Part shown: positions 1 through 64,000 of the stretch, piece after piece
Layout: the number at the start of each line of letters is the position of its first letter
Position numbering within the stretch: the first letter of the stretch is position 1
NCBI GenBank assembly: GCA_963930775.1
Contig: OZ005703.1
Location: 2,852,001 to 2,916,000, forward strand
Direction: 5' to 3'
DNA length: 64,000 nucleotides
DNA from: Cliona cf. orientalis
Taxonomy: Eukaryota; Porifera; Demospongiae; Clionaida; Clionaidae
Notes under the pieces: generated by a model
Seen by the model: the letters and a program-made list of their open reading frames with translations, nothing else
Told to the model about the DNA's origin: nothing
The model's database searches: none
Made by a program: the position numbers and the translations under genes

Positions 1-1046
1 TGCTGTTTTTGTTTTCCAGACAAGGTTACTTTTGAAAATAGAATGCTTTCTAAAGCTTGCTGCTCGAACATTAAATTTTAGCCATGCCTATCTGCTTCTA
101 GTTTTGTTTGTCGAAGGTGTTTTTGCTCGATGGAGCACTTAATATCTATTCCATTTGTGGGCTCCCTGTTTAAGGGCAGTTTTGTACGGAGTAAGCCATT
201 TCACTATTAATCAAGACTGTAGCTATACCATAAGTTGTACGTGTGATGTCGCACGTAAACACTCTCCCTTGATCTGCCACATGGTAAGTTTATTGAATCT
301 ACTTGTAGCTCATCCATACTATCTAATTTTAGCATTATTTTAATGCCCAACATCGAGTTTGTTGAACAGTAAAACAGTTAGACACTGTTTAGTGATTTAA
401 AACAGCTAGACACTAGTTTACTCTTCTCTACATGGGTAACTATGTAGCTATATGATTTAGAAGACCTCGGGACTCGGTGGAATCCTTACTTTGCCCGGAA
501 TTCTACAAATTGGAGCCTTTCTGTCTTCTAAATCATACAAAAGCCTCCAAAACAGTTTCATACTATTATCCAGCAGGGTTATATCTATAGGGGGCAGGGG
601 GAAAGTTTCCCCCCAAAGCACCCAGATTCTCCTCCAGAAGAAGAGTAGCTAAGAGAAAAAGAGAGAGGGAGGATGTGGGGAATGTATGCTATTTGAGTGC
701 TATGATAATACATATAAATAGCATTCCTCTAAAGAGTATAGTATCTGGCACCTAAAACCCACATATACCTATTATTAATAATGGTTTGGAAGAGGGGACT
801 GTACATGAAAGTGCCATGCCCCCTTCCACCCCAAACCTAAAGTTCTAGATGGAACCCCGTCCAGGTGCATGTATGCACAGCAATATAACATATGGATATC
901 TAAATTAATATTTAATGGTATATAGCCAAGGATTATAAACTGCCCTTGTTCTTTGGCACTGTCCTGGTGCTGCACCATAACTATAATATTGGTCTTGAAC
1001 AATGCCTATATACATGACATTGTATACACTAACTATATTATATCAG
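1..1046. other. Intronic sequence upstream of the first visible ankyrin exon (copy A)
   Basis: No coding exon is recognisable. The stretch from about 60 to 1046 is a diverged duplicate of about 36040-36730, with shared blocks such as ttttagccatgcct and gatttagaagacctc. By that comparison about 285 bases near 578-861, rich in runs of C and G, are present only here and are flanked by tccag on both sides, which looks like an insertion with a short target duplication. The 5' exons of this gene lie outside the window. Confidence 0.6.
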
Positions 1047-3519
1047 GAGGGCAGGACGGCCCTACTAGTAGCTTGCTGGAGAGAACACTATGATATCGTC
1101 CACCAACTTCTAGTAGCTGGTGCTAGCCCTAATGCACAGGACCAGGTGAGGGGATGTGATATTCCTGCTGACTCACTACAATAATTATTTCTATTCCCAA
1201 TAATATACTGTAATAGGAGGGTCTGACTGCATTGATCATTGCAACACAAAAAGCCCGTTCAGATATCATCACTACCCTGATGGATGCAAATGCAGATGCA
1301 AATATCACAGAAAAGGTTAGTTGTGTGAAGGACCTTGTGTCCGAAACATACTGCGTTGATGATAATTGTTGAACTACATTACGTCCAGAGTCCCAATTAG
1401 AAACAAAGAATTCGGCTCTCGCTATGATGAAATTATGATGAAATGATGATGAAACCTATGATGAAATATATGATGAAACTTATGATGTAATTCCTGTGAA
1501 ACTGTTTCAAAATGTTTAGCGCGCATGAAAGGTTGTTGGGACCCAGAATTCGAACCTAGCGTAGAAGACATCGTGGACTATCGATGAGATATGGCGATTT
1601 TCTCGGTTCGCTTTCTTTGGCGAGCTCGCACTCGGGGGGATTTCCCTATTCAGTCGAGCACATGGCGGGTGAAGGTCAACCGGCTCAAGCCGCGCGCCCC
1701 AATATTGTACGCGTATACGGAGCATGCGCAGTTTGTCGATGTGTCCTAGTTCAAATTTATGGCGGCGTATTCATGAGGGACTCTGGACGTAGTCTCTAAG
1801 TTGTTCATTATCTCCCCAGTAGCAATTTACTTTTCTGTGGTTATGAGGTAATTGTAGTGTAATCTATGATGAAATTATGATGCAACCTATGAGGTAATTA
1901 TGAAAAAATCCAGGGCCTCGCTGGAGCCTTTCTGGGACTTGAAAATCACTAATATATGTAGAGTGTCTTACGTGTGTATCCAGCGAATACATTACAAGCT
2001 GAGCGCTACTTTCTCTGAGAAGTACTGTTGGTTGAACTTCACATGTTTTCTTGGCTTATGTAATGCCGTGGATAAATAAAGCTAGCCTTACGCTATATAT
2101 AGCACGCATCATTGTCACAAGGGGCTGGCCCGCGCGCGACTGCAGCAGCGTGACCAATCTGAAGTTCGGAAGGAATACTGTGCTGTCGAGTTCGTCTCTG
2201 TTGTTGAAGCATCGAAACTTGTCGCTATCAAGGTTGAGAGTTGATCTTAGACGCCATCTCCATGATTTCTGGGACGAGCATCGATCGATGTGTACGCATT
2301 CTATTGACGACCCTTTACCACATGCATCATTACACTATGCAGCTACTGGGGAGATGGTCAAGGGTTCATTAAAGATAAAAGTCTTACTACAGTGTAGTCC
2401 ACTTAATTCAAATCCGCTTAAGACGAATTTTCGTCTGATTAAAATTCTTTCAGATGCCCTACATAGAGCTAATAAATAAATTTGAACTGGTCTTTTCGCT
2501 TAATTAGAAAAATTACAGCCAGCTTTAGCATACAAAAGTACACATATTTATATAAAAACAGAAAGTAGATCACATGGAGATCACTACAATCCTTAAGATA
2601 TGAAACTAGCTATAAGTATTTGTTACCTAAATCATTCTCAGAACAATTCTAAAGCTTCATACGTGGCTGAATGCTCCACTAATAAGCATTGTAGGGTCTC
2701 AGTACGTTTATATGGATCTCTGCAATTCAGATTTTCGTTTAATTCAAATATTTTCTCATGGATTTTGAGATTCGATTTAAGTGAACTGCACTGTACTTCG
2801 TTATTGCATTGCTATTATTTGTGCATAGACCTATGGGTGGAGTGCAGTGTTTTTCGCGGCGAAGTCAGGGACTCTCAACATTGTCAGGCAGTTGATTTCC
2901 AGAGGAGCTTTGATAGAACTCAAAGATAAGGTAATGTGGACATTGGTGCTGACCTGACTTGTTGTATTATTATCATAATGATCATTGTGATGACTGTTTG
3001 TCTTGTGATCTGTTGTTGTATGATAATCATTCACCTCTCCTTTCAGAGTGGGCTGACAGCTTACGACGTTGCAAAGGTATCTGGTCATCAATCTGTGTGT
3101 GATGAACTGCAGCGTCACTCCAACGAGAAGACAAAGACGGAAATAACCAAGGTCAGGATCCATTTGAGGTGCTTGTAGCTAATTGTATAAGGCCATTAAT
3201 TTTATTTCAGCTTCCATTGTACACTAGTCTTTCTATGTTAGCTAGTCAGTGTAGTGAATAATCTTATGCTGCACTAGTTAGCTACTCACCACTAAAATTA
3301 ATTGTTTATTCCCTCTAGGATCAAAAGGAGCAAGTACAGACGTCTTCCACTCAGTTTATGAAGATTTTCGATTTTCTGGAGAAGTCTCTTCTGAGGGGGC
3401 GTACTGAAAAGAGGAGAAAGCTTCTGTCCCGGCGAGACTTAACGACAGGGACCTCCTCCAATATCGTAGAGTCTAGACAGTCACGTGTTATAGTACTGAC
3501 TGATGAGCCTCGCAGATGA
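1047..3519 (+). CDS. 3' end of an ankyrin-repeat gene (paralogue A; 5' part off-window)
   Basis: Five coding exons can be joined in frame: 1047-1145, 1217-1315, 2829-2930, 3047-3151 and 3319-3519, all bounded by AG and GT and all in phase 0. The first four each encode one ankyrin repeat (for example EGRTALLVACWREHYDIVHQ and SGLTAYDVAKVSGHQSV). The last encodes a 66-residue polar tail with a basic patch (RTEKRRKLLSRR) ending at TGA. Ankyrin repeats are protein-binding scaffolds; no catalytic domain is visible. Every exon has a close counterpart at 36731-38233 in paralogue B, so the N-terminal half probably resembles that gene's death domain plus helical domain, but this cannot be seen here. 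I am confident of the exon calls but not of any partner or pathway. Confidence 0.85.
1382..1789. mobile_element. Miniature inverted-repeat element, TA target site
   Basis: 13-bp perfect terminal inverted repeats CGTCCAGAGTCCC / GGGACTCTGGACG are flanked by TA on both sides, about 408 bp apart. There is no coding capacity. The sequence is missing at the matching position of the paralogous intron (37000-37550). TA duplication and size fit a non-autonomous Tc1/mariner-type element. Confidence 0.75.
1790..2828. other. Intron of copy A, non-coding
   Basis: About 1 kb that is absent or unalignable in the copy B intron. Around 1911-1990 it shares a block (cagggcctcg... ccagcgaata) with about 5545-5612, so that is an interspersed repeat. 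The open stretches here have no recognisable protein features and are judged chance. Confidence 0.5.
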
Positions 3520-4921
3520 AAGTGAGCTCTTGCTTCATGGCATTGTGTTATTGTTGTGTTGGATTCTCTGTCATTAATTGTTATCGTTCTTATTATTAAT
3601 GTTCACAGTAGTGTATTTTTATCATGCAGTATTAAATTTTATGAGTTACCTAATTTGTATTATTCAATGGGTCATAATAATTATTATGACAATATCATTG
3701 TTTGTAGTAACTGTTAATTATTGTACTATCAGTGGCAAATTACTGCATGCTATAGCTATCTTGGAATGATTCTGATACTATTAAAATTTAATATTTAATA
3801 TGGACCAATAATATTATTATTATGCATGCTGTCTGAGTCTTTAGTGTAGATGTGTCAGTAAAGGGAGCGGGCTTTCATAAACAAAATTATTGCTGATGTT
3901 GTACGTTGAGAACCATAACGACAGCTATACGTATACCCACTGGAGCATACACACAGGTTAGCTATACATGTACATGTATATAGCTATATACAAAACTTAG
4001 ATTAATGATGTAGGCCTAATGCAAAATACAGTACAGGTACTGCAGGTGGCCGGTGTGTCAATAATTGAATCTGGGGTGCATGCATGATGAGGATCGAGTT
4101 TGAGGATGTCATGAGTTTCACCCAACCCTGATCTGATGAAGCATGACCATCGTACACTGTCAGTATGGCCAACTTTGGACCCAACACGAAATTAATGGAT
4201 CTTAAATTTGTTCTTCATCACTGTTGTACCCACTGTACGCGGTGTGGAACTGTTCAGTATTGTTTGGATTGCACCCACCCCCTTCCCTTACTGTGCTTAC
4301 AGTTGTCGACGTCCACCCAGCCTGTATGCAGGTTCGATTTTGTAGCAATGGCTTCTTGAGATGCCTAAATAAGAAGTACAGCACTGAGAATGCTATATAG
4401 CTAAGCTCACTTCAACTCTCATGCTCTCCTTCTCCCCCTCACCACACCTGGCTCTTTCTCTCTCTCACCGGGTCTATATTATGGATGAATGACTCCAAAT
4501 TTTCGCGTTAGCGTGACAGGGTTTGGGTTTCGGGGACCTGTTAGTATTTTCGCGAGTCGTTCTTCCACATTGATCCCTCTCACCAGCCGTGGCTTGATAA
4601 CAAGCACACAATAATAATATTATTATTATCTTGGTTGTGTTGTGAAAGGCATGGATTTCTGTCAGCTCATCAGTGAAGCAAAGACTCATCCAAAAACAGA
4701 CAAACCTTATGATGATGTGTAAATCATGAACATCACTCTGAAGCAACATTAATTTTCTAGCATTAATTATTTTTTCACAGGAGCGCAAAAATTCGATCAC
4801 TATGGTGTGTTCCTGGTGTGACGCACCCATTTATGGTAAAAACGTAGTTATTTTGACCGGTGACCATATACATAATTATTATAGATTATATATGTTTTGA
4901 CCAACAAGGAGCCATCAAATC
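3520..4921. other. Intergenic region between copy A and the death-domain/ankyrin gene
   Basis: AT-rich sequence without a convincing gene. It contains one recognisable gene relic (3861-3957) and, around 4009-4022, a block similar to the sequence ahead of exon 5 of the gene at 38918-40002. The rest shows nothing I can name. Confidence 0.55.
3861..3957 (+). pseudogene. Relic of exon 4 of the Nudix-like downstream gene
   Basis: Shares the block gggagcgggctttcataaac and the following gttgagaaccataacgacag pattern with exon 4 at 39480-39567. It has extra bases that break the frame and no flanking exons 1-3. This shows that the duplicated unit originally held the ankyrin gene plus its downstream neighbour, and that the neighbour has decayed in this copy. 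Confidence 0.7.
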
Positions 4922-5231
4922 ATGGCTGAGCGTGTCTCCGTCAACGAAGCTTTGCCGCTCCTTCAAGGCGTCGTGGAATGGGAAGAGTTGGGTCTGAATT
5001 TAGGCCTTTCCGATGCCGTGATCAAGGAGATACGCATTATGATTGGCGATGTCACCATCAAGAGGATAATTATGATATCGAAGTGGATTCAGAGCGACCT
5101 CGAGGCGACGTGGTCGAAGCTTGTCAAGGCGCTGCTGAAAATGAATCCTCCTTACAAGGTCGTTGCTGCCAAAATAAGACAACAGCATGGATTGAGTCCA
5201 GAAACTAGCAAGGAGCTCGGCGGGGAAAAAT
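4922..5231 (+). CDS. Exon 1: death-fold domain
   Basis: Starts ATGGCTGAGCG and reads 103 codons before a GTAAGC donor at 5232. The pattern fits the six-helix death domain: EWEELGLNLGLS, a hydrophobic spacer, ISKWIQ, then TWSKLVKALLKM and a closing helix (KVVAAKIRQ). Death domains form homotypic complexes in apoptotic and innate immune signalling. Unspliced, the frame would run on to a stop at 5324-5326 and give a 134-residue protein; splicing is preferred because the phase matches exon 2 exactly. Confidence 0.75.
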
Positions 5232-8200
5232 GTAAGCTCCTTGCTCTGCAAGCATCTATGGTTAGCGCGAATAATAGCTATAAGCTACCGACCAACGAAT
5301 GCACGCGACTTTCTCTGGCTAGCTAGTAAGTAAGACAAATGACTGGCTATAGTTACGGTTTTTATTTGCTTATTTTTATATTTTATAATTAGAAGAGGGG
5401 ACCTAATACGCGATACAAAACTACCTAGCTATGTAGGAACTTGAGCTAAAGTGCAGGGGGATAAGCACGGGGGGGGGGGGGGGGGGGCATAATTGTGGGA
5501 TTTAAGGTCTTGTGTTGTAGTCTATGACGTAATTATAAGAAAATTCAGGGCCTCGATAGAGCTCTTTTGAGGCCTACTTGAAAGTACAGATTAATTACCC
5601 CTGTCCAGCGAATATTCTGTTGCTTTTCGTATCCGACAAGTGCTGCCATAAATCATAAAATTTAATGTGCTTAATGCGTGCAATACAAGTGTGAGTGTAA
5701 ATTAGCAATTAGCATAGCCCAGGTATGAGAATGCACAATAGAATATTTTGCATATATAGAGCATTGGTGGGTATATAATTTTGCGTGACCGACGTACCAT
5801 AATAATATAATAATTATGATGATATAAAATTCATGCACAGCTAGCTATACTCTTTATGTGGGGCTTGCCCTAATTATGCTAGAGCACATGATTTCTGTAC
5901 TTTCTCTGGTTATTTTATGGGGAAAGTACAAGAAAAATGATGAAGCAAGCACATGCACAAGTAGCTATTGTCCTGGCTATAGGTATTATTTAATATTTTT
6001 ATTCTTGTGGTCTCTAAAAGCTGCATTTTATAGGGAACTGCCAAAATATGTGAATACTGTACTATTATATATAGTCTATTTTCAGCCATCAGGCACGTGC
6101 ATGTCCAGATGTAACTTTCTGGGAATGCAAAAGTACTAGCCACACCCAGTATCATAAACATCACATTAAAGGTAGGTGCAGTAGTGGTCAACGAAAGTTT
6201 CCACTCCTTTTTGTTTCAACGATCATAGAATTAACGGTGGTACACCACCATTCTATGATCGTTAAAACAAAAAATATAGTTACACCACCATTCTATGATC
6301 GTTGAAACAAAAAGGAGTGGAAAAACAACTATCACCTTTTCATCAGGACATATTATGACCTGATGAAAAGGTGATAGTTGTTTTTATGGCAGGTGAGAAT
6401 GTTTATACATCTACCTGGCAAGTGATAACACACAAAATGATAGCCTGAGTCTACTACTGTAACATTAGAAGTACAATGTCATGTACGAGGGTTTATTATG
6501 CTTAGCTTACTACTCAAAAGCTTGTTTTTTTTCAATGTGGCATTGGAAATAGTCAATCAGTGTAAAACCTCAAATAACGGCCGGGGTTTGTGCCAAGGCT
6601 CATAACTAGCATTAATTTTGGAACATCCCCTGAAGCTGATTCAAAGCTCTACACGATGGTGGTTCCTTCTTTTACAACCAGAACTAGTTTTAGAATGAAA
6701 ATCTCTTCCAATTTCTAGCGGCAAGCCCAAGAAGCTCACGGAGTCGCTCTTCATTAAATTTTATCGTCCACGATCATCTATCATCAGTTCGCCATACATT
6801 TTCCTATTCACAATCATCGGCCATCAGTGAAAAATGACCCAGCACTCTTTACCAGAGCAAAACTATGCTTTTTAATGAGCACCACGACAATCCACACCCT
6901 TAACTACTCCTTACCAGTTTGTTTCAAATGAGTCAAATTTTAACAGTCAACATTATTATTGAGAAATTGTAACCACACTTACATACATTTAATACTAGCA
7001 GAGAGGGCATAATTTAGACTACCACTATAGTATATCATCAATATCCTCATCATCCATGCAATCCTCATGGATCCATCTAGCACAGCTGCACTCCAGCCAC
7101 TGTCTTCCAATAGCTATCAACATCCTCTATGTAGGCACCATAGCACACACAGCAAACCTCAGTGTTTATCGTTTCATCCACGCTGGCACACGTTTTCATG
7201 ATACCACTGTCAGCTTGTCTCGATTCTCTTCATTCCAGCCTTTTCCTTTGTCTTCTCCTTCTTGGCCTTTTCAGCCTTTTCTTTCTCTTTTTGAGCCTTC
7301 TCTGCTTGCTTCCTGGCCTTCGCTGTTTCTCTTTCAGCGAGCTTACGAGCCTTCTCTTCCACCTTTCTCTTTTGTTCTACTTCTTTTTTAATTCTCTTTC
7401 TTGCTTTCGTCGTTCCGTTTCTTCTGCCACTTGCCGCTTCTTCTCTTCGCTCTCTCTCAGTAACTGCAAATACTCACTACTTGTGAGCACACGAGCCTTA
7501 CCAGTATTAGATGCAGTTGGCATAATTACTGTAGGAAGGTTGAGTAAGTCTGAAAGGGGAGAGACTGAGTGTTTTCCTGACCTTATCAATGATGATTTTG
7601 ATGTACTTGATCTAGATCTAGGAGTAGTAAAACGAGTAGACAAGCTATTGTTCTTGGAGTGGCCAGAGGTAGAGGGAGTATACTCTCGGAGAGGCCAGAG
7701 GTGGAGGGAGGACTAATCTTAGACAAGATGGAGGTAGAGGAAGGAGTACTCTCAGAGAGGCCAGAGGTAGAGGAAGGATTACTCTTGGAGAGGTCAGAGG
7801 TCGAGGGAGGAGCACTCTTGGAGATGCCGGAGGTGGAGGGAGGAGAGCTCTTGGAGAGGACAGTTGTAGAAGAAGAAATAATATTCTCGGAGGGGTCAGA
7901 TATAGTCATCAAGGAGAGGTTCGAGGTAGAGGGAGCACTGTTGGTGGGTTTCTGCATTGTAAAGGATCAGTAAGTGCTGAAAGTTGAGATTTGTTAGCTG
8001 ATTTGGGATGATGAATCTTCAGCCATGGATGCCTCGTACTTGGGATCAAAGAGATCGTATCCTTCATCAAACTAAATAGCAAATCGCAATTCCTCCTCTA
8101 TTGAAAATACCTGCAGATCTTCACCGCTTTGTTCTGTTCCACTGGGGTCATGAAATGGGTCTTCAAGGTCATACATGTCCTGTATAAACATGTGTATGTA

Positions 8201-11200
8201 TGTTTACACATAGTTGTACATGTATGTTGATGTACCATAACAAGGAGTGAATTTTTCAGTGGTCAAATTATCACTGTTTTACACAGATAGTCCACTAATA
8301 AAGGTAAGCACAATTATACAGTAAATAATGATCATGAGTGTACACATCTACAAAAAGCCGTAAAAATTAATGGCAAAGGTTGTCTCTCTATGCTGTGAGA
8401 CCGAGCGCCTTGAAAGTTTCCCACCATACAGTATACTTAACGGTACATTTACACATGGAATATCAAGACTTAAAAGTGCTATGAGTGCGAGAGTGTGTGC
8501 ATGTTTCACTTACCATCACTCCCAGCTCTACTACAATTTCCACTGACATTAGAACCGTGGTCACCAGTGCTATCAATATGGGAGCCACTTCTGCCGGAAC
8601 CTACACCACGACCACCTGATCTGCTACTGCTGGAGCCATTGTTGTCTGAAGTACTGATACCATCGCCAGAGTCACCACTATTACCATTGCTGCCCCTTTC
8701 ACTAGAATTGCTTTCAGGGACTTCCACAGCATCTGGATTAAACGGATACACTCCTGAACCCACTGCATTAGCTGGAGTTACGGCGCATTCCTAAAGACAC
8801 TGTTGAAGTTGATCTTAGAAATACCTTTTCCAGGGTTTCTCCGATAGAAATTGTGGCATGCTCCTTGCCAATACTTCTTTAGTGGGCCAAACAAACTGCA
8901 ATCTAATGGCTGGCATTCATGCGTTGTGTGTGGTGGAAGGCAGAAAATAATTATGTTGTTATCCTGTGCATGTTGGATGGTGTTAGGCTCAAAATGAGAA
9001 CTACGGCCGTCAAAGAGGAGAAGAGGACGACGTGAAATGGCATTTGGTATGAAGTGAACCTTTAGCCAATAAAAGAAAAGCTCCTGACCCATCCATCCTT
9101 TGTTACTGACGGCATATCGTGATCAGCTTACTTCATTACGAGTCATTCAGCTGCTTTGCTGCAAAAATTATGTAACTAAGGTGGTATAATTTGGCCAGTG
9201 GCACTAGTATATCCAATTACTGTAATCAGAGACTTCTGTCCAAAAGTGCGATAGCATACTTTTTTGGCTCCTTTTTCAGCTACAACTTTAGGAGGCCGTG
9301 GTTCCAGAGGGACACCAGTCTCGTCCATGTTGTAGATTGCTTCTGGGTGACTGTCAAATTCATGCTCATCATAGACACTCTTTAAAAGGTCGTAATAAGC
9401 ACACAAATATTCATCATTTATTGCATCCATTCTTACATGAGCTGTGGAGCCTCCCGAACGCAGGCTGACGGCTGGATTTCTCAGAAGAAACTTCTCCCAC
9501 CACCCATTACTGACGGAGTTACCTTTTAGAGCTCCTTTTCGACGTAGATGTTCCTTGACTATTATTTTCCAATATCCAATATGTGCTGCTTGAAGAAGGT
9601 GACTTGCAAGCTCAGATTCTTCTTCTGTGCTTAAGTAAGGTTTTGGTCCTGATTTTGTTCCATGCTTTACTCGGCCACTCAGTCGATCCTTTAGAGTAGA
9701 CCTCGGAACTCCGTGAAGATCAGCAGCCATGTTGCCTGACAGGTCATCCCTTTGGACACTCTTTAATGCTACTGTCGTCTGTGTCTCTGTCCACTGCTTC
9801 CTTTTAGTCGTTGGTCTTCTATGTGTAGATATGTTCGTTACGGGCTTTGGTTCGAATTGACATCGCTTAAACCCCTTTTTCTTCTTGTTTGGCATATTCA
9901 GGTAGGCTAATTTTTTATACTCCTAGAATAGTCAGTAGCAAGTGGACAATGATGACAGGTAGATACAGGACTGTGATTTTAATATCCATGCTGCACATTG
10001 CCCACTAAAAATGGCAAGTAGGTTAGAAATATTACCAAGAGTATATAATAGGAAGAGAAGGGAGAGTATCCTACTCCATATACTACTGTGCAAACGCACT
10101 GCAGATAATTAAATTTGAGTGGTTGACTCAAACAAACTGTGAAACCCACCAGTACTGGTGAGTACAGTAGCTGGGTAGTACCCAAGTGGGCTGTCCTAGA
10201 CCAATTACTGGCCAACACTCACTTGACTACAAGATGATATGTGGAGTATACTACAGTTTACAAGGATATACGGATTTAATTATCCGCAGTGCGTTTGCAC
10301 AGCAGTATACAGAGTAGGATACTCTCCCTTCTCTTCCTATTATATACTCTTGATATTACATATAAAGACAAAAGGCATAAAAATACAAACTTACAGCTCT
10401 TCAAAATGTTGTAGTTAAGTCTGCTAACAGCCCACGTGGTCATCACAGTATATGGAATTCCATAAAAATAGTTCATAATAATATTATTATTGTACTTGAG
10501 TCGTGTGCGCGTAAGGCACGCCCATCAGTACACGTGCTGCCGATAATAGATGTCAGCCGATATTTGAGGTTTTACGCTATTAATAGGAACTATGTCATAT
10601 TATACATCTATATGACATACGTTTGGCATTTTTAAAGTTAATTGCTAGCTAGGTGCCATCCCCAAATTGATACCTCATCAAGGAGGACCTTGAAAATAAT
10701 CTCATCATGTGAGAAATATGGTAATTATTGTCATCATGCTACAGATGCAACGATGCGCAGTTCTAATAAGGAAGAGATCAAAGGGCACTTCTCAACACTA
10801 TTAACTGATGTGCGCAAGGCTCTGCAGTCTCATAATGTTAGTATGGCTGATCTACTTGAGTACATAAAGCATTTTTTTGAAGTCGACGAGTGTTTTGCAA
10901 ATGTGACAACCATCAGTGACACGTTCACTGCCGTTACTGTCAATGGCCTATGGAGCTACCTTCACTACAGCCCTCTCGAGAAGCTCACCAAGCGATTCTT
11001 GCGAAATGATACTGAGATTAAGCAGCTGATAGCGGAGTACAAATCCCAGCTGACTGGCTACCAACTGACAACAGAGCTCATCGACTATATCAAGGAGAAA
11101 AAGTTGCAAGTCGATGATGACACGGACCAGGCAACCCAGTTCACCGCGGAGCACTACAAGAGGATCAAGGTTGTCATTCAGCTGGATCGTAAGGTCTCAG

Positions 11201-14200
11201 ACCTCTCCCTCATGTATGTCCAAGAATTGTGGAGCTCCTTTGCTGAGGAATTCAACATTCCATCACTGACGGCTATCGTTGAGCACATTGCTCCTGGTAG
11301 TCTGGAGATAATATGGCGTGTCCCACCTCATGAGGCAGAGCTAATAAGACCTAGTGCTAGGTTCTCAAGGCAACACAAGATCACTCTCATTACCATAGAT
11401 GACCACATCATCTATAATGAGAAACAAATGGTGAGTATCACATCGCAATCATAATTATTGAATCTAGCAACACTATAGTTATTTAATTCAGGTGGAGTAT
11501 GAAAGGAGATTTCTGGTGCTGTGTAAAGAGCGTACTACCAGCATTGACAGCGTCACTGGTCTGCTCCAACTGGGAGTGGATCCCAACATTCACGACAAGG
11601 TGTGCTATAGTCCTGCGTGATAATAGTATTATAGCTAATGGGTAAGAAAATTTTCCATACATGTAAGTACTACATGTAGATGAACCAAACTCATTAGTAT
11701 GGGCACTCCATTCAAATACCATGTTAATTTCTTTTAAAAAATCTACTTGCTAATTATTCACAAGACTACATAGAACCATCTAAAAGCATTAGCTAATAGA
11801 AGTTACTCTGAATTGGTACTGTTCTCTGTAGGATGGTGATCATCCATTGTGGTATGCAAGTGCTGACGGCAGAGAAGACTTAGTGCCGTTGTTTATGGAC
11901 CATGGTGCTGCTGTTGACCTGCAAACTAACGTAAGAGAAATAGATTGTTATAATAATTATTGTCCCATATGAACGAAATACAAGTCCCCATTGCCAGACA
12001 TGCACATGTACATATCATAATAATGTGAACGTCTATCACTTCTTTCACCCCATGCACGTGCAATCATGCATGCAGGATGAAATTGGTGAAACAGCCCTAC
12101 ACACCGCCAGCAGATACGGTCATGTCAATGTCATCACTGCTTTAGTGGAAAAGGGAGCAAATGTCAACTGCCTAACCAAGGTGGGTGGAGTCCACAGTAG
12201 TATAGTGGAAGATGAAATGCTCAGTTTATAGCTAGATGAGGCTTACACTGTATGTGGATGATGGAGTACAAGGTGGACGGAGCTTCCACGGGTAATGTAT
12301 TATTATGTGGGCAGTCCATGCAGTGAGGGTGGGTGGAGCATAGCATTGTTGTGGACACACTTATAGACACAACACCAATTGCTTTAGCTACACGGCATTT
12401 GAATTACTATAGGTACACAGTCACTGATGGAGTTGACAACATGACTATAATACACTTTGTTCATGTGGTGGATGATTATCCTTGATGTGTGTCTCTGATA
12501 CAGACTGGAGTGACCCCACTCAAATATGCCAGTGATGAGGGATCTGTTAAGGCAGTGCATCTGTTGCTGGACAGGGGAGCTGATATTAACCAGGTACTGT
12601 ACTACAGAGTTCCTGCATGCTCATCTGACATCCAGACATAGTGAGAGAGCGTCATACACATATATAATCTTTGGAAATAGTGTCATGGATAATATAGGGT
12701 ATAGGTGCATAGAGTTGAGAGAGCACAAGTTTTGAGAGTGGTTATCTGTTTGCATTTGTAATATCAGCATTGGTAACTCCCACTCAATATCTGCACCATA
12801 ATTTATTGTTAGTTGTGAAGCACTACTGTAACGATTGTCTTGTTCATGTGGTATAGAGATACATCCATATATATGGTCTTCTAATAAATGACCAACACAA
12901 CCTCATGTAAGTATTATTATGTTCACTGTGTAATTATTCTCCAGGGAGAGTCGACGCCCCTGTGGGGAGCCAGCCGAGAAGGGAGGTTGGATACTGTTGA
13001 GGCTCTTCTTGATCGAGGTGCAGAGGTCAACCAGAGATCTGATGTGAGAACCGTAATAATATTATCATGTTGCTGCTAAGTAGCCGTGTACATGTGCTGG
13101 GGATAGACAGAGCCTATTGACCTGAGTGGTACTGAAATCACATTAAAATGTCTAACATAAATGGTAGAGAGTATTTTCCTCAAAGACAAGTGTAGTTCTT
13201 GATCTGTCTCTCTCCATTAACCTTTTCATCCCTATATACAGATACATGTATACTGGCTAACTGCTAACTTTGCATGTGTTTTATTACATGTATATGTGTA
13301 TTATATATAGTTTGTTGCAAAGAAACCTCTGATAAAGTAAATAATCATCAGATATAAAATTATGGTAGAGAGCATCGGGTTAGGTACCATATAGCGGGAA
13401 ATTTTCGAGGGAGAAAACTTTCTCGGATCGGTAGGAAAGGGGCATTTCGCGGAGAAAACTTTCGCGGAATGTTAAAACTTGTCGCATAATGGGTGTGACA
13501 TGCCTAGAATTTCCTGGAGAAAAATTTGGCGGCTGGCGGAAAAATCGCGAAATTCGTGAAATTTTTCTCCCTCGAAAATTTCCTGATATACGGTATCATA
13601 CCAAGAGGTCACTGTTGTCAGAAGGTTGGAAATGACGATTTTAGATTCTAAGCACTTAATTAAAGGTGTTTTATCATGATAGATTATTACAAAGTCTATT
13701 TTGCATGTGACATAATAGCACCAAAAATGAAATCGTGTATAGGGTTTCGATCAATGTGTGTAGAATGTGATCATAAAATTAGTGATATCCAATAAAGGAA
13801 GTATACGAATTGGAATTGGAACCTTCTAGCCGGTGTTGAAAGGTACAAGATCTATCTGGGGTTGAGCACTGAGACAAAGAAATATGCGGTGGTACGTAGC
13901 TATACTGTAACAGTGGATATCATCTAGCTAGATTTGCTGTGTACAAATTAGTACTTATCTGAGGCTCACAGCTAGAACAGCAGTGCCAAACAAGATTAGC
14001 TCAAGCAGCAGACAGAAATACTGGTCTAGCGGACTATTGATTTGTCCCTGCAGGGATCCTAGTACACTGTAAAAACAAGTGTGTTACCGTAACACGCATG
14101 TACCGTGTAGCATGTGTGCTAAATGGTGCGACGTGTGTTAAATTAGCATACTAGCACCTACACGTGTGCTACTATTGCACGCAAAACACTATTTAACATG

Positions 14201-17200
14201 CGTGCAGATGTGCCACTGTGTTATAATAACCCACTAAACATGTACCAGTGTGTTATAATAACCCACTAAGTATGTACCCGTGTGTTACAATAACCCACTA
14301 AGCATGTACCAGTGTGTTACTAGTAGTACCCATTCAGTGTGTCAAACTTACCCACTAAGCAATAGTCTTGCTGTGAATGACCTGGGGACAAGACTATAGC
14401 GAAGCAAACTAATTTTAATCCACCTCAGCAACAGTTAATGTCTAATTGAGTCAAGTTCAACTCATAATTCAAGTGTTCACTGGGCCCAATCAGCTTATAA
14501 GACTGTGTGGAGGCTCAGTATAATGATTCAAGTATAGTATTCCTTCACGGTATAGCCTGATTTCCAATCTTCCGACACTCTAGCTACTAAACTTGAGGAA
14601 TTTTAATACTAGTAGCAGTAGTCATGCTAAATATACTTCAGCAGAAGGGACAAAGGCTTGAACAGCAGACTGGGATGAAGCTCATAGCATCCAGCACCGC
14701 GGTACCGACGAGCGCACTCGATTCTAATTAAAGCGCACCGTTTTCTAATGAGCATGCTCAGTAGAGAGTCAAATGGGCTATTCCAGTTAATAAGGATACA
14801 CCCCTGTGGAGGAAGTTAATTACGTATGATAGGCTTAGACCTGAAAAATCAATCTTAGTTCTGTAGGGTGAAACACGGTCGACCCTTTACCAATTATATT
14901 ATGTATTGATGGTTCAAACATGAAATTGAATTAAGTTTTGATGGTTGGAGCACTTTGAGTTTATACAGTTTGGGGTGAAACAGTTACTACAATAATTATA
15001 TGCATATGACATTGGTAAGATTGATGGATTAGGGGATTTAGCCCATATATAGGGGCATAATTTGAAATTTAACAGTTACCACAAAATTTAAATTATTTTT
15101 TGTAATAAAGTGGTACAAAACTGGGACAGTCTGGGTATCAGGCTACTCTATGTCCATTTGCATATGTATACCCCATTAAACACTCGCATATATTTTAGCA
15201 TTATTATTGAACTAGAAGGGGTGAAAATACATCTCATCGAGAGTGCAAAACCAAAGGCTGAGTAGATACAACAATCATAATAGGAGTGGTTAATGTCAAT
15301 TGGTTTTCTATTTGATCACATCCATGTTCATAAAGCAGCATGGCTACAATAATTATTATTATATTATAGCTAGTGGATAAATAACACGATCACTGGAAAT
15401 TGAAATGTGTGATAATGATGAGGGGTGACAATAAGTATAAGATAACAATGGAAAATCAGTATATGCACATTAATAAAGATGATATAATTTAAAATATAAA
15501 TATACTGCAATTCGTCCCTGTGAACACCAGTACAGTACTTGAACTCCCATTTGCATTAATCATCACTTTCCGTGTCTTCATAAGTCTCGTTATTGAATGT
15601 GTGCACCAGCATTTCCATTTCATCATCTGAAAGTTCAGTTGGAGTATATATCAGCTATCAGAATTTCAGCTTCCTGGTTGGCTACACCCGTTTCCGTATT
15701 CAGCTGCCGCCTCTTGTCAATTATTGCTTTTTTCAGGGCATTCTGTGCGCTCTTGAGATGGGACATTTTTTGATGAAGTTCACTTTCAAACAATTGCTTT
15801 TCAGACGGGTCGTTGGTACTTGTCGCTTCGAAAACATGTTGGTGGGTTGATGCTTGGGCTTCCTGCATTCTCTCCACATTTTTTTGGATGGATGACAGAA
15901 ACAGGGCTCTCAATACACTATCAGTGATGCAAGCCTTTGCATCTTCAATCACTTCTTCTGCTTGTAGCTGAAGGAGGTGTGAGCACTGTAATCTCCATGA
16001 TGCGTATATGGCCCCCTCAATGGCATTCTTGTTGTGAAGCTTGTCACGTGAATTTTTGTCTTTGCAGATTTCCACAGCTTTTTCGTTCCAAAACTTTCTG
16101 AAGTCCTGCTTGAGACCAATAGCTTTTTCAATTTCATCCTCTGAGTATATGTGAATCCCATATTGTTGGGGACTGAAGTCAAAAGCAGCTTTAGAAGAAG
16201 TAGAAGTAGGATTTTGCCTGCAATACTTGAAAAGAGTTGTTTGAACCGTGCATGGCTTCTTTGGTTCACTGACAGCTGACTGTGGATCTCTTGCTCTTTT
16301 TGACATACTTGAAAAACTCAGTCTGGTGGGGAAGAAAGCTCAGCTGCTTGCTATATCTTGTGACTGTGGAGCTAGCTCAAGCACATGGCATGCAGGTGAA
16401 AGTGCAGACTGATGAATCAATTCAGATGCAATTAACACCAGCCAGGTCATGAAAATTAATTGTAAAAGGGGAGGTGGCTTGTGGTGGTTTTTATTTGGAA
16501 TCTTGCTGTTACAAGTTCAGAAGCAGCCAGGTTTCCAAAGGTGTGAAGAAAGCAAGAAAAGCTGTGCATAGAAGCATGGAGATTGTATCTATTGCAGATG
16601 GTAAGTATAGCTATGTTTTGTGCATGGTATTAAGGTATATTTAGGCACCCTTAATTATTGCAACAGGTTTGCATCCAGTTGCTGCAACTTAATTCCAACC
16701 TGCAATAATATTATTTTAGCTCAACTGTAATCAAATTATTTGGCATACACCAAAACCAAACATAATACTATTATAAAATACTGGAAGCTAACAGCATAAA
16801 TTGTTTGCAGATTTTGGTAGGAAAAGATTTTTCAGTGGATGGCTAACTAAATTGCGATCGGCTGCTTCTGTTGGATATGATGCACTAACTGACTCATGTA
16901 GAGAGTTGCAGTCACTTCTGAACTCCTGTTCGTACTCTCCCATATCTCTCCTAACAGACATTTTTGTGCTCAAGACTCTACCAGTAGACACACATTCGAA
17001 AAGGGTTCTTCCCTCAACTTGTAGACACCTAGTGCCCATCAAGACAGAAGCAGATGGAAACTGCCTCTATAGGTATGCAAATATGTCTACTACAAGCTAG
17101 AGATAGCCCTCCAATAATGTGTTGATAATGTGATGCACAAGAGTTTCAATTTGCACCTGTTGACATGCAGGGTGTTAAATTAGCCTATTGAGTTGGTCAC

Positions 17201-20200
17201 CACCAGTGGCTACTAACTTGATATTATGGTTGTTCCTGACTATTTTAGTCACCACTTCAATCATCATATTGTGTATTTCAAATTGAAAAATAGCTGCATA
17301 GTATTTCTTGTGTATGCTATGGATCACAGGGAGGGGAAAGGCATAACCAAAATGCTAGAGCCATTCAAGTTATTTGCCCTATAGCTAGCTAGCGGTCATG
17401 TAAAAATCTGGTAGATACATGGTGTCTTGGCTACTGATGGGGGATTAGTCAAGCTCTCAGACTAGCTAAAGCTGAGCTCCAAATTAATTTTTTGAGCTAC
17501 AATGTACAAGTATTATAATTATTATAGCTAGAGCAATGATTCTAGATCAAAATATTTAATGGCCAACATTAATTGTACCTCTGCACTACCACTAAGCACT
17601 ACCACTAGTCCAACAGCTGTGCCAGCCAGATGATGGTGGTTTGCTGCTATGTAAACTAGAGTTTCAAATGACCACTATATAGGAAGAGTAACTGTGACAA
17701 CATGGAGAGCAAGAGCTACACTGGGAAATGATAGCGTCATCCAATGTGAACATACCTATGCAGAATCCGGGTTTTGTTGACACACACGTGGTTGTGTGGT
17801 TGCACATGTGCGCTTTGAGCTGCACCACCAAACGTCTATAATGCACTATTATTCATAGTCTTATGGCCACACAGTTTTCATAAACTCATGTACTAGTACA
17901 GCATTTGTCTGGTATCTACTAGGCTATGCACCATCACAGGAGTTATATGGGTAGTGGGCCTGTCAGTGGCTTAAAGTACCAGGGGCTACCCCTGAAACTT
18001 CTCTATGTACCTAGTATGTAGTATGTGCATCTATATACCCTCAACACTTGGACCACCAAGTGTGTACATTAACCTATGTGATATGTTATAGTATATTATA
18101 GTACATGTAAATATAGCCTCAAATCTGTGTATTTTCTCTGATGGCTATAGTCTCAAGTGTAGGTGAGAAATTTGAAAAGGTTTATATTTAGAGTGCCATG
18201 CCCAACAAAATATGATTCAATGTGATGCTCAGAATGCACCAGAATCTCTCTAGGGAGATATTCAAAAAAATTTCTGGGGAGTTTGCCCAAGCCTCAGACC
18301 CTTCTAGACTGCTACTCGATTACCAATTCCTAGCCACCCCCCAACTCCAAAACGTCTTCTTCCAAGACTTTGACATAAAATTACGATAATGGTTTATTTT
18401 TGCACTGCAGTATTAATTTAAAGTTAGCTAGTCAATGCACCCCTCACTTTATATTGCTTCGTATCCCTTTGATACTCACGTATACTTGAAGGGTAGTTGG
18501 ACAAAAATAATTATTATGCTCGGCATTATAATACCTTTGCTATCTGTAGGCTCAGTCAGCATATTTGTGTTTGGCTAATCTAACATCATACATACACTTG
18601 TAGGAGTTTATTACAATGATATGGAACTTGCATCCCAAATATATGCATGTATATACATATTATAATACCCTATTTCAAATACATATTATACATGTACAAT
18701 GTATTTGGCACCATGCATGGAGGTATAAGTGTACTGAATACCATGTGCATGTGTAACTCCTTTCCCTCCCGTGTGGAGACCCTAGCTATTTTAACCTTGC
18801 TTAGCTACACTGCAGGACATGGTATAGGCTCCCTCTGTATTGAAACATGGTAATCATGTAGCTGTGTAAACTAGGGTATGTACTTAGCCTTTGAGCTAGA
18901 TAAACCACAGGGTCATCTGTGTGGTTAACAGATTGTCAACACTTGATGACTGATAGTGACTGCATGGTCAGTCAGCTAGTATAGTTATAATATAACAGGC
19001 ATCTGTCTTGTATTAGCCCAAGACAGTGGCTGCCATATAACTGACTTGTTAGATGTTGACATAGGAATTTAATTAGTACCTATTCTTTTACATTGAGCAT
19101 GTTGCCCACAGTGTCATTGATTTTCCTCTGTATTGGAGAATATTCTGTCACTAGTTACCTAGGTAACATCTAACAAATATAGCTGCATTCATAACCATTG
19201 TGATAGCCTTTATTATAATAACTTTCGTTAACTCCAACACATGAAATGATCATTTTATTTATTTCAGAGCAATCTCAATTTTGTGCTGTGGCAAAGAGAG
19301 CTTGCACATAGAGTTGCGTGTGAGAACAGTTTGCGAGCTGGTACTAAATGAAGAGTACTATTTGCAGCCATGTATTACTTCACTGCTTGATGCTGGCTCA
19401 GTAGGAAAGAATGCCTTGATTGCTACAACAGCTAGCTTTGAAGCAGCTGCTGCAATGCCGGATACTGACATAGCAAGAACAACTTTACGCCTTGACTGCA
19501 TTGCAACAACAAAGCTGGGTGAGTGGTCCAATATCTTTCATCTATATGGATTAGCTTCTGTACTGAAGAAATCCATAATCTCAGTATACCCAGATGTAAA
19601 CACAAGAATTAGAGAACGATTTAATCGAGAAATCTTACCAAGAATTACTGACCTGGTACAACACTCAATTCCACTTATTATTTTATGGACGAATTTATCA
19701 TATATACCTAACAAAAGTAAACCATGTGCTTGGTCACCAAATCATTTTGTACCTTGCTTTTCAAGCTCAAAATCTATCTCAACTGAAGGACAGTCACTCC
19801 AAGCAAAGACATCTTTCACTAGCTCCCCTTCACCACTCCTGATCATAACAGAAGGACAGTCTACCACCCCTCTCTCACTCCTGGACCAAGGGAAGACATC
19901 CTTCACTAGCTCCCCCTCACCACTCCTGATCGTAACAGAAGGACAGTCTACCACCCCTCTCTCACTCCAAGGGAAGACATCCTTCACTAGCTCCCCCTCA
20001 CCACTCCTGATCGCAACAGAAGGACAGTCTGCCACCCCTCTCTCACTCCAAGGGAAGACATCCTTCACTAGCTCCCCCTCACCACTCCTGATCGCAACAG
20101 AAGGACAGTCTACCACCCCTCTCTCACTCCTGGACCAAGGGAAGACATCCTTCACTAGCTCCCCCTCACCACTTGTGATCACAACAGAAGGACAGTCTAC

Positions 20201-23200
20201 CACCCCTCTCTCACTCCTGGACCAAGGGAAGACATCCTTCACTAGCTCCCCCTCACCACTCCTGATCGTAACAGAAGGACAGTCTACCACCCCTCTCTCA
20301 CTCCAAGGGAAGACATCCTTCACTAGCTCCCCCTCACCACTTGTGACAGGAACAGAAGGACAGTCTACCACCCCTCTCTCACTCCAAGGGAAGACATCCT
20401 TCACTAACTCCCCCTCACCACTCCTGATCGCAACAGGGCAGTCTACCACCCCTCACTCACTCCTGGACCTAGGGAAGACATCCTTCACTAGCTCCCCCTC
20501 ACCACTCGTGATCACAACAGAAGGACAGTCTACCACCCCTCTCTCACTCCTGGACCAAGGGAAGACATCCTTCACTAGCTCCCCCTCACCACTCCTGATC
20601 GCAACAGAAGGACAGTCTACCACCCCTCACTCACTCCTGGACCAAGGGAAGACATCCTTCACTAGCTCCCCCTCACCACTCCTGATCGCAACAGAAGGAC
20701 AGTCTACCACCCCTCTCTCACTCCAAGGGAAGACATCCTTCACTAGCTCCCCCTCACCACTTGTGATCACAACAGAAGGACAGTCTGCCACCCCTCTCTC
20801 ACTCCAAGGGAAGACGTCCTTCACTAGCTCCCCCTCACCACTCCTGATAGCAACAGAAGGACAGTCTGCCACCCCTCTCTCACTCCAAGGGAATACGTCC
20901 TTCACTAGCTCCCCCTCACCACTCGTGACAGTAACAGAAGGACAGTCTGCCACCCCTCTCTTAATCCAAGGGAAGACATCCTTTACTAATTTTCCATCAT
21001 ATTTCATTTCTGAAACACTATGTGCAAATGCTACCTCACTACTCAATAATAATGTCAAAGAACAATCATCACAGTGTCCATCACCTAGCTCCTTTGATGG
21101 TGATCAGATGTTGCACGTACCTTATGTACCCACTACTGCATTGCTTAGTATCTTTTCAAGTGGCAAGGTACAACCACATGCAGCAAAAAGGACGTCTTCT
21201 TTAAAATCTAAGCTCAAATCGAAGAAATTAACGTCATTTTTTTCTAAAAAGGACCCTACCAAATGTCATGAAGCCATAAAGCCAATTTGCAATCAATCTG
21301 CGATCACAGATCAACCTGAATCTCTCAAAGGATCTGATTCCTGCATATCTGCATCTGCTATATTTAATATTCTTACAAATTCTAGTGGTAAGCAGCCAAA
21401 GCAAGTATCGAAAAAACTGGAAAGTGAATCTTCATCACTATATTATGCTGAAATGAAGTTGTCGAGCTCCATGAGTGTTCCCTCGCCTCTTATAAGTACA
21501 GCCGAAGAACAATCTATTGCAGCATCTGCAGCTAAAAGATCAAAATCATCAGTGACAACAACTCCTAATACATTGACCCCTTGTCAAACCTTATCCAATG
21601 TGTCCATATCTACCCTATTCAGTTTATTTGCAAACAGATCCGTCCATAAAGACATCAAAACTCAATCAGGTACTTTAAATTTACTTGAAAGGTACTATCA
21701 GCCATTAAAGTCAAGCACATCTCGATCATTTGACATTGATATGCAAGAAAAAGTTGATGAAGACATTAGTTTAGAAACACAGGAAGACATGCCTGCTATT
21801 TCACCGAGAAAGGACACAACTATTGGAACTCCTTTTGTGTCAACCACGAGAGCACAAAGTGTTTCAAGTGATTCAAGTGATGGTGTTGAAGTTAGTGACC
21901 TTACATACTTTCATGAATGCGGCTATTCTCCAGATCCCGTACCAGATGAAACCTCGAATGTTAATCAGGATAGTTTCAGCAGTGAGTCTGGAGATGAAAA
22001 AGCAGACTGTATTAAAGTATACTCACATCCAGGATATTCACACCCCTATCCATTTCCCAGTGTATCCAGTGAATGGTATGAGAAACAGCGTGCCTTAGAA
22101 TTACACAATGCTGCTAGAGAAGAACGAAGAAGTACGAGCACAACTGCATTTGATGAAGAGGGAAATATTAGTTTCGTGGATCGCAGTCAAACCAAGGGAA
22201 CATTACTCCAAAATATCCTATCCTTAAAGAATCAAGTTGCTAAACTCCAGGAGGGTAGCACAAAGCAGCACATTAGCGCACTCATAAAGGCAGGAGAGTT
22301 CATAGTTGCAAATGGTCCAGTAGTCAAAACTCAGGAAGTTGGAAGGGTATATTTGAACGTAAAAGGATCGACTACAAGAAAGCGCTCTTTAGAGATTTAT
22401 GAAATATTCTCTAAGCACCTAAACCTTGCTCAGATTTACATGTATGGAGTTGCCTATGTTGTACAAAACACCACCGGTCTTGCTATGATCACTACTTCTC
22501 TTAAGTCTGCTGTTGACAATGAGTATGTGGTCAAAGAAAGGGTTCAGGATTGTCTAAAAGAAGTATTTCCATCAGCCCTGAAGTACTTGGATAGCCATCG
22601 AGATAGGCAGGTTTTGAAAGCTCTATTTGCAGAACTGACAAATATCTCCTTTACTGCAAGACTACAGGGTGTTAAGAGTCGAAAAGGTACAAGGAATGCA
22701 ACAAAGTCAGTTCAGTCCCAGTTGTTACATTATGACTTCATTAGAGCTACATCACAGATTGTCCGGAATGACATAACCACCATCAAACAATACCAACTCA
22801 CAGAAAGAATTATATCAGCCAGAAAATTCAAGGAAATAAGAACCATCAGTCAAGGAAGAGGTAGAAAGCTGAAGGCAACAGAATTTCCTGATCTTGCAGT
22901 AGTGCTTTCATATGCTTTTGGAGAGCTAGATGGTGGTCTTGAAGCTCACCCTCGGCTGACTACTGGAACTGTTTACCGAGCTAGTGATAACACCATGACT
23001 ATGCGGAGAGCAAGGGAAGTTTTACTATCTACAGCTCCTGAGGGGTTTACTATTTCTCTCAGCTCATGCTTCAACTACACTCAGAATTTTAGGAAAGGAA
23101 GCATTCAATCAAAGCAGCATCATGCTGGTAAGAATGTTAATGCTGATCTGTCACTAAAGAAGCCTCCACGCACTGGTGTGGAACAGCTGGTGGTGAATTT

Positions 23201-26200
23201 ACATTGGTCGACCGCTAATGTTAACACCATTGTAGATAGTTGCCAGGATATATCCCGTTCTCTTGTAGTGTCTAAAGATGCAAAATCCATTGTACCAACA
23301 GATATTGCACCAGTCCAACATCCTGGACCTTCCTGGAGACGGCGAGAACTCCCAGACCACTCATGGGACCAGTCCAGACTGAATGCTATAACACCCATGA
23401 CGTTTCTTTTTTTACAAACCAGAGTGGAGCAAGGTCCAACATCAACACTTACTACTCTGGACTTAAAAGTGTCAGAAAGTACTATCCTCCACCTGACCAG
23501 AACTGGTCAAACTGTAACACTGCATGCTTAATCTATCGTTTTTTGAGCCTGACACCACTTTTAAGTGCTTGAATGAGATATGTTACCTACTTTCAATGCC
23601 TGAACTGGACACATTCTTTCGGGATTCTGCTACCAATAACTTGAAAAAGGAATTCATTTTTGTGGTGGACAATGGTCCTGCGGAACAGCCCAGTAGCAGT
23701 TTAGTTCAGATGTGCCTAGCACGACTATTGAACTTTTTGAAACTCGAGAAAATTACTCAAGTGTCTTTTGCGGAGTATCACTCCAAAAGGAATTATGTTG
23801 AGAGAGCTCACGCGGAAGAAAATCGCGTCCTGTCAAAGCACGGGCCATTCTGCAGTAAACCTATACACGCAAATGCCACCCCAGGCTCAAGAGAACATCG
23901 ACAGAATATGGAATGTGTAGCTGAAGAAATGAAAACATGTATACAAGAGGGATCATTTGGGGGGAGATCGTTGATGTGTTTTAGAGGTATGCCCCAAGAA
24001 AAGTGGGTGTTTTCTGACGACAAAGAAACGCAGGCATTCTTGGCCATGAATGAGGAGGCTAAATTAACCTACTCTCCTTCTACTTACTCTGTGGTACAAG
24101 GGAGCACCCTGGAAACCATTTGTTTCTATTGGAATCTGGATAGACACTTTGAAGGTCAGTACATAAAAGACTACAAGCACATCAACAATGAGGTATTACT
24201 TGATGGAAAACGATCTTCATGGCTTGACAAATACACAACCTCTCTTTACTCCATCAGTGACGTGCAATGCAAATGATATGAATTGCAACCAGTACCAGAT
24301 TTTTTGAGATGGCTTAAGACCGGAGAATTACATTATCTACCACTGGAAGAGAGGAAATTACTTAAGGAAGGACCTTGGGATGACATTCCAGAGGCCTGTC
24401 TGCCATCAAGAGTGCTAAATCTGTGTTTCTCACTAATTTTAGACCTGCCAAATGAGTTAATCACTCAGCAGATTTCTCTTCTGTCATGGGTGACACCTTA
24501 TGAGGTACGAGAGTACTACAAAAATCAGAGATGTCAGTATGAGCAGCAAATTGAGTCTGAGAGAGAAAAGGATCGTTGGAAGTCACACGATCTTTACAAA
24601 GGGAAAACAAAGCCAGAATTGGAGAAGATGTGTAGAAAATTAAGAATCCCAGTGACATCAACTTTATTGAAGCATCAGTTGGTCAGCCTAATTGCTAAAA
24701 ACAGTGGTGAACTGATGCCTGCTGATAACTATGAGCCCTACTCGGGAAATCTGGAAGAAATTCCCGTATCACTATCAAAAATTAACAACAGCTTGACCAT
24801 TCCTCGTCTGCGATCAATCCTGAAAGTTCACAATCTGCCATTGACAGGAACAAAGGATCAGCTAGTGATGAGGGTATATCTCCTAAGGTGCAATAAAACG
24901 GCAGCAGTGTCAACCAAGGAGGAGCAACAGTTGAAAGACCATATTAGTATGATTTACAGAATGATTCTCGAACAAAGACGTCTCAGTGTGACAGCTCACA
25001 TTTATAGAGTAAGAAAGTATAGTCTGCAAAGGGAGTCTCCACATTTTATATCAAAACCACCACATATTGACTCAGAAGAAGACCTGCAGAACCTCTTTGA
25101 GCCCCTACTGGCACACATATTGACACAAAAAAACATAAGAGAGCAGCATGATCAGTCATCAGCATTCAGGCCTTGTAGATTATCTTCTTGCACACATGAT
25201 GATGAAGTGTTAAAGAACCGTGTCACTCAGACTGGATCAAAAATTAAAGTAAGATGGACCAAGGAAGAGACGCAGTCAATGGGATGGAGAGCAGGATGGT
25301 ATGTGGCCACTGTCCACAACTATTGTATGGAAACTGATATGATCACGTTGACCTATCACAGTGAGCCTAATGATCCGTACGATGAAGAATTGAGCCCATT
25401 AATTGCTGATAGAAGGATAAAACTAGTTTGGTCTCCTATCTGAAACCCGCCAATCACTGCTACCAATATCTACATGTACAAAGTACTCTAACTCTTCTGC
25501 TAACTTAACTTAATCTTCTATCTGTCTACATGATCTCTATTGTTAATCATTATCTCCATAATCATGAATTGATATGTTGTTTAAATTATGGAGTACTAGC
25601 TATTGCTTACTCCAGTCCTAGCTCAGACCCCATATGCACCCTTGACTCGAGAAGGGAAAGTAAAAATTTTGGTCCAGTTGACGACCCACAGAGGAATTCT
25701 AATTGTGTGTTCCAATCAGGTCTCAGATTTATATGACTCTCGCTAATAAAAGCACCATTGCCTGCTCTACAAATTTGAATCACCCACACAACCTTATAAT
25801 GATCAGATCTGAGCTTTGTTTGTGCGCACCTGTGTTAGCATGTGTGCTCAGAGCTGGCCAAACCAGCAAAATGACCCAAAGTTATCAGTCCATTCCCTTC
25901 TTGTGAGGGTAGGGTCTCAGGATGAGCTTAATATTGCACGACATGTTGACTCTAATAAGTATAGATGGTGATTTTTGTTACACTAATTGGGTATTGAAGG
26001 CAAAAAAACTATCAACAACTTGATTAGGAATACTGATACATTAGGTATGGTAGTGGAGGATAATATAATCAGTATTAATGGGTAAAAGATCGACAATAAC
26101 GGGTATTCATGGATCATTAACTCGTTAAATCAATGTACTGAAGGGGTTAAGTTCAATAATGAGGTGTTGAGGGCCACAAAATTGTAAACACTCCTCCACA

Positions 26201-29200
26201 GGGGTGTATCCTTATTAACTGGAACAGCCCAATTTGAATTGAACACGGCAGCTGCAAGTCAAAAAAAGCGGTTGAAGCTGTAAAGACATGGTGCTAGCAG
26301 TGAAAGATGCTGTCTATGTAACTCGGAGGAGAGCGGTATCAGTGCTAAGGCAACTTAGCTATCTAAATTTACGTCCTCTTTCAAGCAACAGTCAACTTAA
26401 AGGTGAGAAAATGGCGTGACACTATAAACGATATTTTTTTGTTACTGAGCCTGATATCTTTTTGCTTATAGAGAGAGTTTCTGTAGTGCAAGTTCATATA
26501 TGAACAAAAAGGTAAGCTATAGCTATATACATGATAAAGCTTAGTATAACTATGACAATTATTACTGTGACTATTTTCATGTGCTCCAGGTAGCTATCAG
26601 AAGTGGGCAAAAGTCGTGGACACCATGCCACTTACCCGAGGTGTGTAGCTATAAGTTGGCTCTGTGTTGTATAATTACTAGGCTATGAGTGCTGGCATGG
26701 CATTGTTATATCCAGAGGTCTCCTTTCTTTTCATTTTATAGGTGTGAACATATATCAGCTAGCTACTATCAGAAGTGGGCAAAAGTCATGTGGACACCAC
26801 TTACCCGAGGTGTGTATAAGTTGGCTCTGTGTTGTATAATTAGCTATGAGTGCTGGCATGGCATTGTTATCCAGTCTTTAATATTAGCTAGCTAATAGGT
26901 CTCCTTTCTTTCCCTTTATAGGTGTGAACATATATTATCATCAGACTCTGACCGAGATGAATGTGCAAGGTCATCAGTATTGGTGATTCTATCAAACTGT
27001 TGGGTGGACCATTGCAGAGTGAGAACAATCAAAATGTCTTTGACGCCATTTGTTTGTTTGTTTTCCGCTGTATATACAGTGTATACACACTTGATTGTTT
27101 TTTGCTCTTGTGTTTATTCATATTATTTCAGTTCTTGTATACAAGTCATCATGTGTAAGAATAACTTACGTGTTAAATTTATCTTTTTATATTGTGTCAA
27201 TTTAACATACAAGGGTATGAATGAATGAATGAATTTTATTTTAAAGTCACGCCTCTAGGCGGCAGACCACAAGTTTGGCCCATGTGACAACAATTTTACA
27301 TAAAATTAATAAAGGTATAATGTGATAATAATATAATAAAGAGAGTGTCATATAATATGAGAGATATATACATAATCCTGCAGGAGCCTCGGGGAATTGT
27401 ACATAGAATAGTTAATAATCAAGGGGGTGGAGGGTGAAAGGAGAGGTGGATAGAGAGGGGAAGGTGGGAAAGGGCTTTCTTCTTCTTTTTTTTTTTTTTT
27501 TTTTGCAACAACAATAAATATATTAATATTAGATTGGCAAATTAGGTGAATTTTGAGGATGATTTTTGTTGTGTACACAAATATGTTCAGGAGAAAGTAG
27601 TAAAAATTTTGCCATAAGGTTCAATAGAGATAATATTATACAGATTTGTCAGATTAGGTGAATGTTTGGGAGTGATTTCCGTTGTATATACACATCAGTA
27701 AAGTACGATCGAGAAATTAGCCATTTGGGAATGTTCAATAGAGATAATATGATTGGGAAAGTTCAATGGAGGTAATATGAGTTGTTTTTCTTTTTTTTTG
27801 GTTGCTGTTTAGAACAATGATATAAGATAAGTGTCAATAATAGATTAGAAGTTTTCAGAAGAGAATAAAATGATTTTGCCATTTGAGGAGTTTTTTTTTA
27901 TTTTTTTTTTAAAGAAATGAAACATGATATAAGACAAGATTTCAGTAAGAGATTAGAAGTTGTCAGAAGAGAATGATTTCAGTTGTATAAATGATTTGCC
28001 ATGTGAGGAGTATATTATTTATTTTATTTATTTATTTATTTTATTATTATTTTTTTTTCCAGATAAGTTATAGGGTTTTGTTTCTCTCTTTTTTTATTTA
28101 TTTATTATTTTTTTTTTTTCCTTATCTTTTATATTTAAGCCCATTGTGTGTGTGTATGGAGAGGAACGAGAGGGGAGGGGAAGAAGGAGAGGAGAGAGTG
28201 GAGGAGATATGAAGAAAAGGTGTCAAATGATATAATTATTCTTTGCGGCCTCACGGTCTGAGTTACCTCAAACGGTTACACCTCTCGCGGTACACGGATG
28301 GCAGACGGCAGTGCCAACTTTGGGGGAGGTTGCACAGGCAAGTAAGATCTGGCAGGTTTTTTCTTTAGCTGAGAGAGATGAAAAATTCGGTACAATATCT
28401 GTAATTGCCTGGGTAAGTTCAGTCCTAGGGGAGCTCAGCTCGTGGCATGACAAGAGGAAGTGGCTTTCGTCCCCCACACCATCCTTGCACAGTTGGCAGG
28501 TTCTTTCCATTAGGGGGGTTTTGGGAGATCTGTACCGACCTGTTTCTACTTCTAGGGGTAGGCATCCTATGAGCATGCGTGCTGGTTTAACATACAAGGG
28601 TATGAGCATGCATGCTGGTTTAACATACAAGGGTATGAGCATGCGTGCTGGTTTAACATACAAGGGGATAGCATGCGTGCTTTATCAACACACTTGAATT
28701 TGACACACGTGTATAGTGTGCTATTTTAGAGGACATTCATTTAACACGCGAACGCGTGTTAAAATAACACGTTTATTTTTACAGTGTATACATAAGATCC
28801 AAAGGAGGCATAAAAATGGTGACGTTTCGGTCCCATCTCATTCCATTTAAATGGAAACGTGTGCCCATTCTGTTTAACAGAAATACAGGAATTGAACGGG
28901 AGGCGAAGCAGTTGACAAATGGTGCAACCAACTACGCGAACCGTAGCTAGCTTGAACTACATGCCAGAGGAGTGCAAGAAAGCCAAAAGGAGTACTACTT
29001 AAGTCGATCTGCTAGTTGTAGAGGCGATTTGAATCAATCAGCGATCTGAGGTCGATCGATCGACGATAACGAAAATCGCTCCAGTTGAGCAGCGATCGCA
29101 AAATAAATTCAAATTAGAAGAGTGACAGCAGTACAGTGTCCCAGCGAAGTTTAGAAGACAGTATCAGTGTAAAAGCATCGATTCTAGGTCCACGAGCAAA

Positions 29201-32200
29201 CGAACTAGCTCTGGTTCATGACACATCGGTAAGACATGCCCAACGTGTTGATTGATCACTTGTGTGTGCGAAATGGGAATTGAATGGCGAATGGCACGGG
29301 ATGTACATGTATTCTGTTTAGATGGAACGGTATAGGACGGAAACACCATCGTTTTTCTGCCTCCTGTTGTATATACCATGCAGTGCTTCTGCAACGATGC
29401 AACAAAGAATATGTTTAGTATATACGTGATTTATTATGACACTAACTTATGTTTCTCCACATACTAGAATTAAAATTAACAGCAATTATATCACTCATTA
29501 TTATCATGACACAATACCACTGTGAGTGCTAGAAGTCTAACCTGTGTCATGAAGAATCATTATTAATTTGCTAGCTTGTATAATACCACTTTCTATAACA
29601 TTGTACTTCTTTCCTCCCATGGCCATGAACGTGCAATCATGCAGGATGAATATGGTGAAACAGCCCTACACACTGCCAGCAGGTTTGGACATGTTAATGT
29701 CATCACTGCTTTAGTGGAAAGGGGAGCAGATGTCAACTGCCTAACCAAGGTGTGTGGAGTCCACAGTAGTATAGTGGAAGATGGAATGCTCAGTTTGTAG
29801 CTTAGATGAGGCATGGAGTACAAGGTGGGACGATTACCATGATGTGTGTGTCTGATGTATAGCTACAGACTGGAGCAACCCCACTCTATTATGCCAGTAG
29901 GTGGGGATCTGTTGAGGCAATGCATCTGTTGCTGGATAAGGGAGCTGATATTAAGCAGGTACTGTGCTATAGAGATCCTGTTTAAATTTGACATTCCGGT
30001 ATAGTGAGAGAGCCTAGTGTACACATAGTAATTTTGTATAGGTTACATCACGAGGTGGAGGTCTCTACGGGATTTACACACCGAGGGCCGGAGGCCCGAG
30101 GCTGTGTAAATCGCGTAGAGACCGAACCGAGTGATGTAACCGACTTGTACCATGGGCTACGTGGTCCTGACAACGTATCTACAGCCTAGCAACTACAGCG
30201 CCGGCCATAAAAGGCTCAAGCGCGTACCTAGCAACAGTTCAAACCATCGTCATCGATCGAGTCGACGCTGGACATCGATGCATAGTGAGCTGACGCCGTT
30301 TTCTGTCCAACTCGAGCTTCTTCCTTGACATTCAGAACCATAATACTACCGTCGCTGCGTACAAAAGGCCGGCCATGTCATCGCTGTCTTGATTTCAACT
30401 CGAGGTAGTCAGAGTGCAGCTCAGTTTTTACTTCTGCTGACTTGGCAATCATTCGCTCCACCCATTCAATTAACGCAGTAAGACCTGCCCACTAAATAAT
30501 AGTTAGAGACCAAGTCCAAGGTCTCTACGCATTTTAAGAGACCCGAAGGCCCGAGGCTGTAGCATCCCGAGCGAGGCGAGGGTGCTACTAAGGGCCTGAG
30601 GGTCTCTTAAAAGCGTAGAGACCATTGGACGAGGTCTCTAACTGGTTTAGAATATAGCAACTGTAACCGTGATAGTTGACCTGAGGACTAGGCTACTGTT
30701 GCACTGTGCATCTTTCTTTGCCCTTGGCTATACTTGTAGGTCTCTATGAAACTTGTAGGTCTCTATGAGAACTTGTAGGTCTCTATGAAAACTTGTAGGT
30801 CTCTATGAGAAATAGAGACCTCTGAGTGTCCAATCAGATCACAGTATTTGTTACAACTATATTCTAATCATCTGCATACAGTACTCTGCATTGCACCAGA
30901 GCTCTGTACTTCATCTCTTTCACTATTAACAAAAGATGCTGTAACTACCCTAGCAGGCATGATCATGTAAAATTTCATAGCCTCAGAGGTAGGTGTCTAT
31001 CTAGATAGACACCTCCTAGGAGGTGTCTATTTTATTTAGACACCTCCTATAAATCAATCTGATTGGTCAGAATGTTACAACCATGGTACAAGTGAAATTA
31101 CCGGTATGTCATTGTGTCTATGCATAGTGTGTAATATCATGTTGTTGACAGAATACTGTCACTAGTGTGAATTGTCCTCGTATACATTTGTAATAATGAT
31201 TTATTGTTAGCTGACTAGCGCTATAGCATAGTCTATCAATGTCTACATTGTATTTGTATGCATTCCTTATTAATTGCTTAACCTTTTATCATTATTGTGA
31301 ATTATGTGATCAGATAAAGTGTTACTTAGAATTATTATGCAAATACGGTCACATAATATGGTGTATGTTCCAATTCTTCAGGGTAAGGAGACGCCTCTGT
31401 GGGGGGCCAGTCGTGGGGGGAGGTTGGAGGTTTCTGAATTTCTGCTTGACCGAGGTGCAGACATCAATCAGACAACTGATGTGAGAAATTATCGCGTTTA
31501 TGCTGCTGAGTTGCTGTACCCAATGTGCATGTGCAGGAAGAGTTATTATTATTGCTGTTGTGATTATCCATACAAGGTATCCTAGTGAGCAGCCATTGTG
31601 AGTGAAATAACTTTCAAATGACCTTAGTTTGCCTTTAAATTTTAATGCTTCATATACCACAAATGCTTATTTTTTGATATTATTGCCACAAAGCACGCCT
31701 ACATGTAAGTACCTATCTCTATGGTATACTGACACCTACTAAGCGTATGTACATGTGCATTTATTAAATTTGACTACACCCATAGATGGGTAACTAGTTA
31801 CATGTATGTGTATTATTAGTAGGATATTATTGTAAAATTAATCGTCAAGGGGGAGAGCCTTCGCTCACAGCATAGATAGTAGGGGGGGAAATTGGGTTGC
31901 CCCCTCTAACATCAATGCTGACATTGAACTTGTAGTACAGTGGTGGCTATATTAATTCTATCTAAAAGTGGTGTATAAATGTCTGCTGTTCAGCTGGTGG
32001 CACCATTAACAGCACTATCGACACCACAAGGGATGAGCTTGAAGTTACTGTCAACATTGAAGTTTAAAGCCTTCCTCTAGACTGGTTCATTACCCCGCGC
32101 GCATGTTACCCCGCGCGCATGCGCAAGGGGTAAAGCAATCGGTTTGTCCGTCTGTTGTCGGCACGAAAATCACCAGATCTCGAGTTCTAGGCGTCTGTGT

Positions 32201-35200
32201 GTGCTATAAGCACAACCCATCGGTAGATATCGGTGAAAAACTGGTTTGTATACGCTTCGAATTTCTCAAAAAGGCTTACTAGTGCTATAAATCGTACATT
32301 TCTGTTCAGCATGCCTGTGGTTTATCGACCACACCCACTCTTTTAGTATGCGGATGCGATTGCGCATGCTCAAGCACGCTGTTGGTAAGGGTCGTCACGT
32401 CGTGAAAACAGCTACATGTATGCTTCAGAGTGTTGCAATACTACGTACGCTATAGTGGCTACAGAGCGCGCGGGGTATGTGCTCTACAGAGCTCTAGTTC
32501 TCACCAGTACTCTAACTATTTAGGTCTAGTAAGCTATAGTTAGCTAGCTAGACATGATTTTGTAGCGTTACTTGTGTACTGATCTCTTACCTTTTCTCGT
32601 AGCCATCTGCTTGAACTGGCAGTGTGTTGGTGGGCTACATTGAGAGTTTACATGTGGTCATTGTTGACGACCCATACCAATTGCAATAATCATTTGCATG
32701 CATTTATGAGCTAGCCAGCAAATGGATGACAAATCACTATGTACACACAAGTTTATGTGTAGCAATTTTCTTGTATGAGGGGCTCACTTTCGCTTCCCCC
32801 GGTAATATTACATGAGTTGATCCGTCCATGTTTCAATACCATGCATGATCATTTAATACCTTTAGGATGACTATGGTGAAAGTGCTCTTATCACAGCATG
32901 TGCCCATGATCATGTTGATGTTGCTAGGATGCTGATTGGAAAAGGCTCAAATGTAAACTTCCAAACTAAGGTATAACTATGTAAAGGATATGGCTTTGCT
33001 ACTTGCTACACACGTATGTTGATTGTGTGCATAATAATTCTAATCTTGTACAGAGAGGGTGGACGCCTCTTATAGCAGCCTGTATTATGGGGTGCGCTAA
33101 GGTTGTGAAGGAACTCCTTCAATATCAAACACAACTTGAGATTGAAAACAATGTGAGCCAACAACTACTTGTGTAACTCACACTGAAGTATACAATAGTA
33201 CTGATAATTTCTCTGCGCATGATGATGATCCCTATTAAATTTGATCCCTCCCTCTGATCATCATTATCACCATCAGGGTATTTATCTGAAATCCTCATAA
33301 TATACTACAGCTTTATTTCATTGACCAGACCACTCCCTTCATGCAGCGCTGGATGTATTGCATCACCAGCATAGGCGGCGGAACCCATAGGGCTTTGGGG
33401 CTGAAGCCCCCCCAATATTTGAGCCCCATAATAGCTTTTTGATGACTATCTTGCAGAAAAATAATTGACAGTAGATAAATACATCAATATACCTACAAAG
33501 TCTGCCTTGAATAAGTTCAAGAATCGATCTTAGTGCACGTTTTCCACCATTTCTTTGTTTCTGATAACCGATAGCTCCGTATGACCTTTGAACCTCAATT
33601 AAGTAGGTGTGGCCCAAAAATTTATCGCGCGCGCTTCGCGCGCAATCAGGATTAGCCCCCCCAAACAAAAGTTACTTCCTCCGCCTATGACCAGCACATG
33701 AGAGGGAGGGTCACTGGCTACTCTAATCAGAGAAGGGAGCCCTAGCTAGTGTACTACAGCCATATAAACCCACTCAGTGTAGATGAGTAATTCTAACCCA
33801 CATATATATAGTGGCAGTAGCTACCTAGGAGGGCTGTCCTCTAGACCAATAATTAGTGGCCACCACACTGGTTGAACTACCATAAATCTGAAATTTTTGC
33901 TGTTGAAACATTTTTTTTACTGCATGAGGCAATGAAAATTATAACTGCAAATAGTTTCAACGTTAATAATTTAAATATCGAAGTACAGTATTTATTCCAA
34001 TAGAAGCTGCACCCCAATTAGTAGCCACCCTCGAATAGGAGCCGCACACGGAGCTCTGCAAAAGAAATAGTAGCCACCCTCGAATAGTAGCCGCACGCAT
34101 GCGCGGACACAATTAAGTGGGCATGGCCACGATCGCAAGCCATGAACGATCACTAGTTTGAGACAAAAACATGGCAGAGAATGTCCTTGGCTTGGTTCTG
34201 TGGCTTACTTATCGACCATCTATCTCAATCATTTGAAAGTCAATCCTGAAAATCAAGTCTATTGTGTCAATATCACCAAGAGGTGTCGCTCCAAATTAAT
34301 AAAAGCCAACCTCGAATAAGAGCCACCCTTGATTAGTAGCTGCACTCCAGCAAGGCTGAAATTAAAAGTAGCCACAACTAATATTTTTTAAGTAAGCTCA
34401 GGCAAAGCAGTCCTGGCTGTGTACATGTGCATGGTACATGTACCACAAGAGTCTATAGCTCCTGCATACCTGATTATCTCTCTAGGTAGTGTGGCACTTT
34501 TCTCTTTATTGTATCATTATTATTTTCGTAGGTGGACTTCACTTTTAGTACACAAAAGTTTCCAAATTTATAGCATACCACAGCTTACAAGAATGTAATA
34601 ATTATTATCCTCAGCATATTTTTGGCAAATTACTGGCAACCAGAGGGGTGTAGGTCATCATAGGGTAGGCTAATGTGATGAGAGGGGTCATAGACCAACA
34701 AAGTAGAACCATGCACTCCAATGAAGATCATGCAACTATTACTTATTATGTAGTGCCTTGCATGTGCATATTTATATTCTGTTGCACACTACACTGAATG
34801 CATGCAGTATACATTATTTTAATCAGGAACCAATACGGCATTATCCATATGTAGCACTCATGACATTTACCAGTTGTGTATAGCCACAAATGTATGGGGC
34901 AAAAAGAAACTTAAGGTTGAACACTTTCTAACAGAACATTTTCTAATACGTTGAGTGTTCAGGGCAAGCCTGACATATTTCAGCTGGGCATGAGCGGCCA
35001 CTAGGGCCTAAGAGAATAGACTGAATGCTCAACCTAATCTAGCAAGATAGAGCACTGCACAGCTAGTCCAACACTCACCTCACATGGGTGTAGATAACTT
35101 TTTCGTGGTGGGGGGGCTTGTGTTGCCACGCCCAATTTTGTGACCACTTCTTGAATCTACTTATTATTGGACTGCCACCGTAGCAGATGGTGTCATAAAT

Positions 35201-38200
35201 AAATTAAAATTTGAATGATAAAGCATGGCTCGTCCTTTTTTTCAAAAATGAAAGTATTATAAGGCCACACAAACTTGATTGTTAGTTTCTCGTCACCGCC
35301 CGCGTCTGTTTCAACCTACCGCTTCTACCTTCATTTATTGCCTTGAAACACCAGCCACACCTCTTTTTTGCTAATTATTTGGGCGGTTCCAGGAAACCAC
35401 ACCCTCAAAATGCCATAATATTGAACAATGAATAATGAATAATGACCGCCCGCCCGCATAGAAATATAAAAACGGGTGGACGAGAAACTAACAATGTAGT
35501 TTGATTGGCCTAATATACCAAGGGCTTATTGAGCCACAGCTCGATAAGCCCTTGATTGTACATAGTTTATGGTGAAAAATCTGGGGGGGGGGGGGCTTCA
35601 GCCCCCCTAGCCCCCCCCCCCATTATCTACACCCTTGCCTCATTCCACCCTGATGTGCTGTGGTCTCTTAGGCTGTAGTGGCCGCTCACACCTCAGGCTT
35701 GCTCCGTGCATATGATTGGAGAATAAGAACACTCTATGTATCTATAGCCCCGCTTACACATACCAAACCAGTTTAAACTGAACCAGATTAAACCACGTTT
35801 ACACCCAAACATTTTGACCCAAGTTAAGATATTCATATCCCACTACCATGCGGTAGCTAACCCACTTCTAATCCACATCAGGATTTGGGTTACAACCCAA
35901 GTCAACTAATTTGGTTTACAAGTGGATAAGCGCATTTACACATAAGTGAGAGACGTAGTTTAACGTGGATCCTGACTCGAGTGTAAATGGGGCTTAGATG
36001 TCTGGCCAGTCAAGAACTCTCTCAGTTTACTTTCTAATAGTTAGCTGCTCGGACATTAGATTTTAGCCATGCCTTTCTGCTTCTATTTTTGTTTGTCAAA
36101 GGTGTTTTTGCTTGATGGATCATTTGTGTTATTCTTTTGTGGGCTTTCTGTTTAAGGGCAGCTTCATATGGAGGTAAGTCATTTCATTATCAACCAAGGC
36201 TATACACCACAAGATGTATATGTGACGTCACAATCAAATGCTCTCCCTTGATCTGCCACTGTAAGTTTAATCGAAACTAGCTAACTCCTTGTAGGTCATC
36301 CACACAGTCTAGTTTTAGCATAGTGACATTGAATTTGTTGAACAGTGAGACTTGAAGCTACCTGATTATGTTTTGTTCACTAAAACAGCTAGACACTGTT
36401 TAGTCTTCTGTATATGTAGCTATGTGATTTAGAAGACCTCAGGACTTGGTAGAACCCTCACTTTGCCCAGGAATCTAGTCTTCTAAATCATATAAAACAG
36501 TTTCTTACTATTATCCAGGTGCATAATATATATGTGCCGCACTATAGCTATATGGATATCTAATAGATATGCCAAGGATTATAAACCACCTTTATCCTCT
36601 AGCTACGTCCACCAACTTGGATCAGTTTACTGTCCTGGTGCCGCGCCATAACTATAATACTATTATTATTAATTTTAACACCATGGCCTTAGCTATAATA
36701 TACATGTGTATACTGCCTATATTTTATCAGGAGGGCAGGACGGCCCTACTGGTAGCCTGCTGGAGAGAACACTATGATATCGTCCACCAACTTCTAGTAG
36801 CTGGTGCTAGCCCTAATGCACAGGACCAGGTGAGGGATGTGATATTCCTGCTGACTCATTACAATAATACCTGTTCTCATTATGCTGCAATAGGAGGGTC
36901 TGACTGCATTGATCCTTGCAACACAAAAAGCCCATTCAGATATCATCTCTGCCCTGATGGATGCAAATGCAGATGCAAATATCACAGAAAAGGTTACAGT
37001 GGAACCCCTCTAAAACGGACACCATTGGGACCAATAATTGTGTCCGCTATAGCAAGGGTGTCCTTAGCTCAGGGGTTAGTGGTTGACCACACCCCTCCTA
37101 TAATTGCGGCCAACTACGATAAAGCACGACTCTGAACAACGAAAAAGAATGTATTAGGCTTTAGCCATATGAAGCTTTACTGTAGCTACTAGTCGCTGAA
37201 ACTGATCGATTTTTATGGTGAGTGTTGCTAACTGTCCGTTATGCGAGGTTATTTACTATTGCGTAGGCTCAAACTGGACAAAAGCAAGTGTCCGTTATAC
37301 GGAATAGCGGGGTGTCCGCTGTTGAGGGGGTTTGAATATATTGAAGTCTATAGAAATACAATTCGGACATTCAGAATTGTCCGCTATATCGCAGGTGTCC
37401 GTTAAGCAGGGTTCCACTGTAGTAGTGTGAAGGGAAGGACCTTGTGTCCGAAACGTACTGCATTGACAGTAATAATTATTGTTGAACTATGTCAAAGATA
37501 AAAGCTCCATTATCCTACTACTTCATTATTGCATGGCTATTGTTTGTGTATAGACCTATGGGTGGAGTGCAGTGTTTTTTGCAGCAAAGTCAGGGAATCT
37601 CAACATTATTCGGCAGTTGATTTCCAGAGGAGCTTCTGTTGAGCTCAAGGATAAGGTAATATGGACATTAGTGCTGACCTGACTTGTGGTCATATCATCA
37701 TGATCATTGTGATGATTGTTTGCCTTGTGATCTGTTGTTGTATGATAATTGTTTCCCTCTTCTTTCAGAGTGGACTGACAGCTTACGATGTTGCAAAGGT
37801 GTCTGGTCATCAATCTGTGTGTGATGAACTGCAGCGTCACTCCAACAAGAACACAAAGACAGAAATAACCAAGGTCAGGGTCTATTTGAGGTGCTTGCAG
37901 CTAAGGCCACTGATTTCAGCTTCCATTATAGCTATAGCCTGTAGTCTTTGTCCAATGTGCAGCGAATAGTCTTGACTGCGTGCAATTAGCCAGCTACTCA
38001 CTGCTAAATTACATTACCTGTTTTAGGATCAAAAGGAGCAAGTACAGACGTCTTCCACTCAGTTTATGAAGATTTTCGATTTTCTGGAGAAGTCTCTTCT
38101 GAGGGGACGTACTGAGAAGAGGAGAAAGCTTCAGTCTCAGCGAGACTTAATGACAGGGACCTCCTCCAATATCGTAGAGTCTAGACAGTCACGTGTTATA

Positions 38201-38233
38201 GTACTGACTGATGAGCCTTGCAGAAGAAAGTGA
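4922..38233 (+). CDS. Death-domain + 14-ankyrin-repeat protein (paralogue B), 17 coding exons, 868 aa
   Basis: Coding exons: 4922-5231, 10745-11430, 11492-11599, 11832-11930, 12076-12180, 12504-12593, 12945-13043, 29645-29749, 29869-29958, 31382-31480, 32866-32970, 33054-33152, 36731-36829, 36894-36992, 37554-37655, 37769-37873, 38027-38233. Exon 1 ends in phase 1 at a GTAAGC donor and exon 2 starts with the two bases needed; all later junctions are phase 0, and the join has no stop. Order: death domain (about 1-103), second domain (about 104-332), ankyrin repeats (333-800), basic tail. Death-domain/ankyrin proteins are typically cytoplasmic signalling adaptors; the partner is unknown. The gene spans 33 kb because introns 1 and 7 hold a Tigger element and a 14.7 kb element. 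The exon 1 to exon 2 link rests on phase and orientation, so exon 1 could instead be a separate death-domain gene. Confidence 0.75.
5232..6564. other. Left part of intron 1; repeats, no gene
   Basis: Contains a poly-G run (about 5470-5487), a repeat block shared with 1911-1990, and a palindromic cluster near 6195-6390. No open frame here has recognisable domains. Confidence 0.6.
6196..6388. repeat. Double palindrome cluster
   Basis: The block ending ...gatcatagaat near 6233 recurs inverted as attctatgatcgtt... twice (about 6251 and 6290). The outer arms include tccactcctttttgtttcaa and its inverse. Directly after it comes a near-perfect hairpin built from aactatcaccttttcatcag and its inverse, about 10 bases apart. 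Probably foldback element remains. Confidence 0.75.
7210..9895 (-). pseudogene. Tigger/pogo transposase, broken
   Basis: The N-terminal part (9895-9176) starts MPNKKKKGFKR and has a psq-type helix-turn-helix region (AADLHGVPRSTLKDRLSG), then the DDE core start IYNMDETGVPLEP. After stops and a frameshift near 9180-9092 the core resumes with LLLFDGRSSHFEP and LPPHTTHECQPLDCSLFGPLK. The typical C-terminal GVYPFNPDAV follows at about 8758. A serine-rich 33-bp repeat array (about 7660-7900) and the segment KARVLTSSEYLQLLRE lead to a Lys/Glu-rich coiled coil that is shifted by one base in an A-run near 7385 and ends about 7210. Family members cut and paste at TA. With several lesions this copy is presumably inactive. 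Confidence 0.85.
10037..10351. repeat. Foldback element with ~78-bp inverted arms
   Basis: Arms at about 10037-10114 and 10274-10351 are near-perfect inverses (aagagtatataataggaaga ... tcttcctattatatactctt; gtgcaaacgcactgc ... gcagtgcgtttgcac). About 160 bp of unrelated loop lies between. It is nested inside the Tigger element and non-coding. Confidence 0.85.
10745..11430 (+). CDS. Exon 2: helical N-terminal domain ahead of the ankyrin repeats
   Basis: Acceptor ...gctacag at 10744, donor GTGAGT at 11431. Encodes about 228 residues with amphipathic, mostly helical patterns (DLLEYIKHFFEVDECFANV; LIDYIKEKKL; VQELWSSFAEEFNIPSLTAI) and a short strand-like stretch APGSLEIIWRVPPHEAELI. I do not recognise a named domain with certainty. 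The layout, a conserved globular domain between a death domain and ankyrin repeats, is the kind seen in poriferan ankyrin families, which is a memory-based impression. Confidence 0.75.
11492..13043 (+). CDS. Exons 3-7: ankyrin repeats 1-5
   Basis: Five phase-0 exons, one repeat each: 11492-11599 (VTGLLQLGVDPNIHDK), 11832-11930 (HPLWYASADGREDLV), 12076-12180 (GETALHTASRYGHVNVITAL), 12504-12593 (TPLKYASDEGSVKAVHLLLD), 12945-13043 (STPLWGASREGRLDTVEALL). Canonical TPL-x-A-x-x-x-G-H and LL-x-x-G-A-x-x-N motifs are visible. Repeats 3-5 were duplicated to make repeats 6-8. Confidence 0.9.
13384..13595. mobile_element. ~210-bp miniature element, family copy 1
   Basis: Inverted ends (atagcgggaaattttcgagg ... 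cctcgaaaatttcctgatat) near TAC..GTA borders, with internal gcggagaaaactttcgcgga. The same family recurs at 45232-45441. Non-autonomous; probably TA-targeting. Confidence 0.75.
14065..14102 (+). repeat. Left terminal inverted repeat
   Basis: CACTGTAAAAACAAGTGTG followed by ...TAACACGCATG; the inverse of the right end (CACTGTAAAAATAAACGTG, then ...TAACACGCG). TA precedes it. Confidence 0.8.
14217..14340 (+). repeat. Left subterminal tandem repeats, 32-bp period
   Basis: Units start at 14217, 14249 and 14281 (tgtgttataataacccacta...), with a partial fourth at 14313. Candidate binding sites for an element-encoded protein, as subterminal repeats are in CACTA elements (family knowledge). Confidence 0.85.
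14341..15634. other. Non-coding left arm of the 14.7 kb element
   Basis: AT-rich and without a gene. It holds one arm (14771-14812, tattccagttaataaggata...) of an internal inverted repeat whose other arm is at 26193-26235. Otherwise nothing recognisable. Confidence 0.6.
15635..16306 (-). CDS. Accessory protein of the 14.7 kb element, 223 aa, unknown function
   Basis: Single uninterrupted frame starting MSKRARDPQSAV. A basic N-terminus leads into VQTTLFKYC at residues 21-29, close to the PCNA-interacting (PIP) consensus Q-x-x-L-x-x-[FY]-[FY], with Cys in the last aromatic position. The remainder is highly charged and predicted mostly helical, with a coiled-coil-like C-terminal half (ESELHQKMSHLKSAQNALKK). 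I do not recognise the family. It is divergent from the transposase gene and inside the same TIRs, so it is most likely an element-encoded partner. PIP-like motifs occur in several eukaryotic transposases (family knowledge); binding is inferred, not shown. Confidence 0.7.
   Translation of the reverse strand: MSKRARDPQSAVSEPKKPCTVQTTLFKYCRQNPTSTSSKAAFDFSPQQYGIHIYSEDEIEKAIGLKQDFRKFWNEKAVEICKDKNSRDKLHNKNAIEGAIYASWRLQCSHLLQLQAEEVIEDAKACITDSVLRALFLSSIQKNVERMQEAQASTHQHVFEATSTNDPSEKQLFESELHQKMSHLKSAQNALKKAIIDKRRQLNTETGVANQEAEILIADIYSN
16307..16575. promoter_or_regulatory. Divergent promoter interval of the element
   Basis: 270 bp separate the start codons of the accessory gene (minus) and the transposase-like gene (plus), so both promoters must lie here or in upstream non-coding exons. 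No clear TATA box was identified. Confidence 0.4.
17073..19267. other. Intron 2 of the transposase-like gene
   Basis: Begins GTATGC right after ...GCCTCTATAG and ends ...TTTATTTCAG; the split arginine codon joins DGNCLY-R-AIS exactly. The 2.2 kb between has no other supported gene. Confidence 0.75.
19770..21000 (+). repeat. In-frame coding minisatellite, 81/90-bp units, about 14 copies
   Basis: The repeated unit encodes GKTSFTSSPSPLLIATEGQS plus TTPLSLQ, or a three-residue longer TTPLSLLDQ ending. Units differ mainly at positions LLIA/LVIT/LVTG. One copy (about 20428) has lost two residues without breaking frame. The opposite strand is also open over most of the array because the unit length is a multiple of three; this is not evidence for an antisense gene. 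Confidence 0.95.
26193..26235 (-). repeat. Internal inverted repeat arm (partner 14771-14812)
   Basis: cctccacaggggtgtatcct continuing to ...cagcccaattt; its inverse at 14771-14812 differs at only a few positions over about 42 bp. The arms bracket both genes of the element. Confidence 0.85.
26592..26936 (+). repeat. Tandem duplication, ~170-bp units
   Basis: Two head-to-tail copies (about 26592-26757 and 26763-26936) share atcagaagtgggcaaaagtc, taagttggctctgtgttgta and ggtgtgaacatatat. Function unknown. Confidence 0.85.
27201..28605 (-). mobile_element. 5'-truncated non-LTR retrotransposon inserted in the element
   Basis: Minus-strand coding piece (about 28570-28268) with the C-terminal zinc-knuckle-like motif RTCQLCKDGVGDESHFLLSC that ends many LINE reverse-transcriptase proteins. 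A non-coding 3' region and a microsatellite tail (repeated ATGA on plus) follow at about 27217-27232. Both sides carry the 20-bp block tttaacatacaagggtatga (27201-27220 and 28586-28605), consistent with a target-site duplication. On the right this block lies inside a 33-bp repeat array, so the exact 5' junction (about 28570-28585) is uncertain. Confidence 0.8.
28571..28690 (+). repeat. Right subterminal tandem repeats, 33-bp period
   Basis: Units start at 28571, 28604 and 28637 (gagcatgcgtgctggtttaa...), with a partial fourth near 28670. Mirrors the 32-bp array at the left end in position; the two units share only the gcatg start clearly. Confidence 0.85.
28746..28786 (-). repeat. Right terminal inverted repeat
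   Basis: Ends ...ATAACACGTTTATTTTTACAGTG, read inward as CACTGTAAAAATAAACGTG. TA follows at 28787-28788, matching the TA before the left end. Confidence 0.8.
28787..29644. other. Intron of the ankyrin gene right of the element
   Basis: About 860 bp of non-coding sequence up to the acceptor of ankyrin exon 6. No repeat or gene recognised. Confidence 0.55.
29645..33152 (+). CDS. Exons 8-12: ankyrin repeats 6-10
   Basis: Phase-0 exons 29645-29749 (GETALHTASRFGHVNVITAL), 29869-29958 (ATPLYYASRWGSVEAMHLLL), 31382-31480 (ETPLWGASRGGRLEVSEFLL), 32866-32970 (ESALITACAHDHVDVARMLI) and 33054-33152 (WTPLIAACIMGCAKVVKELL). The first three are close duplicates of repeats 3-5, including flanking intron sequence. 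The reading frame continues unbroken from exon 7 across the 14.7 kb insertion. Confidence 0.9.
30041..30643. repeat. Two imperfect palindromes built around ggtctctacg
   Basis: 30041-30141 folds on itself (ggttacatcac ... gtgatgtaacc, with ggtctctacg ... cgtagagacc inside). 30501-30643 does the same (agttagagacc ... ggtctctaact, aaggtctctacgcattttaa ... ttaaaagcgtagagacc). Both have a GC-rich loop with cccgaggc or similar. They may be the two ends of one foldback element, since the intervening 360 bp is unique. Confidence 0.75.
30732..30810 (+). repeat. Tandem repeat acttgtaggtctctatgaga, four units
   Basis: Units of 19-20 bp start at 30732, 30751, 30771 and 30791, followed by the inverse motif aatagagacct. 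Confidence 0.9.
30988..31049. repeat. Palindromic repeat of ggtgtctat
   Basis: aggtgtctatctagatagac is self-complementary and is followed by a second inverted pair of aggtgtctat/tagacacct. It resembles the ggtctctat motif upstream, but I cannot prove a common origin. Confidence 0.7.
31481..32865. other. Intron with a GC-rich insertion
   Basis: Non-coding. At 32090-32125 ttaccccgcgcgcatg is repeated twice. The inverse-like gcgcgcggggta appears near 32466-32477, so roughly 32090-32480 may be one element with short inverted ends. The rest is unremarkable. Confidence 0.45.
33371..33688. mobile_element. Miniature element with ATAGGCGGCGGAA ends
   Basis: Inverted ends ataggcggcggaa and ttcctccgcctat (one mismatch), with accagc on both sides. 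Just inside the ends lie cccccccaa-type tracts (gaagccccccc / tagccccccc). No coding capacity. Confidence 0.75.
33990..34390. repeat. Repeat cluster of gtagccaccctcgaatag
   Basis: The motif tagtagccaccctcgaata recurs (about 34020 and 34068), with related agccaacctcgaataagagc and agccacccttgattag near 34306-34335. Probably a degenerate miniature element. No gene. Confidence 0.6.
35086..35634. mobile_element. Miniature element with GGGTGTAGATAA ends and a nested one
   Basis: Perfect 12-bp inverted ends gggtgtagataa / ttatctacaccc, with G- and C-tracts just inside. Nested at 35279-35495 is a second element with ends ttgttagtttctcgtc / gacgagaaactaacaa. Right of it is a hairpin (caagggcttat ... 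gataagcccttg). Confidence 0.8.
35746..35994. mobile_element. Miniature element with AGCCCCGCTTACAC ends
   Basis: Left end agccccgcttacac matches the inverse of the right end gtgtaaatggggct with two mismatches. Non-coding, about 250 bp. Target duplication not clear. Confidence 0.65.
36731..38233 (+). CDS. Exons 13-17: ankyrin repeats 11-14 and C-terminal tail
   Basis: 36731-36829, 36894-36992, 37554-37655, 37769-37873 and 38027-38233. Nearly every residue matches the exons of copy A, including TYGWSAVFFAAKSG and SGLTAYDVAKVSGHQSV. The tail adds two residues (ends CRRK) relative to copy A. Exon 36894-36992 is directly followed by a miniature-element insertion in its donor. Confidence 0.9.
36997..37419. 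mobile_element. Miniature element inserted 4 bases into a 5' splice site
   Basis: Inverted ends of about 26 bp start CAGTGGAACCC and contain AACGGACACC; TA flanks both sides (36995-36996, 37420-37421). Copy A lacks it: there the donor continues GTTAGTTG, here GTTA then the element. Ends of this type occur in pogo/Tigger-like elements (family knowledge). Confidence 0.9.
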
Positions 38234-38917
38234 GCTCTTGCTACATGACATTGTGTTATTGTTATCATGTTGGATTCTCTGTCATTTTTGTTGTCTTCCT
38301 TTGTTGTTTTATATTATCACTATTCACAGTGGCATTGTCATTAATTTCATTTTATTATCATTATGCAATATTCATGAAGTTACCTAATTAATTCAATATG
38401 GTCGTAATTATAATGACCTTGTGCTATAGCTATTAAATTTAATGGTACTATCAGTAACAAATCAAATTCCATGCATGCTACATGTATCTTGGATCCAAAT
38501 CTGATATGGACCAATATGCTATCTGAGTACTAGTCTGGGGGAACTGATTCGAATTCTATTTCATGTATTACTCCGGATCCGGATGTTATACCTCAGCTGT
38601 ATACGTAGCTAGGGGGTGGGGCTGATCGGAGGTACGCAATTAATTGTGGATGTGATAAACAACATTGTGGGCGTGGTTTGCAAAGTAATAACGCTAGCTA
38701 CAGTGCGGCTGAAAGGTTATAAGTCTCTGAAGTGAGTTTTAATTAATAGTATCCTATACTATAACTAATCTCCAGTAGCTATACGATACATGCAAATACC
38801 TCCGGATCCATATTTTTAACGTTGGCAGTCTATAGTGCTAGTAAACACGGCGTACATTTTAGGGGGTGGGGCTGCCTGCCTCATGCACTTGCTGAACATT
38901 GCAGGTGGCGTGTCAGT
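38234..38917. other. Intergenic spacer
   Basis: About 680 bp between the ankyrin stop codon and the proposed start of the next gene. The promoter and 5'UTR of that gene must lie here. Nothing else recognised. Confidence 0.5.
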
Positions 38918-40002
38918 ATGAAATTGGCTGTGGCCTGTGCTCCTGTTAGGAGAGTGCAAAGAAACAATGAATACAATGCAAGGGACTACGAGGTTACTTT
39001 AACTATGTCTCCCTAGAGTCTACGTGCACCATAATCTGACTGTTCCCTTTTCTTTGCTCAGGTCTGTCTAATGAAGGGAAGGGGAGCACTGGGCGCGAGC
39101 TATTCCCTCCCATCATGGGGGATTGGGTTTGATCAGGAACCACAGAAAGCTGTAATGGATAACCTCAGACATCAACTGAGGATGTTTGGTAGGTTTATGC
39201 AGAGAGCAATATCTAGGATTTAAGAATAGCTACAAACTACAATAATGGAGCCTGGCTATCCAATGATTGTGCATCATTGTACAAGACAATTAAAGTTCTT
39301 TTTAATCCCTAGGAAACACTCTATATCCTCTCAAGGTGTCTGGAAAGCCAGTGAGTGAAGAAGAACACACCGTAACCTTGTTTTATGCTGTCCCAGTTTC
39401 TATAGAAGGTACTGCTACACAAGTCATCGTGAATGTTACAGAGTAGCTACTCATAAACATGAGATTGTTGCCCTCACAGATCCAGTTGTGCAGGGAGCGG
39501 GCTTTCATAAACTTGCTGACGTTATTGAGAACCATAATGAGAGCTACCCACTTGAGCATGCATACAGGTTGTTACAATAATAATTAGTAGCTTTTACTTG
39601 TAGCTTTGTAGGAATCGTAATCGAAGGCATTGTGTTGTATTAGGCCTACATCGCTATGTAGCTTTGTACATAGCTTTGTAGCGATGTAGGCCTAATGTAA
39701 CACAATCTCCAGTACGTATTAATGATGGCATTGTGTCTCCTGATGAAACATGCAGGGAGATGGTGTATTGCCTGGACCAGTGGCTGAGAGAGAGACATGT
39801 CATTCCATTTGTCAATCCAGACCTTGTCTTCCTGTGTAGTCGAGAGGGAGAAGGAGTCGGAGGACTGGTCAAGGCTATCATTGACAACCCACTCTTTAAG
39901 GAACATGTTCGCCCACCTGAGGATGACTTGGTTATCTCACTCAACAATCCAACATTTTCAACAAACAGCACGCAGCAGCTTGATACTGCAGTCTCTCATT
40001 AA
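38918..40002 (+). CDS. Five-exon gene, degenerate Nudix-like N-terminus, function unknown
   Basis: Exons 38918-38992, 39062-39188, 39313-39408, 39480-39567 and 39690-40002 join with all phases matching (0, 1, 1, 2) to about 232 residues ending DTAVSH. The N-terminal part reads MKLAVACAPVRR..., then KGRGALGASYSLPSWGIGFD and EPQKAVMDNLRHQLRMFG. The spacing G-x5-E and the flow 'strand, LP-x-W-G, helix ending FG' imitate a Nudix fold, but the catalytic REUxEE residues are absent (NLRHQL). The C-terminal part (CREMVYCLDQWLRERHVIPF) is unrecognised. If Nudix-like, it is probably a non-catalytic binding protein. Exon 38918 could start upstream at 38822 in the same frame. A relic of exon 4 downstream of copy A shows the gene was duplicated together with the ankyrin gene. 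Confidence 0.65.
39642..39696. repeat. Hairpin at the exon 5 splice acceptor
   Basis: attaggcctacatcgcta and tagcgatgtaggcctaat are perfect inverses about 19 bases apart. The right arm contains the acceptor (gatgtag, exon from 39690). Confidence 0.85.
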
Positions 40003-40778
40003 CGTAAAATATTAACTAATAATATACCTTCTGCTAAACTGTGCTTCTGTAGCTACATGAAAAAATTATTATTAATACAATACACCATGAGTGGTATAGT
40101 CTGGCATGCACATAACCAACCCTCCACCAGACTACAAGAGTGATCATATACATGACATACCAGATCCAGTACCATTAGCTCCTATAAAAAATTATACGTG
40201 GTGTCATGCTCATAACAGTTTACTATTACTAGTGCTACTTATAGCTAGGTACCTGTTAGTACGTATAATAATGATTTTGGACTGCGATAGTTGTAATCTG
40301 CTTTGTATTGATCCAAAGAGCCAATGCAAGGTATAGACTAAATTGCATCTCCTGACTTGTTTACATTAGAATCTGATGTTGACATAGGAATTTAATTAGA
40401 TTGGTATCTTCTTACATGTTGCCTACAGTGTACACTAACATGAACCTATAATATTAATTTTGAGACTGTTCCAGTATAGTATTAATGTTACTCTGTATTG
40501 AGAATATTCAGTCATTAGCAACGTTTAACAATAATTAAGTTTGTGTATCATGAGCCAAGCAATCACAAATGCAGCATTGATAATTATTATAAAGATCTCC
40601 TGCTATACAAAAAGCACCATTATTGTTCAACTATAGTGATTAATGTAATTTGCACGTAGTATAGGCCTACTAGGGGAATTAATGTTCCTATGACAGTACT
40701 AAACACTACAGCAGCATGTTTGTAACTGTACGACAGTGTTCACAGGTGGTACCTTCCCTGCAGGGTGGATCCTGCTAG
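40003..40778. other. Intergenic, convergent gene ends
   Basis: The plus-strand Nudix-like gene and the minus-strand PB1 gene converge here, so both 3'UTRs fall in this interval. No convincing coding sequence. Confidence 0.5.
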
Positions 40779-41666
40779 TTAAGCCTTCTCTTCAGCAGGC
40801 TTCTCTCCCTCCCCCTCCTCTTTCTTCTTCTCTTGCTCAGTGTCCATTGGCTCTGGGTCAGAGTATCCCCAGTACATGTGGTAGCCCACAGGTCCAATCA
40901 CCGTCCTCCGACCATAAGGACTCTCGTAGCTCGTTGGTTCCCATGACCCAAAAGTCTGGCAGTGCCATTTGGGCTGGTCACTGCCACCCTGAGCCACAGC
41001 TCCACTGCTACTCTGCTGGCGGGTCATTGACTGCTGTTCCTGCTGCTGCGGCTGAGCTGGCTCACTTCCTGGTGGAGCATTAAGGGTCTTGGAGATGCTC
41101 TCCTCTGCCTTCTTTCGCTGCTCCTCAAACTGACGCAAGTGGTCCTCTTGCATCCGTCGAACTTGTTGCATCTCTTGTTCAAATTGCTGCTCCCTCTGTT
41201 GCATGTAGTTCTCCAACTCCCTGCTGCGTCTCTCGCGGTCTCCCCACGAGAATAGACCAACTGGACTCCAGAATGGATCACTGGCCATCTCACCAAGGAG
41301 ATTGTCCCACGTGGAGTCAAATCGTGGACCAAAACCTCCAAAAATTCCACTAGGTCCCACGGGCATCATTGAGCTGAGTCGACGTGGCTGCCTCCTGGAC
41401 GACTGTTGAGCTGCTGTTGGGACCACCAGAAGCCTCCAGACAGAGTCAGCTGGGAGGTGGGAGAGAGCAGTAGCCACTTCTGCGTCAGATGAGATGTGGA
41501 TCATGTCGCCATCTGTGTCCTGATAGCGTAGATTAAACTCGACCTTTCCGTCACTGAGGCCGGGGAAGATGCTAGCAACCTTCTGTTTCAATTCTTCGAA
41601 TGTGATTCCTTCTTCCACCTGCAGCTTGCGAGTCTCATTTCCAGCTGTCACTTTGACGAACACCAT
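40779..41666 (-). CDS. PB1-domain protein, single exon, 295 aa
   Basis: Residues 1-85 are a PB1 domain: MVFVKVTAGNETRKLQVEEG has the N-terminal basic residues of a type II face, and YQDTDGDMIHISSDAEVATA is the OPCA acidic motif of a type I face, so it could bind head-to-tail. PB1 domains build signalling and autophagy scaffolds (p62, NBR1, aPKC, Par-6). The middle is a Glu/Gln-rich coiled coil (LENYMQQREQQFEQEMQQV), then a Gln/Ser-rich linker, a distinctive aromatic/Gly segment (WEPTSYESPYGRRTVIGPVG) and a Lys/Glu-rich end. No ZZ or UBA domain is present, so it is not p62 or NBR1. It has no introns, unlike its neighbours, and a heat-shock-type promoter. Reliable as a gene; the orthologue is not identified. 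Confidence 0.85.
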   Translation of the reverse strand: MVFVKVTAGNETRKLQVEEGITFEELKQKVASIFPGLSDGKVEFNLRYQDTDGDMIHISSDAEVATALSHLPADSVWRLLVVPTAAQQSSRRQPRRLSSMMPVGPSGIFGGFGPRFDSTWDNLLGEMASDPFWSPVGLFSWGDRERRSRELENYMQQREQQFEQEMQQVRRMQEDHLRQFEEQRKKAEESISKTLNAPPGSEPAQPQQQEQQSMTRQQSSSGAVAQGGSDQPKWHCQTFGSWEPTSYESPYGRRTVIGPVGYHMYWGYSDPEPMDTEQEKKKEEGEGEKPAEEKA

Positions 41667-41777
41667 GATTTCTTGGAGCGATCACAAACCGTGGCAAAGG
41701 AGGTCAACCAGATTAATAATAAATTTCTCACTGTTTCTCAACCTGACCTGATCTAGCTAGCTCAATTTGAAGCAGGA

Positions 41778-41886
41778 TTTTATAGGCCCCGTTCTTCGCG
41801 ATTGCTCGATCGAGAACTTTCTGGAATCCGCGCATGCGCACAAGTGGCATCTGGAGAGTGCGCGGCGGGTTCGCGACCTTCTAGAA
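41778..41886 (-). promoter_or_regulatory. TATA box and heat-shock elements of the PB1 gene
   Basis: On the minus strand TATAAAA lies at 41784-41778, about 110 bp before the ATG. Upstream, 41814-41826 reads GAActTTCtgGAA, three correctly spaced inverted nGAAn units, the consensus site for heat-shock factor. A second two-unit site TTCtaGAA is at 41879-41886. The location just upstream of TATA in an intronless gene supports stress-inducible transcription (inference). Confidence 0.7.
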
Positions 41887-42057
41887 CAATCTTGCGGGTC
41901 GAAGGGTCAGGTTCGATGAGGTCGATTGATTGTGATTTTGCTTGAGTTATCACTAAAACAGCTTTATTGTTATCTTTGGAAATTCAATAATAGTAAACAA
42001 AGGTGCAGGTTAATGAAGTATGCATGTACATAGGTGGCAAATACAAAACTGATTGTT

Positions 42058-42190
42058 CTACTTTGGAGTTCTTGATGCCACTTGTCCTCTTTGCCTCGCT
42101 AACTCACGAGCCTTTCTCTCACACTCACGCCGATAACGTTCCAGCTCCTACAATATTACATGGGGAGTGGATACACACATGGGTTGGTGC

Positions 42191-42238
<48 letters not shown>

Positions 42239-45200
42239 TGGGGGGGGGATTTAAAAATTAATCAGGGGCGGCACAGAAGTTATAAAAGTGATACGGCACA
42301 AGTTTATGACTTATGTAATTGCAAGTACTAATACAATAATACTGTTTAGCATATAGCTATAAATAAATACACAATAGGCACATACAAATTACACTTTTGT
42401 GTTACTTCTTTTCCAAACACTGCAGCGCTATGCAGCGAGCTATAATAATGCGCATGCTCAACATCTGGGTTGCCACACCTACTCAACAAAGTGGGTGGGG
42501 TCGAGCTCAGGCAAAAGTGGTCCGGCGTTGCGCAGAGCTCCTGGAAGTCGTCCGGCGTTTGCCGGACCAGCCGAACCGTCTATGCCGCCCTTGTTAATAC
42601 AAGTCATAGCAAAAAGTTAGAGCTTAATAAATTTGGCATTTGGCATATATACCACTGAATTTTCATGCCATGTACATTGTCATGAAAACCCTAGCTAACA
42701 ATTGTGTACCTCATCCTTCTGAGCTCTCATGGAGTCAACTGTTGCCTCTTTATACTTGACATCCTTACAAGGATCATCAGCTATCTCAGGCTGAGTGGAC
42801 ACCTGCAATAGGGGGCACTATGAAAAGACTCCTCCAGCACACAATTTGCGGCAAGTCGCCATGTAGCCTCATCCCCAAGCTTACCCCTCCTGGGCAAGCT
42901 TATTAGGCTTATCCCTCCTTATCAAAGCGTAATGGAAGCTAAAAACCAAGAGTAGGGGGAAAGCCTGGGGATGAGTCTACATGCATTTGCCCATACATGG
43001 ATCACAATACCTGTGGATAGAAGCCACAGTAGGCCTGCTTCCATAGCTCCAGTGGATTCCTAGAGAGAGAAATTCAGAATTGCTACGTTTGATTTAAGGT
43101 GAAATAAACACCATACCTTGCACTGATCCTTCCAATATCACCAGCAGACAATGACGGAACACCTATGGAAGGACAATAGAATAAAATTAATAATTATATT
43201 CATCGCTTCATCTCCAGGCCCTTCCAAGAGATGTGTGTAAGGAGGGAGGGGGTGGCAGTGAACGAGGATACTTATTAAAGCATTTGAATTTGGCTATGTA
43301 CAGTAATTAAATCTTTACCTATTTGTCCAAGAGCATCGGTCCCAGCTGGCACTAGGAGGGGTTTAGTGTAATCCATAGACATTGTACGACTAAATGGAAT
43401 AAACGTGGCAAATTATAATTTACAATGTGTATATCATGCATGCATAAAATTTTTTTATATTATTCTTGGTTAGTCTTACCTTAAAGGTGTGCCAAAGGCT
43501 AAGTGACTAATCAGCTGCTTAATGCGATTGACAAGTCCATCTGATTTATTGCTGAAAAACTGCAACAGAATTTAAATATAATGATGTACATGTACAGTAT
43601 CATTGTGGTCATTAGCCTTGATCCCAGCCTTGACCCCAGCCTTGACCCCCATACCCACTCACATGCAGGTTTGAATGCTTGCCACACGTGAGCTAAGAAT
43701 TAAGGCATCAAGTACAAATCATCTAATCCCCATGCAAGCCCTTGCATATCTAATAGTTGTGGGTTACAGTTTATACGCTCAGTAGCTAGGAAAGAAGTGG
43801 TCTACATACACAATCTTAGCTGAGTGTGCAGTACACTCACATGAAGAGAGGCTCCATTGGTGTGCGCCACAAAACGTAATGTTTTGCAGATGATTTTCTT
43901 CTTTTCAGGTTCAAAATCCTGAAAGATGTCGTACTTTGTACCCAGGATGGCCAGTGGTATTGGCATAGGATCAAGAAGCTCTTTGTCCTACAAGGAAGGA
44001 TGAAAGATAAACCAGGTACATAGAGGTGGGCGTGATTTGGGTGGAGTTTGTGACCACATCCATCATATATTGGTTACCACATCAAACAAATATGAATATT
44101 GAAGGATGGGGGACACTATGTTGAAAGGGCCCAGGAGGAACACCGAGTAGAACGGCAGGAAAGGGAAGATGAAATTCAATTAGGAATAAGGAAAAATAGC
44201 TGGGGGAAAGAGGGAGAACAAGGAACAGAGGGACAGATGAGGGACAGAGTGAGTGAGAAAGTGAGCTCGTACAGGGTGATCTTCTCCAAACTTCCTCCAT
44301 GCCTTCTTTCTGAGTCTCTCCACCAGTGCAGCGTCAGTTGACTTTACCTCCGCCAAGACTTGCCTCACTCTCTGACGTATCTACACATGTAATGAACAAA
44401 ATATCTAGAAAGGCTACATTGTCGTTAATGACTATCAAGCTGGATCCTTCCCATCTACGGATATAATATTATAGTCTATGACAGCAGGGGTTCGACTATG
44501 GCACACATACATGTACTGAATGCAGTGGAGTGGGTAATCAAACAAAATCTCTAAGAGTGTCCTATAACCTCAATCTACATGTACCTTCATGCACATTCAC
44601 AGGGGTTTAGTGTTCATCATACACCCTGACCTAATGCACATGGTACTACATAATTTGCAATTATTCGTGACAACAATCTTGAATTACTTTTCAAACGCCA
44701 CAGTTACAGTACCCACCTGTTTGATGAAGACCTCTAGTGTGGTCCATAGCTCCTCTGGCTTGGACAAATCCAGTACAATCACTACCGAAAGATTGCTGTG
44801 CAGAGTAACATCGTTAGGTAAAGATCGTCATATTCAAATAATTCACCACACAGTGGCCCCTTACCTGATAGTAGCTGCTGTGATGGGGACAGTGACCAGC
44901 TTGGAGAGGAAGGTCCCTCCGCCTAGCTCCCAGATGTGAGCAATATCCTTTGCCTAATAACAATAGAAGAATACTAATGAACAGTTACTGCTGTACCCTG
45001 ATAACTATAACAAACTGATCATCCTGGGACACTGTCAGTCTGGTTTGGCGTATGAACAGCTGATTTGTGTAAGAAACCTTCTGCACATTAATCAACCATG
45101 CTATACCAATTCATTAGTCATGCTACCACACTTGTAGAGACCTTACTCTACAGTAATAATGATATTGCATGCATATACCAGCACCAGCATGTACATGCAA

Positions 45201-48200
45201 TACCCAAGATTTATAATTGTTTTCATTGCAATACCGTATAGCGGGAACTTTCGAGGGAGAAAACTTTCACGAATTTCGCGATTTTTCAGCCATTCGCGAA
45301 AGTTTTCTCCACGAAATTCTAGACATGCCACACCCATTATGCAACCAGTTTTAGCATTTCACGAAAGTTTTCTCCGCGAAATGCTCCTGTCCTACCGATC
45401 CGCAAACGTTTTCTCCCTCAAAAATTTCCCACTATACAGTACATGCCAGGTACATGTACCACTGCTATCAAGCGTGCACACACATATTAATGACATACCG
45501 TACATGTACGTCTGGTATGAGAACAGTGCACATACATGTACATGTACCTACAGTGTGGTTGTATTAGGGGGACTCACAATATTTGCTCCCCTGGATCTTC
45601 TACCATAGGTATACTCCAGTGCAGTGGTCGGTTTGGGTGACTCCTCCCTGTATAGTACAGTACACATCACATCAACAATGCAAGCAGTGCATGATACTGT
45701 GGTGATGGGAGGTGCACTACATGAGTATATATACTTCATTACTCTGCAATGTACATGTAGGACTCGTGAAGGGTAACCTTAGTGGCAGGGAAATACATGT
45801 ACATGGCGAATGCATCACATACATGTAGTGTCATATCGTATTGGTTAAACATTTTTACCTTTCCAGGAATCGGAGGACAATGGATGTCTTGCCCTGTTGA
45901 GGGAAAGAGAGCAAGGCAACAACACTGGTAAGGTGATACTCAATACTCAGCCACTAATACAAATCAAATTGCACAATACGGCATGACTGACTGTATGAAA
46001 GACCACCAAACCCACCTGTACCCTCACCCCCTCCTCTTTATTTTCACATGAAGTTTGATATACGTTTAAATGGCTACTAATAGGATGGAGGAGTCTAGTT
46101 GGAGACAAGGCTGCCCAAAATGCACAGTCTGCAGGTACTCATGAGTCATCAGATAGAGGATAGAATAACTGAGCATACCGCATTCTGACTCCCAACAAAG
46201 AAGACATTAGATTCACCATAGCCTTCAAACCCTAATCAGTGTGTGTATGTGCACACAAGAAGGTAGAGTCAAACCTCAAACGCTATTATAGCACTGTTAA
46301 TGAGAAGGTTTCCTATTTTTGGAGGTCAAAAAATTACTACGTGTACTAAGTATGACGCAAGAAATTTTGTCCTTAATAGTATACTTGTACTTTGATGTGT
46401 ACAAATCTTGTATACCAATTACAAGTATTACAAGTGAAATAGGCACCTGAGTTTGAAATACCCTTCTGAGTTGAAATACCCATCTGACACTGTGTATGTA
46501 TACTATTAGCCTGTGATAGTGAGGTTGTATGTTGAATTTGGATAAATAGCACTCCGAAATAGGCATTTGGTTCATCAAATTGTACTCGCTATCGCTCGTA
46601 CAATTTTTGAACCAAATACCTATTTCAGAGCGCTATTTTACCCAAATTCAACATACAACCTCACTATTACCTATACTAATACAGAATAAATATCTTTTTC
46701 AACCATGTACGTACATGTGTGCATAGCATGCAGTCTACATACAGTGTACATGTACACATGTGCATGTAATAAAATACACATGTACATGTAATTAAATAAT
46801 TCAAAACATAAGGTTTTCTTTCTCAAGTGAAATTTTCTTTTATCAAAATTGTTTCCAAGATCAAATTGGCATTCCTTATCAACAGCATGTGTTACACATC
46901 ATAATTATGCACGTCACTTGGCTGACTGTCGTTACCACAGTATCACGCACAGTGGAAGACTGGGAAACCATACACACACAATGGCATGTGCAATACTAGC
47001 CCAACCGTGCCGCAGGTATTGGGGAGAGGCAATTGGTCTATAATTCCACTTAACCCTTTGCCTGTAGGGAGGTATGTACATTGATGGGCATGTGATGACA
47101 TCATACTATTCAAGCATGCAGCCTCATCATGATGAATCCCCAAATTTTCAATAACAAACACTGATCATGAAAAAGCTGGGAATGTGCAAGGTACCAATGG
47201 ACATGTACCTCTAATCCAAGGGCTTATCAAGTCCACATACATGTACACTTGGAGAGTAACAGCCAAAGTACTTAAATTTAGGTATAAAACTTCCACCCAA
47301 ATATGCTGCACATGTAAAATGAATTCAGTTTCACCGGTACTCATTTATCATACACCCTTTGCATGCACAAGAAAAATCCGTGAATTGTCCTCCAACTGCC
47401 ACTGTGTTGGTGTACCAGCATTCTTGTAAACTTGTACTAGCTTTCGAGCAGCAAAGATACTTCACCACAGAAAACGGCTTTATTTGTCCTCCAGGACGGT
47501 CCACCATGTGTTCCCCATGACATCACATGCAACCAATATAGGAGCTGACGAATTCTCAGTGAATGAATAATATTATTATAGGGTAGAGAAATTGTCAGAT
47601 TTCAGATACTTCATTAATTTTCAATTCTGCATATTGCCTTGGTACATGTATATGGACAAAAGCCTGCTGTGCTAGTGATTTACGGCCTCTATGGCCTTGC
47701 ATACAGCCCTTCACAAGAGGGAGGAAGGGGCTGGCACCCAGACTACAAGGGGTAGTCACCGCTATGTACCCTGTACTTCCATCTGTGACGGTGATCAAAA
47801 TTTTGATGGCCAAATTTTGCTCTTTGATTGTATTTTTGGCCTAAATTCTATCTTGATCCTTTGATTGACGCTTGCCAGTGTGTTTGATCCTTTGATTTCG
47901 CTTTGATCGCCGTCGCAGATGGAAGTACAGGGCACATTGCGGTGACTACCCCTTGGACTAGGCCTGACATATGCATTTGATTTGCAAATTACACTATCAT
48001 GACTATGGCAGGGCTCTGCAGAGTGTGTTAGTGTGTCAGTCAAGGCATAGGTCAAGGCTTGCCTTTCCTCCTCTCTACGTCATTTCTGTCTTTCTCTTCC
48101 AACGCTATACTCCAGAGATCTTTACTGGCATCAGATCTAGGTACAAATCAAAAAGAAATAGCTAACTGAGCGCGAATCACCGACCAACTGTTACCTCTCC

Positions 48201-48202
48201 AT
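42058..48202 (-). CDS. DYNC2LI1: Cytoplasmic dynein 2 light intermediate chain 1 homologue, 15 exons, 363 aa
   Basis: Exons, 5' to 3': 48202-48195, 48136-48063, 46231-46179, 45893-45859, 45647-45578, 44953-44865, 44795-44717, 44380-44273, 43987-43841, 43559-43480, 43389-43319, 43162-43117, 43059-43011, 42802-42710, 42147-42058. All phases match. The protein has the P-loop [15 protein letters not shown], the signature [63 protein letters not shown] and [15 protein letters not shown]; human DYNC2LI1 is about 350 residues. It is a subunit of the dynein-2 motor that drives retrograde intraflagellar transport, needed for building cilia. The first coding exon is only 8 nt and intron 2 uses a GC donor (AAAG|GCAAGC). 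The C-terminus is an Arg/Glu-rich helix. Confidence 0.95.
42194..42249. repeat. (TG)n microsatellite with poly-G
   Basis: About 20 TG dinucleotides followed by a short interruption and nine G. It is in the intergenic stretch upstream (in genomic order right) of the last dynein exon, i.e. in its final intron. Confidence 0.95.
45232..45441. mobile_element. ~210-bp miniature element, family copy 2
   Basis: Ends taccgtatagcgggaa / ...tttcccactatacagta, with internal cgagggagaaaactttc and tttcgcgaa-type repeats. Same family as 13384-13595, in opposite orientation. It lies in the intron between dynein exons 45578-45647 and 44865-44953. Confidence 0.8.
46521..46672. repeat. Foldback palindrome
   Basis: gaggttgtatgttgaatttg at the left and caaattcaacatacaacctc at the right are exact inverses; the inner part (ataggcatttggttca ... 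tgaaccaaatacctat) continues the pairing to a loop around tatcgctcg. About 150 bp in all. Confidence 0.9.
47746..47956. mobile_element. Miniature element with ~50-bp inverted ends
   Basis: Left aaggggtagtcaccgc... ccctgtacttccatctg and right cagatggaagtacaggg... gcggtgactacccctt are near-perfect inverses over about 50 bp. Non-coding, about 210 bp. Confidence 0.85.
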
Positions 48203-48658
48203 CTTATGAAACTCCAATTCTTGCCCACCTATAGTAGTTTGTCATTGCCATGCCATGGCAACGAGTGCAAAGTATAATGTACGAATGGGTGGGATAGACA
48301 CGCCCACTAACGATAGTAATGATATTCATTGGTCTATTATGAATACTGTAACAGTAAGTCCTGCAGTATTGGACTATAGCTGAGTTCAGAGGCCATGTCA
48401 CTCCTAGCACAGTGCACCATCTCCATCCCTGGGGCCCTGCAGGTAAATATCAACCATGACAGGATCACACATACATGTTATGCCTTGTCAGCAAACAATG
48501 TTACAGAATCATGCAATGCTTTAATTATCATTATGCACGTTGGGTGACACATTCCTAATGATTATTAATAGATGCAGAAGCATAATATGCATGATCATTA
48601 TTATGCACATGTATAGCTGTTGCCAGCTATAGTCTGAGATATGATTATAAGGAGATGG
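48203..48658. other. Promoter-side flank of the dynein gene
   Basis: The dynein 5'UTR and promoter must lie here. A plus-strand ATG at 48395 opens 16 codons to a possible GTAAAT donor, but no matching next exon was found. Nothing else. Confidence 0.4.
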
Positions 48659-49018
48659 TAGTCTGGCAGGCCAGCCCGACCCTTCACAAGAAGGGTCTGG
48701 TGTCATATGCCTGTACACTAGTTGTTCCAGTGCTTAGCTGTTACGCAATTATAAACCTCACTCGTGAAGATCTAGTACCTGGTTGGTCAGAGCGAATAGT
48801 AGGGACACTCCGACAGTCCAAACAAATTAGTGAACAAGAAGATTTGGCACCTGATTGGTCAGCTCGTGCATTTGGGACAGCCCCATAATACTGGTGATGA
48901 CATGGAGCAATCTGGTTGGGCTGCACTCAACCCCGACTGCAGCAGGTACAACTCGCATATAGGCATGATACCAGACCCTTCCTCCTCCCTCTTGCGAAGG
49001 GGCTGATCCGCCAGACTA
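48659..49018. mobile_element. Miniature element with 10-bp target duplication
   Basis: Inverted ends tagtctggc...aagggtctggt / accagaccctt...gccagacta, about 45 bp with a few mismatches, flanked on both sides by aaggagatgg (48649-48658 and 49019-49028). A 9-10-bp duplication is typical of Mutator-like elements (family knowledge). About 360 bp, no coding capacity. Confidence 0.85.
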
Positions 49019-49028
49019 AAGGAGATGG

Positions 49029-50418
49029 TATGTGGATTTTTTTTTTATTTGGAATTTTCTTTAATGGGTGAATAATCATGCATGAAGTGTATCAGACACT
49101 CAACAAGCTAAGGAGAAATTGTTTGGAAATACTCCCTTATGAAGTGTAACTAAATAACCCCTTAGATTTTGAATTATGGTGATACATACACTGTAGTCCA
49201 TAATATCATGCTGTGTGGACAAACAAGATCACGTACTGGCCCACACAGAAAGGATCCACTTGCATAAGGTAATGGAGAAATTTAATTTCATGGTGATACA
49301 ATCATCTTAACTGTGAGAAGCATCTGGCCAAGGTTGCAAACAAATGGGGGACGAAGATTAAATTTACAACCCTTAGAATGATTTGCTTTTGGCAGAGTGC
49401 TCACACCCTGGGGTTAACCTGTGCAGCATGCCACATTCACTGAATTTCAATTCCCACTGACGGGCCAAGCAGACGCCATGCTTATTAATACAGTCTTGTC
49501 TATGTCACAGGAAATGGACAATAATGTATCATGCACACATTAAAATGCACTTTATTACATTAGGATGACACACTGGTACAACAGGCCTGAAGCAGTACCT
49601 GTGTGGAAATAGATGCCGGACCATGCACTTTGAAGTGCCTCTCAAAGACGCTATAGTAACCCTTTTGGACCGTCACAACCGTCAATCAGGACATTCCTCT
49701 GGCAGAACCTCAGAGCATACAGCACAGCCACACATGCCAGATCAAGAGTATAGTCTTGGCCAGATGCATACCCACAGTAACCTGCTCGACGCTACCACTG
49801 ATAGGGTCAGAGGTCAGGTACAATCAGTGCAGTGTACCTGTACATTTGCAGCCTTGTACCCAGGCTCTCTGATCTTTTTCCAAGTCTTGTGTGCATTAAA
49901 AGAGATCGGGAAGTCTGCGATTATGTACAGTCTCACTGGCGTAAGAAGCAGGGGGGCTGGGGGGGGGGGGGGGGCTGTAGCCCCCCCATCTTATCAGCCA
50001 AGTGGCCCTAAACGTAGGAAGATATTTATTCTACTTGGCCTTGACATCTTCAGATTTGTGACGTAAAGTCTACTTTACAGCCAAATTAACATAATAATGG
50101 GCATGATTTTGAAGGTGTATCGTGTGATCCAAAAACTTTTTTGCACATTTTGCATGCAATTTATTTACAGCCCCCCTGTTCAAAAATATCTTCTTACGCC
50201 ACTGAGTCTTGTTTAGGTAGCCTCATACCCAGGATTGTTTAAGATAGGGGATTCCGGGTAGCTAAATGTTTAGGATGGGTGATCAGATATTATCATCCAA
50301 ACAGCCTGAGATACAAAGTTGAAATGGCCTTATCCCACCACTGTTGTTAAGAGTTATAATTAAGGTTGATCTCATTTTCAATGCTCAAGAAACACAAGGG
50401 TGATAAGTTGAAGTGGCC
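49029..50418. other. Intergenic sequence before the RWD gene 3' end
   Basis: No firmly supported gene. 49585-49815 is open on the plus strand between a possible AG acceptor and a GTACAA donor (KQYLCGNRCRTMHFEVPLKD), but no partner exon in phase was found. A miniature element occupies 49934-50204. Confidence 0.4.
49934..50204. mobile_element. Miniature element with CACTGGCGTAAGAAG ends and G/C tracts
   Basis: Inverted ends cactggcgtaagaag / cttcttacgccactg differ at no more than one position. Just inside the left end is ggggctgggggggg...ctgtagccccccc, and ...acagcccccctg near the right end, like the elements at 33371 and 35086. Confidence 0.8.
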
Positions 50419-51420
50419 TTACCTGACTGTTGGTCCTAACAGGGTACCACGAAGAGCATCACTTGGGCAGTCACTCAACTGCCGCTGACATAAAACACTG
50501 AGAAGTCTCTCTTTGCAAGGCCTTCCTTGAGAGTCTACATCGACATTCTGTGTCCTCCATTGTTTAAGGAATTCGTTCACCGATGCACCCCCACTGTCAT
50601 TTACTCCAACGATGACCACATAGATAGAATGTGGGCCAGTGTGGAGGACTTTACCATAAAGTGACAAATCCTTGGCCCAAGAGTTTAGCAATTTTAAGTA
50701 CTTTTGCTCATTTCTCATGTGGTCAAGCTTGGCAATACAAACATGCGCTCCTGGTATGTCCCCTAGAGTGGTTCGTTTGGCACCTGCTTCCTTTGATGCT
50801 TGATTACGCTTATCAGCTTGACCCTCTTCAGCAAGCGGGGTTGCCATAATAATATTATTTTCTATTTGATCACTGTTGTCAGAACATGAATCTCTTTCCT
50901 TGATTGCAAGTGTGGGGGTGGACAATAAAGAAGCGTCCTGGGCAACCAAATCCACTACCTCTTCCTTCAGCCTCTCCAAAGCTTCAAAGAGGCATGGTTC
51001 AGGCTGTAAAGAGCTTATGAATGTGGTTAGTCTCTTGTGAATACACTCAGTCACATGGCTAGGGAGGTCTTTGGATGAGATTTCAGTCACAGCTGGCGGC
51101 TCTTCTGGGTAGCCTGCTCCCAGATGAAACACTACTGATAGACACAATCCCTGAGGCATAGTGGCTTGCTCAACTTGTAAATGAATGAGTACTCTAATTA
51201 CAATGCCCCCGTAATCTGGAGAGGCAAAATCATTTGGCTCTGCAGTTGCATGTAGATCTTCAAACGATAGGTTGGCGGGTGCTATGACTTCACATTCCCC
51301 TTCCTCGCAGTAAATGCTCTGGAGTGCCAACAGCTCGTCCCTCTGGGCTTCCCAGGAACTCAAGGTCTTCATAGCTCCAGAGATATTCGAATCAGTAGCC
51401 ATCCAGGGCTGAGGAGACAC
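50419..51420 (-). CDS. RWDD3: RWD-domain protein, RWDD3-like
   Basis: N-terminal RWD domain (about residues 20-150): WEAQRDELLALQSIYCEEGE is the typical first helix, and GAGYPEEPPAVTEIS has the YPxxxP turn. A 60-residue acidic/polar linker leads to a C-terminal DUF1115-type region (HVCIAKLDHMRNEQKYLKLL, then WAKDLSLYGKVL and VDVDSQGRPCKERLLSVL), the arrangement of RWDD3 (RSUME, which promotes SUMO conjugation) and the RWDD2 proteins. Lysine-rich stretches favour RWDD3, but the orthology call is from memory. The stop TAA overlaps a perfect donor (CAG|GTAAGG), and the last part of DUF1115 seems missing, so a further exon may exist downstream. A second ATG at codon 7 is possible. Confidence 0.8.
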   Translation of the reverse strand: MSPQPWMATDSNISGAMKTLSSWEAQRDELLALQSIYCEEGECEVIAPANLSFEDLHATAEPNDFASPDYGGIVIRVLIHLQVEQATMPQGLCLSVVFHLGAGYPEEPPAVTEISSKDLPSHVTECIHKRLTTFISSLQPEPCLFEALERLKEEVVDLVAQDASLLSTPTLAIKERDSCSDNSDQIENNIIMATPLAEEGQADKRNQASKEAGAKRTTLGDIPGAHVCIAKLDHMRNEQKYLKLLNSWAKDLSLYGKVLHTGPHSIYVVIVGVNDSGGASVNEFLKQWRTQNVDVDSQGRPCKERLLSVLCQRQLSDCPSDALRGTLLGPTVR

Positions 51421-52040
51421 CTCCGCGAGACTACCGTGTGTGTTTACGTTACTTCTACCTTTGTGCGGATGATTTTCACAGGAAATTTAAGCCTAAGTAA
51501 AGCCTAGGCTTCCTGTGTTTGCATTCTAGCTACTACATGTAGCTCTTGTAGTTCTGCTCCAATCTCTTCACGCACGGTAGATTGCGTTGATAATAATTAT
51601 AAAAAGGCGGAAGTATCGTTTTGGTTCCGGAAATTGATTTCATTGTGCTGAAACCGCACATACCGCATCATGCACACTCAAGTACTCACTGTACTGTATG
51701 ACTGCATGCATGCACTGTGTGCACTCACGCACCTACGCCTGCCGGCCATGATTAGTGGAAATTCGCAGCTGCAGAAAGCATAACCGTCCTCTCAGTACAG
51801 CACGGACGCGAAGAACGACGTCTCTACCAGTTACGTTCGTCGGACAAACGAACCAGACTTCTGCCTTGTAACCTACTGTGTATTCAATAAGAGCTCAACG
51901 AGGGAGCCAGCATCGACTCGCCTTCTGTTGACTGTCAGACCGCTTCATTCACAACTTCGAAACGACTCGACATAAAGAGAACAGTGAACGCAGAACCTAT
52001 ACCCAACTCCTCGCTTAGTTGCTAAAACTTTTTCCAGGCA
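51421..52040. promoter_or_regulatory. Divergent promoter interval between the RWD gene and midnolin
   Basis: 620 bp between two divergent start codons. A pyrimidine-rich AG (ctttttccag) ends 3 bases before the midnolin ATG, suggesting a 5'UTR intron. No TATA box is obvious. Confidence 0.5.
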
Positions 52041-53887
52041 ATGGCTACCCCACCGTCCAGCAACCGGCCGCCCAGTGGCTCTTCTTCATCCGGAGGAGCA
52101 ACGAGCAGCAGTGGTAGCAGAAAAGAGAGACCGAAACCCGTCTCTGTCAAAATTCAGCCGACCATTGGGCCATGCTTCTCGCTCTATCTACTGCCCAGCA
52201 CCAAGATAGCCAGCATGAAGGAGACCATCAGCGACAGAATGGGACTCTCGCCACAGAAAATGACGCTATTGCTGCACAACAAGTAAGTAAACAAACAGGG
52301 TTAGCTGTTGCTTTGCCTCGAGCTAGCTATGGCTCTAAATAGCTACTTAGGAAAACCCAGACTGTGTACTGTGTGCTAGCTTGGAGAGTGTGAGTGAGTG
52401 TGAATGAGTGAGAGAGAGGGGGAAGGAGGGAGGAAGGGAGGGAGAGAGAGAAAGAGAGAGACAGACAGAGAGAGAGAGAGAGGGAGACGGTGTATGTGTT
52501 GTGTTACTGTTATTCAGTGGGTTTCCACTAAGAGGAGAGTTGCACAGGGGTATTGACAGCAGGTAGCTACATGTAGCAGGAAAAAATTGGCTCCCTCTCT
52601 CTGACTTTGTGGTTAGGCAGGTCAGGTATACCCATTCCTCTGTTTAAGGCAGTTAACTCCTTCAAGGGTCAACCTTTCCATACAGAATCACCCATAGGAG
52701 TAACACTGCTTCCTGCGTGAAGGAAATGGCGTGTGTTGTATGGCATTATGCACTTCTATGTGTGTACACACGTCTCCCCCATTTTCCCCAGTCTTGATTA
52801 TGTCCATAAACGTACAGCCGAGTGGCCAGGTTACACATGTGCAGCTAAGGAATGATAGTCTGTGAATTTGTGCACGGTAGGGATATGATCTGCCGCCAGG
52901 GAGTCTTATTTTTACTGGTCCCCTTATTTGGTTTGTGTGTTTTTGCTTCGCACGTTAGGTTCACCATTAGGCAGTCAGGTAGACAGCAGACAGGTCATGA
53001 ATGTTTGCAGTAAAATAATCTAGGAATGCTTAGTGATTGTTTGTGGTAGTTTTAGAGTAATATGAAGAGGATTGGAGTATGCAACGGGGGAGAAAGAGAC
53101 GGAGGGAGAGAGAGTGGGGGAGGGACAAGGAGAGGGGGGGAGAGAGAGAGAGCAGCAGCAGCAGTGAGAAAAGCTACAGGAAAGGGGTGGGATTTTTACT
53201 ATTTTTGTGTATCTCTCCCACTGAGGTTTCTATGCTCCTGCTGGGACTAGTCAACTACAGTTTCCTCTGCTTGCTATACTCTACATGTGCAGCATGTCAC
53301 GTACATGTACATGTACCCGATTCCAGGTGGATAGTGGTGTGGCCCTCTCTGGGGCTAGGCACACATAACAACATTACCTGTGGCATGTTGGGGACTGGGA
53401 TATACTACACTAGCCGGCCCTGGTCGATTTTCCGAGTTAGGCTACTCCAATTATGCTTGAGGCATGTTTTTGAGTCTACTTGCATGTATACATGTACATA
53501 GTACAATTATCCGACAGGTAATTGGTTCATTAGGCATGCAACTGGCATAGTTGCTGCTACAGAAGCATGATTGCTGTGTGTCGCTGTGTGTGTGTGATTT
53601 GCCCGTACGTAATTGTCTTGTATTTCTATATACTGTACCATGTTTATTCTATATAGCGTAGCATGGTACATCACACACCCAGCTAAATCCCCAAACCAAG
53701 CCAACCCTGTGAAATATTTATTACTTGGCCATGAAAGCCAGGCCCTCTTGCATGTCCATCAAATATAGCGTATTCATTGCAGTCTATTTTGGCTGGTTGT
53801 CTGAGAGTATCCCATGTCGTACTTAGTCTCTGCCCCAGCGCCAAACCCTCCCTGCCATGCTCTTCCTACAGTGTATGTGTGTATGTA

Positions 53888-53932
<45 letters not shown>

Positions 53933-56900
53933 ATGAGCTCATCCCCTAACCTTGTCCCTAATGCAGTCTTAGTAGCCATTGCATGTACACCTACAGCCAG
54001 TCACTAGATAGTTAGCTACACCTACTCATGATCTGATTGAGTGACTTACGTTTTGGAACAGTACTACTGTGTCCAGATAGCCCTCATCCCCAGGGATTTC
54101 AACGTAATACGGTGATATATCTTGGAAGGCTTGGGGGAAGAGGCTGGTATGCAGTGTGTGTATATAGCTATAGCTGACCGTTAGTTGTATAGCTGTTGCA
54201 CATGACTGCTGTTGGAGCAATCAGAGCAATCTAATTGGCAGGTCATGTGCATGTATTTCAAGCCAAATATATGCTGTTCGCTATTATTTTACTCGCTTAC
54301 TCTATTACTATCAATGTACAATGTGTCTCACTGATTGCTTTCAAAGCAGGTCTTAGACTGGTATGCCGTGCATGTACAGTCAGGTCAGGTAGGCACTGGT
54401 TATACATGTAGATCAGATCTGCATGTAATCACGCACTCACTGTCTGCTGATTGCTTTCAAGGTATACAATGTCGTATATACTGCAGTGAGTGTTTGTCCA
54501 ATCATTTCCATAGCTATGTACATGTAGGTTGTAGCAGGACTGAGTTCTGGGTACCTCCCTAGTGGATTACTGTTGTAGGTAGCTTGGATTTCCAAGTTTA
54601 TACAACTTTTGTGCAGTAGATAGAGTATTTCAGAGACAGATGAACTTGTAGAAACTACAGTAGCTACCTGTTTGTGTGTTTCAGATATCCTCTGAGTATA
54701 GGAAACTTGCGTATAGGTACCTACCTGTATCTCCTTTTCCACTCTGAATGTGTGCTTTTTTTATAACATAAGTTATACTTTCATGGTGAGCTATTCACAG
54801 TCTCTTTTGCTAATCTTGGGCGCTGCTGTGCAGTTGACAATAGGTCATACCGGTCAGTACAGTCCCTAAGGTCTTCCTTTATCTCAGGCCTAAAGCCAAA
54901 AAAGCCTTCAAGGTTGGAGTGGTAGGTGGTATCACCATGCCTTGTGTTGTTAAAGTGGATTTCATGTGTTGATCTTAGTTGGCTTGGGTTTTGGTTTTTG
55001 GTGGGCGACTTAGCCTAGACCCAATATAGGCCTGTGGTTAATGGTAGGCCTTCCTGTGGTTTAATTATCAAGGTGGCTATAGTTTATGTAAGGGGAACCC
55101 TCCTAATGGGTATATCTGCACCCTCACCACTAAATCAGACACCCTATCAAAAGGTACTTGCTTTATACTTGAAAGTGAGTGTTGGCAATTAAATTAGGTT
55201 AGTGTGTTACTGGTCCCCAGTGGAAGGGGAAGTTGGGTCAGTGACTCTACAGGACTAGAGGGTGTAGGGTAATTGACAGCTTGAACCTCAACTTCCATAG
55301 GATGTGCTGTGGCTAGTGTCTAAGTATGTAGGATCTGATGATGCTCCGAATTCCAGCATTTTGCTCAATAGCATGGCCTTCTACCTTTAGGCGTGCAACG
55401 TACGTATATTCGCTGGGAGAAGGGCCTGGGAATTGAATGATCATGGCTAGTACATGTATTACATGTATGTGTACAGGTTGTTATATGGAAAGTATTATAC
55501 ATGTATGTATGGCATATTCCTAGCTGCTGTCTTATCTTAAACATTGCACTTCCTTATTTTTGAAACTGCCAGTTATCACAGCAAAACAAAGAAAAATTAA
55601 CAGTTAGTCTTAGTAGTATGATTTCCCATGTTCAACACATCTTCCTGTTGTTGGGAGCTATAAAATATGGCTGAACTAGATCCATTCGGGAAATTCTAAC
55701 ACTCAACTCGTCTATTGTTCATTTTTTTAGAATCTGTACATCATGTCTTGAGCTTGTTGGGAGGTCTACTGATACAATAGCAGTCGGTCAATCAGTTCCT
55801 TAAAGCCTGAGGCTAGCTAGCTATGATCATTTATGTGCATGTGTATGCCATATGCTTGTCACTGATGGGTATATTGTGGCGTAGTACGTGCTCTACATAC
55901 AATATAAAAGCTTTTTATGCTTTTGAAGCATAATGCCTCCGTATTAATTTATTGTGTGTGAGAAAGTGATGGTATAACTGTTTGCTCTCTTTCCTAGTTA
56001 AGTATTTGTCATTGTGCCACTTTGTATAGCATTGCACCTGTACATGTACATAGTTACATTTGTACCAGTAACCATCCTACAAAGTAAAGATCTTACAAAC
56101 ATATTGAGTTCACCTAAAAGATCTTAAAGGCCATGTCTTTGTAATCCTGACTTGTCTACATAATATTATGAATTCACCGCATCACCTCCTTTTATGCTGC
56201 TCTGTCGTTCATGCAGCCAATGTGCTTACCATATTGCTGAAGTTGTGGAGTGGAGCTAGCTAGCTAGACCAGCTAGTGACTCTTTTGTAGTGGAGTTACA
56301 CTTGTCCTTGTGTAGAGGGACAGCCTTGTAGTGAGTGAGGTGACTTGTAGGAACAATGAAGAATTTTGTTTCTGGGAGTACTCTGATATACTGTGAGCTT
56401 ATTTCTTCTCACTGCTGTACTGGGATGTACTGTTTGCGATAGTGCTCAGTGTTGTAGAAACTGTCCTGTAGTTGAGTGTGATACATGGGATGTGATGTGT
56501 TTTTGCTTTGATGATTCTTGTGATCAGTTGGCAGTGAACACAGTATAGCTGTAGTTGGGAGAATCTTTTTGCTCCTTGCATACAGTGTATACATGAACAT
56601 AATATATCAGGCACTCTCCTCACGAGATCAGACACCCGACTCTATGTACTGTATGCTGTACATGTACGATGTAGATTGATTCAGCCATGTTGTCTGTGAA
56701 TTGTACAATAGCCAAAGATTTGATAAAGGTTCCCAGTACTCAGTTAGTCTTGTAAAGAGCATTCCTTTAGATGTTCAAGGGGGTGTGAAGCTATAATGCT
56801 GGTGTATGCATGACATTGTGTAGTCTTGCGTGATGGCGAGGGCCCCCTCCCTTTGACTTCTGTTTGGCCAAGCTTATCCCATCAAACTATGTAGTGCCAT

Positions 56901-59900
56901 CAGGCTCAGGCACACCTATTGTGTGAGCATACCCTTTTACACTTGGTCAGTTGTGGGTAGCCTCTTTTCTTAAGTGTACTCCAGTGCAGTAGTGTTCCAC
57001 CCTTCACTTCACTCCACTACACCTACCTGTGGCTACAGACCATCCCCCTATTTACTACTCCCAATGTAGGGCAGTGTCCACCCATGGAGGTTTGCAAGTA
57101 ACTGAGCAACTATCAGACAGTGTGCGCTTAGCTAGGGCTGTTGTTGGCAGATGGCTATGCACCACATACGCAAATAGCCACACATAAACTCACATGTACA
57201 CACTCGCGTATAGTATCATACTTGGTTGTTTGTGATGCTGTGTAGGCATGTCTGGATGCATTGACCATGTGTGTGCGTACATATGTTGTGCAAATGATGT
57301 GTGTAGGTGCCCAGCACTGTGTGTGTGTGCACGTATGTGTGGGTGTGAGGCACGTCTCCACTGTGAGTGTGTAATGATGTATGTGTGTTAATTGTGGTGA
57401 GCCGCGGCAAAGGGCTTTTGGACGGACAAGGTACACTGTACTCAACTCAGTGACCTTTCCATAATATGCATACACACATGTACATGTATACCCCCCTCAC
57501 ACACACACACACACACACACATGCATTTGCATATGGAGTAATGCTTTAGGCATGCCTTTCCTTTTCATACTAAATAGCGCCGTAAATAGCATAATTTTCA
57601 TAGTATTAAAGATTGTGCAAGTGCACAGTGCTCATTTAGATTTCACTGTGTGTGTGTGTTAACTGCATACCTGGTGCCGTGGGTTGCATTCACAGTACAC
57701 ATCCTCCCTAAAAGTCTTCTGGTGCACATGTGGTCCACTGTGCTCTATGGGAACGAGTGGCCCTTTGTGGTCGCGCATGGTATTCATTTGGATCCTGTTC
57801 CTTACCCCTACGGCTAACATCATTACTTCCTCAATCCCTTACCATTCGGTGCTAGCTAGTGATCCATTCTAGCCTCAAGAATCTCTTAGGTACTTGTATG
57901 AGGCTATAGTTGTACATGTGCACTGGAGTGGACTAGTGACAGCATTATGAAAACATGAGGTGTCCTGCCTGATTAATGAAATTACTAGATTGTTGTGTGC
58001 ATTTCTCTAAGTTCGTTGTAGGCACGGCAGACAGCATTCTGATTAGAGGTGTCCACATTTCAGAGGTCTTTAATGGAGAGATTCCTCTTATAGATAGTAT
58101 CTTGACATGGGTGTCTATGGCTCTCTGCCAGTCAAAAGAGGCGTGTATTAGATACCCGTCTAAAAAGCATACTTGAGTGTTGCCTCTCTCAGAATACTTG
58201 AGCATAGCTTGTGAGAGTGTCCTGTGTGAAGTGTTGTCTACAGTAATTGACAGTGACTTATGTTTGTTATACCAGTAAAGTCCCTTTTTTGTGCACGCTT
58301 CTCAGACTCTTACAAAAGCTGTGCTGGCCGAACCTACACTAATCTGTATTGCTAGTGATGTAGGTTCACTGGAAGTGCTCCCATAGCATAGGCCATGGCT
58401 CTGTGCGTGTGCATGAGAAGGTGATGTAAGTCTGCGTGTATAGGGGTCAGTGTTTTTATCTCTAAGGTGAGCCGAGAGTTTCCCTGCTTCAAAGCATTGC
58501 ACGCATGCCTGTGGCATCTCAGGTGGTGGTTCTGCGAAGCTCATAGACAACTTGTGTTACCCTACATGGCCAAGTTTGACTTTTTGAAGCACTTTAGGTC
58601 TTCTGTATGGGTTTGTACATAATACAATCTGCGGGCTGTGCTGTAACTTAGTAAGTGGCTCTACCCTTTGAAACTCGATAGCACTCCCAGTCTTGGCTGC
58701 TATGCTGTAGACATTGTTACCCACACAATATGGCATACATTTACTAACATACGTACATGTACATGTACATGTACATGTAAATGTGTGAGGCGTGTGTGTG
58801 TGTGTGTGTGTGTGTATTTATGAGTGCATGTTTGTGAGATACTCCCATGCAGTGGGATTTGGCTTCTGTGTACTCAGCAGTGTAATGCTAGCGTTGTACG
58901 GGCCTGTCAGTTTGAACAGTAATGCATGTTTGTGGTGAAGCTCTCTTGGCCTCATTTCACATCACGTTGCGGGACCTCCCTATATATAAGCGTACATGCG
59001 TACCTATGGAGAATTGAACAGTTTAAGTAGTGTACATTCTTGCGTTCCAGTACCTGTGTATGGTCACGGGTAAGGCGCATGTTGTTATAGCTGGAGTGGT
59101 GGCCAGGTTCCTGATTTGTCTGCGTGCGAAAGGAATTGAGCCCTGACTTGATTATGGACTGCGGCAATTACTACTGCACAAATGGGGCAGCATAGCTCGG
59201 GACCATCCTACACCGGGTAATGGACATTCCTCCTTTTATGCAATTTTTTATGTTAATTTTGGAAGCTTTCAAGCTTTTAGGCTTATTGAAATACCCATTC
59301 CATTGTTTATGTGGTGGTGATGGGTATAGTGATGAGTCTTATCTTAAACTTTTTGGCTTTTTGAGTGTCTTCAGTTTCTCTGTAATGGATAGACAGTGAG
59401 GCTCCTTCTTTAAGGGTGGTCAGGAAATAGTGGGAGAGGGGGGGGGGGGACTGGTGCTTGTATTTGTAAGCCTTGGGCATGCAGGTTCTTGAAAGGTGAG
59501 AAGGAATAATATTTTCCTGTGCCACTGGTTGGAAATGTAGAAACCTTTGATGATGTGGTTGGTATGTTTTCAACTTCATTGGAATCCACCTTCTCCCCCT
59601 CTTCTCTTCTGCCTTCCTACCTTGTACACATGTTATACACATGTGCACACTTCACATCACTTTCAATGTCCAGCAGTGGTCAACTGCCATACCACATGCT
59701 GCCATGTGCTTTCTGCTTTCACTGTTACCTTTTCTGCATCTTGATAGTCGCTACTGCATTACTCCTTAGCTCTCTTAGAATGCTCATTTGTTGAAATTAC
59801 CATATTATTCTCTCATCACATGCCTGCTGATAAATAGATTATGTCCAAATTTTAATTTCTGAGGTAAGTACATGTATCCTTTTATAGGCGTACCACACTG

Positions 59901-60372
59901 TCATGTATGTGGTGGTCCCGTTGCCAGATTTGCCCTGTGGACACTTTTTGCTTTGCCAAATAGAGAAGTTTTGGCCAGCCAGAGATGAAATTTGAGGAAT
60001 GTGCTGTTTCTCATAGCAGCTGACTCTTTAGTTAGCAATTTTATTCTGATATAATATTGTGCTTCATAGTATAGAGTGGCAATGCAAAACTAATTTGTCT
60101 AGACATAGCCTTATTTTGTGACTAGTGCTGAATGTTTATTATGTTACTCTTACTACTCCTATTTCTAAGGGGTATTGATTTTACATCATGTGAATGTGTC
60201 ATGACTTGCTGAGGTGTCTATGATGTGGTTTTATATTGACTTCTCTCTCTCTCTCTCTCTCTCTCCCTCTTTCTCTCTCTGCAGTGAACTAGTATCTGGA
60301 ACATTGAGCTCCAACAGCATTGAGGATGGGACTGAGATCAGACTAGTGCCTGCTGTGGAATCTGGTGTCACG
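52041..60372 (+). CDS. MIDN: Midnolin homologue, 5' exons (ubiquitin-like domain); continues right
   Basis: Exon 52041-52282 (phase 2, donor GTAAGT) starts with a Ser/Pro/Gly-rich leader, then a ubiquitin-like domain (VSVKIQPTIGPCFSLYLLPS ... MGLSPQKMTLLLHN). Exon 60285-60372 continues NELVSGTLSSNSIEDGTEIR and LVPAVESGVT, matching the end of the ubiquitin-like domain of human midnolin (RLSSGKLQEFGVGDGSKLTL). Midnolin brings many nuclear proteins, including immediate-early transcription factors, to the proteasome without ubiquitination, using its Catch domain and C-terminal helix; those parts should be encoded to the right, mostly outside the window. The assignment rests on this domain and its order in the protein. 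The 8.0 kb intron is far longer than those of the neighbouring dynein gene. Confidence 0.8.
53877..53934. repeat. (TG)n microsatellite
   Basis: TGTA-interrupted TG tract, then about 20 uninterrupted TG. Confidence 0.95.
60240..60284 (+). repeat. (TC)n tract at the midnolin splice acceptor
   Basis: Uninterrupted TC repeats directly before ...CTCTCTGCAG. It serves as the polypyrimidine tract, so length variation could affect splicing. An inverse (GA)n tract follows at about 60429-60452, after the exon, able to pair with it across the exon. Confidence 0.85.
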
Positions 60373-61371
60373 GTATGTGTCTGCTTACAGTATGCATATA
60401 TGTGCATATGTTTGTGGGTATAGATATGCAGAGAGAGAGAGAGAGAGAGAGAGGAGGGGGGAAGGAGAGAGAGAGTGAGCGAGCCAGCGAATGAGAATTA
60501 GCATGATTATGTAAGCGAGAGGGGGTATTGCATGCGTAAGTGTTTGTTAGAGCTTCAAGGTGGGGGTGTGTTGATAGGTTGATTGGGGTGGGTGTAAACA
60601 TTCCTTATAGTGGGTATATACAAGTGTGTGTGCATGCTCAGTTTCCGTGCATTGAGTGTGCCTTTGAATGTGTCTGTATTTGCATGAGTAGGTGTTAGTA
60701 GGTGAGCCCTTTGGGACTTATTTACACTCCAAGCAGTGCCACAGTTTATCTGACGGTTAACAAGCTCTACCCTGTTAATTGGTCGTGTGTACTTTGGTAC
60801 CCTGGCTTGGGCTCTAATTGGGCTTCAAATCATAGCTTCTTGTATACAGCTCTAGGTGCCTAAATATTTACACACTTGAAGTGCAGGTCCTTGGGCTGTG
60901 CTAATTAACAGCATTCATTTGTGAAACATCTAGAAATGTTTTTTTAGTTGCTAGAGGCTACTAGAAGCTATTATCTGCCTAAAACCTGTTACCAAAATGC
61001 CAGAAGCTGAATACATGCCTATTAGAGCCCATCTCAAAAGGCTTTGGTGAAAATTAATGTTATCATGAAGCACACAAGTTTATGCTATAGAAAGAGATTA
61101 TTGTAATAACTAACGGTACATCTTGTGATTATTATGCATCAATATGTAATTTTCGACATTGATAAGAGCATTCCCAGGGGTATCGCTGTGTGTCGTACTC
61201 TCACAAGACAAGCCTACAACTGGCACACTGCTATAATGATAGTAATAATAAAACTCGGATAAGGCACACACACGGTCAAATACCCCACACTATCCAACTA
61301 GATCATTAAGTTGAGCTCACTAACACCTACTCATGCAAACTACCTGTGCACACTCAAACATCAATCAACAG

Positions 61372-61521
61372 GCAACAATCAGCATGCCGACAAATAACAT
61401 TATTAGTCTAGAGTGGTGCATTGCTGATGGACCCTTTGCTGCAGGACAAAATGAGTGGCTCTTTAGAGAGAGCCCTATCACCTTGACACTTCAGCTTCCA
61501 GTGCATGGACTTCAGTTTAGA
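61372..61521 (+). CDS. MIDN: Possible third midnolin exon (start of the Catch domain)
   Basis: Follows an AG (aatcaacag) in the phase 0 required by the preceding exon and is open for 50 codons ending RESPITLTLQLPVHGLQFRV. The stretch F-x-x-SPITLTLQL resembles the first Catch-domain strand of human midnolin (FLSGRSPLTLALRV). The donor (AGA|GTGTAA) is weak. A second candidate at 61586-61736 (EDISGMIARTPL, then STLILNLGY) could be the next or an alternative exon. Confidence 0.4.
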
Positions 61522-61736
61522 GTGTAAATTAGTGACATTTACCAAAACCCCTGCTGACCGCTGACCTTATGTTTACTGTCCATAGGTATTGGACAGTAGT
61601 GTACCTTTTTGTATGCAGCATATGGATAGGTCAGAGAGTGCTTCATGGGAAGACATTAGTGGAATGATTGCCCGGACTCCTTTGTGTGGGTCCACCTTGA
61701 TCTTGAACTTGGGGTACTGTAACAGTACAATGACAG

Positions 61737-62712
61737 GTTGACATGTGCTAGTGCATGTTGGTGGTGCACATGCGCCCACACACAAAGACACACAGAATCA
61801 ATCAGTCAGACGTTCACTCTACGCTGACCAGCTCTAGTCACTTGACTTTGGCACACTAGCTGAAGTCATTCCCCTAGGAAGCCTTACCTCCCACCCCACT
61901 TGACCATATGCTCCAGTATTGTCCCCGGGCCCCTCAAATGACCAGTCACATGCACAGTAGCTGTTGATAATGTAATTCATCTTGTATGCCACCTGGGCTT
62001 GACAACACCATAAATCTGGTACGGAGAAATTACCATGTTTGTCTAAAAGCTAACAAAGTGAATATTTGAAACTAGAGCATCAGTTGTGATACAAGGATAT
62101 TACGGTGTGAATTGGTGAATACGTTTGGCGTGAAGCTTTGACTTAACAACTTACAGTTCAATCGGCCATGATACTTTGAGTGTGGAGTAGTAGCTTCAAA
62201 GGCTGTGATAGGGGAAATGAAAACACAGTAGTCTTTGATGTGTGGTACATGTACATGTGGGTACGTCCTGCCATAGTATAAAAACTTAACCAACTGTATA
62301 ACTTGATATAATATTTATATACATACATGTACATATATTATACCAGGGCCTGCTGGGAAAGTCATTTTTGGGTACTTGTGCATATTCCAAACTATTATTA
62401 ATACCAGCTAGGTGGGGCTATTAGATTAGGGCCTAGCCTTCTCCTCAGGCCCTCCTAGCTTGAAGTTTTGAAGGCCTAGGGACGAGGATAGTTGGGATCC
62501 GTACTATATTAATTCATACGTGTTTGTGTGTGAAGGTAGGGTGTGGCATTTCAACAAAACCAGGGCTGGAAAAATTCATAGCTTTCTGCACAATAATATG
62601 CATAGACTATTAAGGTTAGGTTGAAGGAGGGACACACAAGTCAGGCACATACATGTATGTCTGTGGGTGATTCTCTTCCCTGAAGTCCTGTAGTTGTGGA
62701 TAGGGAGTTAGT

Positions 62713-62743
<31 letters not shown>

Positions 62744-64000
62744 GGGTATTGAAATAAGGAAATATCACAATGTTGAGCTTTTCCTAAGTTATCATTTGGC
62801 CGTAGTAGTGTATATTTTTGGGAGAGATACTATATAATTTTTGACCATAATACATGTACATGTACATGTATGTAAAAGTTCATATTATGTTATGAAACGT
62901 ATTATGATATAACATTATGCACACAGTTGCGGTGAGTGTGGTGTATGCTTTTGATTGACCATGATAGCACTGTGTAGGTGGTTGACTTTAAAGAAAGCTT
63001 AATAGGCATTCATATGCAGTTTGCCGCATGAATTTGTATACCTTTCTACATGAATAATATCATCCAAAAGGGATATCATACTGGGCACGTCAGGTTGCTT
63101 GTGCATAACCAATGAGATATGTTTAGTGGATGTACCCACACTGCCCATTTACTAAGGGGGAGGGGGAGCAAACTTTGTTGTTGATTTATGAAACCTAAAT
63201 ACAAAAAGTGGGACACACTCTGTGGCCAATTATAACGCTAATATTACATACTTGTGTATTGGGCTTAGATCCTGTGTTTTTGCTTGAAGCTGGTTGGTTT
63301 TGTCCTTGCTCACAACATGCTAGCTTTCACTATTGAAACTGTAGTGATGTATTAGACACACTACCTATGTAATCTCTGTGTTAGAAAGCCAAAAAGCCTA
63401 AAAGCATCAATGGCCCACTAAACTTGTTTACATGGTGTGGCAGACCTTATCAAACTCCAATGGAGGCCTCTGTTGACCCCTCAGTTTACTCTACAGTGGG
63501 TCAGTTAGGGGAGGGGGGTCCGTGTGTGTGTGTGTGTGTGTGTGTGTGCATGCGTGTGAATGGGGCATAACCACAAGCACAGAGCGACAACCCTTAATGT
63601 GTGCCCCTTACGCCATGGGCCTACCTGGTTACATGTGTATGGACTTGAGTTGGTTACCCACCCTTTTCTCAACCCTTTCTCACCCCTCTGATATAATATT
63701 GGTGGTGTAACTTTGAATGCCTCTAATTGTGTGTGGTGATATGTTAGACTCCACAGAACCCAGTCAACCATTGACATCACATATGTTGTTGGTGTATACC
63801 TCTCTCCCTCCCTCTGTTTTTTAGGGATCTCTATGGTCTCTGGGCATGCCTGAGAGGGAGTGAGAGGTGGGGTGGGAGGGGGGGGGGGTGTAGGCACCAA
63901 TATCTAGCTCACTATGAATGCCTTGCACATGCTTTCATCCATTTTCTGTGTGAGCATTGTATAAATTTGCAGCTGTATATCAGACAGACTAGTGGTGCAT
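61737..64000. other. Presumed midnolin intron to the window end
   Basis: No coding exon recognised. Contains TG plus poly-G microsatellites (62711-62746), a further TG tract (63521-63547) and a poly-G tract near 63880. Confidence 0.5.

Follow-up and report, generated by a model that had tools for sequence, protein, structure and literature searches.

Two nested mobile elements in the genome of the sponge Cliona cf. orientalis: a divergent gene pair, with an OTU domain and a DDE-like core, between termini of its own

Results

The stretch from 14065 to 28786 of the window, i.e. of the 64,000 nucleotides of Cliona cf. orientalis that we have analysed (GCA_963930775.1, contig OZ005703.1, positions 2,852,001-2,916,000 of the forward strand; coordinates count from the window start), consists of two nested elements, and not of the single 14.7 kb transposon of the initial annotation. 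We consider it highly probable that a terminal-inverted-repeat (TIR) DNA transposon, located at 14775-26230, has been inserted in one copy of a CACTG-ended element to which it is unrelated, and that the larger product of its gene pair, which we refer to as "protein 1", is its transposase; the inner element is best read as a cut-and-paste transposon whose lineage is apparently undescribed. All genomic copy counts and loci are from the genome of Cliona cf. orientalis alone.

The outer element and its empty site

The CACTG ends annotated at 14065 and 28786 are present, each bordered by TA, and so are the subterminal repeat arrays at both ends (14208-14319, 3.5 copies of 32 bp; 28568-28681, 3.5 copies of 33 bp). 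They belong to a member of a family of about 1.9 kb, in which no gene of its own was seen in the copies that were read. Equal 2-bp flanks, read by eye, occur in eight of the nine outer copies that have both ends, and the outer element therefore combines CACTG termini with a short target duplication, as CACTA/EnSpm (CMC) elements do; unlike these, no transposase has been seen in it. In the window, the outer element is made up of a left part (14065-14774), whose final AAT (14772-14774) is one copy of the target duplication of the inner element, a right inner part (26234-27220) and a right end (28568-28786), which carries the 33-bp repeats; a further insert of 1.35 kb, at 27221-28567, appears by eye to be a fragment of a non-LTR retrotransposon on the minus strand.

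In 17 of the 26 other outer copies that we have examined, the sequence of the outer element runs uninterrupted across the point where the genes are inserted, with an exact junction that contains a single AAT where the window has two; the remaining nine copies do not span that point. The initial annotation had named the absence of the genes between recurring ends as the outcome that would speak against its model, and this is what we have found: the CACTG ends recur as a pair, with DNA free of these genes between them wherever an outer copy could be followed; the gene pair is found instead between GGGCTATTCC... termini that are flanked by a 3-bp duplication. Since the gene-bearing element has these other ends, the CACTA-like mechanism that had been read from the CACTG termini does not apply to the genes.

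Termini and recurrence of the inner element

The inner element is 11,456 bp long and is bounded by inverted repeats of 39 bp, identical at 38 of the 39 positions, which read GGGCTATTCCAG... and are located at 14775-14813 (plus strand) and 26192-26230 (minus strand); the second AAT of its target duplication follows at 26231-26233. The terminus pattern has 369 near-matches genome-wide (177 + 192; control 0 + 0). A 3-bp target duplication flanks 16 of the 20 terminus pairs tested and is missing from the other four, its sequence being AAT/ATT in 14 of the 16, so that the inner element has both the TIRs and the fixed-length target duplication that are general features of DDE/D cut-and-paste transposons.

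The two divergent internal genes that had been annotated are present, and the pair has been found at six places in the genome, divergent at all six; at five of these it is bounded by both termini and by equal 3-bp duplications, while at the sixth a single terminus was found. The copies of protein 1 are 53-67% identical, which, together with the five bounded gene pairs, indicates that the link between genes and termini is old. Both genes are conserved at the amino-acid level well above the neutral expectation (pN < pS in each). Most of the terminus pairs that were seen are not near a gene pair, and one pair, 5.3 kb in length, contains no open reading frame of more than 107 amino acids.

Protein 1 and its OTU and SAP domains

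The gene of protein 1 is located on the plus strand. A possible first exon (16576-16600), proposed by eye from an ATG and a GTAAGT donor, would be joined to the exon of the OTU cysteine motif DGNCLYR (16811-17072; Cys codon 17062-17064), which follows a CAG acceptor; a GT-AG intron (17073-19267), whose position is the same in L063, separates the latter from the main exon (19268-25443), where the rest of the OTU domain, a repeat linker, a helical region, the DDE-like core, a SAP domain and the C-terminus are encoded. The OTU histidine codon is located at 19743-19745, and the linker contains a coding tandem array of 14.3 copies of 81 bp (19794-20988, plus strand).

The OTU-type domain with intact cysteine and histidine, as initially proposed, is borne out by both motifs and by Pfam and PDB matches: the OTU profile PF02338 matches three of the three copies scanned, with the window copy exactly at the cut-off, the DGNC and NHF motifs are found in all three, and the PDB matches to OTU proteins include OTUD1 (E 3e-4). 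Protein 1 has therefore both the profile and the catalytic Cys and His of an OTU cysteine protease. The SAP domain (PF02037, 24787-24876, plus strand) scores 36.9 bits against a cut-off of 23.9 in the window and is above the cut-off in three of three copies; for the Tudor-like C-terminus that had also been suggested, there is no Pfam match. Protein 1 has an OTU domain, a conserved D...D-x43-E core and a SAP domain in one chain, and is probably a transposase to which a ubiquitin-protease-like domain has been fused.

The window copy of the inner element is no longer intact, as its protein 1 gene contains a frame break near 23520-23531 and an in-frame stop at 24274-24276; frame changes occur somewhere in protein 1 in all three long copies that were read, hence none of these is an intact source copy.

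The DDE-like core

The motif VDNGP and the glutamate 44 codons on, both noted initially, are present. We propose as catalytic residues a first aspartate in SKDAK (23277-23279), a second one in VDNGP (23668-23670) and a glutamate in SKRNYVER (23800-23802), the latter 44 codons past the second aspartate, all on the plus strand. Numbered after L063, D379 is kept at 9 of 10 places, D509 at 10 of 10 and E553 at 11 of 12; the core has, as a sequence pattern only, the conserved D...D...E triad that is general to DDE/D transposases. We have not adopted D441 as the first catalytic aspartate, since it is kept at five of nine places, against nine of ten for D379; the strand order of the low-confidence structure model of the core (pLDDT 48.1), which is compatible with an RNase H-like fold, favours D441 instead, and this conflict with conservation remains.

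Profile searches have not assigned the core to a known family. In Pfam, the cores match no transposase or RNase H family, and no DDE family is listed at E values of up to 10, although the filters of HMMER drop most matches above 0.1; the scans contain no CACTA-type transposase profile, no integrase core or zinc-finger family, such as Ginger1 has, and no DDE_4 or other Harbinger-type DDE profile. PF07592 (ISAzo13 type) does not match the cores, and its genome-wide search matched one other place only. The PDB sequence search with the core gave no match, and Foldseek with the low-confidence model gave a best E of 0.13, with none at E 0.001. Weak matches only were obtained from PHROGs, and nothing useful from viral contigs, from bacterial and archaeal genomes or from Rfam at the gathering threshold.

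A second TIR family of the same genome, Family X (about 3.9 kb, with other termini and apparently a 1-bp duplication), shares with protein 1 the core motifs D-x-K, FEP/EPS, DxGP and HSxRNxxER, as well as the step of 44 residues from D to E. The two cores align weakly, with hhalign E values of 3.4e-4 and 6e-4 at probabilities of 38 and 29%, and neither OTU nor SAP matches the two Family X proteins scanned.

The partner gene

Protein 2 is encoded on the minus strand at 15635-16306, in a frame that is open from 16339 and has its first Met codon at 16304-16306; it consists of a basic N-terminus, a degenerate PIP box (QTTLFKYC) and a helical region. The partner with a PIP box that had been annotated stands as a linked gene, found at six of six places, and as the bearer of a canonical PIP box in its relatives, while the window motif itself fails the consensus Qxx[ILM]xx[FY][FY] at the last position. 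The box is canonical in four of the five copies that have their N-terminus (a sixth copy is without it), and in these relatives it is likely, judging by the motif, to bind the replication clamp (PCNA).

Discussion

We think it rather unlikely that a named superfamily, such as Zator, PIF/Harbinger or Ginger, includes the inner element as a diverged member with a transposase that has drifted past profile detection. PIF/Harbinger elements have a 3-bp TTA/TAA duplication, GG-type ends and two genes, with a Myb-like partner; the inner element is like them in the length of the duplication, the type of ends and the two proteins, and unlike them in its AAT/ATT targets, its PIP-box partner and the lack of a DDE_4-type match. 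It also differs from Kolobok, which duplicates TTAA, and from CACTA/EnSpm (CMC), whose CACTA/CACTG termini it does not have.

Zator is described, in the available part of its source (PMC10045372), with a 3-bp target duplication, as in the 16 pairs above. Its transposase is of the ISAzo13 type, PF07592. Membership in Zator has been rejected, as this profile matches neither the cores nor, in the genome-wide search, any of the genes described here. We know of no OTU domain or second gene in Zator.

The nearest precedent for the fusion is Ginger1, a TIR transposon whose transposase joins a DDE core to an OTU protease domain and which, as far as the accessible text goes, makes 4-bp CCGG/CCGT duplications and has TGTNR ends, a Gypsy-integrase-like core with an H2C2 zinc finger and a C-terminal OTU (PMC2836005). 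The inner element likewise has a DDE-like core and an OTU domain (the OTU/Ulp1 feature) in one protein, yet its ends (GGGC), its 3-bp, AT-rich duplication and its core, with no integrase profile match, differ, and its OTU is N-terminal and accompanied by a SAP domain and a partner gene. An OTU-like protease is also encoded by some Helentrons/Helitrons, rolling-circle elements according to the portions available of PMC4067079 and PMC2836005, whose Rep/helicase protein the inner element lacks. By description only, vertnin, a resemblance to which had been pointed out in the initial annotation, shares the OTU-like domain; the human protein is said to be devoid of the catalytic site (PMC10318531), whereas protein 1 has the Cys and His. 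The papers found on vertnin with transposable elements and domestication were, by title, livestock work, and our searches for OTU with vertnin or transposase, DDE or SAP, a new superfamily, PIP box or PCNA, or sponges found no paper.

That the two genes derive from the host, or are carried as passengers, and that the actual transposase for the GGGCTATTCC termini is encoded elsewhere, is improbable: the many terminus pairs away from the genes and the 5.3 kb pair would fit this, but the matching duplications around five of six gene pairs, the age of that link and the conserved D...D...E signature do not. A single CACTG-ended, CACTA-like autonomous element of 14.7 kb, with the short copies as internal deletions, would account for the CACTG ends recurring as a pair, the TA borders and the subterminal repeats, but we have dropped it as virtually without chance, because it is ruled out by the empty sites of the outer copies, because deletions do not predict the inverted repeats at 14775 and 26230, and because the gene pair recurs between GGGCTATTCC termini with separate 3-bp duplications.

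If the inner element is a transposon moved by protein 1, as we prefer, the helical middle and the SAP domain of this protein may bind the termini, and the D...D-x43-E core would cut and join DNA at AT-rich targets, with a stagger of 3 bp. Ubiquitin could be stripped from the transposase, from PCNA or from chromatin by the OTU domain, putatively an active deubiquitinase, while protein 2 would bind PCNA through its putative PIP box and recruit the complex to DNA under replication or repair. Protein 1 may also move the many further elements with these termini, e.g. the 5.3 kb element without long open reading frames.

More tentatively, and less probably than not, the inner element may represent a superfamily of animal DNA transposons that is new and makes 3-bp AAT/ATT duplications. 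It would supply both a deubiquitinase, as part of the transposase, and a PCNA-binding partner, the two acting jointly at replication forks on ubiquitinated PCNA, or on the transposase, in order to time or protect transposition; it would be the autonomous source of the several hundred GGGCTATTCC termini in this genome, and its relatives may have given rise to vertnin-like OTU genes.

The case illustrates how nesting can mimic one giant transposon. The inner element would offer an autonomous source for the 369 near-matches to one terminus in the genome, and a DDE-like core is described that sequence searches of Pfam-A and the PDB did not recognise. Beside Ginger1 and the Helentrons, as these are described in the available parts of their sources, it would be a third mobile lineage with an OTU domain, a hint that such lineages have a requirement in common. 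That a ubiquitin-type protease and a motif for clamp binding are encoded next to each other in a single transposon leads to a testable idea: some eukaryotic transposons may tie their mobility to the replication clamp and to the switching of this clamp by ubiquitin.

The outer element and its insertion

The initial annotation had described positions 14065-28786 of the window (C15:2852001-2916000) as one CACTA-like, CACTG-ended transposon of 14.7 kb holding two divergent genes. The CACTG ends (at 14065 and 28786), the TA borders, the subterminal repeats at both outer ends and the two genes inside are all present; the single-element reading does not hold. At least 37 places in the 217 Mb genome match the left 601 bp of the outer element, and at least 38 match the right 227 bp. 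The loci retrieved include short copies (about 1.9 kb) that, according to Blast, join 14065-14774 directly to 26231-27220, with a 3-bp overlap at this junction, and then continue with 28568-28786. The comparison with the joined window flanks covered 26 of 38 loci (L002-L038 and L064), one per outer element, after removal of 11 duplicate loci and that of the window itself: 17 of the 26 are continuous across the junction, nine of them gap-free around it and eight with one single-base gap, while the remaining nine do not span the junction point. Therefore, 14775-26230, together with both genes, is an insertion in the outer element.

An identical 2-bp duplication (TA, CA, TG or AA) was read in the flanks of eight of the nine outer copies with both ends, window included, the exception being L064; such duplications and the CACTG ends resemble animal CACTA-like elements. 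The outer copies that were read showed no gene belonging to the outer element itself. Window 27221-28567 (1.35 kb), missing by Blast from most outer copies aligned there, is a further insert, possibly a non-LTR fragment. A long reverse-transcriptase-like open reading frame (ORF) at 1877-6123 of L064 is, in our reading, a separate insert, and the comparison of these two inserts found no mutual similarity.

The inner element and its gene pair

The inner element (14775-26230) is flanked by AAT on both sides, and its ends are 39-bp inverted repeats, identical at 38 of 39 positions. Another outer copy (L003/L013) contains a more diverged member of the same terminus family, at another position within the outer element and, as read by eye, likewise flanked by AAT. 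The terminal 30-mer GGGCTATTCCAGTTAATAAGGATACACCCC, with up to three mismatches, has 177 forward and 192 reverse genome matches, and its reversed control has none. Among the matches listed, which are part of these 369, 20 facing pairs were taken with their flanks: 16 have a 3-bp duplication, i.e. AAT in ten (two of which have one common flank, hence are not independent), ATT in four, TAT in one and AAA, within a microsatellite, in one; four have none. A 5.3 kb pair, the full sequence of which was read, shows an AAT duplication and no ORF longer than 107 aa.

The partner protein matches six places in the genome, each adjoining a match of the long protein (protein 1) in divergent orientation. 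Five of these gene pairs are bounded by two inner termini with equal 3-bp duplications: the window pair (11,456 bp), C3:4988264-4998401 (duplication ATT), C1:21189309-21211871, C1:26727605-26741371 and C1:26279257-26288704 (its duplication being a reading by eye); the sixth, at 23.520-23.528 Mb of contig C1, has one terminus, a 2 kb search on the opposite side having found no second one. Other core matches of protein 1 are mostly interrupted fragments.

For both proteins, pN lies well below pS: 0.25 versus 0.83 for the core, between the long copies L062 and L063, and 0.28-0.45 versus 0.72-0.85 for the partner, in ten pairs among five copies. The ratios are rough, because nearly all pairs have saturated synonymous sites. 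None of the three long copies is shown to carry an intact protein 1 gene: in the window, the frame breaks near 23520-23531 and a stop follows at 24274-24276, and the linker ORFs of L062 and L063 lie in frames other than that of their open cores (1133 and 1103 codons). The coding linker contains an 81-bp tandem array (14.3 copies, window 19794-20988); the linker of L062 is repetitive too, but differs from this array.

Domains of the two proteins and known systems

The proposed OTU domain with Cys and His is borne out by the motifs ADGNCLYR and WSPNHF, common to the spliced N-termini of three protein 1 copies, and by Pfam, which lists OTU in all three, in the window copy with a score equal to the cut-off. 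The N-terminus matches mostly OTU deubiquitinases in the PDB, along a short stretch around the Cys, with OTUD1 as the best match (E 3e-4). SAP, also proposed, lies above the Pfam cut-off in all three copies. The proposed PIP box of the partner is canonical in four other copies, near the N-terminus (QSTLFRFF, QLSIKNFF, QTTIFKFF and QTTLTTYF), but the window copy reads QTTLFKYC at this site; the sixth copy is without its N-terminus. Such a motif occurs in less than 1% of whole-protein shuffles, and Pfam gives only weak, mixed matches for the partner.

OTU is described together with a DDE core in Ginger1 (PMC2836005), OTU ORFs are known from Helentrons (PMC2836005, PMC4067079), and PMC10318531 describes human vertnin as an OTU homologue that is inactive. 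The ends, duplication and core of Ginger1 differ from those of the inner element. Zator, like the inner element, has a 3-bp duplication (PMC10045372). The single genome match to PF07592 (ISAzo13/Zator-type), at C1:21248860, is weak (E 9.5e-5), with an internal stop. On contig C117 (338 kb), a vertnin-like OTU ORF lies immediately upstream of an ORF labelled by eye as hAT-like and zinc-finger (L113), and a long ORF in which CxxC motifs recur includes an OTU (L114). Our literature search found no report of the inner element; a Repbase or Dfam entry under another name is possible.

The DDE-like core

The window core, as a read-through, matched no Pfam family, the cores of L062 and L063 gave, besides SAP, scattered sub-cut-off matches with no transposase among them, and the search of PDB sequences gave no match to the core. 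In the best matches per place, the residues of the proposed triad (L063 numbering) are kept at nine of ten places (D379), ten of ten (D509) and 11 of 12 (E553), and two other aspartates at eight of ten (D387) and five of nine (D441), overlapping matches being pooled, which favours agreement. Folded as a single sequence, the window core reached a mean pLDDT of 48.1 and a pTM of 0.43 (pLDDT 34.6 in a 762-residue run). From residue 74, this low-confidence model has the predicted order E-E-E-E-H-H-E-H-E-H-H of strands and helices, which would be compatible with RNase H; in the model, the first strands would hold D441 rather than D379. Foldseek with this model returned nothing at E 0.001, the best matches being unrelated.

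A query peptide, which we take to come from multi-copy cnidarian proteins, found 58 matching stretches in the genome (best 73-74% identity), referred to as family X (e.g. C1:29372497-29376371, C1:37314657-37318532 and C14:4109422-4113327; L115-L120, L125-L148). Two copies have a common 3,883 bp unit with inverted repeats at its ends; the terminus has 150 + 143 genome matches (control, 0), and shorter terminus pairs also occur. One base is common to both flanks in ten of ten pairs and three bases in none (by eye), the target duplication apparently being 1 bp. The ORF of this TIR element (about 3.9 kb) reaches up to 1132 aa, and its protein has no Pfam transposase match. Profile comparison with the present cores gave E values of 3.4e-4 and 6e-4, at probabilities of only 38 and 29%, from alignments that were very shallow; the stretches DxGP and HSxRNxxER are aligned with each other, and both have a D-to-E step of 44 residues. 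Since this core signature is common to two TIR families, the identification of the core as a putative transposase, while short of proof, is supported.
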